Under the pieces are notes generated by a model. It was not told where the DNA came from. It worked only from the letters and a program-made list of their open reading frames with translations, and searched no databases. From Pseudoclavibacter sp. AY1F1 (GTDB lineage Bacteria > Actinomycetota > Actinomycetes > Actinomycetales > Microbacteriaceae), in the NCBI RefSeq assembly GCF_002931075.1, contig NZ_PSTQ01000007.1:62001-126000 (forward strand): a stretch of 64,000 bases of DNA, read 5' to 3'. Of the stretch, positions 1 to 64,000 are shown one piece after another (position 1 is the first letter of the stretch; each line of letters starts with the position of its first letter). A program made the translations under genes and the position numbers.

Positions 1-461
1 ACTTTCACCTCGTACTGTCGTTCGCCCGCCGCGAAGTGGATGCTGGTTCGCTCGAAGACGATAGGGAGACGCGCGCCCGGCAGAAGCCGAGCCTGTACTC
101 GCCCAGATCCGTCGACGACGCTCAGCGTCATGCGGGTGCCGATGTTCGACACGAACCAGATCCCGTCCTTCGCCGCAATCCGAAGGAGCTTGCGGTGAAG
201 GAAAGGGTTCGCGTCGAGGCGAATGTCGGCATCCCGGCCGATCTCGATGCGCTCGCCCGGCATGACCGAGACCCACTGACCCTGATATTCGACAGACAGC
301 CCGTGGTCGGGATTCATTTCGAGAAGCTGGTTGGCAGCGTCTTGAAGCAACTCGTGATCCACCAGGCGCACAGACGGCTCATCCTCGCGGGGCAAAGTTG
401 GGAGCATGCCCGTGTCAACGGGTACCTGGGGAAGTGGGTCAGCTGGGAATCGTGGTGCCAT
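1..461 (-). CDS. FHA-domain protein, N-terminal part (runs off left edge)
   Basis: About 153 N-terminal codons are present; the C-terminus lies outside the window. A proline/acid-rich leader (residues 1-45) precedes a forkhead-associated fold starting near residue 68. The usual landmarks are visible: EIGRDADI (about 74-80), NPFLHRK (about 85-91) and VSNIG (about 104-108). FHA domains bind phosphothreonine peptides and in actinobacteria often act with Ser/Thr kinases; the specific role here is unknown. The ATG at 461 has an AGAG stretch about 10 nt upstream. The frame stays open to another ATG at 518, which would add 19 residues, so the start is uncertain. Confidence 0.7.
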   Translation of the reverse strand, partial: MAPRFPADPLPQVPVDTGMLPTLPREDEPSVRLVDHELLQDAANQLLEMNPDHGLSVEYQGQWVSVMPGERIEIGRDADIRLDANPFLHRKLLRIAAKDGIWFVSNIGTRMTLSVVDGSGRVQARLLPGARLPIVFERTSIHFAAGERQYEVK

Positions 462-578
462 GTCGCGAACTCTCTGAGCGGGGAGGTGAATTTGCAAGTC
501 GTGGAACACCCCAACCATGCCACTACCCAGCGACGTTGACCAGACACGTTTTGGCTCGTAAACAGCGGTTTTTGTCCT

Positions 579-614
579 TCCGGACGTCGGAAAATCTTGA
601 TCCGGAAATCCGGA
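579..614. repeat. Three TCCGGA palindromes (possible operator)
   Basis: TCCGGA occurs at 579-584, 601-606 and 609-614 within 36 bp, about 60-95 bp upstream of the possible FHA-gene starts. Clustered six-base palindromes can be a regulator binding site or simply GC-rich coincidence; nothing in the sequence identifies a regulator. Confidence 0.3.
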
Positions 615-814
615 ATCCCGACTCGCAGAACCGAAAACCTTTCGCTTACTCCGTTTTGACCTCAACTACCAGGCATTTATGCCCGGACACTATTGCCCGG
701 AGCTTTCGCAGGTCGCCCGACCCGACAGCGTCGAGTCAACCGAACCGAGTTCGGGGCCCAACCTTGCGGTCACATGACTCTGCGCAGATTTCACATTCCT
801 TGGCACAGAATGCA

Positions 815-847
815 CGAACGGGGACGCACGATGTGCATCCCCGTTCG
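815..847 (-). terminator. Hairpin after guaA
   Basis: A 10-bp stem (CGAACGGGGA with TCCCCGTTCG), extended by one mismatch and three more pairs, encloses a short loop 20 bp past the guaA stop. There is no U-tract, as is common for actinobacterial terminators. Confidence 0.6.
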
Positions 848-866
848 GCTCAGCTCTCGCCGAGGA

Positions 867-2474
867 CTACTCCCACTCGATGGTTCCCGGCGGCTTCGAG
901 GTCACGTCGAGCACCACACGGTTCACGTCGTCGACCTCGTTCGTGATCCGGTTCGAGATACGGGCAAGCAAGTCGTACGGGAGGCGTGTCCAGTCAGCCG
1001 TCATGGCATCCTCGCTCGAGACTGGGCGCAAGACGATCGGGTGGCCGTAGGTGCGGCCGTCTCCCTGAACGCCCACAGAACGCACGTCGGCGAGCAGCAC
1101 AACCGGGCACTGCCAGATCTCAGTGTCGAGGCCGGCAGCGGTCAGCTCCTGGCGCACGATCGCGTCGGCCTCGCGGAGCAAATCGAGGCGCTCCTGGGTG
1201 ACCTCGCCGATGATCCGGATGCCGAGACCCGGGCCAGGGAACGGCTGACGGGCCACGATGGGCTCCGGCACACCGAGCTCGCGGCCGACGGCGCGGACCT
1301 CGTCCTTGAAGAGCGTGCGCAGCGGCTCGACGAGCTCGAACTGCATGTCCTCCGGAAGACCACCGACGTTGTGATGGCTCTTGATGTTCGCCGTACCGGT
1401 GCCGCCACCGGACTCGACGACGTCAGGGTACAGGGTGCCCTGCACGAGGAAGCGGATGCGCTCCCCCGACTCCTGGGCCTCCTTGATGAGGTCGACCTCG
1501 GCCTGCTCGAAGCTGCGGATGAACTCGCGGCCGATGGTTTTGCGCTTGGCCTCCGGGTCGGTGATGCCTGCCAGTGCCGTGAGGAACTGCTCGCGTGCAT
1601 CCACGGTCACGAGGCGAACGCCGATCGCGTCGACGAAGTCCTCCTCGACCTGGCGCCGCTCGTCTTGGCGAAGCAGGCCGTGGTCGACGAACACGCACGT
1701 GAGCTGGTCGCCCACCGCCTTGTAGACAAGGGCAGCCGCGACGGCGGAGTCGACGCCGCCGGAGAGGCCGCAGATGACCTTGGCGTCACCGATCTGCTCG
1801 CGGATGCGCGCAACCTGCTCGTCGATGACGGACGCGGGCGTCCAGTCGCTCGGAATGCCGGCGGCGCGGTGCAGGAAGCCCTCGATGAGCGCCTGACCGT
1901 GCTCCGAATGCAGCACCTCAGGATGCCACTGCACGCCGTACAGGCCGCGCTCGGTGTTCTGGAACGCCGCCACTGGCGTGTCCTCCGTCGTGGCAAGCAC
2001 CGTGAAGCCCTCAGGCGCGCGGGCAACGGAATCGCCGTGGCTCATCCACACCGTCTGCTCGCCGGGCTGACCGTCGAGCAGGCTCGACTCGCCCGCCTCG
2101 AGCTTGACGGCGGTGGAGCCGTACTCGCGGCGGCCCGTCTTCGCGACCTCCCCACCGAGCTGCGTCGCCATGACCTGGAAGCCGTAGCAGATGCCAAGCG
2201 TCGGAACGCCGAGCCCGAGGATGCCGGCATCGAGCGACGGAGCCGCCTCGGCGTACACGCTCGAGGGGCCCCCCGACAGGATGATGCCAACTGGGTTCTT
2301 CGCGGCGACTTCTTCTGCCGAGATCGTGTGCGGCACGATCTCCGAGTAGACGCTCGCCTCGCGAACGCGCCGAGCGATGAGCTGCGCGTACTGTGCGCCG
2401 AAATCGACGACGAGCACGGGGCGCTGATCTGTCGACTGCTGAGGAGCTGCGGCCTGCGGGTCGGTGGTTGCCAT
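867..2474 (-). CDS. guaA: GMP synthase (glutamine-hydrolysing)
   Basis: Converts XMP to GMP using glutamine and ATP, the last step of guanine nucleotide synthesis, in the cytosol. The 535-residue protein has an N-terminal class I glutamine amidotransferase domain with nucleophile Cys96 in GICYGFQ and the histidine in QWHPE. This is followed by the ATP-pyrophosphatase domain with the PP-loop [10 protein letters not shown] and the C-terminal dimerisation domain ending in KPPGTIEWE. Length is normal for the family. The ATG at 2474 is preceded by a GAAAGGTG ribosome site; a longer reading frame to 2642 only adds out-of-family sequence. It is the last gene of a same-strand run containing guaB and guaB3, which supply its substrate. 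Confidence 0.98.
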
Positions 2475-2526
2475 GGACACCTTTCGGGTGGTGCAGAGAA
2501 TGCGGCTGGAAAAGATGGGTGAGGCG

Positions 2527-3066
2527 CTACTTCGAGCGACGCTCGTGCTCGGCCAGCGACTGCTGTACGTCGCTTTCGAGCTGCTCGCGCTCCGACTCGC
2601 TGAGGCTCGCCTCGAATTCGCGGAGCTCCTGCTCCTCGCCATCTGCGGCGAGTCGCTGCTCTTCGCGGAGCACGAGGTCGCGCTTCGCCCGGCGGGACAT
2701 GAACCACTCGGTGATGAACGACAGGAACGGCACGATACCGCCGGCCGCCATCGCGATCAGCCAGACGATCGGCCAGCGCATCTGCTGCCACAGCACGTAG
2801 GAGGCGATGAGGTACACGACGTAGAACCAGCCGTGCACGATGAGCACCCAGAGGCTCAGGTTGAGCGCCGTCGTCGTGTCCTCCTGCACGAGGGCGATGA
2901 ACCCGAACGGGCCGAACGCCTCGACCTCGAGGTGGAAGACGTACTTCAGGAACATCTCCACGCACAGCAGGAGCAGCAGCACGCCCGTGACGTACGCCGT
3001 CACCTGATAGAAGCGGAGCGCCCGTCGGAAACCGGGATTGGCATTCAGCAGGGCGTCGTGAGGCAT
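2527..3066 (-). CDS. DUF3817 family integral membrane protein
   Basis: A 179-residue protein of unknown function with hydrophobic segments at about 23-45, 75-97 and 100-120. A charged, glutamate-rich, probably coiled tail follows (from about 125 to the end). The layout matches DUF3817 (YdzA-like) membrane proteins, which are often found next to SURF1 or guaA in actinobacteria. It starts 5 bp after the SURF1 stop. A TAGACT box overlapping that stop lies 7 nt upstream of the ATG, so the gene may also be transcribed on its own without a leader. No catalytic residues are evident. Confidence 0.8.
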
Positions 3067-3071
3067 GGCCT

Positions 3072-4022
3072 CTAGTCTAGGCGAACGGCCTCGCCCTTCG
3101 TTCGCTCGTCGAGCATGGCTTTCAAGCGGTCGCGTTTGAACTGCTCCGCCAGCACGCTCGGCGCCTCCGAGGCCTCCCGGCGTTCCTTCTCGAACTCGTC
3201 ACGCACGAGGCGCCACCACATGAAGATCGCGAATCCGGCGAAGAGCGCCCATTCGATCGCGTAGAAGATGTTGAGCCAGTTGAGCTGCGGCGCTTCGAGC
3301 GCCTGCTGAGTGATCGCCGCGATCTCGCCCGTACCACCCGCTGCGCCGAGCACGGACTGCATCGAGGCTTCGTCGAGGCTCACATAGACGCCGTAGTTCT
3401 GGTCCGCGGGCTCTGCCCAACGGTTGATGAGGTGCGTCGGCGCCATGGCCGTGAGCGCCTGCGGGTCGTCGCCGCGGTTCACCTGAGGCGCCTGCCCGTA
3501 TTCGAGCCGGCCAGCAAGCTCGAGCTCGCTGTCGCTTTCCCCGTTTTGCAGGCGTGTGGCCAGCTCTCGAGCCGAGGCCTCGTCCTGTGTCCACCCCACC
3601 GCGACAGCGAGACCGGGGGCCTCGTCTGCGACAGTGAAGGCGCCTGCCTCATCGTCCGTTACGGCGACGTGCCCGATGACCCAGTACCCGAGCGCCTCCC
3701 CCTGGAGACGGTCGGCGACGACGTCGAAATCACGCGCATCTACAACACCCTCGAACGTCACCTGCCGCCCGACGGCGGCGTCAGCGATGCGCTCCTGCGG
3801 CTGCGCCAGCTCGCCGAGACCGACGGGCGGCTGAGTCGCGTCCTGAGCAACGGTCTGACCGTGCTCGAGCGACAGGAAGGCCGACTCCAGTTGCCAGCGA
3901 CCCAACCAGGCGAAAATCGACGCGATGACAAGAGCGAGGGCAAGCACACCCAACCATTTGGGGCGGACGAGCACTCGAGCCATCGACGGTGACGCTGGCT
4001 GGGCGCGGGCAGCTGAGGACAT
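3072..4022 (-). CDS. SURF1 family cytochrome oxidase biogenesis protein
   Basis: A 316-residue membrane protein with the SURF1 plan: an N-terminal transmembrane helix (about 27-45) running into a GRWQL motif, a large extracytoplasmic domain, and a C-terminal helix near residues 248-270. SURF1 proteins help insert haem a into cytochrome c oxidase. No cox genes lie nearby. The start codon shares one base with the glpD stop (TAATG), implying translational coupling. The gene-family assignment is firm; the oxidase served is an inference. Confidence 0.9.
   Translation of the reverse strand: MSSAARAQPASPSMARVLVRPKWLGVLALALVIASIFAWLGRWQLESAFLSLEHGQTVAQDATQPPVGLGELAQPQERIADAAVGRQVTFEGVVDARDFDVVADRLQGEALGYWVIGHVAVTDDEAGAFTVADEAPGLAVAVGWTQDEASARELATRLQNGESDSELELAGRLEYGQAPQVNRGDDPQALTAMAPTHLINRWAEPADQNYGVYVSLDEASMQSVLGAAGGTGEIAAITQQALEAPQLNWLNIFYAIEWALFAGFAIFMWWRLVRDEFEKERREASEAPSVLAEQFKRDRLKAMLDERTKGEAVRLD
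3074..3079 (-). promoter_or_regulatory. Possible leaderless -10 box for the DUF3817 gene
   Basis: TAGACT on the minus strand ends 7 nt before the ATG at 3066 and overlaps the SURF1 stop codon. An AGAGG right before the ATG could instead be a ribosome site, so this is one of the weaker cases of the pattern. Confidence 0.35.
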
Positions 4023-5866
4023 TACGACTTCTGGGCGTCCTTCGACTCGGCCTTCGCGGTTGCAGCTTCGACATCGGCAGTCTCATCGACCTCGATCATC
4101 GGAAGGGACGGGGCGGTCCCGAATGGCGTGTTGTCGCCGGCGTGACCGAGCACGGAGTCGATGTCGGGGGCCTCGAGGCGAATGCGGTCGGCCGACTCGT
4201 CGTCCGGCTGCTCCTGGCTTGCGAGCTCAGCGGCGACGCGCTCCACGTAGGTGTCGATTTCGCGCTGGGTGCGCTCTTCGTCCCAGCCGAGCGCGTCAGC
4301 CATGAGGCGAGCGGCAACCGGGGCCGCTGAGATGCCGCGGTCCCATGCCTCGATCGAAATGCGGGTGCGGCGGGCGAGCACGTCGTCGAGGTGCAGCGCA
4401 CCCTCGTGTGTCGCCGCATAGGTGATCTCGGCCTGCAGGTAGTCGTCGGCGCCCGGCATCGGCTCAGCCAGCTTCGGGTCCTGACGGATGAGGTCGAGGA
4501 TCTCGTCCGTGAGCGTGCCGTAGCGGTTCAGCAGGTGCTCGATACGCACTCGGTGAAGACCGAAGGCTCGAGCGATCTTGCCGCGCCGGTTCCAGGCTGC
4601 CTTGTAGCCGACGGCGCCGAGCAGCGGGATGTCCTTGGTCGTCGAGACGGGGATCTTGCCGTCGAGCGCATCGGCCGCTGCGTCGATCGCGTCCTTCGCC
4701 ATGATGCGGTAGGTCGTGTACTTGCCACCCGCGATGAGCACGAGGCCAGGCACGGAGTGCGCGACCATGTGCTCGCGGGACAGCTTTGAGGTCTCGTCCG
4801 ACTCGCCGGAGAGCAGCGGACGCAGACCCGCATAGACGCCTTCGACGTCGGCGCGCGTGAGCTTCACCGCGAGGACCTCGTTGACGTGCTTGAGGATGTA
4901 GTCGATATCGGCTGCCGTCGCAGCCGGGTGCGCCTTGTCGAGCTTCCAGTCGGTGTCGGTTGTGCCGATGATCCAGTGGCGGCCGTTCGGGATGACGAAG
5001 AGCACGCTCTTCTCCGTGCGGAGCAGAAGGCCCGACGCGGACTGGAAACGGTCACGCGGTACGACGAGGTGGACGCCCTTGGACGCGCGCACCCGGAAGG
5101 ACGCGCGCTCGCCGACCATCTTGTTGGTGTCGTCGGTCCACACGCCGGTCGCGTTGACAACCTGCTTGGCGCGGATCTCGAAGCGCTCGCCCGTCTCGAG
5201 GTCGACGACCTGGGCGCCGACCACGCGCTGGCCCACCTTGAGGAAGCCCTCGACGCGGACCCGGGGCGCGACGTGCGCGCCGTAATACGAGGCAGTACGG
5301 GCGAGTACCGCGACGAAGCGCGCGTCGTCGACACCCGCGTCGTAGTACGTGAGCCCGCCGGAGAACGAGTTCTTGGAGAGCCCTGGCGACATCTTCGCAA
5401 CCTGGCTGCGCGTGTAGTGACGGTGCATGGGCACACCGGGCTTGACCTCGCCCGTCTTCGCGAAGAGGTCGTACATGAGCATACCGGCACCGATGTAGAA
5501 GCGCTCGAGCGGGTTCTTCAGCGGGTACAGGAAGCGGATGGGCTTGACGAGGTGCGGGGCGAGCCGCTGCAGGAGCAGACCACGCTCGAGCAGTGCCTCC
5601 CGAACGAGCCCGAAGTTCATCTGCTCGAGGTAGCGGATGCCGCCGTGGATGAGCTTCGACGAGCGGCTGGACGTGCCGGACGCGAAGTCGCGAGCCTCGA
5701 CCATGCCGACGCTGAGGCCTCGCGTGACGGCATCGAGCGCAGCACCCGCGCCGACGACGCCGCCGCCGACGACGAGCACGTCGAGGTTCTTGGTCTTGAG
5801 GGATTCGATCGCCGCAGCACGTTCCTGCGGGCCGAGCTTGTCGCTTCGAGAGACGCTGTTCGCCAT
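4022..5866 (-). CDS. glpD: Aerobic glycerol-3-phosphate dehydrogenase
   Basis: FAD enzyme oxidising sn-glycerol-3-phosphate to dihydroxyacetone phosphate and passing electrons to the quinone pool at the inner face of the membrane. The 614-residue protein opens with the dinucleotide-binding motif VVGGGVVGAGAALDA (about 33-47). It then has the family stretch SGTSSRSSKLIHGGIRYLEQ and the C-terminal GlpD domain. The tail is lengthened by about 40 acidic, alanine-rich residues. No glycerol uptake or kinase genes are adjacent. Its stop overlaps the SURF1 start, which ties both to one respiratory transcript. Confidence 0.95.
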   Translation of the reverse strand: MANSVSRSDKLGPQERAAAIESLKTKNLDVLVVGGGVVGAGAALDAVTRGLSVGMVEARDFASGTSSRSSKLIHGGIRYLEQMNFGLVREALLERGLLLQRLAPHLVKPIRFLYPLKNPLERFYIGAGMLMYDLFAKTGEVKPGVPMHRHYTRSQVAKMSPGLSKNSFSGGLTYYDAGVDDARFVAVLARTASYYGAHVAPRVRVEGFLKVGQRVVGAQVVDLETGERFEIRAKQVVNATGVWTDDTNKMVGERASFRVRASKGVHLVVPRDRFQSASGLLLRTEKSVLFVIPNGRHWIIGTTDTDWKLDKAHPAATAADIDYILKHVNEVLAVKLTRADVEGVYAGLRPLLSGESDETSKLSREHMVAHSVPGLVLIAGGKYTTYRIMAKDAIDAAADALDGKIPVSTTKDIPLLGAVGYKAAWNRRGKIARAFGLHRVRIEHLLNRYGTLTDEILDLIRQDPKLAEPMPGADDYLQAEITYAATHEGALHLDDVLARRTRISIEAWDRGISAAPVAARLMADALGWDEERTQREIDTYVERVAAELASQEQPDDESADRIRLEAPDIDSVLGHAGDNTPFGTAPSLPMIEVDETADVEAATAKAESKDAQKS

Positions 5867-5958
5867 AACCTGCTCCTCGTTCTCAGTTGCTGCTTGTAGG
5901 GGGAAGTCTGAACGCCGAACCTTTGACCGAGCCGTCAGCCGGCTCCGCGATGGTGCGG

Positions 5959-7083
5959 CTAAGCCGTCGGCGTGTAGGGCGCCACGACCATCTCGGCCCG
6001 CTGGAACTCCTTGAGCTCCGAGTAGCCGGTTGTCGCCATCGCGTGGCGAAGAGCGCCGGTGAGGTTCGAGATGCCGTCCGCGCTGTCTGCCGGTCCAGCG
6101 ACGATCTCCGCCATCGGCGCGACCTGGCCAACCTGCACGCGGTTTCCGCGCGGGAGCTTCTCATGGCGTGCCTCCGCACCCCAGTGCCAGCCGCGTCCAG
6201 GTGCATCCGTCGCGCGCGCGAGCGCCGCACCGATCATGACGGCGTCCGCGCCGGAGGCGATGGCCTTCACCAGGTCACCGGAGGTGCCGATGCCGCCATC
6301 CGCGATGACATGCACGTAGCGTCCGCCTGACTCGTCGAGGTAGTCGCGACGAGCGCCAGCGACGTCTGCGATGGCCGTCGCCATTGGGGCGTGGATGCCG
6401 AGCACACGACGCGTCGTCGAGGCAGCTCCACCGCCGAAGCCGACGAGCACGCCAGCCGCGCCGGTGCGCATGAGGTGCAGAGCGGCCGTGTAGGTCGCAG
6501 CCCCGCCCACGATGACGGGCACGTCGAGCTCGTAGATGAACTGCTTGAGGTTGAGTGGCTCCTGGTTACGGGAGACGTGCTCGGCAGACACGGTCGTGCC
6601 GCGGATGACGAACAGGTCGGTGCCCGCCTCGAGCACGTCGTTCATGAACTGCTGCGTGCGCTGCGGTGACAGGGCACCCGCGACCGGCACTCCTGCCTCG
6701 CGGATCTGCTGCAGGCGCTCCTTGATGAGCGTGCCCTTGACTGGCTCGCGGTAGATCTCCTGGAGCTTGGCCGTGGCCTGCTTCGCGGGAAGGTCAGCGA
6801 TCTGGGCGAGCAGCGGGGCCGGGTCGTCGTAGCGAGTCCACAGGCCCTCGAGGTCAAGCACGCCAAGGCCGCCGAGCTTGCCGAAGCCGATCGCGGTCTC
6901 CGGTGACATGACCGAGTCCATTGGGGCGGCCAGCAGTGGGATGTCAAACGTGAACGCATCGATCTTCCACGTGATGGAGACATCCTCCGGGTCACGGGTT
7001 CGCCGCGATGGCACGATGGCCACATCGTCGAAGGAGTACACGCGGCGGGCTCGCTTTGCGCGGCCGATCTCGATCTCAGTCAC
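5959..7083 (-). CDS. guaB3: GuaB3 family IMP dehydrogenase-related protein
   Basis: A 374-residue TIM-barrel protein of the IMPDH/GMP reductase superfamily without the CBS pair of true IMPDH. The loop that carries the catalytic cysteine in IMPDH reads GGGAASTTRRVLG here, so that cysteine is absent. Substrate-phosphate glycines (IADGGIGTSGDLVKA) are kept. Many actinobacteria encode such a paralogue beside guaB; its reaction is unsettled, and IMP oxidation looks unlikely for this copy. The GTG at 7083 follows a TAGGCT box by 6 nt, suggesting a leaderless message, although AGGCAG could serve as a weak ribosome site. Confidence 0.9.
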   Translation of the reverse strand: MTEIEIGRAKRARRVYSFDDVAIVPSRRTRDPEDVSITWKIDAFTFDIPLLAAPMDSVMSPETAIGFGKLGGLGVLDLEGLWTRYDDPAPLLAQIADLPAKQATAKLQEIYREPVKGTLIKERLQQIREAGVPVAGALSPQRTQQFMNDVLEAGTDLFVIRGTTVSAEHVSRNQEPLNLKQFIYELDVPVIVGGAATYTAALHLMRTGAAGVLVGFGGGAASTTRRVLGIHAPMATAIADVAGARRDYLDESGGRYVHVIADGGIGTSGDLVKAIASGADAVMIGAALARATDAPGRGWHWGAEARHEKLPRGNRVQVGQVAPMAEIVAGPADSADGISNLTGALRHAMATTGYSELKEFQRAEMVVAPYTPTA

Positions 7084-7089
7084 CTGCCT

Positions 7090-7095
7090 AGCCTA
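7090..7095 (-). promoter_or_regulatory. Possible leaderless -10 box for guaB3
   Basis: TAGGCT ends 6 nt before the GTG start at 7083, the spacing expected when transcription begins at the start codon. It lies downstream of the guaB terminator hairpin, consistent with guaB3 starting its own transcript. Confidence 0.5.
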
Positions 7096-7118
7096 GCCCT
7101 CCCCCGTGCTCGCTGCTG

Positions 7119-7155
7119 CGGCGCGGCGGCGGGGAGACCCCGACGCGCCGCGCCG
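7119..7155 (-). terminator. Strong hairpin between guaB and guaB3
   Basis: A perfect 10-bp outer stem (CGGCGCGGCG with CGCCGCGCCG) encloses a second 5-bp stem CGGGG/CCCCG with an AGA loop. It lies 10 bp past the guaB stop and has no U-tract. Confidence 0.7.
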
Positions 7156-7164
7156 TCCAGACTG

Positions 7165-8787
<1,623 letters not shown>

Positions 8788-8801
8788 TCAGCCTTCGAGT
8801 C

Positions 8802-9740
8802 TCAACCTCGTGTCGGCGGACCGAGTTCATCCGCGACCGAGGGAATCTTGGCGCCAAGTCTAGCCGTCCGCACGAGGTCGACAGTGAAGAGGATGAGCGC
8901 GACCCAGACGATCGCGAAACCGATCCAGCGCTCCAGCGGCATGGGTTCCGAGAAGACGGCGACGGCGAGCACGAACTGCAGAATCGGCGCGATGTACTGC
9001 ATGAGTCCGAGCTCGATGAGCCGCAGGCGCCTGGCGGCGGCGGCGAAGAGCAGGAGTGGAACGCTCGTGACGACTCCGGCGAAGAGCAGGACCCCCGTGT
9101 TGGCCGGCGAGATCGTCCCGAACGTGATGCCGCCCCCGAAGAGGATCGTCCACACGAGGCAGATCGCGCCGATGGGGAGGATCAGAGTGGTCTCCACGGC
9201 GAGGCCGGAGAGCGCATCCGCCTGCACCCCGACGCGTTTCTTGACGAGCCCGTAGAGGCCGAAGGTCATCGCGACACCGAGACCGAGCCACGGGATGCGG
9301 CCGTAGCCGAGCGAGATGACCAGCACCGCCACAAGCGAGAGTCCGACGGCGACCCACTGCAGAGGACGCAGCTTCTCCCGCAGGAAGACGAGCCCGAGCG
9401 CGACAGACACGATCGGGTTGAGAAAGTAGCCAAGTGCGGCGTCGAGCGTATGCCCCGTCGCGACGGCCTGCACGTAGAACAGCCAGTTCGCCGAGACGAG
9501 AATGCCTGCGATGCCGAGGCCGAGCACCACGCGCTTCTTCGAGATGAGTTCCCTGAACGGCCGCCACGCTCGCATGATGAGCACGCCGAGCAGGCAGAAG
9601 ACGACGCTCAGGATGATTCGCCAGGCGATGAGCTCAACGGGGGTCGTCGGCGCTGTTGCCACCACGTAAAGGGGCATGAACCCCCAGAGCGCATACGCGC
9701 TGAACGCCAGCCAGAGGCCGGACCGAGGAGATTCCGTCAC
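8802..9740 (-). CDS. rarD: EamA/RarD family transporter
   Basis: A 312-residue integral membrane protein with about ten hydrophobic segments in two EamA repeats. The N-terminal signature is typical of RarD: GLWLAFSAYALWGFMPLYVV and then LIAWRIILS. RarD proteins are predicted permeases of the drug/metabolite superfamily; the substrate is unknown (chloramphenicol resistance was reported for Pseudomonas RarD). The start is GTG at 9740, with a TACGAT box only 6 nt upstream and no Shine-Dalgarno, pointing to a leaderless mRNA. It has no functional link to its neighbours that I can see. Confidence 0.88.
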   Translation of the reverse strand: MTESPRSGLWLAFSAYALWGFMPLYVVATAPTTPVELIAWRIILSVVFCLLGVLIMRAWRPFRELISKKRVVLGLGIAGILVSANWLFYVQAVATGHTLDAALGYFLNPIVSVALGLVFLREKLRPLQWVAVGLSLVAVLVISLGYGRIPWLGLGVAMTFGLYGLVKKRVGVQADALSGLAVETTLILPIGAICLVWTILFGGGITFGTISPANTGVLLFAGVVTSVPLLLFAAAARRLRLIELGLMQYIAPILQFVLAVAVFSEPMPLERWIGFAIVWVALILFTVDLVRTARLGAKIPSVADELGPPTRG

Positions 9741-9746
9741 CTCGCG

Positions 9747-9752
9747 ATCGTA
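9747..9752 (-). promoter_or_regulatory. Leaderless -10 box for rarD-like gene
   Basis: TACGAT ends 6 nt before the GTG start at 9740; no ribosome-binding purine tract lies between, so transcription probably starts at the start codon. Confidence 0.55.
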
Positions 9753-9794
9753 CGCCCGCGTGGAGGCCCGGCGAGCCGCCGCCCGGAAACACGA

Positions 9795-9825
9795 ATGGCG
9801 CCCGACCCCGGAGGGTGGGCGCCAT
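9795..9825 (-). terminator. Hairpin after groES
   Basis: A perfect 9-bp stem ATGGCGCCC/GGGCGCCAT with a 13-nt loop lies 50 bp beyond the groES stop. It indicates that groES is transcribed alone, without groEL. Confidence 0.65.
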
Positions 9826-9875
9826 CACGCGACGTTCAGTCCCGAAGGACCTGGCAGTCTCAGTGAAGCGGGAGA

Positions 9876-10169
9876 CTAGACGATCTTCGCGAGGATGTCG
9901 CGAGCGGAGAGCACAAGAAGCTCCTCGCCGCCGTACTTGACCTCGGTTCCGCCGTACTTGGAGTAGATGACCTTGTCGCCGACCACGAGGTCGAGCGGCA
10001 CGCGGTTGCCGTTGTCGTCGATGCGGCCGGGGCCGACTGCGACAACTTCACCCTCCTGGGGCTTCTCCTTGGCGGTGTCCGGAATCACAAGACCCGAAGC
10101 CGTGGTCTGCTCGGCTTCGACCTGCTTGATGACGATGCGATCCTCGAGCGGCTGAATGTTCACCGACAC
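9876..10169 (-). CDS. groES: Co-chaperonin GroES
   Basis: The 97-residue lid of the GroEL folding chamber. It shows the family start [12 protein letters not shown], the mobile-loop region [17 protein letters not shown] (about 25-40) that docks on GroEL, and the C-terminal [18 protein letters not shown]. The GTG start at 10169 is preceded by AGAGG; a longer frame in the same register to 11309 lies over the opposing methyltransferase gene and is spurious. No groEL follows. A CIRCE operator 36 bp upstream implies HrcA-controlled heat-shock expression. Confidence 0.97.
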
Positions 10170-10204
10170 GGTTGACCTCTTTCTCAGCGATAGGAAGTTC
10201 AGAA

Positions 10205-10231
10205 TTAGCACCCTCCCCATGAGAGTGCTAA
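10205..10231 (-). promoter_or_regulatory. CIRCE operator (HrcA binding site)
   Basis: TTAGCACCC, nine bases, then GAGTGCTAA: the CIRCE inverted repeat with its canonical 9-nt spacer and one mismatch to TTAGCACTC in one arm. It lies between the divergent groES and methyltransferase genes, 36 bp from the groES start, where HrcA would block groES transcription. Confidence 0.93.
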
Positions 10232-10294
10232 CTCCGAGTGTAGGGGCGATGCGGCGGCAACTGCAACGCGGTGACGCCTCGTGGCGTACGCCGG

Positions 10295-10300
10295 TAGCGT
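10295..10300 (+). promoter_or_regulatory. Leaderless -10 box for the THUMP-like methyltransferase
   Basis: TAGCGT ends 7 nt before the GTG at 10308 with no ribosome site between, which favours that GTG as start and transcription start. Confidence 0.5.
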
Positions 10301-10307
10301 AGTGACG

Positions 10308-11525
10308 GTGCAACGCGACGAACTCCTGGCCCTCCTCACCCCCGAGGCGATGACGCTCCTCGACGACGCGCCAGCCGTCGAATCCTCGGCCGACGCGCTT
10401 GCGCTCGTGACGAAGCTGCGGGCCGCCGGCGGCTCGCCTGAGGTCGTGGCCGCCGTCGTCACGCAGTCGAAGCTGAGGCGCCGCGCGGTCGCCAAGTTCG
10501 GCCCGTTCGCCGAGCGGATGCTCTTCACCGACGCCGGCCTCCAGCAAGCGACGCGCCTGCAAGTCGCCGCCCACCACGCGAACCGGTTCAGGCAGGCTGG
10601 CGCCGTGAGCGTCGCGGATCTCGGCTGCGGAATCGGCGCGGACGCCATGGCGTTCGCCTCGCTCGGGCTCGAAGTCACGGCCTACGACCTTGACGAGGTC
10701 ACGGCAGCGATTGCGGCCCACAACCTCGCCCCGTTCCCCAACGCGCGGGTCAAGCACGGGCGGGCGGAGGACGTCGATCTCGGAGGTTTCGAAGCCCTCT
10801 GGTTCGACCCGGCCAGACGCACCACCAGCGCAGGAGGCACGGCACGGCACTTCGACCCGGCCGACTGGAGCCCCGCCCTCGACTTCGTCTTCGCGGCTGG
10901 CCGTGAGCGACCCACCGGCATCAAGCTCGGCCCCGGCATCGACCACGCGTACCTCCCGGACGATGCCGAGACGCAGTGGGTCTCGTCCGGTGGCGATCTT
11001 GTCGAGGCGACCGTGTGGATGCACGACACGGCCAGGGCTGGCATCCGTCGGTCTGCGCTTGTCATCGGCAAACAAGGCACCGACGAGCTCACGACCAGCG
11101 AGAAGGTGCACGACGCCGAGGTCGGCCAGCTGGGTGCCGTGCTCTACGAGCCGGATCCTGCCATCATCCGCGCGCGGCTCATCGGCGACCTCGCGCGCTC
11201 CCTCGGCGCGACGATGATCTCCGAGAGCATCGCGTGGATGACCTCGGACGAGTTCACCTCGACGCCCTTCGCGAGCGCCTTTGCCGTCCGGGAGGTGCTT
11301 CCGCTGCACACTTCATCGCTCAAAAGCGAACTGCGGAAGCGCGGCATCGGGATCCTCGAGATCAAGAAGCGCGGCGTCGACATCGACCCCGCGGAGTTCA
11401 GGCGCAAGCTTGCACTCAAGGGTGACCTGTCGGCAGTGCTGATCCTGACGAGGGTCGGCGACAAGCGAGTTGCCATCCTCGCCGACCGCCTGAGCGCGGG
11501 AAGCGGTCCGAGCTCAGAGAACTGA
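10308..11525 (+). CDS. Class I SAM-dependent methyltransferase with THUMP-like C-terminus
   Basis: A 405-residue protein. Residues about 100-240 form a Rossmann methyltransferase core with the SAM-binding motif [15 protein letters not shown] (about 102-116), an acidic strand end AYDLDE, and FDPARR where a DPP-type catalytic loop is expected. The C-terminal 100 residues, including [25 protein letters not shown], fit the THUMP-like domain of this actinobacterial family, suggesting an RNA substrate; the target base is unknown. In-frame GTG codons at 10281 and 10302 are alternatives. The 10308 start was chosen from its spacing to a TAGCGT box. Confidence 0.85.
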
Positions 11526-11539
11526 GGCAGCCGCCCGGA

Positions 11540-11557
11540 GTCTGATCCGAGTCAGAC
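11540..11557. terminator. Small hairpin between convergent genes
   Basis: GTCTGA, six bases, then TCAGAC lies in the 26-bp gap between two convergent genes and overlaps the minus-strand stop codon. It could serve both directions, but the stem is only 6 bp. Confidence 0.35.
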
Positions 11558-12295
11558 GGTCAGGACGACAATGAGCGTCGCGATCGCGACAAGCACTGCG
11601 AGGCCACCCGTCACGAGTCCGACGATGCCGAGCGTTCGGCCAAGGCCCTTGGGAGAGCGAAGCCCGGCGATGCCGAGGCCCACGGCTCCGAGGCCGAACA
11701 CCAGCGACACGATGTACGCCCATCCCGGGAGCAGAAGGAGGAGCAACGCAAGAGCACCGAGTGCGACCGCGATGATGCCGAGCACGGGCGCTGGGGCTTT
11801 GGGCTGCTGCCCGTAGCCCTGGACCCCGAACTGCTGGCCGGGCTGCTGACCATATTGAGCCTGCTGCGTTGGCGCGTACTGTCCCTGCTGTGGGGCGCCG
11901 AACTGCGGCTGGCCGTACTGGTCCTGCTGCGGCTGGCCATACTGCGGCTGACCGTACTGATCCTGTTGGGGCTGCCCGTACTGCTGCGCTGGAGCCTGTT
12001 GCGCGGGGGCCGGATGCTGACCGTACCCGCTTCCGTAGCCCGGCTGCTGCTGGCCGTAGCCGCCATCACCCTGCCCGTAGCCGGACTGCTGCTGGCCGTA
12101 GCCATCCGGCTGCTGCCCAAACTGCTGACCGTTCGGCTGGGGATCCTGCCCGTACTGTGACTGAGGTTGCCCGTACGTGGGCTGCCCGTACTGGGCCTGG
12201 CCGGGCTGCTGCGCGCCGTACGGGGGCTGCCCGTTCTGCGGCTGGCCTCCCTGGTGGGGCTGCTGCGGGTACTGGGGGCCGTTCGGGTCAGACAT
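11552..12295 (-). CDS. Q/G/P/Y-rich membrane protein, DUF4190-like
   Basis: A 247-residue protein whose first ~165 residues are a low-complexity tail of glutamine, glycine, proline and tyrosine, with repeats such as [14 protein letters not shown]. Three hydrophobic segments follow (about 170-190, 193-212 and 220-245). The C-terminal part resembles DUF4190 membrane domains. The function is unknown; a disordered cytoplasmic tail attached to a small membrane anchor is the visible plan. The ATG at 12295 has AGAAGGA upstream; a frame extension to 12319 lacks such a site. It is the first of three similar neighbouring genes. Confidence 0.75.
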
Positions 12296-12342
12296 GGTGT
12301 CCTTCTCAGTCGTCGACAAGGCTGCAGATACTGGTCAAGCTT

Positions 12343-12374
12343 AGAGTGCGGGCGGATGCATCCGCCCGCACTCT
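12343..12374 (-). terminator. 32-bp perfect palindrome, terminator
   Basis: AGAGTGCGGGCGGATG is followed directly by its exact reverse complement, 23 bp past the stop of the next minus-strand gene. The length and GC content are those of a strong actinobacterial terminator; no U-tract is present. Confidence 0.7.
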
Positions 12375-12397
12375 CGCTGAGTCCTGTCAGCTGATGA

Positions 12398-13057
12398 TCA
12401 GTATCCGCCGTACCCCATGTCGTTGAACGCCGCCATGAAGGTGATGATGCTGAACACAACCAGCACGACGTTCAGAACGATCGCGCCGATCGAGACCCAG
12501 AATCCTGCCGTCCGGAGCGCCCCGGCCTGGGGCTCCCTGGTCTTGGCGAGGATCGCGCAGATGAGTCCAGCGATGCCGAGCGGGAGTCCGAGGATCGGGA
12601 GGAGGCAGAAGATCACGCCAGCTCCACCGAGCACAAGCGCGACGATACTGAGCGTTCGCTTCGGAGCGGTCGACTGAGCGGGGTATCCGGGAGTCGCGTA
12701 GCCCTGAGGTGCGCCGTATCCGGGAGCCTGCCCCTGCGTCTGCGGAGCTCCGTAGGCGGGAGCAGCGCCAGCCGCAGCCTCACCAGCGGTTGGTGCCTGA
12801 CCGTACGGGGCAGCGCTCGGGGTAGCCGCGGGCTCACTCGGCGGCGTGTAGCTCACAGAGCCCGATGCAGTCGGCGGCGTGTAGTCAGTGCCAGACACGG
12901 AGGGTGGCGTGTAGTCGGTCCCAGAAGCCGAAGGCGCCGAGTAGTCAACCGACTCTGCAGGCGGTGTGTAAGCGGCAGGCGCCTCGTACTGGGGAGGAGT
13001 GCTTCCCTCTTCTGGAAGCTTGGGCTTGTCGCCTGGGACCTGGTTGCTATCGCTCAT
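12398..13057 (-). CDS. Proline/tyrosine-rich membrane protein, DUF4190-like
   Basis: A 219-residue protein. The N-terminal ~135 residues are low complexity with a tandem SGTDYTPPSV-type repeat (about residues 45-75) followed by an A/P/G/Y-rich stretch. Two to three hydrophobic segments occupy about 138-210 (SIVALVLGGAGVIFCLLPIL, then a second pair), as in DUF4190 proteins. The function is not known. The ATG is preceded by GGAGCTCC. It shares its layout with the genes on either side, suggesting local duplication and tail divergence. Confidence 0.75.
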   Translation of the reverse strand: MSDSNQVPGDKPKLPEEGSTPPQYEAPAAYTPPAESVDYSAPSASGTDYTPPSVSGTDYTPPTASGSVSYTPPSEPAATPSAAPYGQAPTAGEAAAGAAPAYGAPQTQGQAPGYGAPQGYATPGYPAQSTAPKRTLSIVALVLGGAGVIFCLLPILGLPLGIAGLICAILAKTREPQAGALRTAGFWVSIGAIVLNVVLVVFSIITFMAAFNDMGYGGY

Positions 13058-13160
13058 TGCGGAGCTCCTTCCGGTTCACCGTTCTCGCGGTGCTTGGGGT
13101 TGGTGTTCACGTGCGTGGAGCAGGTGACGCCGAACGTGCGGGCGTGCGCCATTTCCAAGG

Positions 13161-13181
13161 TTCCCAGGGTTTGACTGGGAA
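13161..13181 (-). terminator. Short hairpin after the third DUF4190-like gene
   Basis: TTCCCAG pairs with CTGGGAA across a 7-nt loop, 33 bp past the stop of the gene at 13214. Confidence 0.45.
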
Positions 13182-13213
13182 CCGTCACACAAGGTTCGGA
13201 GATGCTGTCGCCC

Positions 13214-13825
13214 TTAGTACGAGCTGAGGCCGCCGAGGAGACCGATTCCGCCGAAGAAGAGCAGAGCCAAGACGATCAGGAGCAGGAACCCGAAGACCGA
13301 GATGAATCCGAGCACGATGGACGTGATGGCGAGGGCGCGACCACGCGGCTCGCGTCGGAGCGCAATGAAACCGCAGACGATTCCGGCGATACCGACCATC
13401 CACCACACGAACTGCAGGACGGGGATGAGGGCGACGAGGAACGAGCCGCCGCTGAGGCAGAGCGCAACGATGCTCAGCGTGAGCGCTCCGGCCCCGGATG
13501 CCCTCGGGGTGGTGTACGGAGCAGGAACGTAGGGGGCGATCGGGTAGGCGAGGTGCTCCGGTGGCGCGGCCGGACCGCCGCCTGCGAATCCCTGACCGTA
13601 TCCGTTCGGAGCGGAGCCGCCAATCGGGAAACGAGGGTCGGGGTTGGCGGGCTCTCGATAAGCGGGCTCGGGGTAGTTCGGCGTGGAGAACAGCGGGGCA
13701 TGCGCGCCTGGCGCGCCAGCCCCACGGCCGTCATCCTGCGCGTCTCGGAGCTCGTCGGCTGGTCGTGCGCCTACGTTCGGGGCGGCGATCCGCTCACCGG
13801 GGTTTTCTGGTGTTGACCAGGTCAT
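13214..13825 (-). CDS. Membrane protein with acidic/proline-rich tail, DUF4190-like
   Basis: A 203-residue protein of unknown function: a polar, proline- and glycine-rich N-terminal ~115 residues, then hydrophobic segments at about 122-145, 147-165 and 175-200 with a short cytoplasmic RREPRGRA linker typical of DUF4190-like anchors. The ATG at 13825 follows AAAGGAGCGGAC, a good ribosome site; the longer frame to 13861 has none. This is the third member of the local family of tail-plus-anchor proteins. Confidence 0.75.
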   Translation of the reverse strand: MTWSTPENPGERIAAPNVGARPADELRDAQDDGRGAGAPGAHAPLFSTPNYPEPAYREPANPDPRFPIGGSAPNGYGQGFAGGGPAAPPEHLAYPIAPYVPAPYTTPRASGAGALTLSIVALCLSGGSFLVALIPVLQFVWWMVGIAGIVCGFIALRREPRGRALAITSIVLGFISVFGFLLLIVLALLFFGGIGLLGGLSSY

Positions 13826-13909
13826 GTCCGCTCCTTTCGAAGGGTCTTGGGATGCTCCCACGATACGGCGGCGACCGAGTCACCGCGTCATACCGATGGC
13901 CACGGGTCT

Positions 13910-13927
13910 GTCATCCCGGAGGATGAC
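13910..13927 (-). terminator. Hairpin ending the glmS-to-tsaD run
   Basis: GTCATCC/GGATGAC with a CGGA tetraloop, 42 bp beyond the last gene of the run. Confidence 0.45.
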
Positions 13928-13968
13928 TTCGCCTGCGATGCGATGCCGCGACGGACTGGACCTCGTGC

Positions 13969-14535
13969 TCAGGCGACGACGAAAGCGAACGAGATGCAGC
14001 CCACGACAACTGCCGCTGAGAGCAGGAGCGCGATGATCCAGCCGCGGTGGCGACGCGCGAGCACCGCGAGCAGCACGGAGACCGCGCCGATGCTCGCCCC
14101 GAGGTAGAGGGGCCAAAACGGAGACGGACTGGTCGCGGCTGACAGCACGATGGCGAGCAGGGCGGCGGTGAGAGAAAGGAGCACCGAGACGACAAGGGCC
14201 ACGCGGCTGAGGCCGAGGCCTGTTGTCTCGCCTGTGGAGGTGGAGCGGGCGGATGCGGTTGGGCGGACGGATGCGGGAGCCGTGGCGGTCGCCTGGACGT
14301 GCGCAACCGCGGGGTCGGCCTCGGCTTCGCCGAGCGCCGACTCCGACGGCACCGCGACTGCTCTCCCCTCGGCCGGAGTCTCGGCCGTCTTCTCGGCCGG
14401 GCTGTCGGCCGCATGCTGGCGTGGGGTGAGCGCGGAGTATGCGGCGTTGCTGGTGTCGTCGACCGGAGTGCGGTCGATGGGCGGCAGCTCTACCGGCTTC
14501 CGCGGCGGCAGCTTCGGCTGTTCTGGCATGGTCAT
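13969..14535 (-). CDS. Small membrane protein of unknown function
   Basis: A 188-residue protein with a polar, disordered N-terminal half rich in A/E/P/T (1-105) and three hydrophobic segments (about 109-130, 138-156 and 165-186). No family was recognised. Its start ATG overlaps the TGA of the rimI-tsaD gene by four bases (ATGA), so it is translationally coupled to the t6A genes, although nothing in it suggests a tRNA-related job. It closes the operon. Confidence 0.75.
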
Positions 14536-16112
14536 GCGTGCTCCCCCATGGATGTTGTCCCCGCTGACACGTGCGGTGTCGCCACCGGCAAAGTGGAGTC
14601 TGCCGCGAAATCGAGAGGCGCCTGCGGCTTGCCGGCAGCGACCAGCATCGCCCCGACCGCGGCGATCATCGCCCCGTTGTCCGTGCAGAGTCGGAGCGGC
14701 GGGATGCGGAGCTCAATTCCGGCGGCGGCGCAGCGCTCCTCCGCCAGTTCGCGCACGCGGGCGTTGGCCGCCACTCCTCCACCGAGCACAAGCCGAGGAA
14801 CTCCGAGCGCGGTACAGGCCGCGACGGCCTTCGCCGTGAGCACGTCGGCGACGGCCTCGCGGAAGCTCGCGGCCACGTCCGCCACCGGCACCGGCTCCCC
14901 TGCGTCCTCCTTCGCCTCGACCCACCTGGCGACGGCCGTCTTCAGACCGGAAAACGAGAAGTCGTAACGATGCTTCTCGAGGTCTTTCGGCTTCGTGAGG
15001 CCGCGCGGAAACCGGATGGCCTTCGGGTCGCCGCCCGCGGCCGCCTTGTCGATCTCCGGCCCGCCCGGGTAAGGCAGGCGCAGGAGGCGGGCCACCTTGT
15101 CGAACGCCTCACCGGCAGCGTCGTCGATCGTCTCGCCGAGCAGTGCCACGTCGTCGACGAGGTCCCGAACGTGCAGCAGCGACGTGTGACCGCCCGAGAC
15201 GAGCAGCGCAACAGCTGGAAGTTCGAGCTGCCCGACGTCGTCGCGCAGCACATCCGCCGCCACGTGCCCGACAAGGTGATTGACGGCGTAGAGCGGGATG
15301 CCCGTGGCGACGTGCAGGGCCTTGGCCGCGGCAGTCCCGACCATGAGCGCGCCGGCAAGACCCGGCCCTTGCGTGACGGCGATCGCGTCGAGCTCGTCGA
15401 GCCTGACACCCGCCGTCTTGAGCGCCGCCTCGATGGTGGGCACGATGGCGTCAGCGTGCGCGCGCGCGGCGATCTCAGGCACCACACCGCCGAATATGGC
15501 GTGCTCGTCCATGGACGAGGCAACCTCGTTGGCGAGCAGCTCACGGCCGCGGACGATGCCGACGCCGGTTTCGTCGCACGACGATTCGATGCCGAGCACA
15601 AGCGGCGCATTCAGGGCGCCGCCCGAGGCCCGAGCCTCGGCGGAGATCCGGACCCCCGGCAGCCTGCCGCGCATCACGATCGCATCCACTCCCTCTCTTG
15701 GGTAGTACTTGGGCCGGCGCCCGATGTCCTCGAAGCCGAGCCCAGAGTAGAGCGCGCGTGCGGCGTCGCCGTTCTCGCGCACCTCGAGGAACACCTGCTT
15801 CGCGCCGCGTGCCTCGGCCCAGGCGAACAGCTCCGCGAGCATCCGAGTGGCCCAGCCGCCGCGCCGCAGACGCTCGTCGACGGCGATCGTCTGCACGTCG
15901 GCCTCGCCACCGCCCTGGAGCGCCATGACACCGGCGGCTGCGAGGATCTCGCCCGTCGAGGTGTCTTCGACGACGACGTATCGGGTGTGCTGGCTCTTGA
16001 CCTCGCCGGCAAGCATGGATGGCGACCAGGGGTCGAGCGGGAAGGCGGCCTCGTCGAGTCGGACCATCGAGGGGATGTCGGCGTCAACCGCATCCCGCAG
16101 AGCGACGCGCAT
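14532..16112 (-). CDS. tsaD: Fused RimI acetyltransferase / TsaD t6A synthase subunit
   Basis: A 526-residue bifunctional protein. Residues 1-150 form a GNAT fold of the RimI type, which acetylates the N-terminal alanine of ribosomal protein S18, with the acetyl-CoA loop RRGGWATRM (about 83-91). After a short linker, residues 171-526 are TsaD, which transfers threonylcarbamoyl to A37 of ANN-decoding tRNAs. TsaD landmarks are [12 protein letters not shown], metal-binding histidines in AARAHAD and VNHLVGH, and LVSGGHTSL. The ATG shares one base with the tsaB stop (TGATG); a TTG one codon earlier is the alternative. Fusion of these two neighbouring functions is known in some actinobacteria but not universal. 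Confidence 0.95.
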
Positions 16113-16720
16113 CAACCCGTCACCCGCTTGGGGCCGTTGGATGGCACGGCGTCAGCGCCGCGCAGGTAGATGATCGAGTTCGCCTCTGCATCGAGCCCGT
16201 GCACCTCACGGTCGAGCCAGGCGAGCGCTAGGTGGGCGGCCGAGATCGTCCGCGTGTCGAAGACATTGGCAGCATCCGGAACGTCGTCCGGCTTGTGCAG
16301 CTCGCACGAGCTCGCGACCAGCAGCCCCTCTTCGTAGCGTGAGCAGGCGAGTTCCCCGCGCCGGGCGTCGGTCGTCACGAGCAGATCCCCGCCCACCTCC
16401 GGATGCGCGGCACGCCATTCGTGGGCGGCCGCGTCATGGCTGGGCATCGGAATGAAACGCACGCCGCGCGCGAACGCGAAAGTCCGTGCCGCCGCGACGC
16501 CCACGCGGAGGCCGGTGAACGGCCCGGGACCCATGCCGCCGACAACCTGAGTGACGTGCTGGGGCGAGAGCCCGGCATCCGCGAGCACCTCCGAGATGGC
16601 GACGCCGACAGCCTCTGCGTGGTGTCTGGTGTCTGCGCTGCGCCGTTCGGCGAGTACGCGGCCATGCGGGGTGACGATCGCGACATCCGTGCCCGCTGAC
16701 GTATCGATCGCTAAGAGCAT
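16112..16720 (-). CDS. tsaB: TsaB, t6A synthesis partner of TsaD
   Basis: A 202-residue inactive homologue of TsaD (ASKHA fold) that forms the TsaB-TsaD-TsaE complex for t6A37 tRNA modification. It begins [10 protein letters not shown] and carries the [14 protein letters not shown] motif near residue 65-78 characteristic of TsaB. The ATG at 16720 was chosen; an upstream extension to 16768 is not family-like. A TAGAAT box overlapping the tsaE stop lies 7 nt before this ATG, so a leaderless internal promoter is possible in addition to readthrough from tsaE. Confidence 0.95.
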
Positions 16721-16727
16721 GTGACCG

Positions 16728-16733
16728 ATTCTA
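16728..16733 (-). promoter_or_regulatory. Leaderless -10 box for tsaB
   Basis: TAGAAT, whose TAG is also the tsaE stop codon, ends 7 nt before the tsaB ATG; no ribosome site lies between. Confidence 0.5.
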
Positions 16734-17330
16734 CGCGGGCGAGGCGCCGAACTCGGCCCGCAGCGCACGGCCGAGCGACGCCTCGAGGGGCCGGTTGAAC
16801 ACGCCGGTTGTTGTGAGCGTCAGGCGACGGGGGTCGACCGGCTCGTCGTCGTGCTCGTGGTCGTGGTCGTGGTCAGAGTTCTGGTCATGGTCATCTCGCT
16901 CGGTGCCGCCGGCGGGTGCAGACAGCGCCGTCGAGCGCTCGATCGTGACCTCGAGCCAGCGATCGGTGATGAGCGGAACAGCCTCGCTCCCCCACTCCAC
17001 CACGGTCACGCTCGCAGCGAGGTCCAGGCCGAGGTCATCGAGCTCCGCGGGGTCTCCGAGACGGTAGGCGTCGACGTGGATGAGCTCAGGACCGCCGACC
17101 AGCGACGGATGCGTACGGGCCAGCACGAACGTGGGACTCGTGACCGGGCCCCTCACTCCAAGAGCCCTACCGAGCCCGCGTGCGAACGTGGTCTTGCCCG
17201 CTCCGAGCGGTCCCGTCAGCACGAGGACGTCGCCGGCAGCGAGCTGCGCGCCGATGAGCTCACCTGCCCGCACCATGTCCTCGGCTGTCGCGAGCTCGAC
17301 GGAGATTCCAGGCGTCACGTTGTCACCCAT
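16731..17330 (-). CDS. tsaE: TsaE ATPase of t6A synthesis, with His/Asp-rich insert
   Basis: A P-loop protein that drives the TsaBDE cycle. The Walker A LTGPLGAGKTTFARG (about 39-53), TSPTFVL and the HVDAYRL region are standard. At 199 residues it is longer than the usual ~150 because residues about 144-163 form a histidine/aspartate-rich insert (including DHDHDHEHDD) before the terminal RRLTLTTTG strand. The insert is encoded by a GTGGTC-type hexamer repeat that can change length without frameshift. The start ATG at 17330 has GAGAGGCG upstream; the gene follows alr by 13 bp. Confidence 0.92.
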   Translation of the reverse strand: MGDNVTPGISVELATAEDMVRAGELIGAQLAAGDVLVLTGPLGAGKTTFARGLGRALGVRGPVTSPTFVLARTHPSLVGGPELIHVDAYRLGDPAELDDLGLDLAASVTVVEWGSEAVPLITDRWLEVTIERSTALSAPAGGTERDDHDQNSDHDHDHEHDDEPVDPRRLTLTTTGVFNRPLEASLGRALRAEFGASPA

Positions 17331-17343
17331 CTGAAACCGCCTC

Positions 17344-19209
17344 TCATTCCGCGTAGCGCTCTCGGCGCACGATACGTGGCCCGAACGCGGCGACAAACGC
17401 CTGCGGTTCCAGACCAGACCACGAGGCCCATTCGCGCAGGTGGATGTCACGTGGTTCCGAGCCGAAGACCGAGACCGGCATGCCGATCCAGGCCTCCTGG
17501 TCCTGAAGGTCGACGATCACCTGATCCATCGCGACACGCCCGATGATGGGTCTCCGCTCGCCCCCGACGACCACTTCGCCTCGGCCTGCCACCCTGCGCG
17601 GAATCGCGTCGGCGTACCCGAGCGGAACGAGTCCGAGTGTGGTGGGCTCTTCGGCGATCCAGTCGTAGCCGTAGGAGACCCCGTGACCCGCCGTCACCCG
17701 CTTGACGTGCACGAGTTCGCTCATGAGAGAGACCGAGACTTGCGCATTCGGGTCGTGGAAGCCGTACACCGCACGGGTCGCTGAGTCGCTGGTTCGTTCG
17801 TGGTCGACAAGCGTGCTGGCGCGGGCAGCTCCGCCCACGTAGTCCAGGTCGGCCTGTGTGGCGACAAGCGGGAGCAGCCCGTACTCGAGCGCTAGGTCCG
17901 CCATGAGCCTGGCACCGTGGCCGTAGGCGTCCGCCGAGACGTCGACGCTGAAGGTCCTGGCCGCGTGCCTGGCACCCATCCCGGTGGCGAGCGCACCGGA
18001 GAGCTCACGAGCTCGCTCCCCCATCCGGGTGCGCAGCAGCTCCACGTCGACGGTCAGCTCACGGCGTGGAGCGAGCGCGCCGCCGTCACTCCGCGCTTGC
18101 TCGTGTGACACCCCCGCCGATGCCGCCGCGCCGACGCGAGAGTAGTGACGAGGAATGCGCGTGCTGAGCCGCGTGACAACTTCGTAGTTGATGGTCCCTG
18201 CCGCCGCCGCCCACGCGTCGGCGCTCGCTGAACGGGCGGCGTCGATAACCTGCAGGCGGGGCTGATCGTCGCACTGCTCGAGGCGTGATGACGCGGCGAT
18301 GGCACCCTCGAGCGGCTCGATTCGCAGCTCAAGGGCGTCGACTGACACCACGCGCCACCCGGCCCCGGTGTCGTCGGTGAGCTCGAGGGAACCCGCAGGA
18401 ACCGGCGGCAGCCCGACGGCCTGGCCGACATCGACGCGGAACCCGCGTTGGTCCTCGCAGATCGGCGCGCTCAGCGAGAGCGCCGGATGCAGCGCCACAG
18501 GGCACTCGGTGCCTGCCGAGAACGGGGAGAGCCCATAGAGGGAGACCCCGAGCCGCACGAGGTCGAAGCGCGACCCGGGCAGCGACATCGATCCGGCCGT
18601 CGCGGCGAGGTGGCGGACGGAAGGACTCAGACCGCAGCGATCCGCGAGCTCGAGCGCACGCTCGAAAGACGTGAGCTGCGCGAGGTCCGCCTCGGCTCCC
18701 GCACCGGCGAGGTGGCTGAACAGCCCCTCCAGGCGGATGAGGCCACGAGCCTCGAGCTCCGCCGCCTTCGTGAAGGCCGATTCCCACTCGATCGCGCTGA
18801 TGCCGTTTCGTCCGAGCCCAGTGTCGAGCTTGAGATGCACAACCACCGAACGTTCCGAGTGTTCCAGCCGTCCCAAGCCGATATCAAGGAGCTCGAGTTG
18901 CGCGAGCGACGAGATGCCCAGCTCGACGTCAGCGTCGAGAGCGGCGAGCCAGCCCGTGCGCGCGCCGTGCATCCAGGTCAGGATCGGAGCGGTGAAACCA
19001 TCCGCTCGGAGCGCTAGCGCCTCACGGAGGTCGACCACACCGAGACGTTCGGCTCCGCCCTCGAGCGCGGCCCTCGCCACCTCGCTGGCACCGTGCCCGT
19101 ACGCGTTCGCCTTGACAACCGCGAGGAGCGGTGTGCCGGTGAGGTCGGCAACGGCCCGCACGTTGGCACGGACGGCGTCGAGGTCGACGTCGATGCGCGG
19201 ACCGCTCAC
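17344..19209 (-). CDS. alr: Double-length alanine racemase with complementary half-sites
   Basis: PLP enzyme making D-alanine for peptidoglycan. At 621 residues it is about 250 longer than usual. Module 1 (1-358) has the PLP lysine K33 in [10 protein letters not shown], plus R134, H166, R219 and the C-terminal INYE (Y342), but lacks GVSYG; where MDQ is expected there is VDA. Module 2 (about 384-621) has a barrel cut to roughly 100 residues with VSADAYGHG (lysine replaced by S425). It retains GVSYG (Y513) and M561-D562-Q563 and lacks INYE. In known racemases the lysine and that tyrosine come from opposite subunits, so the chain appears to hold one complete site. The frame is intact and its ATG overlaps the acpS stop by four bases. 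Confidence 0.93.
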
Positions 19210-19580
19210 GCGAGTGCTCCGGCTGGAGCGGCACGCTCGGCGATCACAAACGCCGTCGCCGTCGTGCGCTCGTGAGTCAACGAGAGATGCAGGTGGTCGA
19301 CTCCGACCGACGCCAGGTGCAACCGAAGCGCAGGCGAAAGCGCGAACTCCGGCCGCCCCGCAGGGCCACTCTCGACCTCGAAGTCGAGAAAGCTGAGCGA
19401 CCCAATGCCGCCCAGCGCCTTCACTGCCGCCTCGCGCGCCGCGAAACGTGCGCCGAGAGACGCAAGCGATCGCTCGCGCTCGGCCGGTGTGAAGAGGCGT
19501 TCGCGAAGGCGAGGTGCCCTCTGCAGAGCCCGCGCGAATCGCGCGAGCTCCACAGTGTCGACTCCGATCCCGACGATCAC
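19206..19580 (-). CDS. acpS: Holo-acyl-carrier-protein synthase
   Basis: Transfers the 4'-phosphopantetheine arm of CoA to acyl carrier protein. The 124-residue protein has the family motifs [12 protein letters not shown] (about 4-15), with the metal-binding aspartate, and [13 protein letters not shown] (about 45-57), with the metal-binding glutamate. The [16 protein letters not shown] strand follows. Length is typical. The start is GTG at 19580, 6 bp after the glmS stop; its TGA overlaps the alr start. With coaA divergent just beyond glmS, CoA supply and use lie close together. Confidence 0.95.
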
Positions 19581-19586
19581 GCTCTG

Positions 19587-21437
19587 CTACTCGACGGTGA
19601 CGGACTTCGCCAGGTTGCGCGGCTGGTCCACGTCGAGACCCTTCGCCGTCGCAAGCTCGATCGCGAAGATCTGCAACGGCACGACTGCCAAGAGCGGCTC
19701 GAAGAAAGGCTCGGTCGGTGGGACCGCGATGACCTCATCCGCATACGGCAGAACCGCGGCGTCGCCGACCTCGCAGATCGCGAGCACGCGGGCCCCGCGG
19801 GCACGGATCTCCTGGATGTTCGAGACGATCTTCGGGTGCAGGGTGTCGTCGTGGCGAGGGCTCGGCACGATGACGAAGACCGGCTGGCCCGGCTCGATGA
19901 GTGCGATCGGACCGTGCTTCAGCTCGCCGGCCGCGAACCCCTCGGCGTGGATGTACGCGATCTCCTTGAGCTTGAGCGCGCCCTCGAGCGCGATCGGGTA
20001 GCCGACGTTTCGACCCAGGTAGAGCACAGAACGGGTGTCAGCCATCCAGTTCGCGAGCTCATGGATGCGCTCGCGAACGCCGAGCACGGTGCGCACCTTC
20101 TCCGGGATCGTCTGGAACTCCGTCAGGAGCTCCTCGCGACGCTCGTCGGTCATCGTTCCGCGCACCGTCGCCGTGTAGATGCCGAGCAGGTAGAGCGCCG
20201 TGATCTGAGCGAGGAACGCCTTCGTCGATGCGACGGCGACCTCTGGGCCTGCGTGCGTGTAGACAACCGCATCGGACTCACGTGGGATGGTCGCACCCTG
20301 CGTGTTGCAGATCGAGAGCGTCTTCGCGCCGCGCGACATGGCGTAGCGGACCGCCATGAGCGTATCCATCGTCTCGCCCGACTGGCTCATCGAGACGATG
20401 AGCGTGCGCGAATCGAGGACCGGGTCACGGTAGCGGAACTCGTGCGCCAGCTCGACCTGCACGGGCACTCGTGCCCACTTCTCCATGGCGTACGCGCCGA
20501 CCTGCGCAGAGTATGCGGCCGTTCCGCAGGCGACGATGATGATGCGGTGGATGTCGTTGAAGAAGTCATCCCCGAGCGAGTCAAGGTCTGGCAGGTGCAC
20601 ACGGCCCTCGACGATGCGCCCGCGGAGCGTGTTGGCCACTGCCTCCGGGTCCTCGTCGATCTCCTTGGCCATGAAGCTCGGCCATCCGCCCTTCTCGGCA
20701 GCAGACGCATCCCAGGACACCTCGAATGCCTCGGCGGTCGCAGGCTCTCCGTCGAACGTCGTGATCTCGACCGAATCGGGGCGCACGAGCACGATCTGCT
20801 CCTGCCCGACGGCCAGCGCGCGAGGCGTGTACTCGACAAACGCGGCGACGTCAGAGCCCAGGAAGTTCTCACCGTCGCCGAGGCCAATGACGAGCGGCGA
20901 GTTGAGACGCGCGCCGACGACAAGACCGGGCTCATTTGCATGCACCGCAATCAGCGTGAAGGCGCCATCGAGGCGGCGCACCACCGCGCGGAATGCCTGC
21001 TCCAGGCTGCCGAGCTCCCGGTAGACGTGGCCGATCATGACGGCCGCGACTTCCGTGTCGGTCTCCGAATGGAACGTGTAGCCCAGCTCGACCAGCTCGG
21101 CCTTCAGCTCGGCGAAGTTCTCGATGATGCCGTTGTGGATGACGGCGAGCTTGCCTTCGTCGGCGAGGTGCGGGTGCGCATTCGCGTCGGTGGGGCCGCC
21201 GTGCGTCGCCCACCTCGTGTGACCGATGCCCGTGTGACCGTCCGGCAGCGGGTGGCGCTCCAGATCTTCGCGCAGCACCTTCAGCTTGCCCGCGCGCTTG
21301 CGGGTCTCGATCCGACCTTCGTCGTCGATGACCGCGACACCAGCGGAGTCGTACCCCCGGTACTCAAGTCTTGCGAGACCGCCCATCAGGATGTCGAGGC
21401 TCTCTCGTGGACCAACGTAACCAACAATTCCGCACAT
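19587..21437 (-). CDS. glmS: Glutamine-fructose-6-phosphate aminotransferase (isomerising)
   Basis: Makes glucosamine-6-phosphate, the entry to UDP-GlcNAc and peptidoglycan. The 616-residue protein starts [10 protein letters not shown] with the Ntn nucleophile Cys2, followed by the glutaminase domain (1-~240) and two SIS sugar-isomerase domains (~290-430 and ~460-600), ending [11 protein letters not shown]. The ATG at 21437 is fixed by the need for Cys2. A TAAGAT box 7 nt upstream and no ribosome site indicate a leaderless mRNA. No glmS ribozyme is present in the 60-bp gap to coaA. It heads the acpS-alr-tsaE-tsaB-tsaD run; glmM lies at 26.6 kb. Confidence 0.97.
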
Positions 21438-21444
21438 ACCGGCC

Positions 21445-21450
21445 ATCTTA
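21445..21450 (-). promoter_or_regulatory. Leaderless -10 box for glmS
   Basis: TAAGAT ends 7 nt before the glmS ATG; only GGCCGGT lies between. Confidence 0.55.
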
Positions 21451-21483
21451 GGGGCACGGCTCATGCCAGGCCGGACACCGCAC

Positions 21484-21489
21484 TAGACT
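21484..21489 (+). promoter_or_regulatory. Leaderless -10 box for coaA
   Basis: TAGACT ends 8 nt before the coaA ATG at 21498, with no purine-rich ribosome site between. It is divergent from the glmS box 34 bp away. Confidence 0.55.
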
Positions 21490-21497
21490 CGCGTTCT

Positions 21498-22448
21498 ATG
21501 TCCGCAACTGGTCAGATTCCGCGCAGCGGAGGAGACTCGCCCTTCGTCGAGATCCTCCGCCAGGACTGGGCCGACCTCGCACCCTCGACTCCGATGTCGC
21601 TCGACGAATCCGACCTCATCCGGCTCCGCGGTCTCGGGGACCACCTCGACCTCGACGAGGTCCGCGACGTCTATGTGCCGCTCTCGCGCCTCATCAACCT
21701 GTACGTCTCGAACGCACGGTCCCTGCACCGCGCCACGAGTGGATTCCTCGGCGAGCGCAGCGCATCCACCCCGTTTGTCATCGGCGTGGCCGGCTCGGTC
21801 GCGGTCGGCAAGTCGACCGTCTCACGTCTGCTGCGTGAGCTCCTCCGGCGATGGGAGGACACCCCACGTGTCGAGCTTGTCACCACCGACGGCTTCCTCT
21901 ACCCCAATGCAGAACTCGAACGCCGCGGCCTCATGGAGCGCAAGGGCTTCCCGGAGTCCTACGACCAGAGGGCGCTCCTGCGCTTCATCACGAAGGTCAA
22001 GAGCGGCGCCGCGGAGGCACGCGCGCCGTTCTACTCGCATCTCAGCTACGACATCGTCCCGGACGCGGAGATCCTCGTGAACCGGCCGGATGTCCTCATC
22101 GTCGAGGGCCTCAACGTGCTGCAGCCTCCACGTGCGCACTCACTGGCCGTGAGTGACATGTTCGACTTCTCGATCTACGTCGACGCGCGTTCCGAGGACA
22201 TCGCTCGCTGGTACGAGCAGCGATTCCTGTCGCTGCAGCGCGGAGCCTTCACGAACCCGCGCTCGTACTTCAGGCGCTTCGCCGAGCTCAGCACGGATGA
22301 GGCGCTGGAGCATGCCCGCAGCATCTGGTCCCGCATCAACGGCCCGAACCTGCGCGAGAACGTCATGCCCACGCGGTCGCGCGCGCAGTTGGTGCTGCGC
22401 AAGGCGAGCGACCACACGGTGCGCAGCGTTCTCCTGCGCAAGGTCTGA
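21498..22448 (+). CDS. coaA: Type I pantothenate kinase
   Basis: Phosphorylates pantothenate, the first step of CoA synthesis. The 316-residue protein carries the P-loop [17 protein letters not shown] (about 97-113), the DGFLYPN segment and the GFPESYD, SYFRRFA and [10 protein letters not shown] motifs of the bacterial CoaA family. The long open frame continuing upstream to 19272 is antisense to glmS and is not coding. The start was chosen at ATG 21498, just downstream of TAGACT. It is one of only two plus-strand genes in the window and is divergent from glmS. Confidence 0.96.
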
Positions 22449-22501
22449 CGGTCGGAGCCGCGGGGTCTTCGGCTCGCGCATCCGCCAATCCGCGCGATTC
22501 C

Positions 22502-22559
22502 GGATGGCTTTCTCACTTCCGGATGGGTTGCAAGCCATCCCGAAGCGCGAAAGCCATCC
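22502..22559. repeat. Hairpin repeat, copy 1
   Basis: An outer perfect 11-bp stem (GGATGGCTTTC with GAAAGCCATCC), a small internal loop, then an inner 11-bp stem with one mismatch closed by the 8-nt loop GTTGCAAG. Flanking bases (CCAATCC before, CGAGAC after) recur around copy 2 at a 119-bp offset. Confidence 0.75.
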
Positions 22560-22620
22560 CGAGACAGCGAACGCGTCCGGACGCCTCTCGGCAGGGCGAT
22601 TGACCAATCCACCCGACTCC

Positions 22621-22678
22621 GGATGGATTCCTCGTCTCGGGATGGGTAGCAAGCCATCCCAAGATGAGGAACCCGTCC
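22621..22678. repeat. Hairpin repeat, copy 2
   Basis: The same 58-nt architecture as copy 1 with loop GTAGCAAG. The outer stem has a different sequence (GGATGGATTCCTC with GAGGAACCCGTCC) yet still pairs apart from one A-C mismatch and one G-U. Several additional pairs join it to a perfect 7-bp inner stem. Compensatory change between copies argues that the fold matters. Confidence 0.75.
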
Positions 22679-22742
22679 CGAGACTGAGCCGGCATCCGAA
22701 CGCCGGCCTGCGTCATCCGGCGACCGTCAGTGCAACAGACAG

Positions 22743-22782
22743 CAGGAAGCCCCTCCCGAGCGAACCCGGGAGGGGCTTCCTG
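22743..22782. terminator. Bidirectional terminator between coaA and mtlD
   Basis: A perfect 16-bp stem, CAGGAAGCCCCTCCCG with its complement, and a short loop, 20 bp past the mtlD stop and downstream of coaA. Confidence 0.85.
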
Positions 22783-22801
22783 AACTGCGTGAGTTGGCTG
22801 C

Positions 22802-23938
22802 CTAGGCGGTGCGTGCTGCCTGCGCCTGCTCGACCTCAGCGACAACCGCAGCGAAGAGCGCCCCGCTCTCGAGGCCGGTGACCTCGCGAGTGAACGTCTC
22901 CGCGTCTAGCGTGGCGAGCTTCTGCTGAAGCTCGACACTCTCCTGGTCGGCTTCGAAATCGAACCGGAGCGCGGCCCCGATCGCTCGCACAAGCGCGTCG
23001 TAGGGCAGACCGGCTGCCGCAGCTTCCGACGCGGGGCGCACGAAGCGCTCCTTCGCCGAGAGCTTCCGCAGCGGCTGACGGCCGACGCGTGCTGGCTGGT
23101 CCGGCAGATCCCGGTTCGCGAACCGCGAGAGCGTCGTCGCGACGTACTCAGCGTGGTCGTCCTCCGAGAAGCCGAACTGCGAGACGAGCACACGGCTCGT
23201 CTCGCCGAGCACCGCTTCGACCTCCGCCGCGACCGCGGGAAGCGCAAGCGCATCCTGCATGTTCGAAGCGCCCGCGACGAAGCCGTGGTAGGCGATCGTC
23301 GCGTGGCCCGTGTTCACCGTGAAGAGCTTGCGCTCGATGTACGGGTTGAGGTCGTCCACGAAGTGGGCATTCGGAATGCTCGGCTCGGTGCCGTCGAACG
23401 GCGTCCGGTCGATCGTCCACTCGAAGAAGTCCTCGACGGTGACGTCGACTCCTTCTACGGCCTGCTCCGGAACGATGCGGTCGACCGCCGTGTTGGCGAA
23501 GACGGCTCGGTCGGCGAGTTCCTCAGCGCCATCGAGGACAAGCCCCTTGAGCGTGTCGGATGCACCGATCGCGTTCTCGCACGCCATGACGGCCAGCTTC
23601 CGCGACTCAGCCGCGCGGGCCGCGAGGCCCTTGCGGATGACGGGCGCGATGAAGCGAAGCACGTTCGGCCCGACGGCGCACGTGACGATGTCGGCAGCTG
23701 CGATCTCCTGCACGACGTCGTCCTCGTGCGTCGCCGAGTTGATCGCCCTGAAGCGATCGACGACGTGGCTCTTGGCGGCTGGCCCGACTTCGTGCACCGT
23801 GTAGGTGTCGACGGCCTGGAGCGCACCGATGAGGTCGGCGTTGACGTCGGCGTAGACAACCTCGTACCCGGCTTCATGCAGGACAAGCCCGATGAAGCCG
23901 CGCCCGATGTTGCCCGCTCCGATGTGAACTGCCTTCAT
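22802..23938 (-). CDS. mtlD: Mannitol-1-phosphate 5-dehydrogenase
   Basis: Oxidises mannitol-1-phosphate to fructose-6-phosphate with NAD+. The 378-residue protein starts [17 protein letters not shown], the NAD-binding motif of the polyol dehydrogenase family, and contains [18 protein letters not shown] around residues 203-220, the conserved catalytic segment. Its ATG shares one base with the mtlF stop (TAATG), so it is coupled to the PTS genes. It is the last gene of the mannitol operon and is followed by a strong terminator. Confidence 0.95.
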
Positions 23939-24372
23939 TACTCGTTCACGTCCCCGAGGAGCTTCGCAAGCTCTTCCGGCGTCTCCGCCTTCAGGAGGGC
24001 TTCCACGTTGTCCTCGTCGCTGAACACGATGGCGACGCTCGAGAGGATCTCGAGGTGCCCCCCGTCCTTGCCCGCGATGCCGATGACAAAACGGGTCTCG
24101 TTTCCGCCCCAGTCGATCGGCTCGTCGTAGCGCACGACTGACAGCGCGGAACCAAGGATGCTGTCCTTGGCCTCGTTCGTTCCGTGCGGAATGGCGAGGT
24201 AGTTGCCCATGAACGTCGAGACGCTCTGCTCGCGATCGTGCATTGCCTGGATGTAGTCCTGCGTCACGGCGCCAGCCGCGACAAGCAGCTCACCCGCCTC
24301 CGTGATGGCTTCTTCGCGCGTGCGCGCGGTTCCGCCGAGACGGATGCTGTCAAGGCTCAGTACGTCTGCCAC
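23938..24372 (-). CDS. mtlF: Mannitol PTS enzyme IIA
   Basis: A 144-residue phosphocarrier that passes phosphate from HPr to the IIB domain of MtlA. The phospho-accepting histidine is H63 in [12 protein letters not shown], the mannitol/fructose EIIA signature. The start is GTG at 24372 with AAAGGAA 8 nt upstream, 40 bp after the mtlA stop. In many bacteria this domain is fused to MtlA; here it is separate. Confidence 0.94.
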
Positions 24373-24412
24373 TTCAGGGTTCCTTTCGTTGGGTGTCCGA
24401 TTCTCCAGCAGC

Positions 24413-25942
24413 TCAGCTGTTGGAGAGTCGAGCCACGACTTCCTCGTACCGGGGGCTGTTCATGAAGTTTTCCACGGAGACGTGGATAGCTTCTGGGGAC
24501 TTGAGTTTCGCCCGGTCCGTGAGGTCCTGGTGGGTGACGATCAGGTCAGGCGTGTTGTCGAGGTTGGCGATGGAGACGTTCTTCACCGTCACGCCCTCGA
24601 TTCCGGCCTTCTTGATCTTGTTCCGCAGCACCGAAGCACCCATGGCGCTCGAACCCATTCCGGCGTCACACGCAAACACGATGTTGGTGATCTGGCGTGT
24701 GTCGGTCGCGAGACCGCCAGTAGCCTGCGTCGCGAGGCCCGAGAGAGCCTCGGACTTCTTCCCCTTGTTCGCCTCGGTCTGCGCGACGGCGTCGGCGAAG
24801 CTGTTGGCTCCGGACGCCTCGGCAGCGAGGTCCTTCTTGCGCGAGGCGAGGAGGATGGCCGCTGCGATGGCGAAGGTAACCGCCGCCGAGAGAATGACCG
24901 AGAGGATGACACCGAGGTGGCTTCCCTGCGCGGTCATGATGAGGATCGCGAAGATAGATCCTGGCGAGGCAGGAGCCACGAGGCCCGACTGGAAGATGAC
25001 ATTCGTGAGAACGCCGGTTGCGCCACCACCAATGACGGCCAGGATCAGAGCAGGCTTGGCGAGCACGTACGGGAAGTAGATCTCGTGGATGCCACCGAAG
25101 AACTGGATGATGACTGCGCCAGGAGCGCTGGCGCGTGCGACGCCGACCCCGAAGAAGCAGAACGCGAGGAGCAGGCCGAGTCCGGGGCCCGGGTTCGCCT
25201 CGAGCAGGAAGAGGATGCTCTTCCCCGCTTCCTCCGACTGCGCGACACCAAGGGGCGTCAGCACACCCTGGTTGATCGCGTTGTTGAGGAAGAGGATCTT
25301 GGCAGGCTCGATGAGGATGCTCGCGAGAGGGAGGAGTCCGGCTTCGACCAGGAAGTCGACGCCCTCACCCAGACGCTCGGTGAGCCACGTGATGATCGGA
25401 GCGATCGTGAAGAATCCGGCGATCGCCAGGATCATCGCGAGGATACCGGCCGAGAAGTTGTTGACGAGCATCTCGAAACCGGCACGGATCTTGCCGTCCC
25501 AGATGCTGTCGACCTTCTTCATGACCCAGGCCGCGAGTGGGCCCATGATCATGGCTCCGATGAACATCGGGATGCCAGCGCCCACGATGACACCCATTGT
25601 CGCAATCGCACCGACGACTCCGCCGCGCGTGTCGTAGATCATCTTTCCGCCCTGGAAGGCGATCAGGAGCGGAAGGAGGTAGGTGATCATCGGCCCGACA
25701 AGGCCCGTTGGCGCTTCGCCGTCTTCCGTGAGCGCCCAGCCTCCGAGCTGCGACCAGATCTCGGCGCCACCAGGGAACAGTTCGTTCAGCCATCCGGTCT
25801 GGATGAACAGGGATGTGATGAGGCCCCAGGCGATGAACGCCGGAATATTCGGCATGACCATGCCGGAGAGGAAGGCACCGAAGCGCTGGACCCCGACGCG
25901 GGCGCCCTTCTGCTGGGTTGCCGTAGTGGCTTCTGCAGTCAT
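24413..25942 (-). CDS. mtlA: Mannitol PTS enzyme IICB
   Basis: Membrane permease that imports mannitol with phosphorylation. The 509-residue protein has an N-terminal IIC domain with about eight hydrophobic segments (~20-345, including the FFGGIHEIYFPYVL motif), a lysine-rich linker, and a C-terminal IIB domain. The IIB phospho-cysteine is in VFACDAGMGSSAMGA. IIA is encoded separately by the next gene. The ATG at 25942 has GGAG upstream; the in-frame TTG at 25957 lacks one. A short hairpin (25957-25974) lies in the gap to ptsH. Confidence 0.95.
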   Translation of the reverse strand: MTAEATTATQQKGARVGVQRFGAFLSGMVMPNIPAFIAWGLITSLFIQTGWLNELFPGGAEIWSQLGGWALTEDGEAPTGLVGPMITYLLPLLIAFQGGKMIYDTRGGVVGAIATMGVIVGAGIPMFIGAMIMGPLAAWVMKKVDSIWDGKIRAGFEMLVNNFSAGILAMILAIAGFFTIAPIITWLTERLGEGVDFLVEAGLLPLASILIEPAKILFLNNAINQGVLTPLGVAQSEEAGKSILFLLEANPGPGLGLLLAFCFFGVGVARASAPGAVIIQFFGGIHEIYFPYVLAKPALILAVIGGGATGVLTNVIFQSGLVAPASPGSIFAILIMTAQGSHLGVILSVILSAAVTFAIAAAILLASRKKDLAAEASGANSFADAVAQTEANKGKKSEALSGLATQATGGLATDTRQITNIVFACDAGMGSSAMGASVLRNKIKKAGIEGVTVKNVSIANLDNTPDLIVTHQDLTDRAKLKSPEAIHVSVENFMNSPRYEEVVARLSNS

Positions 25943-25956
25943 TATTGCTCCAAGCA

Positions 25957-25974
25957 ATCCCCATGCGCGGGGAT
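25957..25974 (-). other. Intercistronic hairpin before mtlA
   Basis: ATCCCC/GGGGAT with a 6-nt loop lies 15 bp upstream of the mtlA start, in the 106-bp gap after ptsH. It could dampen readthrough, or tune the ptsH to mtlA ratio. Confidence 0.4.
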
Positions 25975-26048
25975 AGGAGGGGAAAGGTCAGTACGACCGT
26001 TCCCGGATTTCAAGAATTGGCCGAGCGGCCGTGAGCGCGCGCAGCGGC

Positions 26049-26306
26049 TCAAGCGTCGTGGTCGGTCTCCAGGAGTGCCACGAGCTGGTCAGCGACGGCT
26101 TCGTCGCCATCAACGGAAAGGGTGATCTCGTCTCCCTTGGAAACGCCGAGCGAGAGCACTCCGAGGATGCTCGCCGCGTTGACGCTCTTGTCACCCTTTG
26201 CGATCGTGACTGGGACGCCGGCTTCGGTTGCTGCCTGCACGAAGATCGCTGCGGGGCGTGCGTGAAGGCCGTGCTCCGAGGCGACGGTGATCTTGCGTTC
26301 GATCAT
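26049..26306 (-). CDS. ptsH: Phosphocarrier protein HPr
   Basis: The general PTS phosphocarrier between enzyme I and sugar-specific IIA domains. The 85-residue protein has the active-site histidine H15 in EHGLHARPAA and the conserved serine in SVNAASILGVLSLG corresponding to Ser46 of other HPr proteins. AAGGAG precedes the ATG at 26306; the frame upstream is not HPr-like. Its position at the head of the mannitol genes suggests co-expression, although HPr usually serves all PTS sugars. No enzyme I gene is in the window. Confidence 0.95.
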   Translation of the reverse strand: MIERKITVASEHGLHARPAAIFVQAATEAGVPVTIAKGDKSVNAASILGVLSLGVSKGDEITLSVDGDEAVADQLVALLETDHDA

Positions 26307-26334
26307 GAAGAGCTCCTTAGGATTGGCGGGATTT

Positions 26335-26359
26335 CCGCGTGTTGAGCATATCCACGCGG
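26335..26359 (-). promoter_or_regulatory. Inverted repeat upstream of ptsH
   Basis: CCGCGTG, 11 bases, CACGCGG lies 29 bp upstream of the ptsH start, within its leader or promoter. It could be an operator for a sugar regulator or a leader hairpin; no regulator gene is adjacent. Confidence 0.35.
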
Positions 26360-26500
26360 GAAGCTCCAGATGCGAGATTGTCACCAAAACTTTGCCTCGG
26401 TGTTTGTTTCGATCGCACACTGGGATGAGCGCACCTCGCGAAAGGCTCCCTGAGGGTGCCCGGCGCGAAGCTGACCATGCAAGGAGTCTCTCGCAGATCG

Positions 26501-26549
26501 AGAACGGGGTTCCGCCACACCATGGACTGGTGTAGCGGAACCCCGTTCT
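26501..26549 (-). terminator. Long hairpin after glmM
   Basis: A 22-bp stem with a single mismatch (AGAACGGGGTTCCGC on one arm), 25 bp past the glmM stop. Confidence 0.85.
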
Positions 26550-26573
26550 TGGATTCGGTCCGCGAAATCTTCG

Positions 26574-27938
26574 CTAGAGAGCGAGACGCTCGCGCACGAC
26601 AGCGGCGAGCGCTTCGGCGTGGCGTTGCGCGGTTTCCTGCTCCCCCGCCTCGATCATCACGCGAACGAGCGGCTCGGTTCCGGACGGGCGCAGGAGCACT
26701 CGTCCGGTCTCGCCAAGCTCACGCGCGACCTGCGCGACGGCGGCTTGCAACGGTTCATCGCTTGCACAGTCTTCCTTGCGCACCCCAGGGACGTTGATGA
26801 GCACCTGCGGGTACACGCGCATGACGGAGGCGAGCTCGGCCAAGGTCTTGCCTGTGCGCCGCATCTCCGCCGCGATGTGCAACCCGGTCAGGATGCCATC
26901 CCCGGTCGTCGCGAAGTCGGTGAGGATCACGTGCCCCGACTGCTCGCCGCCGAGGGCAAGGCCACGCTCGTTGAGTTCCTCGAGCACGTAGCGGTCGCCG
27001 ACCTTGGTCTCAATCATGCGGATGCCGGCTTCGCGCATAGCGATCTTGAGTCCGAGGTTGGACATGACGGTCGCGACGAGAGTGTCCTCGCGAAGCGCTC
27101 CGCGTCTGCGCATCGAGACCGCGAGGATCGCCATGATCTGGTCGCCGTCGACGACCTTCCCATCTGCGTCGATCGCGAGGCACCGGTCGGCGTCGCCGTC
27201 GTGCGCGATGCCGAGGTCGGCTCCGAGCTCAGTAACGGTTCGTGCCAACTCGCCCAGGTGCGTCGACCCGACACCCTCGTTGATGTTGAGACCGTTCGGG
27301 GCGTTGCCGATGACAGTGACCTGCGCGCCCGCATCCGTAAAGACCTCGGGCGACACACCGGCCGCCGCACCGTGGGCGCAGTCGAGCACAACGTGCAGCC
27401 CCCGGAGCGGCGACGTGCCGTCCTCGCGGAGCGGCAGGCTCCGCAGCAAGTGCAGCGCGTAGCGGTCTTCAGCATCTGCGAACCGCTCGATGCTGCCGAC
27501 ACCCGCGCCTGTGGGGGTGAGCTTTTCGCCACCGAGGAGTGCCTCGATCTGGTTCTCGAGATCGTCGGCGAGCTTGCGCCCGCCACGGGCGAAGAACTTG
27601 ATCCCGTTGTCGGGAGCGGGATTGTGCGAGGCCGAGATCATGACCCCGAAGTCGGCGCCGATCTCTGCTGTGAGGAACGCCGCCGCCGGCGTCGGGATGA
27701 CTCCGGCGTCGAGCACGTCAACACCGGATGAGGCAAGCCCAGCCGCGACAGCTGCCGAGATGAACTCACCTGAGACCCGCGGATCGCGGGCTAAAACAGC
27801 ACGAGGCCGCCGCCCGTGCTCGCGAGCAGATGTCGCGAGCACGATGGCAGCGGCCTGGGCGAGGCTCAGGGCAAGCTCGACCGTGAGGTGGTCGTTCGCA
27901 AGCCCACGAACCCCGTCCGTTCCGAAAAGCCTAGGCAT
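26574..27938 (-). CDS. glmM: Phosphoglucosamine mutase
   Basis: Converts glucosamine-6-phosphate to glucosamine-1-phosphate for UDP-GlcNAc. The 454-residue protein starts [13 protein letters not shown] and has the phosphoserine loop [12 protein letters not shown] with S104, the metal-binding HDGDADRC loop, the sugar-binding GGEQSGH loop and the C-terminal phosphate-binding [12 protein letters not shown]. It lies 15 bp after rpsI in the rplM-rpsI-glmM order common in actinobacteria, which ties wall precursor supply to ribosome synthesis. Confidence 0.97.
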
Positions 27939-27953
27939 TCGAAATGTCTGGAC

Positions 27954-28439
27954 TTAGCGCTTCGAGTACTGAGGCGCCTTACGGGCCTTCTTGAGTCCGG
28001 CCTTCTTGCGCTCCTTGACGCGAGCGTCACGAGAGAGGAAGCCAGCCTTCTTGAGCTCCGCGCGGTTGTTCTCGCGGTCGATCTCGTTGAGAGCGCGCGC
28101 GATGCCGAGGCGAAGCGCGCCGGCCTGGCCCGAGGGTCCGCCACCAGAGATGCGCGCGATGACGTCGTACGCGCCACCGAGGCTCAGGATCGTGAACGGG
28201 TCGTTGATCAGCTGCTGGTGCAGCTTGTTCGGGAAGTAGTCGGCGATGTCGCGGCCGTTGACCGTGATGGTGCCGGTTCCCGGGACGAGACGCACGCGGG
28301 CGATAGCCTGCTTGCGACGGCCGACGGCTGCACCTGGAACGGTGAGCGCCGGACGAGGAGCCTGTACGGCTGCCTCTGCCTCTGGGGTTTCGGTCGAGTA
28401 GCTCTGCGGCTGCTCGATGGACTCTGCAATGGTTGCCAC
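27954..28439 (-). CDS. rpsI: 30S ribosomal protein S9
   Basis: A 161-residue S9 with an alanine/proline-rich N-terminal extension of about 35 residues before the [17 protein letters not shown] core. It ends in the conserved basic tail PQYSKR that reaches the tRNA in the P site. The start is GTG at 28439, and the gene is 26 bp behind rplM. The extension is low complexity, as in related actinobacteria. Confidence 0.97.
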
Positions 28440-28465
28440 TGTGTTCTCTTTCCTAGCTCGGGCCG

Positions 28466-28909
28466 CTACTGGGCAACCTGGTCGAAGACGTACGGCTTCG
28501 GCTGCTGGGCTGCATGCGGGTGCTCAGCACCTGCGTAGACCTTGAGCTTCTTGAGCTGGTCGCGTCCGAGGGTGTTCTTGGGGAGCATGCCGCGGATCGC
28601 CTTCTCAACGGCGCGCGTCGGGTGCTTCTCGAGCATCTCCGAGTAGGAGGTCGCCGTAAGGCCGCCCGGGTAACCCGAGTGGCGGTAGGAGAGCTTCTTC
28701 TGGAGCTTGGAGCCCGTCAGCGCGACCTTCTCAGCGTTGATGACGATGACGAAGTCGCCCATGTCAACGTGCTGAGCGAAGGTTGCCTTGTGCTTGCCGC
28801 GGAGCAGAGCTGCCGCGTGGGTTGCGAGACGGCCGAGAACGACATCAGTCGCGTCGATGACCACCCAGTCATGGGTGATGTCACCGCCCTTTGGTGTGTA
28901 CGTGCGCAT
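28466..28909 (-). CDS. rplM: 50S ribosomal protein L13
   Basis: A 147-residue L13, starting [20 protein letters not shown] and containing [21 protein letters not shown] and the [14 protein letters not shown] motif. It is the first gene of rplM-rpsI-glmM. The frame extends upstream to 29020, but the ATG at 28909, with a GAAAGGTG ribosome site, matches the family start. About 190 bases of non-coding leader precede it. Confidence 0.97.
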
Positions 28910-29101
28910 GAATGTGCACCTTTCGTCGAAATGAGGAGGTCGTGAATCCCGCTCTGTCGTGATGGTTGCGGAGAGTCCTCCGAGAACCGTGTCCCGGGGA
29001 GGCTCAGCCACGAACGTCACCGTCGAGGGCTCAACTTCGAAGCCGACACCGAAGTGCAGACAACTTGAGTAGCTTACGTCAGCAGCAGCTCGTACGCAAT
29101 G

Positions 29102-29431
29102 TCACAGTGATATGGCGGCAAGTCGTCGTGCCCGGATCGTCCTGAATCGGGCCGCCGCTCCGAACACACCGACCATGAGCATGGTGCCGACTCCCCCTGC
29201 GATGAGCGAGGCGGCGAAGAAGAACGATCCGAGGTAGACGTCGGGAGCCGTCGGGTCCAGCGCCGGGATCATGGCGCTGAGCGTCCCGTACGCCGACACG
29301 AGCAGTGCGACGCCAAGAGCGACCCAGGCACAAGTGGTGATGGCGCGTGGCCACAGTTTCGAGGTCAGGCTCAGCAGGATGAACACGACAACAGGCAGTG
29401 CCAGCGCGGCGTAGCTGATGAAGTCGACCAT
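29102..29431 (-). CDS. Small three-helix membrane protein, unknown
   Basis: A 109-residue protein with hydrophobic segments at about 4-26, 35-56 and 64-92 and a short basic tail FRTIRARRL. No family was recognised. It lies between truA and rplM with its start just upstream of the truA stop side. The ribosome site GGGAG is very close to the ATG. A longer in-frame extension to 29701 would overlap truA and is not credible. Confidence 0.6.
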   Translation of the reverse strand: MVDFISYAALALPVVVFILLSLTSKLWPRAITTCAWVALGVALLVSAYGTLSAMIPALDPTAPDVYLGSFFFAASLIAGGVGTMLMVGVFGAAARFRTIRARRLAAISL

Positions 29432-29465
29432 GCTCCCAGTCTGACGCCCGCCGCGATCCTGGGAA

Positions 29466-30389
29466 TCAGTCGAGAGATGTAGATCCGGCTTCGACTGCGG
29501 CCGGGCTCGCAAGTGGCTCGACGAGGTGGAGCGTGGGTCGCTGGGCTCGGGTGATCTGCTGGCGGCCCAGGAGATCGTTGTCGGCGGGGTACCCGACGCC
29601 GGTGAGCGTGAGCCCGCGGGCTGACAGGACAGGGAAGGCGCCGCTGCGCTCAGTGGCGTGCAGCAGTGCAGGGACGTCGGCGAGCCGGATGCGCCCGGCA
29701 CCGGCCTCGGCGCACATCCCGACGAGTGACCTCACCATTGAATGGCAGAAGGCGTCGGCCTCGAGCTTCGCGACGAGGACACCGTGCTCGTCTCGAGTCC
29801 AGTCGAACCGTTGCAAAGTGCGGATCGTCGTCGAATGCGGCCGGGGCCTGCAGAAGCCCGCGAAATCGTGCAGGCCTATGAGCTTGTCGGCCGCAGCTTG
29901 CATGAGCGCGGGGTCGAGGGAGCGCGTGACGACCGCGGTCCTGTGACGCTCGATGGGATTCGGGCGCGTGAGTCGGTCCGCGATGCGGAATTCGTAGCTC
30001 CGCGAGACAGCTGAGAATCGCGCGTCGAACCCGGTCGGCGCAAGCGCGACTCGCGACACAACAACGTCACTGTCGCGCCCGAGCACGCCGTTTGTCCGCC
30101 TGAGGAGGATGTCTGCCACGTCGTCGTCCGAGCGGCGCCGGACGTTGTCGATCGCGAGGTCATCGAGGTCGAGATGGGCGACCTGCGCCGTGGCGTGAAC
30201 TCCGGCGTCGGTTCGTCCAGCGACCGTGAGGAGGGGCCCAGGCGGGAGGTCGCGAGCGACGAGCCGTATGGCGTCCTCGAGCGCCCCCTGGACGGTGCGT
30301 AGCTCTGGCTGCGCAGCCCACCCGCTGAAGGCAGTCCCGTCGTAGGCGATGTCAAGACGGAACCGTGTCGTGCCTTGTCCGTGCCCCAT
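29466..30389 (-). CDS. truA: tRNA pseudouridine(38-40) synthase
   Basis: Isomerises uridines 38-40 in the anticodon arm of many tRNAs. The 307-residue protein has the catalytic aspartate D61 in AGRTDAGVHATAQV, the opening RLDIAYDGTAFSGWAAQP, and FCHSMVRSLVG near residue 215. Its placement downstream of rplQ is common in actinobacteria, but here a terminator hairpin separates it from rplQ. A GGAGG ribosome site precedes the ATG. Confidence 0.96.
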   Translation of the reverse strand: MGHGQGTTRFRLDIAYDGTAFSGWAAQPELRTVQGALEDAIRLVARDLPPGPLLTVAGRTDAGVHATAQVAHLDLDDLAIDNVRRRSDDDVADILLRRTNGVLGRDSDVVVSRVALAPTGFDARFSAVSRSYEFRIADRLTRPNPIERHRTAVVTRSLDPALMQAAADKLIGLHDFAGFCRPRPHSTTIRTLQRFDWTRDEHGVLVAKLEADAFCHSMVRSLVGMCAEAGAGRIRLADVPALLHATERSGAFPVLSARGLTLTGVGYPADNDLLGRQQITRAQRPTLHLVEPLASPAAVEAGSTSLD

Positions 30390-30433
30390 GCGCCCATCCT
30401 CCCCTACCCGAGCCTGATTTTCAGCGACACGAC

Positions 30434-30471
30434 GAAGCCCCCAAGCATTCGTTGGAATGCTCGGGGGCTTC
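30434..30471 (-). terminator. Terminator after rplQ
   Basis: A 17-bp stem with one mismatch (GAAGCCCCC/GGGGGCTTC continuing to AGCATTC/GAATGCT) and a GTTG loop, 15 bp past the rplQ stop. Confidence 0.85.
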
Positions 30472-30486
30472 TGGCGTCAGCGTCGA

Positions 30487-31059
30487 CTACTTGGCGTCGT
30501 CGGCCTTCTCCTCGGTGTCCGACTCTGCGGCGTCTGCCGCGTCGGCTGCCTCGGAAGGCTGCGTGCCACCGTCGGCCGTGGGCTCGGAAGCCTCGGTGTC
30601 GCCTGCGGCTGCGTCGACCTCGTCTGCCGCGACCTCGTCGACCTCTGGCTCAGCAGGCGCCGCGGCTGGCGCGGTCTTCACTGCAGATGCCTTCGGGGTG
30701 ACGGGCTCGAGGACGAGCTCGATGACTGCCATGGGAGCGTTGTCGCCCTTGCGGTAGCCGGTCTTGATGATGCGGGTGTAGCCGCCTTCGCGACCTTCCA
30801 TCTGCGGTGCGATCTCCGTGAAGAGCTCGTGCACGACGGTCTTGTCGGTCACAACCTGCAGCACGCGACGGCGAGCGTGGATGTCTCCGCGCTTTGCGAA
30901 CGTGATCAGGCGCTCAGCGAGCGGGCGGAGGCGCTTGGCCTTCGTCTCGGTCGTCTGGATGCGCTTGTGCGTGTACAGCTGCGCCGCGAGCGTAGCGAGC
31001 ATGAGGCGCTCGTGTGCGGGGCCGCCTCCGAGGCGAGGACCCTTGTTGGGCTTAGGCAT
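30487..31059 (-). CDS. rplQ: 50S ribosomal protein L17 with acidic tail
   Basis: The first ~116 of 190 residues are a normal L17 ([20 protein letters not shown], then [17 protein letters not shown]). The rest is an acidic, alanine-rich disordered tail dense in A/E/D. Such a tail is common in actinobacterial L17 and has no known function. It is the terminal gene of the alpha operon, 45 bp behind rpoA. Confidence 0.96.
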
Positions 31060-31104
31060 TCGTCATTCTCTTTCGTGTGAAGTCGGTCTGGCGGGCAGGT
31101 CTGT

Positions 31105-32100
31105 TTAGACGTACTCGCCGGTGTCGTCGCCGGCACCGTAGAAGTGAGCACCCTCGAACCCGGGAACCGAGTCCTTGAGCGAGAGGCCGAGCTCGGTGAG
31201 CTTGTCGCGCACCTCGTCGACCGACTTCTGACCGAAGTTGCGGATGTTCATGAGCTGGGTCTCGCTCAGAGCCACGAGCTCGGAAACCGTATTGATGCCC
31301 TCGCGCTTGAGGCAGTTGTACGAGCGCACGGAGAGATCGAGGTCCTCGATCGGCATCGAGAGCTCGTTGGTGAGGACGGCGTCGACCGGCGCTGGGCCGA
31401 TCTCGATGCCCTCTGCCTGCTCGTTCAGCTCGCGAGCGAGGCTGAAGAGCTCGACGAGCGTGCGACCGGCCGAAGCGATCGCATCGCGCGGCGAGATGGC
31501 CGGCTTCGTCTCCACGTCCACGACGAGGTTGTCGAAGTCGGTACGCTCACCGGCACGTGTCGCGTCGACACGGTAGGTGACCTTGAGAACCGGCGAGTAG
31601 ATCGAGTCGATCGGGACCTGGCCGGCCTCAGAGAACTCGTTGCGGTTCTGGGTCGCCGACACGTAGCCACGGCCACGCTCGATGGTGAGCTCGAGTTCGA
31701 ACTTGGCATCGTCGTTGAGCGTCGCGATGACGAGCTCCGGGTTGTGCACCTCGACACCGGCAGGTGCAGAGATGTCAGCAGCCGTCACTTCGCCAGCCCC
31801 GGTCTTACGGAGGTAGGCCGTGATCGGCTCATCGTGCTCGCTGGAGACGACCAGCTGCTTGATGTTGAGGATGATCTCGGTGACGTCTTCCTTCACACCA
31901 GGGATGGTCGTGAACTTGTGGAGGACACCGTCAAGACGGATGCTCGTGACTGCAGCTCCAGGGATGGAGGACAGCAGGGTGCGACGCAGTGAGTTGCCGA
32001 GGGTGTAGCCGAAGCCGGGCTCGAGCGGTCCGATCGTGAACTTCGAGCGGTTCTCGGAGAGGCTTTCCTCGGTGAGCGTTGGACGCTGTGCGATAAGCAC
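31105..32100 (-). CDS. rpoA: RNA polymerase alpha subunit
   Basis: A 331-residue alpha subunit. The N-terminal domain (about 1-235, with [22 protein letters not shown]) mediates assembly. A linker leads to the C-terminal domain (about 250-315, [17 protein letters not shown], then [14 protein letters not shown]), which contacts UP elements and activators. The start codon is GTG at 32100. A 149-bp gap with a hairpin separates it from rpsK. Confidence 0.98.
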
Positions 32101-32117
32101 TATGGGTTCCTTTCGGC

Positions 32118-32142
32118 AAAGTGTCCGCTATATGACACTTGG
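32118..32142 (-). other. Hairpin in the rpsK-rpoA gap
   Basis: An AAGTGTC-type arm pairs with GACACTT around an AT-rich loop, just upstream of the rpoA ribosome site. Together with the unusually long gap it may modulate rpoA expression relative to the ribosomal genes. Confidence 0.4.
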
Positions 32143-32249
32143 CGATTCAGCCGACGCACGTCGTCGACCGGGTGTGGAGTTCGAGCGGGGACGCCGAACA
32201 TCCACCACAAGGCCCTCCCTTGCGGGAGAGCCTCGCAGCGGACGAGAGG

Positions 32250-32648
32250 CTAGACGCGGCGACGCTTCGGGGGGCGGCAGCCGTTGTGAGCCTGAGGAGT
32301 GACGTCGTTGATCGAGCCGACCTCGAGGCCTGCGGCCTGAAGCGAGCGGATCGCGGTCTCGCGACCGGAGCCCGGTCCCTTGACGAAGACGTCGACCTTC
32401 TTCATGCCGTGCTCCTGCGCCTGGCGAGCTGCTGCTTCTGCGGCGAGCTGTGCGGCGAACGGGGTCGACTTACGCGAACCCTTGAAGCCGACTCCACCCG
32501 AGGATGCCCAGCTGATGACAGCGCCGGACGGGTCGGTGATCGACACGATCGTGTTGTTGAATGTCGACTTGATGTGGGCCTGGCCCACTGCGACGTTCTT
32601 CTTGTCCTTCTTGCGCGGCTTACGAGCGGCGCTCTTTGGGGTAGCCAA
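32250..32648 (-). CDS. rpsK: 30S ribosomal protein S11
   Basis: A 132-residue S11 with a basic N-terminus, then [33 protein letters not shown] and the conserved end [11 protein letters not shown]. It binds 16S rRNA in the platform near the E site. Standard length, 42 bp behind rpsM. Confidence 0.97.
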
Positions 32649-32690
32649 TTTTCTCTCCTACGAAATCTGCGGGCGCTGTCGCGGCGGCGA

Positions 32691-33065
32691 CTAGCGTGCC
32701 TTCTTCTTGCCGGCGACCGTGCGCTTCGGGCCCTTGCGGGTACGAGCGTTCGTCTTCGTGCGCTGTCCGCGCACGGGAAGGCCGCGGCGGTGGCGGAGAC
32801 CCTCGTAGCTGCCGATTTCGACCTTGCGGCGGATGTCAGCTGCGACCTCACGGCGGAGGTCACCTTCTACCTTGAAGTTGCCTTCGATGTAGTCGCGGAG
32901 CTGAACCAGCTGCTCGTCGTCGAGGTTCTTGACGCGGATGTTGCCGTCGATGCCGGTGTCCTCGAGCGCCTTGAGTGCGCTCGTGCGGCCGACGCCGTAG
33001 ATGTAGGTGAGTGCGATCTCAACGCGCTTTTCGCGTGGGAGATCGACGCCTGCGAGACGTGCCAT
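32691..33065 (-). CDS. rpsM: 30S ribosomal protein S13
   Basis: A 124-residue S13 starting [20 protein letters not shown], with [20 protein letters not shown] and a lysine-rich tail that contacts tRNA. CAGGAGA precedes the ATG at 33065; an 11-codon upstream extension is not family sequence. A 193-bp hairpin-rich gap separates it from rpmJ. Confidence 0.97.
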
Positions 33066-33192
33066 GGGATTTCTCCTGTGGGTTGAGGTGTGATGCACCG
33101 GATGGGCCCCGGCCTCGGTCCGAAGGTGTCCCCGCCAGACATTGACAGCTGGCGGTTCTTACTGGTGCTGTTTCGTATTCAGTTGTGACGTC

Positions 33193-33244
33193 GGGTGCTT
33201 GTGCACCCAGGGGCGTCTCTCACGTCGTGCCCGCACGTGAGAGA
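33193..33244 (-). terminator. Two hairpins between rpmJ and rpsM
   Basis: TCTCTCACGT/ACGTGAGAGA (33216-33244) is a perfect 10-bp stem 14 bp past the rpmJ stop. Just beyond it, GGGTGC/GCACCC (33193-33208) forms a second. They may attenuate readthrough from infA-rpmJ into the alpha operon. Confidence 0.6.
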
Positions 33245-33258
33245 GGAGCCCCGAGCGA

Positions 33259-33372
33259 TTAGCCCTGGCGCTGCTTGTGGCGCGGGTTCTCGCAGATGAC
33301 CATGACGCGACCGTGACGGCGGATAACCTTGCACTTGTCGCAGATCTTCTTGACGCTGGGGTTGACCTTCAT
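33259..33372 (-). CDS. rpmJ: 50S ribosomal protein L36 (zinc-binding form)
   Basis: A 37-residue L36, [20 protein letters not shown] and onward to a KQRQG end. The zinc ligands C11, C14, C27 and H32 are all present, so this is the zinc-ribbon (C+) type; many actinobacteria also carry a second, zinc-free copy elsewhere. AAGGAACTTCA precedes the ATG. It sits 69 bp after infA. Confidence 0.97.
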
Positions 33373-33441
33373 TGAAGTTCCTTCTGTGATCGCTGGCCTC
33401 GTGCTGGGCATACGTATGCCCAGCCGTTCCTTACAGCGTGC

Positions 33442-33663
33442 CTACTTGTAGCGGTAGACGATGCGGCCGCGGGTCAAGTCGTACGGGCTCAACTCCACGA
33501 TCACGCGGTCCTCAGGAAGGATGCGGATGTAGTGCTGACGCATCTTGCCCGAGATGTGAGCAAGAACCTTGTGTCCGTTCGAGAGTTCTACGCGGAACAT
33601 TGCGTTTGGCAATGCCTCGACAACCGAACCCTCGATCTCGATGACGCCGTCTTTCTTGGCCAT
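33442..33663 (-). CDS. infA: Translation initiation factor IF-1
   Basis: A 73-residue OB-fold protein, [20 protein letters not shown] to the end [13 protein letters not shown], that occupies the 30S A site during initiation. The ATG at 33663 matches the family start; the frame extends upstream without similarity. A sigma70-type promoter lies 68-96 bp upstream and likely drives infA-rpmJ and onward. Confidence 0.98.
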
Positions 33664-33730
33664 AGCCTCACTGTCGTTTGCTATTGAATGCACGCTGGTC
33701 GTGCGGATGGACGGTGACGACGCGCGCGAA

Positions 33731-33759
33731 ATCGCAACGCAAAAGACACCAAGCGTCAA
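33731..33759 (-). promoter_or_regulatory. Promoter of infA-rpmJ
   Basis: On the minus strand, TTGACG (33759-33754), a 17-nt spacer, then TGCGAT (33736-33731), placing the transcription start about 60 bp before infA. Confidence 0.6.
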
Positions 33760-33794
33760 CTCTAGGTGGTCTTCCCCCGGAGTGCAAGTGCGGT

Positions 33795-34634
33795 CTATAC
33801 TCCCGAGCCGGCCGGCGGTGTCGGGACAACTCCGAACAGGGCAAGGCCCGCCGCTCCCCCGTCGTGGGCGGTCGAGACCCAGATGCCGTCGGCGTGTACG
33901 AGGATCGTGTGCTCCCAGTGGGCTCCGAGCGTGCCGTCCGCCGAGCGCACCGTCCAGTCATCGTCGTCGATGACAACGTCGGGTCCGCCGAGGGTGATCA
34001 TGGGCTCGATGCAGATGGCAAGCCCAGGCTTGACGACCGGGCCTCGTCCGAACACGCGGATGTTGTGCACGGTCGGCTCCTCGTGCATGCTGCGGCCGAT
34101 GCCGTGCCCCGCGAAGTCTTCGAGGATCCCGAAGTCGCCGGACTGCTCGATGGACTCCTCGACCGCTGCGCCGACCTCGGCGAGGTGCTTCGCCGTCGCA
34201 AGCTTCGCGATACCTGCCCACAGCGAGCGTTCGCAGGCCTCGCTGAGACGTGTCCCGTCTGTCACTGCCGCGGCGTCTGCACCGTCACCAGGGACGATGA
34301 AGGTGCGCGCCGAGTCCCCGTTCCAGCCTTCGAACATGGCGCCGGCGTCGATCGAGACCAGCTGGCCTGCTCTGAGCGGCTCGGCGTTCGGGATGCCGTG
34401 CACCACGGCGTCGTCGACGGAGGCGCAGATCGTGTGGCGGTACCCGGGCACTAGCGCGAAGTTCGGCACGGCACCGTTGTCGCGCACGACACGCTCCGCG
34501 ATGGTGTCGAGCTCCAGCGTCGTCACGCCCGGCCGGATCGCCTCGGCGACCGCGTCAAGCGCGAGGGCGGTGATTCTGCCAGCTGGGACCATGGCCGCGA
34601 GCTCGGCTGCGGTCTTGTAGATGCTCTTGCGCAT
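33795..34634 (-). CDS. map: Type I methionine aminopeptidase
   Basis: Removes initiator methionine from nascent proteins. The 279-residue metalloprotease has the pita-bread fold residues: the histidine in [14 protein letters not shown] and [10 protein letters not shown] (metal aspartates), [12 protein letters not shown] (metal histidine) and the glutamates of CIEPMITLG and HWEHTILV. The ATG at 34634 lies 6 nt after TAGACT with no ribosome site, so the message appears leaderless. It is separated from adk, its usual neighbour, by the gcdH region. Confidence 0.96.
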
Positions 34635-34640
34635 CACAAG

Positions 34641-34646
34641 AGTCTA
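34641..34646 (-). promoter_or_regulatory. Leaderless -10 box for map
   Basis: TAGACT ends 6 nt before the map ATG; CTTGTG lies between, so an in-frame GTG one codon earlier is a possible alternative start. Confidence 0.55.
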
Positions 34647-34714
34647 CGACCAGCTCTGCCGTGCTGAGGCGGAAGCAGCCACCTGGTCGAGCTTTCTCGT
34701 CGACGATCGCCGGC

Positions 34715-34933
34715 TCAGGCGAGCAGCAGTTGGAGGCCGACCATGCCCCCGAAGACGAGGGCCCACCCCACAAGGTCAGCGAACCAAGAACTCAAGATCA
34801 GCGGGATGAGCATCCACAGCGCCACGATCGCGGAGAACACGGATGCGATGACAACCACGCGCGTCAGCAGATTCAGGCGCTCGTGGAGGAGAGGCTCCCC
34901 CACTGAATCCTCGAGTTCATGGTGGGTGCGCAT
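34715..34933 (-). CDS. Small two-helix membrane protein, unknown
   Basis: A 72-residue protein with a polar N-terminus (MRTHHELEDSVGEPLLHER) and two hydrophobic segments (about 23-46 and 50-71). No family was recognised. A strong GGGAGG site 5 nt upstream supports the ATG at 34933; an in-frame ATG 10 codons earlier has no such site. It lies between the CoA-transferase and map genes. Confidence 0.65.
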   Translation of the reverse strand: MRTHHELEDSVGEPLLHERLNLLTRVVVIASVFSAIVALWMLIPLILSSWFADLVGWALVFGGMVGLQLLLA

Positions 34934-35075
34934 CCGGACCTCCCGTAACCGCGGAACACCCACGATCTGCGGGCATTCATCGACGCTAGCCCGACACTGC
35001 GATTCGGACCCCGAACAAGCGACAACGCTTCTGCAACACCGGCCTTGCGCGGGTCACGGTTGCGTAACCGGAGCG

Positions 35076-36227
35076 CTAGCGCCAGTCGACGGAGGCACCC
35101 ACGGAGCCAAGATCTGGTGACGGATGTCCGTACCGCGCCGGCGTCCGCGACAGGTGGATGGGGTTGGCTGTCGACCGCACCGATTCCCCCGTTCCTTCTG
35201 CCAGCTCGACGACGGGCTCGAGCCCGAGCGTCTCCGCGAAGGCGAACGCCTCGGCAACATCGTTCACTAGGCCAGCCGGAACCCGAGCTTCCTTGAGACG
35301 CGCCACCCAGTCGTGAGCGTCCCGTTCGACAAGGCGAGCGACCAGCAGCGCTCTCAGCTCCGACCGGTGGTGCACGCGGAGCTGATTTGATGAGAAGCGG
35401 GCGTCGCTGGCGAGCCCTGGGCATCCCAGCGTCTCGACGAGCGAACCGAACTGCCGATCATTGCCGACCGCGATCACGAGCGGCCGGTCCCGCGCCTCGA
35501 ACAGTTCATACGGCGCGATGCTGGGATGCGCATTGCCGAGCCGCGGTGGAGCCTGCCTTCTCGCCAGCGTGCTCGATGCCTGGTTCGCGAGCGCCGACAG
35601 GAGGCTCGTCATGAGATCGACTTCGACGCGCTGCCCCGATCCGGTGTGGTCCCGCTCGCGCAAAGCGAGGAGGATACCCGTGACTGCGTTCAACCCCGTC
35701 AGCACGTCGACGAGGGCCACACCGACCTTGCTCGGTTCACCGTCCACCGGCCCAGTGATGCTCATGAGTCCGCCGACGGCCTGCACCAGTAGGTCGTAGC
35801 CAGGCAGTGCTGCACCTCCGCCTGCGCCGAACCCTGTGACGGAGCAGTACACGGCAGAGGGGTTCTCGGTGCGCACCGTCTCGTAGTCGAGACCGAAGCG
35901 CGCCATGACTCCGGGCCTGAAGTTCTCGACCACGACGTCAGCCTCGACGGCGAGGCGCCTCGCCGTAGAGAGGTCGTCATCGAGCATGAGATCGAGGACC
36001 AGCGAGCGCTTGCCCCTGTTCACGCCCCCGAAGTATGTGGACTGGCCACGAGCGTCGACAGGCGGGGCCCAGGCGCGTGTCTCGTCGCCTCCCGGGGGCT
36101 CGACCTTGATGACGTCAGCACCGAAATCTGCGAGCATCATCGTCGCGTACGGACCGGCGAGTACTCGAGAGAAGTCCGCGACCCTCACCCCGCTCAGCAC
36201 ACCCTCGTGCCCGGTCGCCATTTCCAC
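35076..36227 (-). CDS. CaiB/BaiF family CoA-transferase
   Basis: A 383-residue class III CoA-transferase. It begins GVRVADFSRVLAGPYATMMLADFGADVIKVEPP and has NRGKRSLVLDL, the NFRPGVMARFGLDYE segment and PGYDLLVQAVGGLMSITG, where the catalytic aspartate of the family lies. Its partner 9 bp upstream is a glutaryl-CoA dehydrogenase, and human and bacterial succinyl-CoA:glutarate CoA-transferases belong to this family, so activation of glutarate is the likely reaction (inference). The start is GTG at 36227, with AGGTAGGGG upstream; ATG two codons later is an alternative. Confidence 0.9.
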   Translation of the reverse strand: MEMATGHEGVLSGVRVADFSRVLAGPYATMMLADFGADVIKVEPPGGDETRAWAPPVDARGQSTYFGGVNRGKRSLVLDLMLDDDLSTARRLAVEADVVVENFRPGVMARFGLDYETVRTENPSAVYCSVTGFGAGGGAALPGYDLLVQAVGGLMSITGPVDGEPSKVGVALVDVLTGLNAVTGILLALRERDHTGSGQRVEVDLMTSLLSALANQASSTLARRQAPPRLGNAHPSIAPYELFEARDRPLVIAVGNDRQFGSLVETLGCPGLASDARFSSNQLRVHHRSELRALLVARLVERDAHDWVARLKEARVPAGLVNDVAEAFAFAETLGLEPVVELAEGTGESVRSTANPIHLSRTPARYGHPSPDLGSVGASVDWR

Positions 36228-36236
36228 GTGCGGCCC

Positions 36237-37409
36237 CTACCTGAACGCTGGGATGCCGGTGAGCTTGTTGCCAAGCACGAGCGTGTGGATCTCATCGGTG
36301 CCCTCGTAGGTGCGCACCGACTCGAGGTTGTTGGCGTGACGCAGCGGCGAGTAGTCGAGCGTGATGCCGTTGCCGCCGAGAATCGTCCGCGCTTCGCGAG
36401 CGATCGCTATTGCCTCGCGAGTGTTGTTGAGCTTCCCGGCGGAGATGTGGTGAGGCTGGATGCGACCGGCATCTTTCAACCGACCGAGCTGGAGCGCAAG
36501 CAGGTACCCCTTGTTGATCTCGAGGGCCATGTCGACGAGCTTCTGCTGAGTCAGCTGGAAGCCGGAGAGTGCCCGGTTGAAGGGCTGCCGCTCCCCCGCG
36601 TAGGCGAGGGCCGCCTCGAAGCTATCCCTGGCAGCGCCCATGACGCCCCACGCGATGCCGTAGCGAGCTTCGTTGAGGCACTCGAACGGGCCACGCAGCC
36701 CACGGGCATCTGGCAGCATCGCCTCGGCAGGCACCCTGACCTCGTCAAGATCGATGTCGCACTGCACCGAGGCCCGCATGGAGAGCTTGGGGCCAATCGG
36801 CGTGGCTGTGAAGCCAGCGGTCGCCGTTGGCACAACGAAGCCCCGGATTCCGTCGTCCGTCTGCGCCCAGATGATGGCGATGTGTGCCAAGGATGCCAGC
36901 CCGATCCAGCGCTTTGCACCCGTGATGACCCAGTCGCCGCCCTCACGCTTCGCGTGGGTGCGCATCGTCCCGGGATCGGAGCCCGCGCCCGGCTCCGTCA
37001 GGCCGAAGCAGCCGATCACCTCGCCGGCGGCCATGCGAGGAAGCCACTCGGTCTTCTGCTCCTCGCTGCCGTGCTTCCAGATCGCGCTCATCGCAAGGGA
37101 GCCCTGCACTGACACGAACGTCCGGATTCCCGAGTCTCCCGCTTCAAGCTCAGAGGCGGCGATCCCGTACTCGACGGCGCTGCGCCCAGCGCATCCGTAG
37201 CCGCTCAGATGCATGCCAAGCAACCCCTCGCTTGCGAGCACCGGCACCAGGTCGAGGGGGAAGACCGCGTCCTCATACCAGGAGGCGATGCCCGGCCGAA
37301 TGTGCTCGTCGACAAGGCGCCGCACACGCTGGCGCAGCGCGAGCTCTTCAGCGCTCAGTAGCACATCGAAGTCAATGAGGTCGTGGGGCTCAGCTACGGG
37401 CGAGGACAT
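36237..37409 (-). CDS. gcdH: Glutaryl-CoA dehydrogenase
   Basis: FAD enzyme that oxidises and decarboxylates glutaryl-CoA to crotonyl-CoA in lysine/tryptophan/glutarate breakdown. The 390-residue protein matches GCDH, not general acyl-CoA dehydrogenases, in GYGCAGRSAVEYGIAASELE, VIGCFGLTEPGAGSDPGTM, ECLNEARYGIAWGVMGA and the end TYEGTDEIHTLVLGNKLTGI, which includes the catalytic glutamate of YEGT. The ATG at 37409 has GGAG 8 nt upstream. It appears to be in an operon with the CoA-transferase and lies within the ribosomal superoperon between adk and map. Confidence 0.93.
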   Translation of the reverse strand: MSSPVAEPHDLIDFDVLLSAEELALRQRVRRLVDEHIRPGIASWYEDAVFPLDLVPVLASEGLLGMHLSGYGCAGRSAVEYGIAASELEAGDSGIRTFVSVQGSLAMSAIWKHGSEEQKTEWLPRMAAGEVIGCFGLTEPGAGSDPGTMRTHAKREGGDWVITGAKRWIGLASLAHIAIIWAQTDDGIRGFVVPTATAGFTATPIGPKLSMRASVQCDIDLDEVRVPAEAMLPDARGLRGPFECLNEARYGIAWGVMGAARDSFEAALAYAGERQPFNRALSGFQLTQQKLVDMALEINKGYLLALQLGRLKDAGRIQPHHISAGKLNNTREAIAIAREARTILGGNGITLDYSPLRHANNLESVRTYEGTDEIHTLVLGNKLTGIPAFR

Positions 37410-37568
37410 CAGCGTCTCCATTCCTGGACAACCTTGTCTGCAGGGATCATGAGGCGCTTCCAAGGCGGAAGCGCAGCCTGGCCAACGCTAGCGGAACCCG
37501 ACGAGCCCAAGCTAGGTACGAAAAGCCCCACCGTGGCGCACCCTCGGACGTTCTAGCTCGCACGCAAA

Positions 37569-37604
37569 GAGGACCCACGCGGAGTTCTCTCCGCGAGGGT
37601 CCTC
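37569..37604 (-). terminator. Terminator after adk
   Basis: GAGGACCC-A-CGCGGAG pairs with CTCCGCG-A-GGGTCCTC around a TTCT loop with one mismatch, 22 bp past the adk stop. Confidence 0.8.
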
Positions 37605-37625
37605 GCATGCGGTGGAAGCTAACCC

Positions 37626-38249
37626 CTACTTGCCACTCAGGCGGTGCAACGGGTGCCGAAGGCCACGCTGCTCGAGCGCGGCGAAGATGCGGTTGCGGAC
37701 TTCCTCGACGGTGCCGAACCCGTTGACGCTGACAAGCACGCCACGGGCGGAGTACGTCTCGAGCAGCGGCGCGGTCTCCTGCAGGTACACGTTCTGACGG
37801 TGACGGATGGCCTCTTCTGTGTCGTCCGCGCGACCCTGCTCGAGGGCACGACGGCGAAGGCGCTCAACGACGCTGTCGACCTCGACCTTGAGCTCGATGA
37901 CGGCGTCGATGGCCGTCCCCTTGTCAGCGAGCAGCTGCGTGAGGAAGGCCACCTGCTCGAGGGTGCGGGGGTAGCCGTCGAGCAGGAAGCCTGCTTCCGC
38001 GTCAGCCTCGGTCAGACGGTCACGCACGAGTTCGTTGGTGAGCGAATCGGGAACGAGATTCCCGCTCTCGATGATCTCGCGAACCTGGATGCCAAGGTTC
38101 GTGCCGTTTTTGATGTTGGCCCGGAAGATGTCACCTGTGGAGATGGCTGGGACACCGAACGCCTCGGCAATGCCGACGGCCTGAGTTCCCTTGCCTGCCC
38201 CGGGGGGACCGACGATGAGCAGGCGGAAGGTCTGGTCGTGATGTGTCAT
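37626..38249 (-). CDS. adk: Adenylate kinase
   Basis: Interconverts ATP + AMP and 2 ADP. The 207-residue protein has the P-loop [15 protein letters not shown] (about 10-24), the AMP-binding [11 protein letters not shown] and the FLLDGYPRT segment. The short LID (around REQGRADD-like residues 125-140) has no zinc cysteines, as in other actinobacterial short-form Adk. Its ATG overlaps the secY stop by four bases (ATGA), so secY and adk are co-translated. Confidence 0.97.
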
Positions 38250-39604
38250 CGGAGAAGCCCCTCGTAGTTGCGTTGTTGGAGTTGAGCGTCGATCTGCTTC
38301 ACCGTCTCGAGGCCGACACCGACGACGATGAGGATGGAGGCGCCGCCGAACGGGAAGTTGGCGTTGGCGTTGACCGTGGAGAGCGCGATGAGCGGGATGA
38401 GCGCGAGCACACCCAGGTACAGGGAGCCGGGGAAGGTGATTCGCGTGAGGACGAAGTTGAGGTACTCGGCGGTGGGCCGACCTGCGCGGATGCCCGGGAC
38501 GAAGCCACCATGCTTGCGCATGTTCTCAGCGACTTCCTCAGGGTTGAACGCGATCGCCACGTAGAAGTACGTGAAGCCGATGATCAGGAGGAAGTAGACC
38601 GCCATGTAGAGCGGGTGGTCACCAGTCGTGAAGTTGTTCATGACCCAGGTGACCCACTCGGGTGGGGTCTCCCCCGCTGCGGGCTGATTGAACTGCGCGA
38701 CGAGCGCGGGGAGGTAGAGCAGCGACGAGGCGAAGATGACGGGGATGACACCAGCCTGGTTGACCTTGATCGGGATGTAGGTGCTGTTGCCCCCGTAGGT
38801 GCGACGCCCGACCATGCGCTTGGCGTACTGCACCGGGATACGACGCTGCGACTGCTCGACGAACACGACCGCCATCATGATCAGCAGGCCGATCGCGATG
38901 ACGATGACAAGCGTCGTCATGCCACCGGTGCCAGCGGCGATGGCGCCGAATGCCGACGGGAAGGACGCCGCGATCGACGTGAAGATGAGCAGCGACATGC
39001 CGTTGCCGACGCCGCGCTCGGTGATGAGCTCGGCCATCCACATGATCACTGCGGTACCGGCGGTCATCGCTGCGACCATGAGGACGATGCGCACCATGTT
39101 GATGACGGCGTTCTCCGGCGTTGCGGCCGACTCGTTGAGCATGTCGAGGACGTTCTCGCAGGCGGCGTTGCCCGTTCCGAACAGTGTCCCGGACTTTGCG
39201 ACAGTGGCGAGGGTTGTCGCCTGCAGGATCGCGAGGGCGATGGTCAGGTAGCGCGTGTACTGCGTGAGCTTCGACTGACCGGCCTGACCCTCCTTGTGGA
39301 GCGCCTCGAAGTGCGGAATGACCACACGCAGCAGCTGCGTGATGATCGAGGCCGTGATGTACGGCATGATGCCCAGCGCAAAGATCGACAACTGCAGCAG
39401 CGCGCCACCGGAGAACAGGTTGACCATGTCATAGAGACCGGCCATCTGCGTACCCGTGTCGAGACACTGTTGCACGTTGACGTAGTTCACAAAGGGGCCA
39501 GGAACCGTGGTGCCGATCCGGTAGATGGCGACCATAGCGAGCGTGAAGAGGATCTTGCGACGAAGATCCGGAGTCCTGAACACTCGTGCGACGGCACTGA
39601 ACAC
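38246..39604 (-). CDS. secY: Protein translocase subunit SecY
   Basis: The central pore of the Sec translocon, 452 residues with ten predicted transmembrane segments. Landmarks are [14 protein letters not shown] near the N-terminus with the plug region after it, [12 protein letters not shown], the large TM6-7 loop [14 protein letters not shown], and the cytoplasmic [15 protein letters not shown] loop. The start is GTG at 39604 with AGGA 6 nt upstream. A strong hairpin separates it from rplO. Confidence 0.98.
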
Positions 39605-39637
39605 TACGTTCCTGCTTTCATTTCTCGTGAAAGAGAC

Positions 39638-39669
39638 AAGCGGGGGTCGGCAACCGCCGACCCCCGCTT
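39638..39669 (-). terminator. Terminator between rplO and secY
   Basis: A perfect 14-bp stem, AAGCGGGGGTCGGC with its complement and a tetraloop, begins 8 bp past the rplO stop and ends 34 bp before secY. Confidence 0.8.
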
Positions 39670-39676
39670 GGAGTTG

Positions 39677-40150
39677 CTACTTGACGGAACCGCCGGCGGC
39701 AACGATCTTCTGCTCTGCTGAGCTGGAGACCTTGTCGACCGCGACGTTCAGCTTAACCGCAATCTCGCCGTTGCCGAGCACCTTGACGGGCTCGTTCTTG
39801 CGAACCGCGCCCTTTGCCACGAGGTTGGCGATGGTGACATCGCCGCCCTCGGGGAAGAGCTCGGCAAGCTTGGCGAGGTTGACGACCTGGTACTCGACGC
39901 GGAACGGGTTCTTGAACCCGCGCAGCTTCGGCGTACGCATGTGCAGCGGCATCTGGCCACCCTCGAAGCCGATACGCACTGTCGTGCGTGCCTTCGAGCC
40001 CTTGGTGCCGCGACCGGCGGTCTTGCCCTTGGAGCCCTCACCGCGACCAACGCGCGTCTTGGACTTCTTGGCGCCGGGAGCGGGACGGAGGTGGTGGACC
40101 TTGAGCTGAGGCTCTGAGGTCACGTCCTTCTCGTTCTCGTTCTTGCTCAT
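39677..40150 (-). CDS. rplO: 50S ribosomal protein L15
   Basis: A 157-residue L15: a charged N-terminus, then [20 protein letters not shown], the Gly/Lys-rich [20 protein letters not shown] and the [11 protein letters not shown]-like core. Its ATG overlaps the rpmD stop by four bases. It ends the spc operon proper; a terminator follows at once. Confidence 0.97.
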
Positions 40151-40335
40151 TCGGAAATCTCCTCAACTGAGACCAGGTGAGCGACTGTCTTGACGTAGCC
40201 ACGGTTCACCGAGTTGTCCGGCTTCACGACGGTGTCGCCAATGCGCTTGAGGCCGAGCGAGCGCAGGGTATCGCGCTGGTTCTGCTTCTCGCTGATCTTG
40301 GACTTGATCTGGGTCACCTTGAGACTCGCGGCCAT
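40147..40335 (-). CDS. rpmD: 50S ribosomal protein L30
   Basis: A 62-residue L30, [20 protein letters not shown] then [18 protein letters not shown]. Its ATG shares one base with the rpsE stop (TGATG), and its stop overlaps the rplO start, so S5, L30 and L15 are translated as a coupled set. Confidence 0.97.
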
Positions 40336-41060
40336 CAGGCACCAACCTTCTGTGCTTCGGCTGCTGCCTTGGCCGCGTTGGCCTCGGCACGCAGGATGCG
40401 CTGCGGGACGACCTGGTCGACAGGCAGGCCACGACGAGCTGCGACGGCGCGCGGCTCCTCAAGCTGCTTCAGGGCCGCGACGGTTGCGTGCACGATGTTG
40501 ATCGTGTTCGACGAACCGAGCGACTTCGACAGGACGTCGTGGATTCCCGCGCACTCAAGTACGGCGCGGACGGGGCCACCGGCGATAACACCGGTACCTG
40601 CAGCGGCGGGGCGGAGCAGGACGACGCCTGCAGCTGCCTCACCCTGCACGGGGTGCGGGATCGTCTTCAGGACGCGCGGGACGCGGAAGAAGTTCTTCTT
40701 CGCCTCTTCAACGCCCTTGGAGATGGCCAGCGGGACCTCACGGGCCTTGCCGTAGCCAACGCCCACGAGTCCGTTGCCGTCTCCGACGACGACGAGCGCG
40801 GTGAACGCGAAGCGGCGACCGCCCTTGACGACCTTGGAGACGCGGTTGATGGTGACGACGCGCTCCAGGAACTGGCTCTTGTCATCACGGGAGTTGCGGT
40901 CACGACCGCCACCCTGGCCGCGCTCGCCGCGACCGCCGCCGCGACGGTTGTTGTCGCGTCCGCTTCCGCCTTCGCGCTGTGCCGACTCGCTCGACGCGGC
41001 CGTCTCAACGGGCGTGTCGGTCATGTTGTCGGGCGTGTTGGTGTCGATTTTCTCGGTCAC
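40335..41060 (-). CDS. rpsE: 30S ribosomal protein S5
   Basis: A 241-residue S5. About 60 N-terminal residues form a disordered G/R/D/N-rich extension ([17 protein letters not shown]). The double-stranded RNA-binding fold follows ([20 protein letters not shown]), then the [15 protein letters not shown] motif. S5 shapes the decoding site and mRNA entry. Its ATG overlaps the rplR stop by four bases. Confidence 0.97.
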
Positions 41061-41428
41061 AGGTTCAGCCCTGCCTCTCGTGCTCCATCAGCGATGGCCG
41101 CGACGCGACCGGCGTACTTGTTGCCGCCGCGGTCAAAGACCACGCTTTCGATGCCGGCGTCCTTGGCGCGTGCGCCGACGAGCTCGCCGACACGCTTTGC
41201 CTTGGCGGACTTGTCGCCCTCGAATGCGCGCAGCTCAGCTTCCATGGTGGAGGCGGATGCGAGCGTGATGCCCTTGGTGTCGTCGACAACCTGGACGAAG
41301 ACGTGACGCGCTGAACGCGTGACGACGAGACGGGGACGCTGCGCGTCGCCCGAGACCTTCTTGCGAAGGCGGACGTGGCGGCGACGAGTCGCGGCCTGCT
41401 TGCTCTTTCCTCGAGTTCCGAGTCCCAT
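41057..41428 (-). CDS. rplR: 50S ribosomal protein L18
   Basis: A 123-residue L18 that binds 5S rRNA. The basic N-terminus [20 protein letters not shown] is followed by [18 protein letters not shown] and ends [10 protein letters not shown]. It is 2 bp behind rplF. Confidence 0.97.
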
Positions 41429-41430
41429 GG

Positions 41431-41967
41431 TTACTTACCTGACTTTCCGGCCTTGCGGCGGATCTGCTCGCCCTCGTAACGCACGCCCTTGCCCTTGTAG
41501 GGCTCGGGGAGGCGGAGCTTGCGGATGTTCGCTGCGACCTCGCCGACGGCCTGCTTGTCGATTCCGACAACCGTGAGCTTGTTGTTGCCCTCGACCTGGA
41601 ACGAGATGCCTGCGGGGGGCTCAACGTTGATCGGGTGCGAGTAGCCGAGTGCGAACTCGACGCCCGTGCCCTTGGAAACGATGCGGTAACCGGTTCCAAC
41701 GACCTCGAGCTTCTTGGTGTAGCCCTCGGTGACGCCGATGATGTTGTTGTTGATGAGCGTGCGGGTCAGGCCGTGCAGTGCACGTGACTCGCGCTCGTCG
41801 TTCGGGCGCGTGACGAGAACCTGACCGTCTTCGAGCTTGACCTCGATGGGGTTCGAGACGACGAGTGCGAGCTCGCCCTTCGGGCCCTTGACGGTGACGT
41901 TCTGCGCGTCGATCTTGATGTCAACGCCGGCTGGGACGCTGATCGGGAGACGACCAATTCGTGACAT
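41431..41967 (-). CDS. rplF: 50S ribosomal protein L6
   Basis: A 178-residue L6, [20 protein letters not shown] to the C-terminal [20 protein letters not shown], with the two repeated RNA-binding folds of the family. Located at the factor-binding site of the large subunit. 6 bp behind rpsH. Confidence 0.98.
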
Positions 41968-41973
41968 GACGGA

Positions 41974-42372
41974 TTACCACACGTAGGCGAGGACTTCTCC
42001 GCCTACGCCCTTCTGCTCGGCCTGGCGGTCCGTGAGGAGACCAGAGGAGGTGGACAGGATGGCAATGCCGAGGCCGCCGAGGACGCTAGGCAGCTCGGTC
42101 GAGCGCGCGTACACGCGGAGACCTGGCTTGGAGACGCGCTTGATGCCGACGATCGACCTCTCGCGGTTCGGACCGAACTTAAGCGAGAGAGTGAGGGTCT
42201 GGCCCACTCGTGCATCTTCGACTGTCCAGTCGGTGATGTAACCCTCGCGCTTGAGGATGTCGGCAATGTGGGACTTGAGCTTCGAGCTCGGCATCGACAC
42301 GGAGTCGTGGTGCGCCGAGTTCGCGTTGCGCAGTCGCGTCAGCATATCTGCGACGGGATCTGTCATCGTCAT
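41974..42372 (-). CDS. rpsH: 30S ribosomal protein S8
   Basis: A 132-residue S8 starting [20 protein letters not shown] with the conserved end [18 protein letters not shown]8 binds 16S rRNA and in E. coli represses translation of its own operon near rplE. An upstream frame extension to 42450 runs through three palindromes and is non-coding. The gene between rplE and rpsH in many bacteria, rpsN, is absent here. Confidence 0.98.
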
Positions 42373-42394
42373 GATGAGTGCCTTTCGCCTGGTT

Positions 42395-42420
42395 TCGCGG
42401 GGCCGTACACGGCCCCGCGA
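42395..42420 (-). repeat. spc palindrome 1
   Basis: TCGCGGGGCCGT, AC, ACGGCCCCGCGA: a near-perfect 26-bp palindrome 22 bp upstream of rpsH. Confidence 0.75.
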
Positions 42421-42431
42421 CCTGTGGTGGA

Positions 42432-42457
42432 CGGGCCGTTGCGGTTGCAACGGCCCG
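42432..42457 (-). repeat. spc palindrome 2
   Basis: CGGGCCGTTGC/GCAACGGCCCG, a perfect 11-bp stem with a GGTT loop, 11 bp from palindrome 1. Confidence 0.75.
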
Positions 42458-42460
42458 ATG

Positions 42461-42484
42461 GGGTCACGGCGTACGCCGTGACCC
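42461..42484 (-). repeat. spc palindrome 3
   Basis: GGGTCACGGCGT followed at once by its reverse complement, a perfect 24-bp palindrome ending 13 bp from the rplE stop. It is the first of the three to be transcribed. Confidence 0.75.
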
Positions 42485-42497
42485 TCGGGTGTTCAGA

Positions 42498-43085
42498 CTA
42501 GCTCTGCTGGAGACCTGCGTGGAACGGGAACCCGAGCTTGCCCAGGAGGGCACGGCCTTCGTCGTCGTTCTTCGCCGTCGTTACGACGGTGATGTCCATA
42601 CCGCGCGTGCGGTCGATCTTGTCTGGATCGATCTCATGGAACATTACCTGCTCCGTGAGGCCGAAGGTGTAGTTTCCGTTGCCGTCGAACTGGCGGTCGT
42701 TGAGACCACGGAAGTCGCGGATACGGGGAAGAGCGAGCGAGAGCAGGCGGTCGAGGAACTCCCACATGCGGTCGCCGCGCAGCGTGACGTGCGCGCCGAT
42801 CGGCTGGCCTTCACGCAGCTTGAACTGCGCGATGGACTTCGTGGCCTTCGTTACCTTGGGCTTCTGGCCCGTGATCGCCGTGAGGTCCGTGATGGCACCT
42901 TCGATGATCTTGCCGTCGCGAGCTGCCTCGCCAACACCCATGTTCACGACGATCTTCACGAGACCGGGAACCTGGTGGACGTTGCTCACGCCGAGGTCTG
43001 CCTGCAGCTGAGCCTTGAGCTCGTCGCGGTACTTCAGCTTGAGACGGGGCTGGATTTTGCCAGCCTCCGTGGCGATGTCAGTCAT
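42498..43085 (-). CDS. rplE: 50S ribosomal protein L5
   Basis: A 195-residue L5 that binds 5S rRNA, with [40 protein letters not shown] and the [20 protein letters not shown] core. It is 2 bp behind rplX. Three strong hairpins follow its stop. Confidence 0.98.
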
Positions 43086-43087
43086 AT

Positions 43088-43555
43088 CTACTCGTCGTCC
43101 TTCTTCTTCGGTGCGGCGGCCTTAGCCTTCGTCGCTGGCTTCTTCTCAGCCTTCTCAGCCTTGTCGGCCTTGGCAGCCTTCTCGACCTTCGCAGGCTTAG
43201 CTGCGCGGCGCGAAGACTTGAAGACGCGCGTGCGCACCGTCTTGGTCACGCCGTCCTTCGTGACCTCTTCGACCTGCACACCGGTGCGAGCCGGCTGCTT
43301 GGTCTCGGGGTCGACGAGTGCGACGTTTGAGATGTGGATGGGGGCTTCGACGGTCTCGATGCCACCAGTCTTCGTGCCACGCTGCGTCTGACCGACGCGA
43401 ACGTGCTTGGTCACGAAGTTGATGCCCTGGACGAGGACGCGGTTCTCCTCGCGGAGCACCTCGAGGACCTCGCCCTGCTTGCCGCGGTCTCCACCGCGAG
43501 CCTGCGTCGGACCAGAGATGACCTGAACCAGGTCGCCCTTGCGGATCGTTGCCAT
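43088..43555 (-). CDS. rplX: 50S ribosomal protein L24 with basic tail
   Basis: A 155-residue L24. Residues 1-~105 are the normal KOW-containing protein ([32 protein letters not shown]). The last ~50 residues are a lysine/alanine-rich tail ([20 protein letters not shown]). L24 initiates large-subunit assembly. It is 3 bp behind rplN. Confidence 0.97.
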
Positions 43556-43558
43556 GGG

Positions 43559-43927
43559 TTAAATCACCTCCGGAGCGAGCGACACGATCTTCATGAACTT
43601 CTTGTCGCGAAGCTCGCGACCGACCGGTCCGAAGATTCGAGTGCCACGCGGCTCGTTGTCACCCTTGAGGATGACCGCTGCGTTCTCGTCGAACTTGATG
43701 TACGAGCCGTCGGGACGACGGGTCGACTTGACTGTGCGAACGATGACGGCCTTGACGACCTCACCCTTCTTGAGGTTGCCGCCAGGGATCGCGTCCTTGA
43801 CGGTCGCGACGATGACGTCACCGATTCCCGCGTAGCGGCGGCCGGAGCCACCGAGTACGCGGATCGTGAGGAGTTCCTTGGCGCCGGTGTTGTCGGCGAC
43901 GCGGACTCGGGATTCTTGCTGAAGCAT
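43559..43927 (-). CDS. rplN: 50S ribosomal protein L14
   Basis: A 122-residue L14, [20 protein letters not shown] to [13 protein letters not shown], of exactly standard length. It lies at the interface with the small subunit and binds the silencing factor RsfS in other bacteria. 39 bp behind rpsQ. Confidence 0.98.
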
Positions 43928-43966
43928 CTGTCAAATTCCTTCGCTGAGAGGTCGAAGAGGCGAGGC

Positions 43967-44263
43967 CTACTTCGCCTTCTCCAGGATCTCGACCAGGCGC
44001 CAGCGCTTGGTAGCGCTGAGGGGACGGGTCTCTGCAATCAGGACGAGGTCGCCGATGCCGGCCTGGTTGTCGGCGTCGTGCACCTTGACCTTGCTCGAGC
44101 GGCGGAGCACCTTGCCATACAGGGGGTGCTTGACGCGTTCTTCGACCGAGACGGTGATGGTCTTGTCCATCTTGTCGCTCGTGACGTAGCCGCGGCGGGT
44201 CTTGCGGTCGTTGCGCTCGAGCGCTTCTTCCGCTGCCTCGGGCTGTGTCGTGCTGTCAGCCAT
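43967..44263 (-). CDS. rpsQ: 30S ribosomal protein S17
   Basis: A 98-residue OB-fold S17 with a short acidic N-terminal extension, then [20 protein letters not shown] and [10 protein letters not shown]. Its ATG shares one base with the rpmC stop (TAATG), coupling the two. Confidence 0.97.
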
Positions 44264-44592
44264 TACTTGGTCTCCTCGTTCTCAGCCTCGGGCGCAGCCG
44301 CTGGGGCTTCGGCCTTCTTCGAAGCCTTGGTGGCCTTCGACTTCTTGGCCGGCTTTTCGACCGGGGCCGGGGTTGCGCGGATCCCGAGCTCACGCTCGCG
44401 GATCACCGTGTAGATGCGCGCGATGTCGCGCTTTACCTGACGGATGCGTCCGCGCTCTTCGACCTGGTTGGTCACGGCCTGGAAGCGCAGGTTGAACAGC
44501 TCTTCCTTGGCCTTCTTGAGCTCCTCGACGAGACGTCCGTCTTCGAAGTTGTCGAGCTCGGTGGTGGCGAGCTCCTTGGTACCAATCGCCAT
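44263..44592 (-). CDS. rpmC: 50S ribosomal protein L29 with extended tail
   Basis: At 109 residues this is longer than the usual ~65. The first ~75 are L29 ([39 protein letters not shown]), located by the peptide exit tunnel. The remainder is a K/A/P/E-rich tail ([20 protein letters not shown]). It is 2 bp behind rplP. Confidence 0.97.
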
Positions 44593-44594
44593 GA

Positions 44595-45011
44595 TTACTC
44601 GCCTTCCTCGCGCGAAATGATGCGTGCCTTGAGCGGCAGCTTGTGGATGGCGCGTGTGAGGGCCTCGCGAGCGAGCTCCTCGCTGACGCCGGCGACCTCG
44701 AAGAGGACGCGGCCGGGCTTGACGTTCGCAACCCAGGAGTCGACTGCACCCTTACCGGAACCCATGCGGGTTTCGGCGGGGCGAGCGGTCATCGGGCGGT
44801 CCGGGTAGATGTTGATCCAGACCTTGCCGCCACGCTTGATGTGACGGGTCATTGCGATACGAGCTGCCTCGATCTGACGGTTCGTCACGTACGACGGCGT
44901 GAGTGCCTGGATGCCGAACTCGCCGAACGATACGGTGTTGCCACCCTTCGACATGCCGCTGCGGTCCGGGCGGTGCTGCTTACGGTGCTTGACTCGACGT
45001 GGAATCAACAT
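44595..45011 (-). CDS. rplP: 50S ribosomal protein L16
   Basis: A 138-residue L16, [20 protein letters not shown] to the [20 protein letters not shown] end. It helps position the A-site tRNA near the peptidyl transferase centre. Standard length, 2 bp behind rpsC. Confidence 0.98.
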
Positions 45012-45013
45012 GG

Positions 45014-45772
45014 TTACGCCTCAACTCCTGCGGCGACCTGCTTCTCGTTGTCGCGGCGCGGGCCACGGCGTGAGCGGTCGTTACGGTCCCCACGGGACGA
45101 CTTCTGGTTGGCCTGTTCGCGGGCGAGTTCCTTGTTGGTCATGTCGCCCTTGTAGATCCACACCTTCACACCGATGCGACCGTAAGTGGTCTTGGCCTCG
45201 TAGAAGCCGTAATCGATGTTGGCGCGGAGCGTGTGCAGCGGAACGCGTCCCTCGCGGTAGAACTCCGAGCGGCTCATCTCAGCGCCGCCGAGGCGGCCCG
45301 AGACCTGAATGCGGATGCCCTTGGCACCTGCACGCTGAGCGCCCTGGAGGCCCTTGCGCATTGCACGACGGAAGGCAACACGAGCAGAGAGCTGCTCGGC
45401 GATGCCCTGCGCGACCAGCTGAGCGTCAGCCTCGGGGTTCTTGACCTCGAGGATGTTCAGCTGGATCTGCTTGCTCGTGAGCTTCTCGAGGTCGGCGCGG
45501 ATGCGCTCGGCCTCTGCTCCGCGTCGTCCGATGACAATGCCGGGGCGTGCCGTGTAGATGTCGACGCGAACACGGTCACGTGTGCGCTCGATCTCGATAC
45601 GGGAGACGCCTGCACGGTCGAGCGACTTCTGGAGGTACTCGCGGATGCGAATGTCTTCCTTGACGTAGTCGCTGTAGCGCTGACCCGGCTTGGTCGAGTC
45701 TGCGTACCAGCGGCTGACGTGGTCGGTCGTGATTCCGAGACGGAAGCCGTACGGATTGATCTTCTGGCCCAT
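45014..45772 (-). CDS. rpsC: 30S ribosomal protein S3
   Basis: A 252-residue S3, [20 protein letters not shown], with the KH domain [18 protein letters not shown] (about 80-97) and [21 protein letters not shown] ~30-residue R/D/N-rich tail extends the C-terminus. It forms part of the mRNA entry channel. It overlaps rplV by one base. Confidence 0.98.
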
Positions 45773-46155
45773 TACTTGCTGCTCCCCTTCTCGGCCTCGG
45801 CGAGCTCCGGCGTCGCCAGCACAACCGTGATGTGGCTTGTGCGCTTGTTGATGCGGAATGCTCGTCCCTGTGCACGCGGACGGAAGCGCTTGAGGGTTGC
45901 ACCCTCGTCTACAAACGCCTTGGCGATGTAGAGGTCGCGCTCGTCAAGGAACTGGCTGTCCTTGTCGGCCTTGACACGTGCGTTGGCGATTGCGGATGCA
46001 ACGACCTTGTAGACCGGCTCAGAGGCACCCTGAGGTGCGAACTTCAGGATTGCGAGCGCTTCGAGCGCCTGCTTGCCGCGGATCAAGTTGACGACGCGAC
46101 GAGCCTTCTGAGGGGTGACGCGGATGTGCCGCACGCGTGCGGTTGACTCCACCAT
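45772..46155 (-). CDS. rplV: 50S ribosomal protein L22
   Basis: A 127-residue L22, [20 protein letters not shown] to [18 protein letters not shown], whose loop lines the exit tunnel. AAGGAGGAAAAT directly upstream supports the ATG at 46155; an in-frame GTG five codons earlier is less likely. Confidence 0.97.
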
Positions 46156-46179
46156 ATTTTCCTCCTTCACGTCGCCGCG

Positions 46180-46461
46180 TTAGCGGCGACGACCCTTCTT
46201 GTCGTCCTTCTCGTGTCCACGGAAGGTGCGGGTCGGTGCAAACTCGCCGAGCTTGTGGCCGACCATGGTTTCGGTGACAAACACGGGGATGTGCTTGCGT
46301 CCGTCGTGCACGGCGATGGTGTGGCCGAGCATGTCCGGCACGATCATCGATCGGCGCGACCAGGTCTTGATGACGTTCTTCGAGCCAGCTTCGTTCTGCT
46401 TGACCACCTTCTGGAAGAGGTGTTCGTCGACGAAGGGGCCCTTCTTGAGACTGCGAGGCAT
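46180..46461 (-). CDS. rpsS: 30S ribosomal protein S19
   Basis: A 93-residue S19, [40 protein letters not shown] and the basic end KDDKKGRRR. It contacts the large subunit and S13 in the head. 11 bp behind rplB. Confidence 0.98.
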
Positions 46462-46472
46462 CTTCTGATCTC

Positions 46473-47312
46473 CTACTTACGCTTCTTGCCGGCAGGGCGA
46501 CGGCGGACGATGAGCTTGTCGCTCTCCTTGTTGGGGCGACGGGTGCGGCCTTCTGGCTTACCCCAGGGGCTCACCGGGTGACGTCCACCGGACGTACGAC
46601 CCTCACCACCACCGTGCGGGTGGTCGACCGGGTTCATGACGACACCACGAACAGTCGGGCGAACGCCGAGCCAGCGCTTGCGGCCGGCCTTGCCCAGGTT
46701 GATGTTCGACTGCTCGGCATTGCCGACCTCGCCGATCGTCGCGCGGCAGCGCACGTCGACGTTGCGGACTTCGCCGCTCGGCAGACGCAGCTGGGCGTAG
46801 GGGCCATCCTTCGCGACGAGGCGAACGGAAGCTCCAGCCGAGCGCGCCATCTTCGCGCCGCCGCCTGGGCGGAGCTCGATGGCGTGGATGACCGTACCGG
46901 TCGGGATGTTGCGCAGCGGGAGGTTGTTGCCCGGCTTGATGTCGGCGCCAGCGCCCGACTCGATGATGTCGCCCTGCTTGAGCTTGTTGGGAGCCAGGAT
47001 GTAGCGCTTGGATCCGTCGAAGAAGTGCAGCAGCGCGATACGAGCGGTGCGGTTGGGGTCGTACTCGATGTGAGCGACCTTGGCGTTCACGCCGTCCTTG
47101 TCGTTACGACGGAAGTCGATAACGCGGTACTGGCGCTTGTGGCCACCACCGATGTGACGGGTCGTGATGCGTCCCTGGTTGTTGCGGCCACCCGACTTCG
47201 TCAGGGGGCGGAGCAGCGACTTCTCAGGGGTCGAGCGCGTGATCTCGGTGAACTCGGACACCGAGGCTCCACGACGACCTGGCGTCGTGGGCTTGTAATT
47301 GCGAATAGCCAT
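46473..47312 (-). CDS. rplB: 50S ribosomal protein L2
   Basis: A 279-residue L2, [20 protein letters not shown] through [20 protein letters not shown], the conserved histidine-containing loop near the peptidyl transferase centre. Standard length; 25 bp behind rplW. Confidence 0.98.
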
Positions 47313-47337
47313 GTGAATTCGTCCTCTGTGCTCTCGA

Positions 47338-47637
47338 TTAACCGGCGTTCGAGAAGATATCGATGGTGCCGGACTTGAGCGAGACGATGGCGCGCTTGGT
47401 GTCCTTGCGCTTGCCGAGCCCGAAGCGGGTGCGGCGCGTCTTGCCCGTGCGGTTCAAGGTGTTGACCTTGTCGACCTTGACGTCGAAGATCTGCTCGATG
47501 GCGAGCTTGATCTCGGTCTTGTTCGAACGGGGGTCAACCTCGAAGGTGTACTTGCCCTGGTCGATCAGGCTGTAGCTCTTCTCGGAGATCACCGGCGCGA
47601 AGATGATGTCGCGCGGGTCCTTGTTGTTTGCGCTCAT
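47338..47637 (-). CDS. rplW: 50S ribosomal protein L23
   Basis: A 99-residue L23 ([39 protein letters not shown]), the docking site for trigger factor and SRP at the tunnel exit. Its ATG overlaps the rplD stop by four bases. Confidence 0.97.
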
Positions 47638-48281
47638 GCGCCCTGCTCCTTGCTGGTCTTGCTCTCGACGAACGCGTCGTAAGCAGCCTTCGTGAAGAGG
47701 ATGTCGTCCGAGACGAGGACGTCGTAGGCGTTGAGCTGGTCCACGAACAGCACGTGAAGTGCCTCGAGGTTGCGGACGCTCAGGAGGCTCAGCTCGTCGC
47801 TGCGGTCGAGGACAACGAGGATGTTGCGTCCCGTTGCGACCTTTGCGATGGCTGCGGCAGCGACCTTGGTCGAAGCCTTCTCACCCGTGACGAGGGAGTC
47901 GACGATGTGCAGGTGGCCACCGCGTGCGCGGTCGCTCAGTGCGCCGATGAGGGCTGCTGCGATCATCTTCTTGGGGGTGCGCTGCGAGTAGTCACGCGGC
48001 GTCGGTCCGTGGACGATGCCACCACCCTTGTGCTGCGGCATGCGGACCGAGCCCTGACGGGCGCGGCCGGTGCCCTTCTGCTTGAAGGGCTTACGGCCGG
48101 AGCCGGAAACCTCTCCACGGTTCTTCGTCTTGTGCGTGCCCTGACGAGCAGCCGCACGCTGAGCGACGACAACCTGGTGGATCAGCGGGACGTTGGTCTG
48201 CGCGTCGAAGATGGCGGCAGGCAGTTCGACCGAGCCGGACTTCTTGCCGGCTGCGTCGGTGACGTCAATCTTGGTTGCCAT
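47634..48281 (-). CDS. rplD: 50S ribosomal protein L4
   Basis: A 215-residue L4 with the tunnel-lining loop [20 protein letters not shown] followed by [11 protein letters not shown], and the globular [18 protein letters not shown]. In E. coli L4 autoregulates the S10 operon; a long leader before rpsJ here leaves room for a comparable control. 6 bp behind rplC. Confidence 0.98.
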
Positions 48282-48287
48282 AGGAAA

Positions 48288-48941
48288 CTAGGCCCCCTTC
48301 ACTGCGTTGCGAACGAAAACGAGACGACCCTTGGGGCCGGGAACAGCACCCTTGACGAGGAGGATGCCCTTCTCGGCGTCGGCTGCGTGAACCGTGAGGT
48401 TCTGGACGGTGACGCGGTCGCCACCCATCCGGCCAGCCATGCGCGTGCCCTTGAAGACACGGCTCGGGGTCGCGGAGGCACCGATGGAGCCGGGGCGACG
48501 GTGGTTCTTGTGCGCACCGTGCGATGCGCCGACACCGGAGAAGTTGTGACGCTTCATGACACCGGCGAAGCCCTTGCCCTTGCTGGTGCCGACGACGTCG
48601 ATCTTGGTGCCGGGCTCGAACGTGTCTGCGCCGAGCTCCTGACCGATCGTGTACGTGGCTGCATCAGCGGTGCGGAGCTCGGTGATGTGACGGCGCGGCG
48701 TGACGCCCGCTGCTGCGAACTTGCCGGCTGCCGGCTTGTTCACCTTGCGCGGGTCGATTGCGCCTGCGGCGATCTGAACGGCTTCGTAGCCGTTCTTTTC
48801 GACGGTCATGATCTCGGTGACGACGTTGGTGCTCACCTGGATGACCGTGACGGGGACGAGACGGTTTTCAGCGTCCCAGACCTGGGTCATGCCGAGCTTC
48901 GTGCCCAGCAGACCCTTGAACGTCTTGGTAGCGGTAGACAT
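48288..48941 (-). CDS. rplC: 50S ribosomal protein L3
   Basis: A 217-residue L3 ([59 protein letters not shown]) whose loop approaches the peptidyl transferase centre. It initiates assembly with L24. 8 bp behind rpsJ. Confidence 0.98.
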
Positions 48942-48949
48942 GTGTTTCC

Positions 48950-49258
48950 CTAGAGCTTGATCTCGATGTTGACGTCGGCCGGAAGGTCGAGGCGCATGAG
49001 CGAGTCGACGGCCTTCGGCGTCGGGTCGACGATGTCGATCAGACGCTTGTGGGTGCGCATCTCGAAGTGCTCGCGGCTGTCCTTGTACTTGTGAGGGCTA
49101 CGGATCACAGCGATCACGTTCTTCTCGGTAGGAAGGGGCACCGGGCCGATGACGGAGGCGCCAGCACGGGTTACGGTGTCGACGATCTTGCGCGCCGAGC
49201 TGTCGATGACCTCGTGGTCATACGACTTCAGTCGAATGCGGATCTTCTGTCCCGCCAT
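48950..49258 (-). CDS. rpsJ: 30S ribosomal protein S10
   Basis: A 102-residue S10 ([40 protein letters not shown]) that also partners NusB in antitermination. It is the first gene of the S10 operon, with about 320 nt between its start and the probable promoter. Confidence 0.98.
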
Positions 49259-49640
49259 GGTTGACTCTCTCTCTCAATGACGTGCCGCCATTGCGGCTTC
49301 GCATGCAACCCCGTGGCGTCTTCACGCCGGGATTCGCACCACTGTTTTTCTGTCAAGTTCACCTGCTCGGAGCACAGGAGTGTACTCAAGCTGATGGACG
49401 GCCTTCCAGACGCAACCTCGGTGAGGTGTTGTCCTTTGGCCGGAGCTTTGCTCTGCTGCCGGCGGCCTAAGCTGCACACCAGGCGTCTTGCGACAGTTGC
49501 CGTAGACGCGGGGCGCTTATGCACACTCCGGGCAGTGATTCGAACACACGACTAGCGCCGCGCCCCGAAATACTGAACTCACCGAGTTTAGACCGGACGG
49601 ACCTGTTCTTGCAACCCGGGCGTGTCGCGAAGTGAGTTGA
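49259..49640 (-). other. S10 operon leader, gene-free
   Basis: A 382-base gap between the acyltransferase stop and rpsJ. It holds a promoter (49585-49614) and a leader of about 320 nt. No conserved leader RNA was recognised, and the open frames here lack credible protein sequence. Confidence 0.6.
49585..49614 (-). promoter_or_regulatory. Probable S10 operon promoter
   Basis: On the minus strand, TTGCAA (49614-49609), an 18-nt spacer and TAAACT (49590-49585) match sigma70 elements. They lie just past the acyltransferase stop codon. Confidence 0.55.
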
Positions 49641-51755
49641 TCACTCTGAGCGGGCGTCCTCGAGGCCCTGAGCGATGACGTCGGCGAGGAACACGGAGTA
49701 CTCGCGGCCCACGTGCGTCGGGTCCGAATGTACTGAGATCCCGGCGACCACGAGCGGGCAGAGCCCGAGGTCCACGTCGCAGAACCAGCCCGAGGTCTGA
49801 ACTACGGCAGCCCCGCCGGCGGCCATCCGCTCGGCCTGGTGGTCCCGACGCTCGACGTACTCCGGGCCGAAGCTGCTCGTGCATGATTCCTCGGCCTCGT
49901 CCAGAGTCGACGCTGCGAGACAGGCGTCGAGCGAATTGGCTGGTGTGACGGCGTCGAGCCAGACCACGTCGATACCGAGGTCGGTCAGCTCGCGCACGAG
50001 CTCCACGGAGCCTTCGCCAAGAGTGGTGCCCTCGTTCCATTCGAGGTCGCCGAACTGCTCGCCCACCCACCAGCCGCCGTAGGAGATGATCACCGTGTCG
50101 GGCCGGTCCGCTGCAGCGAGTTCCATGACCCAGTTGTTGTGGGCCGCGCATTCGTCACGCATGTCACCGGACCTCTCGAGCGCCGCCCCTTGCGTAAAGG
50201 GGCACATGCTCTTCCCGAGCAGCTGCACCGTCGTCTCGTCGCCGACCGCGGCGCGGACTCCGGGCGCCCAGGACACCGCCTGGGAGTCGCCGATGATCCA
50301 GAGCTCCTCGCCGGAGTCTCCCGCGGCGTCCTCTGGCTCGTAGCGGCAGTTCGCCCGGTTGTCGTCCGTGACCGTGAGGCAGCCGTTGACCGACCACTCC
50401 GGTCCGAGCGCATCCCAGCCGGAGACCGCCTGGCCATCGAGTGCGGTCGGCTCGAGCAGGGCTTCGGTGATCGCGAGGCTCAGCTGCTCCTCGCTTGTGA
50501 CCGTCTGCTCGGTGCCCAGGTCAGCGATCGCCTCCTGGCGCAGGCCGGGCGCGAGCTGGACGCCGACAAACGCGACGATGCCGACCAATGGCACCGTGAC
50601 GGACGTGAGGAGCCTCGGGTTGCGCTTCCACCTCGGCGCCGTGGAGTCCACCTGGGCCAGCGGATTGCGGACACGGCCGAGGAGCGCGAGGAGGCGTGAT
50701 GTCGCCCAGGCGATGGCTATGGAGACTGCGAGCAGTAAAACCCCGTCGAAGAAGGAAACTGGTTCACTGCGTTCGGGGAAGAGGTCGACGAAGAGCTTGA
50801 GGATCGGCCAGCTCCACAGGTAGAGCCCGTAGGAGAAGCCACCGAGCCAGACGAGCGGGCGCGACGTGAGGAGACGATTCCCTCCGACGGGTTCCCCGGA
50901 TGCGCCAGCGATCAGAACAAGCAACGCGCCCCCGACGGGATACAGCGCGATGAAGCCCGGGTAGGGCCACTCGCTTGGCAGGAGACCTGCCGTGAGCACA
51001 AGTGCGAGCCCAAGGCTTCCGACAACGGCGCGCAGCGCCTTGGGAAGGTGGATGCGCGTCACGACGAGGGCGGCGACGGCGCCGATCCCGAATTCCCACA
51101 GGCGGGCCCACGTGCTGTAGTACGTGGGCACTGGGTCAATCGCGACGCCATTCAGCGCGTAGATGAATGAGGCAATGGTGAGGAGCGCGAAGCCGACGAC
51201 AGCGACCCGACGCACGGGCCATCTCCCGAGCTTCGCAATAGCGCCGAGGATGAGCACAAACGCCAGCAGCAGGAGCGTCGCCTGCCCCTGGACCGACATC
51301 GCCCAGAAGTGCTGCACGGCCGACTTATCGTGGCCGGCGGAGATGTAGTCGGTGGCGTCGCCCGCCAATCGCCAGTTCTCCCAGTAGGTGGCGGCGGCGA
51401 ACACGTCGGTGACGTTGCGCTGGAATGACAGCGGCGACTCGGTGAGGAGCAGCACCACGGAGACGGTGATCAGCACAATGCCGGCCATCGGGAATAGGCG
51501 TGACGCGGTGCGCGTGAGGTACTGCCAAAGCCGAACGCTCCCCCGCCGCTCGTGCTCGCCGATGAGCGTCGTCGCGAGCAGGAAGCCACCGAGAACGAAG
51601 AAGAGGTCGACGCCTCCGGACACCGTCCCGAACCAGATATGGAACGAGGCCACAAGGAGCGAGGCGACCGCGCGGAGGCCCTGGATGTCCGACCTGAATC
51701 GGTTCGGGCTCTGGCGCGCGGGCATGCTCGAGGGGCGATGCGCGCGTACAGACAT
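49641..51755 (-). CDS. Membrane O-acyltransferase with SGNH domain
   Basis: A 704-residue two-part protein of the OafA/YrhL type. Residues about 15-400 form an acyltransferase-3 domain with ~10-11 membrane segments (FRSDIQGLRAVASLLVASFH, GVDLFFVLGGFLLA, FSYGLYLWSWPI). The C-terminal ~250 residues are an extracytoplasmic SGNH domain with the nucleophile motif WIIGDSQAVSWAPG and a D-x-x-H-like VHSDPTHVG. Such enzymes acetylate cell-surface polysaccharides; the substrate is unknown. The ATG at 51755 has GGGAG upstream. It sits between tuf and rpsJ, which are normally adjacent. Confidence 0.9.
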   Translation of the reverse strand: MSVRAHRPSSMPARQSPNRFRSDIQGLRAVASLLVASFHIWFGTVSGGVDLFFVLGGFLLATTLIGEHERRGSVRLWQYLTRTASRLFPMAGIVLITVSVVLLLTESPLSFQRNVTDVFAAATYWENWRLAGDATDYISAGHDKSAVQHFWAMSVQGQATLLLLAFVLILGAIAKLGRWPVRRVAVVGFALLTIASFIYALNGVAIDPVPTYYSTWARLWEFGIGAVAALVVTRIHLPKALRAVVGSLGLALVLTAGLLPSEWPYPGFIALYPVGGALLVLIAGASGEPVGGNRLLTSRPLVWLGGFSYGLYLWSWPILKLFVDLFPERSEPVSFFDGVLLLAVSIAIAWATSRLLALLGRVRNPLAQVDSTAPRWKRNPRLLTSVTVPLVGIVAFVGVQLAPGLRQEAIADLGTEQTVTSEEQLSLAITEALLEPTALDGQAVSGWDALGPEWSVNGCLTVTDDNRANCRYEPEDAAGDSGEELWIIGDSQAVSWAPGVRAAVGDETTVQLLGKSMCPFTQGAALERSGDMRDECAAHNNWVMELAAADRPDTVIISYGGWWVGEQFGDLEWNEGTTLGEGSVELVRELTDLGIDVVWLDAVTPANSLDACLAASTLDEAEESCTSSFGPEYVERRDHQAERMAAGGAAVVQTSGWFCDVDLGLCPLVVAGISVHSDPTHVGREYSVFLADVIAQGLEDARSE

Positions 51756-51906
51756 TCGTCGGGCTCCCTGACTGCGCTGAGGCGGTGACTGGTCCCCTGC
51801 CTGGTGCACCGGGGACGCTAGCGGTGGCCGGGACTTCTTCCGTCCGCCAGACACACGATCAGCAAGTCTAACTCCCATCACGAATCATGGAAATACGCGG
51901 GGACAT

Positions 51907-51939
51907 GAAAAGGGCCGGACCCGAAGGTCCGACCCTTTC
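51907..51939 (-). terminator. Terminator after tuf
   Basis: AAAGGG-C-CGGAC pairs with GTCCG-A-CCCTTT around CCGAAG, with one mismatch, 18 bp past the tuf stop. Confidence 0.8.
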
Positions 51940-51956
51940 CGAAGTGAGCTGGAAGC

Positions 51957-53150
<1,194 letters not shown>

Positions 53151-53232
53151 TGTGGTCCTCCTAGGACGTCGTTGGTGCCAGTCCGCGAATAACGCAGATT
53201 GACTTCCGGGTTTTCAGTGATGAATGTTACCC

Positions 53233-53261
53233 GCTCGGGCGACGCGCTGCGTCACCCGAGC
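53233..53261 (-). terminator. Hairpin in the fusA-tuf gap
   Basis: GCTCGGGCGACGC pairs with GCGTCACCCGAGC (12 Watson-Crick pairs and one mismatch or wobble position) 9 bp after the fusA stop. It is probably partial, given that tuf needs high expression from this operon or its own promoter. Confidence 0.5.
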
Positions 53262-53270
53262 CGATAAGGG

Positions 53271-55385
53271 CTACTCGCCCCGGTTCTTCTGGATGATCTC
53301 CTCGGCAACAGCCTTGGGGACCTCGGCGTACGTTTCGAATGTCATCGAGTACACGGCACGACCAGAGGTCTTGCTGCGCAGGTCTCCGATGTATCCGAAC
53401 ATCTCCGACAGCGGCACGAGTGCACGCACCACCTTCACACCACTGGCATCTTCCATCGACTGGATCTGGCCGCGGCGCGAGTTGAGGTCGCCGATCACGT
53501 CGCCCATGTACTCCTCAGGAGTACGGACCTCGACCGACATGAGCGGCTCGAGGATGACGGGACCGGCCTTGGGGGCTGCTTCCTTGAACGCGATCGAGCC
53601 CGCGATCTTGAACGCCATCTCCGAGGAGTCGACGTCGTGTGCAGCACCATCGAGGAGCGACGCCTTGACGCCGACCATCGGGTAGCCGGCGAGGACGCCG
53701 ACCTGCATCGCATCCTGGATGCCAGCATCCACGGATGGGATGTACTCACGAGGCACGCGGCCACCGGTGACGGCGTTCACGAACTCGTAGGTCTTCTCAG
53801 CGTCCATCTCAAGCGGCTCGAGCTTGATCTGGATCTTGGCGAACTGGCCGGAGCCACCCGTCTGCTTCTTGTGGGTGTAGTCGAACTTCTCGACGACCTT
53901 GGTGAGCGTCTCGCGGTAGGCGACCTGGGGCTTGCCCACGTTCGCCTCAACCTTGAACTCGCGCTTCATGCGGTCGACGAGGATGTCGAGGTGAAGCTCG
54001 CCCATGCCCTTGATGACCGTCTGACCGGTCTCCTGGTCGAGCATGACGCGGAACGTCGGGTCTTCCTCAGCCAGCTTCTGGATAGCCGTTCCGAGCTTCT
54101 CCTGGTCGGCCTTGGTCTTCGGCTCGATCGCGACCTCGATAACGGGGTCGGGGAACGTCATCGACTCGAGGACGATCTGCTTGTCAGGGTCGCTCAGGGT
54201 GTCACCGGTCATGGTGTCCTTGAGGCCGATGACGGCGTAGATGTGTCCGGCGGTCATCGACTCGACCGGGTTCTCCTTGTTGGCGTGCATCTGGAAGATC
54301 TTCCCGATGCGCTCCTTCTTACCCTTCGAGGAGTTGACGACCTGCGCGCCGGACGGGACGTGTCCCGAGTAGACGCGCGTGTAGATGAGGCGACCGAAGA
54401 ACGGGTGCACGGCGATCTTGAACGCGAGAGCAGCGAACGGCTCGTCGGCGCTCGGACGACGCGTGAGCTCCTCCGACTCGTCGCGCGGGTTCATGCCGAT
54501 AACGGCAGGAACGTCGAGCGGCGACGGCAGGTAGTCGACGACTGCATCGAGCATCGGCTGGACGCCACGGTTCTTGAACGCGGAACCGCAGAGCACGGGG
54601 TACATCTCGCTCGTGACCGTGAGCTTGCGGATGGCGGCCTTGACCTCGGGGACCGAGATCTCCTCGCCGGCGAAGAAGCGCTCCATGAGCGCGTCGTCGG
54701 TCTCGGCGACAGCCTCGAGCAGCTTGTTGCGGTACTCCGCAGCGCGCTCCTTGAGGTCTTCCGGGATCTCCTGCGTCTCGTAGGCCGCACCGAGGGTGGT
54801 GTCACCCTTCGAGTCGCTCGGCCAGACCTTTGCGTTCATCTCGACCAGGTCGACGACGCCGATGAAGTCGTTCTCAGCGCCGATGGGGAGCTGGATGACG
54901 AGCGGCTTCGCGCCGAGGCGGTTCACGATCGTGTCGACCGTGAAGTAGAAGTCGGCGCCGAGCTTGTCCATCTTGTTGACGAAGCAGATGCGCGGAACGT
55001 CGTACTTGTCGGCCTGACGCCAGACGGTCTCCGACTGGGGCTCAACGCCCTCCTTGCCGTCGAACACGGCGACTGCACCGTCGAGGACGCGGAGCGAGCG
55101 CTCCACCTCGACGGTGAAGTCGACGTGACCTGGCGTGTCGATGATGTTGATCTGGTTCTTCTTCCAGAACGACGTCACAGCAGCGGAGGTGATCGTGATG
55201 CCACGCTCCTGCTCCTGCTCCATCCAGTCCGTCGTCGAGGCGCCGTCGTGCGTCTCGCCGAGCTTGTGGTTGACACCGGTGTAGAACAGGATGCGCTCGG
55301 TGGTTGTCGTCTTGCCAGCATCGATGTGCGCCATGATGCCGATGTTGCGGACCTTGTTCAGGTCAGTAAGCACGTCCTGTGCCAC
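53271..55385 (-). CDS. fusA: Elongation factor G
   Basis: Translocase GTPase, 704 residues, with G motifs [24 protein letters not shown] and NKMDKLGAD and the five-domain EF-G layout ending EIIQKNRGE. The start is GTG at 55385 with CGGAGGACACCC upstream, 54 bp behind rpsG. Confidence 0.99.
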
Positions 55386-55439
55386 GGGTGTCCTCCGAAA
55401 GGATTGAAGCGAGAGTGGTGAGGGCTACCAGCTGCTGGA

Positions 55440-55910
55440 TTACCAGCGGTAGTGCGCGAAGGCCTTGTTGGACTCGGCCATCTTGTGCGTGTCTTCACGG
55501 CGCTTCACCGCGGCACCGAGGCCGTTGGATGCGTCGAGGATCTCGTTCGTGAGGCGCTCGGTCATCGACTTCTCGCGACGGTTCTTCGCGTAGCTCGTGA
55601 GCCAGCGGAGAGCGAGCGTGTTGGCACGGTGAGGCTTGACCTCGACCGGAACCTGGTACGTCGAGCCGCCGACGCGACGCGAGCGAACCTCGAGCGTGGG
55701 GCGCACGTTGTCGAGCGCCTTCTTCAGGGTCGCGACAGCGTCGAGCTCGGACTTGGCGGCGACACCCTCGAGTGCGTCGTAGACGATGCGCTCGGCGAGG
55801 CCCTTCTTGCCATCAAGAAGAATCTTGTTGACGAGCTGGCTGACGATGGGGGCGCCGTACACGGGGTCGGCGACCACGGGACGCTTCGGGGCTGGACCCT
55901 TACGTGGCAT
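55440..55910 (-). CDS. rpsG: 30S ribosomal protein S7
   Basis: A 156-residue S7 ([61 protein letters not shown]-like end). It organises the 16S 3' domain and in E. coli represses its operon. Its ATG shares one base with the rpsL stop (TAATG). Confidence 0.98.
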
Positions 55911-56284
55911 TACTTCTTCTCCATCTTCGCGCCGTAACGGCTGCGAGCCTGCTTGCGGTTCTTCACTGCCTGGGTGTCAAGTGCACCGCGGACGATCTTG
56001 TACCGCACACCCGGGAGGTCCTTCACACGACCGCCGCGGACGAGCACCATCGAGTGCTCCTGGAGGTTGTGGCCCTCGCCTGGGATGTAGGCGGTCACCT
56101 CGGTGCCGTTCGACAGCTTGACACGAGCGACCTTGCGGAGCGCCGAGTTCGGCTTCTTGGGCGTCGTGGTGTAGACGCGGGTGCAAACCCCGCGCTGCTG
56201 AGGGTTGGCCTTCAGGGCTGGCGTCTTAGACGCCGACGCCTTGGGGCGGCGGCCCTTGCGGACCAACTGCTGAATTGTTGGCAC
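55910..56284 (-). CDS. rpsL: 30S ribosomal protein S12
   Basis: A 124-residue S12 of the decoding centre. K43 (in [11 protein letters not shown]) and K88 (in [10 protein letters not shown]) are both wild type, so the classic streptomycin-resistance substitutions are absent. It heads the str operon rpsL-rpsG-fusA-tuf, with a clear promoter about 240 bp upstream. Confidence 0.98.
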
Positions 56285-56521
56285 GAATAATCTCCTTGGT
56301 TTTGTACTGCGTGATCGTGGTAAGCACGATTCCTGTGCCTACGAGGCACTGTTTGCCTCTTGATAACCGACCGGCGGTACAAAATCTCTGGTATCGCTGG
56401 TTGGTGAAGCGGTGGCAGTCGAGGCGACTGGCGTTGCTTACAGTTGCGCGTTGAGCTGCAGTTTCTTCACAGTTTCAACGTTCGCACGGTTTTGGGCGCG
56501 ACAGGGCGCGCGCACCGAAAA

Positions 56522-56550
56522 ATCCTACCCCGTGAGTTTTGCAGGGTCAA
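56522..56550 (-). promoter_or_regulatory. str operon promoter
   Basis: On the minus strand, TTGACC (56550-56545), a 17-nt spacer and TAGGAT (56527-56522): a near-consensus sigma70 promoter. The -35 overlaps the stop of the upstream membrane-protein gene. It implies a ~230-nt rpsL leader. Confidence 0.75.
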
Positions 56551-57065
56551 GCGGCACCCCGATCGCGACCGGCGGGTCGAGCAGTGGAAAGCATCACGGC
56601 GACGACCACGATGGCCGAGAGAGGCACGATCGCCAGGCCGAACGGCCCTGTGGAGAGACCTACCGCGACCTCGCTCGCGAGGGGAGCGAGCACGTCTGCC
56701 TCGCCCGGTTCAGGTCGCGACCAGGAGGCGACGACGCCGGAGACGAGCGCGAAGGCGAGCCAGGCCAGCAGACCGCCAGGGAGTGCGACCCACAGGGAAC
56801 CAGGTCTGCCGCTGAACCGACGCCGGAGCGCTATCGCCGCTGCTGAGGCGACGACGATCGTCGCAGCCGCGACGGAAAGCGGGGCGACGAGGATCCCGAC
56901 TCCCGGGAGCTCGATGACGTCGCGGTCGAGACCAAGCGCAACGAATCCCCAGGTGGCGATGACAAGGGACGCGAAGACCAGCCCACTGACGGCGCCCCAG
57001 GTCACGGCCCTCCCCCACGATGAGCCCGGGTCAGGCGGCAGCTCGGCCTCGGAGCGCTCGATCAT
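56547..57065 (-). CDS. Four-helix membrane protein, unknown
   Basis: A 172-residue protein with hydrophobic segments at about 20-45, 55-80, 92-112 and 130-160 and a basic C-terminal end. No family was recognised. It lies 19 bp after the LpqN-like gene and probably shares its transcript. The ribosome site is weak, so the start is tentative. Confidence 0.65.
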   Translation of the reverse strand: MIERSEAELPPDPGSSWGRAVTWGAVSGLVFASLVIATWGFVALGLDRDVIELPGVGILVAPLSVAAATIVVASAAAIALRRRFSGRPGSLWVALPGGLLAWLAFALVSGVVASWSRPEPGEADVLAPLASEVAVGLSTGPFGLAIVPLSAIVVVAVMLSTARPAGRDRGAA

Positions 57066-57084
57066 GTGGCATCTGCGGACGCGC

Positions 57085-57585
57085 TCAGGACACGACCTCG
57101 ACCTGCAGACCGCGGACGATCACCGCGATGTCCTTGCCGATGTGGGCGGACTGCGCGGCCGTGCTCGTCCCGACCGCCGTGACGATCTCGGTGACGGGGC
57201 CACGATGCAGGACAATCATCTTGGAGCGGACCTCGAGCCCGCCGAGCCTGGGGTCCCGCTGCGTCGACTCCACGTAATGCGAGGGCTGCCCCTCCGCCTC
57301 GGTCTCGGTCTCGGTCTCGGCGAGACGCTCCTTGCCTCCGCCCTGCGTGATTCGCTGACGCAGCACGGTCAGCGCATCGTCGTGCGAGATCGTCCCTGGC
57401 CAGCGCTCGATCGTGACGAGCACGTTCGGGTTGAAGCCGTTGGTGGCGACGAGGTGGCGGGCGCCGAGGACCGAGCCGGCCCACTGCAGCGGCTCCCAGC
57501 CCGCCGGCACGTCGATGGAAACCCGAGGGAAAGCGGGGAAATCCTCGCTTGGCATGCTCAGCCGGCGGAGCTGCTCGGGGCTCAT
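57085..57585 (-). CDS. LpqN-like protein
   Basis: A 166-residue soluble protein without a signal peptide or lipobox. The pattern FPRVSIDVPAGWEPLQW, then LVATNGFNPNVLVTIERWPG and a final hydrophobic strand resembles LpqN/LpqT-type domains of actinobacteria, seen there as lipoproteins; the function here is unknown. An in-frame hexamer repeat encodes a TETETETEAE stretch. The ATG at 57585 overlaps the upstream stop by four bases (ATGA), so it is coupled to the 611-residue acidic membrane protein. Confidence 0.7.
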   Translation of the reverse strand: MSPEQLRRLSMPSEDFPAFPRVSIDVPAGWEPLQWAGSVLGARHLVATNGFNPNVLVTIERWPGTISHDDALTVLRQRITQGGGKERLAETETETEAEGQPSHYVESTQRDPRLGGLEVRSKMIVLHRGPVTEIVTAVGTSTAAQSAHIGKDIAVIVRGLQVEVVS

Positions 57586-59417
57586 TCCGTGACTCCGTTC
57601 GCCTCTGCCGTCTCGGCTGCACGCTCGGCAATGCGCTTCTCGTAGCTCAGCTTCGCCCTGCGGTTGGCCTGCGCGACGCGGCGCCCTCGTGCGGCGGCGA
57701 TGCCCCCGACCCACGTGAAGGCTTCTCTCGCCGCGATCGCCGCGACGAGGGCAGTCAGGAGGTGCTCCGAGGCGCGGAACTTCGCGAGGACCTCGTCGAG
57801 CTGGATGCTCGTGAGCGGCAAGCCCTCAGCCAGGTGCTGCTGGAGCGCCGCACCGAAGTAGTAGCCGGCGACGACCAGGGCCGCGGCAAGGAACCCGCCG
57901 AGGACGTAGGCCCACCAGCCTGCGCGATTCACGATGAGCGCCCAGAGCACTCCGAACGCGGCGAACACTGTGACCGGAACGGTGAAGGCTGCCGTGATGG
58001 CGAACTCCGAGGCCTCGCCGATCGGGTCGAGCCCAGTGTTGAAGGCCGTCCGCAGCAGCGCGAACGCAAGCAGGTAGAGGGCCGCGAACACGACGGACGC
58101 CACGAGCGCGACGAAGACTGCGAACATGCGATTCCCGCGCTTCTTCGGCTTGACGGGAGCGAGGTCGTCGCTGTCTGTCGGGGCCGAGAGCCGCAGCGGG
58201 GCAAAAGTAGAGTCGTCGTCAGTTGCTCCAGGAGTCGCACTGGGTTCGGACGTGGCGGCGGTGTCCGTGTCGGCGGTGACCTCGGCTTCACGGGCCTCTC
58301 GCGCCTCGTCGTCGCCCTGCTCGAGCGCCACCGAGGACGCGGCCCCGCCTACGGCGACCGAGTGCCCCTGCGAGGCATCTGAGCCGTCTGGGAGACCGGA
58401 GGCATCCAAGTCGTCCTGCGACGGCGAGAAGTCCGAGGTGCTCGAAGGATCCGATTCATCGCGACCCGTCGCCTCTGCGGCACGGGAAGCTTCGACGTCG
58501 TCGGTGTCGAGGAGATCGACGCGTTCCGTCACGGTGACAGCCTCAACGTGCTCGCCGTCTTCAGCGAGCTGCTCCGTGACGGTTTCCGTGACGACGGCCT
58601 CCGTTCGTGCCGCCTCACCGTCCACGCCACTCGGCGCACCGTCATCTTGCACGTCACCGGGTGCAGCGACGGGCGTGGCTTCCGACGGAGAGGTCGACCC
58701 CACCGCGGCGACACGCGCAGCAGTGCGGTCGATCTCGAGCGTGCGGCGAGGCTGATCGGGCTCGTCTTGCTCATCGTGCACTTCGTCAGGAGCGGTGGCC
58801 GAACCTGCGGCGTCAACCGTGATGGCGGCAACAGACTCGGCACCGATGGCGTCGGCTGCGAGGTCCTGCGCTGGTACCGGCTCGGTGACGGGGAAGTCCG
58901 CGGCGTCGTCCTCTTCGGCAACCACACGCTCCGAGACAGGGACGCCGTCGAAGCCGAGGTCACTGCCTGACTCTGGATCGTCCTGGGTCGCTACTGGCGC
59001 CTGTACCGGGTCGAGCCCCGATGCTCGGTCGGTATCGGCCCGTTCGGCCTCAGACCGGCCCGTCGGGCCGTCGGCGAGCACCGCCGCGAGCTCGTTCCTG
59101 TCCAGGCCGACGGTCGCGTTCGGGTCGCCGGCTTCCTCAGCGAGCGGGTCCGCGAAGGCGACGGCGACGTCCTCCTGTGGCGCCAGAGCGGGGTCCGTCG
59201 GCGCTTCGGCACGACCGTCGAACGCGAGGTCGTCTCCTGAAAGCACCTCCCCAGAGGCGACGTCTCCGTCCTCCCCGATCCCCCGGCTGCGGGCGAGGGC
59301 CGCCTCAAGCTGGTCCTGGACGTCTGGCAGCTCTCGGGGTTCGCCCGTCTCGCCGCCTGCTTCCGGCTGGGCGCCGTCATCGAAGGGCTGGCGAGGCGCG
59401 CGCGTGTCGTCACTCAT
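57582..59417 (-). CDS. Large acidic disordered protein with membrane anchor
   Basis: A 611-residue protein. Roughly the first 430 residues are low complexity and strongly acidic (D/E/A/S/T/V-rich with few hydrophobic runs). After a KPKKRGNRM basic patch there are four hydrophobic segments (about 436-460, 478-500, 503-530 and 560-585) and a basic cytoplasmic tail. The function is unknown. The ATG at 59417 was preferred to a longer frame (59486) because the extra residues overlap the rpoC terminator. It is translationally coupled to the LpqN-like gene. Confidence 0.7.
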   Translation of the reverse strand: MSDDTRAPRQPFDDGAQPEAGGETGEPRELPDVQDQLEAALARSRGIGEDGDVASGEVLSGDDLAFDGRAEAPTDPALAPQEDVAVAFADPLAEEAGDPNATVGLDRNELAAVLADGPTGRSEAERADTDRASGLDPVQAPVATQDDPESGSDLGFDGVPVSERVVAEEDDAADFPVTEPVPAQDLAADAIGAESVAAITVDAAGSATAPDEVHDEQDEPDQPRRTLEIDRTAARVAAVGSTSPSEATPVAAPGDVQDDGAPSGVDGEAARTEAVVTETVTEQLAEDGEHVEAVTVTERVDLLDTDDVEASRAAEATGRDESDPSSTSDFSPSQDDLDASGLPDGSDASQGHSVAVGGAASSVALEQGDDEAREAREAEVTADTDTAATSEPSATPGATDDDSTFAPLRLSAPTDSDDLAPVKPKKRGNRMFAVFVALVASVVFAALYLLAFALLRTAFNTGLDPIGEASEFAITAAFTVPVTVFAAFGVLWALIVNRAGWWAYVLGGFLAAALVVAGYYFGAALQQHLAEGLPLTSIQLDEVLAKFRASEHLLTALVAAIAAREAFTWVGGIAAARGRRVAQANRRAKLSYEKRIAERAAETAEANGVTE

Positions 59418-59476
59418 GACGCCAACGTTAGGGCCGCACGCTCGCTTCTCCCCGCTGACAAGCCGCAGACGCGCGA

Positions 59477-59505
59477 ACGCCCCCACCCGGAACGGGTGGG
59501 GGCGT
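59477..59505 (-). terminator. Terminator after rpoC
   Basis: A perfect 12-bp stem ACGCCCCCACCC/GGGTGGGGGCGT with a 5-nt loop, 38 bp past the rpoC stop. Confidence 0.85.
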
Positions 59506-59543
59506 CTGCACTAGGGCGTCGGTGAACCGACCCGACTTCAGAG

Positions 59544-63422
<3,879 letters not shown>

Positions 63423-63470
63423 TGCTGTTGTCTCCTTGTGAAGAATGAGTCTTCGTCGTGTCGGGGAGGC

Positions 63471-64000
<530 letters not shown>

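Follow-up and report, generated by a model that had tools for sequence, protein, structure and literature searches.

A fused alanine racemase gene of Pseudoclavibacter with complementary catalytic residues in its two modules

The alr gene and the division of its catalytic residues

The window, the whole stretch of 64,000 nucleotides that was analysed, lies in a genome of 4,096,156 bases (G000) from Pseudoclavibacter sp. AY1F1. Its minus strand carries, in this order, glmS, acpS, alr, tsaE and tsaB, followed by a frame with acetyltransferase and TsaD domains. The alr gene starts with GTG, ends with TGA and encodes a protein of 621 amino acids in which two alanine racemase (Alr) modules follow one another; the closest named relative by this protein is P. 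helvolus (89% identity). The features are as follows, in positions of the window.

17344..19209, minus strand: fused alanine racemase gene, whole feature (ORF and Pfam; orthologues L007-L010 and ten genus genomes)
18139..19209, minus strand: module 1, residues 1-357, a full PLP barrel and a C-terminal domain without Y265 and M312 equivalents, the INYE helix last (Pfam, alignments, prediction)
18058..18138, minus strand: linker, residues ~358-384 (low pLDDT; dN/dS 0.30-0.82)
17347..18057, minus strand: module 2, residues 385-621, a lysine-free remnant barrel of ~110 residues, then a C-terminal domain with Y265, Y284, M312 and D313 equivalents (Pfam, alignments)
19111..19113, minus strand: K33, the PLP lysine, equal to K39 of Geobacillus/Bacillus stearothermophilus Alr (alignment and script re-reading)
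18808..18831, minus strand: K127 to R134, the K129 and R136 equivalents (alignment and script re-reading)
18712..18714, minus strand: H166 (alignment and script re-reading)
18553..18555, minus strand: R219, the pyridine-N arginine (alignment and script re-reading)
18184..18186, minus strand: Y342, the phosphate-side tyrosine, Y354 equivalent (residue tally and script re-reading)
17935..17937, minus strand: S425, at the PLP-lysine position of module 2 (alignment and script re-reading)
17671..17673, minus strand: Y513, the catalytic tyrosine, Y265 equivalent (alignment and script re-reading)
17614..17616, minus strand: Y532, Y284 equivalent (alignment and script re-reading)
17524..17529, minus strand: M561-D562, the M312′-D313′ equivalents (alignment and script re-reading)
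19206..19580, minus strand: acpS, upstream of alr, with a 4-base overlap (ORF and family search)
16731..17330, minus strand: tsaE, downstream of alr, its start read at 17330, 13 bases past the alr stop (ORF and family search)
19587..21464, minus strand: glmS, first in the conserved neighbourhood glmS-acpS-alr-tsaE-tsaB (ORF and family search)

The GNAT acetyltransferase and TsaD domains identified by Pfam share one 527-residue frame (14532-16115, minus strand). An Rfam scan of the window returned no family at gathering score.

Pfam finds one full Ala_racemase_N domain (residues 8-229) and two Ala_racemase_C stretches in the 621-residue protein, with PF01168 and PF00842 both above cut-off. Against TIGR00492 the protein scores 279.7 bits (cut-off 168), and against the broad-specificity racemase model (PRK13340; NF009879) 89.7 bits, below the cut-off of 434; Y342 is kept. 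Re-reading by script located K33, Y37, K127, R134, H166, R219 and Y342 in module 1, and Y513, Y532, M561 and D562 in module 2, where S425 replaces the PLP lysine within VSADAYGHG. This agrees with the sequence-only reading, which had described two Alr modules in the 621-codon gene, the first with the barrel-side residues K33, R134, H166, R219 and Y342, the second lysine-free but with Y513 and M561-D562 retained. Two of its details fared less well. The GVSYG tyrosine is indeed gone from module 1, though not through an altered residue, as the alignment lacks the whole stretch; and the VDA string (V290), taken as the counterpart of MDQ in module 1, has no confident alignment, its HMM placement varying among orthologues. 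In a multiple alignment with canonical Alr, the canonical barrel pairs with module 1 and the catalytic C-domain with module 2, so that the end of module 1, together with the start of module 2, appears as an insertion between them. K33, Y37, K127, R134, H166, R219, Y513, M561 and D562 are common to all 14 rows of this alignment.

Passages in PMC3245724, PMC3485190 and PMC4517790 assign the PLP lysine, Arg136, Arg219 and Tyr354 to one Alr subunit, have the other contribute Tyr265′, Tyr284′ and, from the MD pair, the methionine, and describe the dimer as required for activity. Known Alr structures are homodimers with two sites, according to a passage in PMC3245724. Compared with homodimeric Alr (fold type III; PF01168 and PF00842; TIGR00492; 1sft, 1xfc, 1vfh, 2dy3), the fused protein has all the catalytic residues, once each, exceeds the TIGR00492 cut-off and has a first module that is predicted as an Alr monomer fold. 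It differs in that its two halves lie on one chain, are unequal and hold the residues for one site; unlike two identical Alr subunits, neither module has both residue sets. Judged by its sequence, the fused protein is a variant of the long-known Alr family and not an ordinary member.

An AlphaFold2 model based on 14 rows has a mean pLDDT of 68.7 and a pTM of 0.69, with most of the remnant barrel of module 2 below 55; an earlier model, based on 15 rows, had values of 58.3 and 0.47. Viral contigs were searched for extra rows and gave one locus with the set A1 and 16 with A3, five of these entering the 14-row alignment (A4). The 14-row alignment joins the module 1 barrel to the module 2 C-domain, and a single chain was predicted. 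A Foldseek search with the earlier model mostly returned top matches that spread one Alr chain over ~610-635 columns, with r.m.s.d. values of ~18-22 Å. The top-ranked matches of the better model were Alr chains over 609-627 columns (r.m.s.d. 16.7-18.2 Å), and these alignments must therefore draw on parts of both modules as one chain. The better model also yielded alignments of ~365-370 columns to six Alr chains from M. tuberculosis and C. glutamicum (1xfc_B, 8ahw_B, 2dy3_A-D), with target TM values of 0.81-0.84 and r.m.s.d. values of 3.6-4.1 Å, and alignments of the same length to S. aureus and C. difficile Alr chains with target TM values of 0.72-0.77; as the Foldseek output gives no residue ranges, these were assigned to module 1 by their length. 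We read this as a prediction in which module 1, including its own C-domain, folds as a complete Alr monomer, the C-domain of module 2 lying elsewhere. In the model, the barrel and the C-domain of module 2 are not arranged like those of a single Alr chain (r.m.s.d. ~17 Å), and pLDDT is low between them. For the proposal that the two modules pack as a dimer, the prediction thus supports the Alr fold of module 1 and lends little to the placement of module 2.

Conservation of the fused type and a second, split system

Nine of the ten Pseudoclavibacter genomes in the collection carry the fused gene whole in one frame, and the tenth (G202) has its two halves at contig ends. Two of the carriers (G199, G204) are one-contig assemblies, so the join is due neither to chance nor to assembly. 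A search for further two-module Alr proteins gave matches in all ten genus genomes and in two other genera, g21 and g50, with the fused type in all three genomes fetched from each. In g50, TsaE is in the same frame as both racemase modules (L109-L111). In G077, from a further genus, the same partition is found at the acpS-tsaE locus (L136), where overlapping frames encode the two modules separately.

Of the 15 fused proteins that are whole, the other 14 are 44-89% identical to the one encoded in the window. First modules of the fused type keep K39, Y43, K129, R136, H166, R219 and Y354 in 17 of 17 cases, Y354 having been read by eye from the raw sequence in the two where the HMM alignment had a gap. 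Second modules keep Y265, Y284, M312 and D313, also in 17 of 17; their lysine position, readable in 14, holds S in 12, T in two and K in none, and the three g50 second modules have lost the lysine stretch. Values of dN/dS are 0.05-0.13 for the module 1 barrel and 0.03-0.12 for the module 2 C-domain, as against 0.19-0.33 for the module 1 C-domain, 0.17-0.31 for the module 2 barrel and 0.30-0.82 for the linker (Nei-Gojobori, ten pairs of five close orthologues, several with dS near or above 1). By these sequence comparisons, strong purifying selection is acting on both half-sites. Together with the intact frame in nine of ten genus genomes, this bears out the earlier view that the gene is not a pseudogene.

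Another contig of the window genome (L094, G000:C1:672000-679000) carries a split pair: a 232-residue lysine-free gene with LRADAYGHG, GVSYG and MDQ shares four bases with a 350-residue gene that keeps the PLP lysine and is without GVSYG and MDQ. We refer to the lysine-free part as SB and to the lysine part as SA (loci L087-L094, L112-L135, L157). SB-SA occurs in eight of the ten genus genomes, in G188 as one long frame, and in 24 of 48 genomes, one in each of 24 further genera; the 48 had been preselected for at least two matches or odd scores, and the fraction is not a frequency. The longest frames, on which overlaps were judged with start codons unread, overlap in 30 of 31 two-gene pairs, by exactly four bases in 11. 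K39, Y43, K129, R136, H166 and R219 are present in 32 of 32 SA, and Tyr265 and Met312 in 32 of 32 SB; the SYG string of one SA (L124) is located in the barrel. Over both systems, the lysine position is readable in 44 of the 49 lysine-free modules (loosely in L112 and L133) and is K in none; in SB it is R in 24 of the 30 readable. Because the pairs were picked by their truncated C-domain and not by the lysine, this result is independent of how they were chosen. The earlier claim that the losses follow the subunit line of known Alr structures holds in the 17 pairs of the fused type and in the 32 of this second, mostly two-gene type, without exception across the 49 module pairs. Some SB were considered as candidates differing from Alr by the lysine alone, and rejected: L121 and L127 match the whole Alr profile but are without K129 and H166.

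An SB profile search in 396 genomes of the order returned, among the matches listed, 13 that begin at profile position 12 or before. Twelve are from Microbacteriaceae; the remaining one (G216, L176) proved to be a canonical gene truncated at the start of its contig. Two further listed matches from other families (L177, L178) are canonical as well.

SB-SA resembles the fusion in its complementary loss along the same line, but is encoded by two genes (one frame in L088), has the lysine-free part first, mostly R rather than S in place of the lysine and an acidic residue at position 354, and often adjoins a GatD-like gene. Such a gene is within the fetched stretch at 23 of 32 SB-SA loci; the one tested matches GatD models best, with 113.2 bits against a cut-off of 450, and exceeds the cut-off of Pfam GATase_3. 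To our knowledge, type B peptidoglycan is found throughout Microbacteriaceae. Position 354 is D or E in 32 of 32 SA and in 10 of 10 rows of alr2, the second gene of the tandem alr1-alr2 pairs described below. According to a passage in PMC4517790, this position determines which substrate is used, and charged side chains at it reduced activity on alanine in one enzyme; the B2gamma peptidoglycan of Clavibacter contains diaminobutyrate, according to one in PMC5882085. It is a fair guess from these features, and no more than that, that SB-SA is a diamino-acid racemase. Lyr and Bar, described in part of PMC3485190 as having the Alr fold with Y354 replaced, resemble SA and alr2 in that replacement and differ from them as full-length homodimers with Thr or Ala, not an acidic residue, at 354. 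Another, full C-domain match accompanies the SB-SA pair in 23 of the 24 genomes, the 24th being G077. The small genome G015 (one contig of 927,303 bases) has no PF00842 match other than the SB of a split pair (L157, 224 and 386 amino acids), which argues that an SB-SA pair can also make D-Ala. The lysine-side protein of L157 reads KANANGHG, with N at the Y43 equivalent.

Source of D-Ala and the function of the fused protein

Outside the fused frame, no PF00842 match was found in eight genomes, two from Pseudoclavibacter and three from each of the two other genera with the fusion (G073, G204, G020, G100, G161, G049, G119, G174). One of them, G073, is 99% complete at 2.1 Mb, and its other N-domain matches are a 242-residue frame and a weak one under the cut-off; this PF01168 search covered the Pseudoclavibacter genomes. 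The 242-residue frame has the size of YggS. D-Ala-D-Ala ligase (Ddl) scores over cut-off in all ten genomes tested, the eight included, and a D-amino-acid transaminase in none of the same ten. Weak transaminase-model matches occur in nine of the ten, the best at 61.7 bits against a cut-off of 277.45 (none in G073), and this cut-off is reached in just one of 14 control genomes, so another transaminase may make D-Ala. Since there is no other PF00842 match, Ddl is present and no transaminase exceeds the cut-off, D-Ala in these eight genomes most likely comes from the fused protein. A second Ddl-like ligase scores 211.6-235.9 bits, under the cut-off of 245.65, in seven genomes (G000, G073, G204, G020, G100, G161, G077); none was seen in the three g50 genomes.

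The genome-wide search for a second alr that the sequence-only reading had proposed gave a divided answer, as none was found in the eight relatives but the window genome has two other systems, the L094 split pair and L003, a racemase of full length. The latter scores 203.6 bits against TIGR00492 (over 168) and is closest to PRK13340 (NF009879, 350.1 bits, under 434). With two further Alr-type systems in the window genome, the fused gene need not be the sole source of D-Ala there.

With considerable confidence we propose that the fused protein is the housekeeping alanine racemase of its lineage, acting as a single-chain asymmetric pseudodimer with one composite site. The observations behind this proposal are the partition of residues, its conservation, the selection on both halves, the eight genomes with no other PF00842 match and the separate-gene version in a relative. 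Module 1 would bind PLP via K33, which would also be the base for one face, and the C-terminal domain of module 2 would cover the module 1 barrel as the second subunit does in ordinary Alr. Y513 of module 2 would then serve as base on the opposite face and M561-D562 would form part of the pocket wall, and the second site of the ancestral homodimer would have been given up. Module 2 is without the lysine and most of the barrel, so that module 1 would need no GVSYG and MDQ of its own. What we infer is that the protein is an active racemase with a single site in each chain, that its modules pair in cis, and in what order the stages evolved.

The composite site might instead form in trans, with two fused chains pairing in such a way that each module 2 covers the module 1 of the other chain, giving a two-site homodimer of ~130 kDa. 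The linker is poorly conserved, and in G077 (L136) the modules are on separate chains and no linker is required; fusion in at least two lineages nevertheless makes the cis arrangement the simpler reading, and we consider trans pairing unlikely, though it deserves to be kept in mind. We give clearly less credit to the possibility that the protein racemizes an amino acid other than alanine, or is no longer catalytic, with D-Ala supplied by other enzymes. The window genome does hold the L094 split pair and the full-length L003, and nine of ten genomes show the weak transaminase-model matches. Against this, eight genomes have Ddl and no other PF00842 match, dN/dS is far below 1 in both catalytic stretches, and Y342 is kept in module 1, its counterpart being replaced in the split pair; passages in PMC3485190 and in PMC4517790 link Tyr354, to which Y342 corresponds, with alanine specificity.

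An exchange of parts between the two systems, module 1 working with SB or module 2 with SA, seems very improbable. Both co-occur in eight of ten genus genomes, yet the fused gene stands alone as the sole PF00842 match in eight genomes, the split pair is found with another full C-domain match and no fusion in 23 of 24 other genera (the other gene was fetched in 14 of the 23), and the acidic 354 in 32 of 32 SA suggests a different substrate. Large deletions in both modules would be expected of a decaying tandem duplication, be it a pseudogene or an artefact of annotation or assembly, but we find this scarcely credible for a gene present in ten genus genomes and two more genera at identities down to 44%, with the complementary pattern in 17 of 17 cases, dN/dS of 0.03-0.13 in the catalytic stretches and two one-contig assemblies.

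Alr is a standard case of an active site shared by identical subunits, and a passage of PMC3245724 describes its dimer interface as absolutely required for function and as a target for drugs. Titles and abstract openings among the matches listed for open PMC papers, a search that leaves subscription journals mostly uncovered, mention no fused or heterodimeric Alr, and within that range the earlier remark that no published description was known stands. The nearest working likeness is serine palmitoyltransferase SPT1/SPT2, a PLP enzyme with one lysine-less subunit. According to passages of PMC6148460, its sister families are homodimers, one subunit is without the PLP lysine, the pair presumably has one site and, in the cases given there, the genes are separate. 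Its fold is unrelated to that of Alr, with which it shares no homology. Should the pseudodimer reading be true, it would offer an Alr with one site whose two catalytic bases, both on one chain, could be changed separately, and racemase-like frames of ~230 and ~350 residues in Microbacteriaceae would likely be halves of a working enzyme. Serine palmitoyltransferase belongs to fold type I, and a viral single-chain form of it exists.

Evolutionary origin of the two systems

The acpS-tsaE locus contains a canonical alr, a full tandem alr1-alr2, a split pair (G077, L136) or the fusion. Canonical alr is found there in 15 of the 19 canonical loci fetched, and the tandem pair in all ten rows, Clavibacter counted once. 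The tandem genes (Clavibacter L011-L015; L097-L105, of which L102 is nearly identical to Clavibacter) thus share the locus of the fusion, and probably represent the ancestral arrangement. They differ from the fusion in that neither protein has lost K39, Y265 or M312 in any of the ten rows (L011, L097-L105), and alr2 differs from fused module 1 in its D or E at 354, again in 10 of 10.

In a barrel tree, built by a quick method with SH-aLRT as the sole support measure, the 42 rows of SA and alr2 make up a single group (99); another group, apart from it, unites 13 first modules of the fused type (93). The first gene of G077 falls outside that group of 13, with weak placement, and the g50 fusion lies elsewhere, next to a canonical row (88). 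Because the g50 first module is separate from the other fused first modules, fusion probably happened twice. A more careful C-domain tree comprised 68 of 88 rows and 101 columns, 20 long, divergent or near-identical rows, among them the three of g50, having been left out beforehand. It places fused module 2 on a long branch beside two alr1 rows and the second gene of G077 (L136) inside alr2 (99/99). In the C-domain trees, the SB rows lie among alr1 rows, in two groups.

AU tests were named after the first tree had been seen, with alr1 and alr2 defined without the rows of L101, L103 and L104. Fused module 2 with alr2 gave p = 0.118, with alr1 p = 0.051, and module 2 including L136 as a group alone p = 0.112, so that alr1 and alr2 both survive as parent of the Pseudoclavibacter module 2 (p 0.051 and 0.118). 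For SB, the values were 0.018 with alr1 and 0.053 with alr2. SB alone as one clade (p = 0.026) and SB plus fused module 2 as one clade of lysine-free modules (p = 0.0026) were both rejected.

On these trees, the simplest history would be that the members of a tandem pair lost complementary halves at each of two loci, the direction of loss at one locus being the reverse of that at the other. The most likely course towards the fused gene would run from a tandem alr pair at acpS-tsaE to two complementary genes and then to fusion. As a tentative wider scenario, about which we are somewhat more doubtful than convinced, Microbacteriaceae Alr may have gone more than once from a two-site homodimer to an asymmetric enzyme that is obligately one-site, in opposite directions at two loci. 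Of the pair at acpS-tsaE, it would be the first gene that kept the lysine side, and fusion would then have given a single chain in place of the ordinary enzyme. Of the pair at the other locus, which often adjoins a GatD-like gene, it would be the second, and the two genes would have stayed separate as a heterodimer. This heterodimer would racemize diamino acids and so provide type B peptidoglycan with its D-diamino acid; the exception would be the 0.93 Mb genome G015, where the pair, with the only PF00842 protein left, must make D-Ala. If the pseudodimer reading is right, nature ran the subunit-complementation experiment more than once and left surviving stages in the form of full tandem genes, truncated complementary pairs and fusions, and the passage from homodimer to heterodimer to single chain could be tested with real sequences.

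Three tandem pairs (L101, L103, L104) have an alr1 with C in place of the carbamylated K129 and N in place of D313, and an alr2 with T, N or G at 129 and E at 354; they are perhaps en route to complementary loss. In Clavibacter (L011-L015, L102), TsaE shares a frame with alr2.
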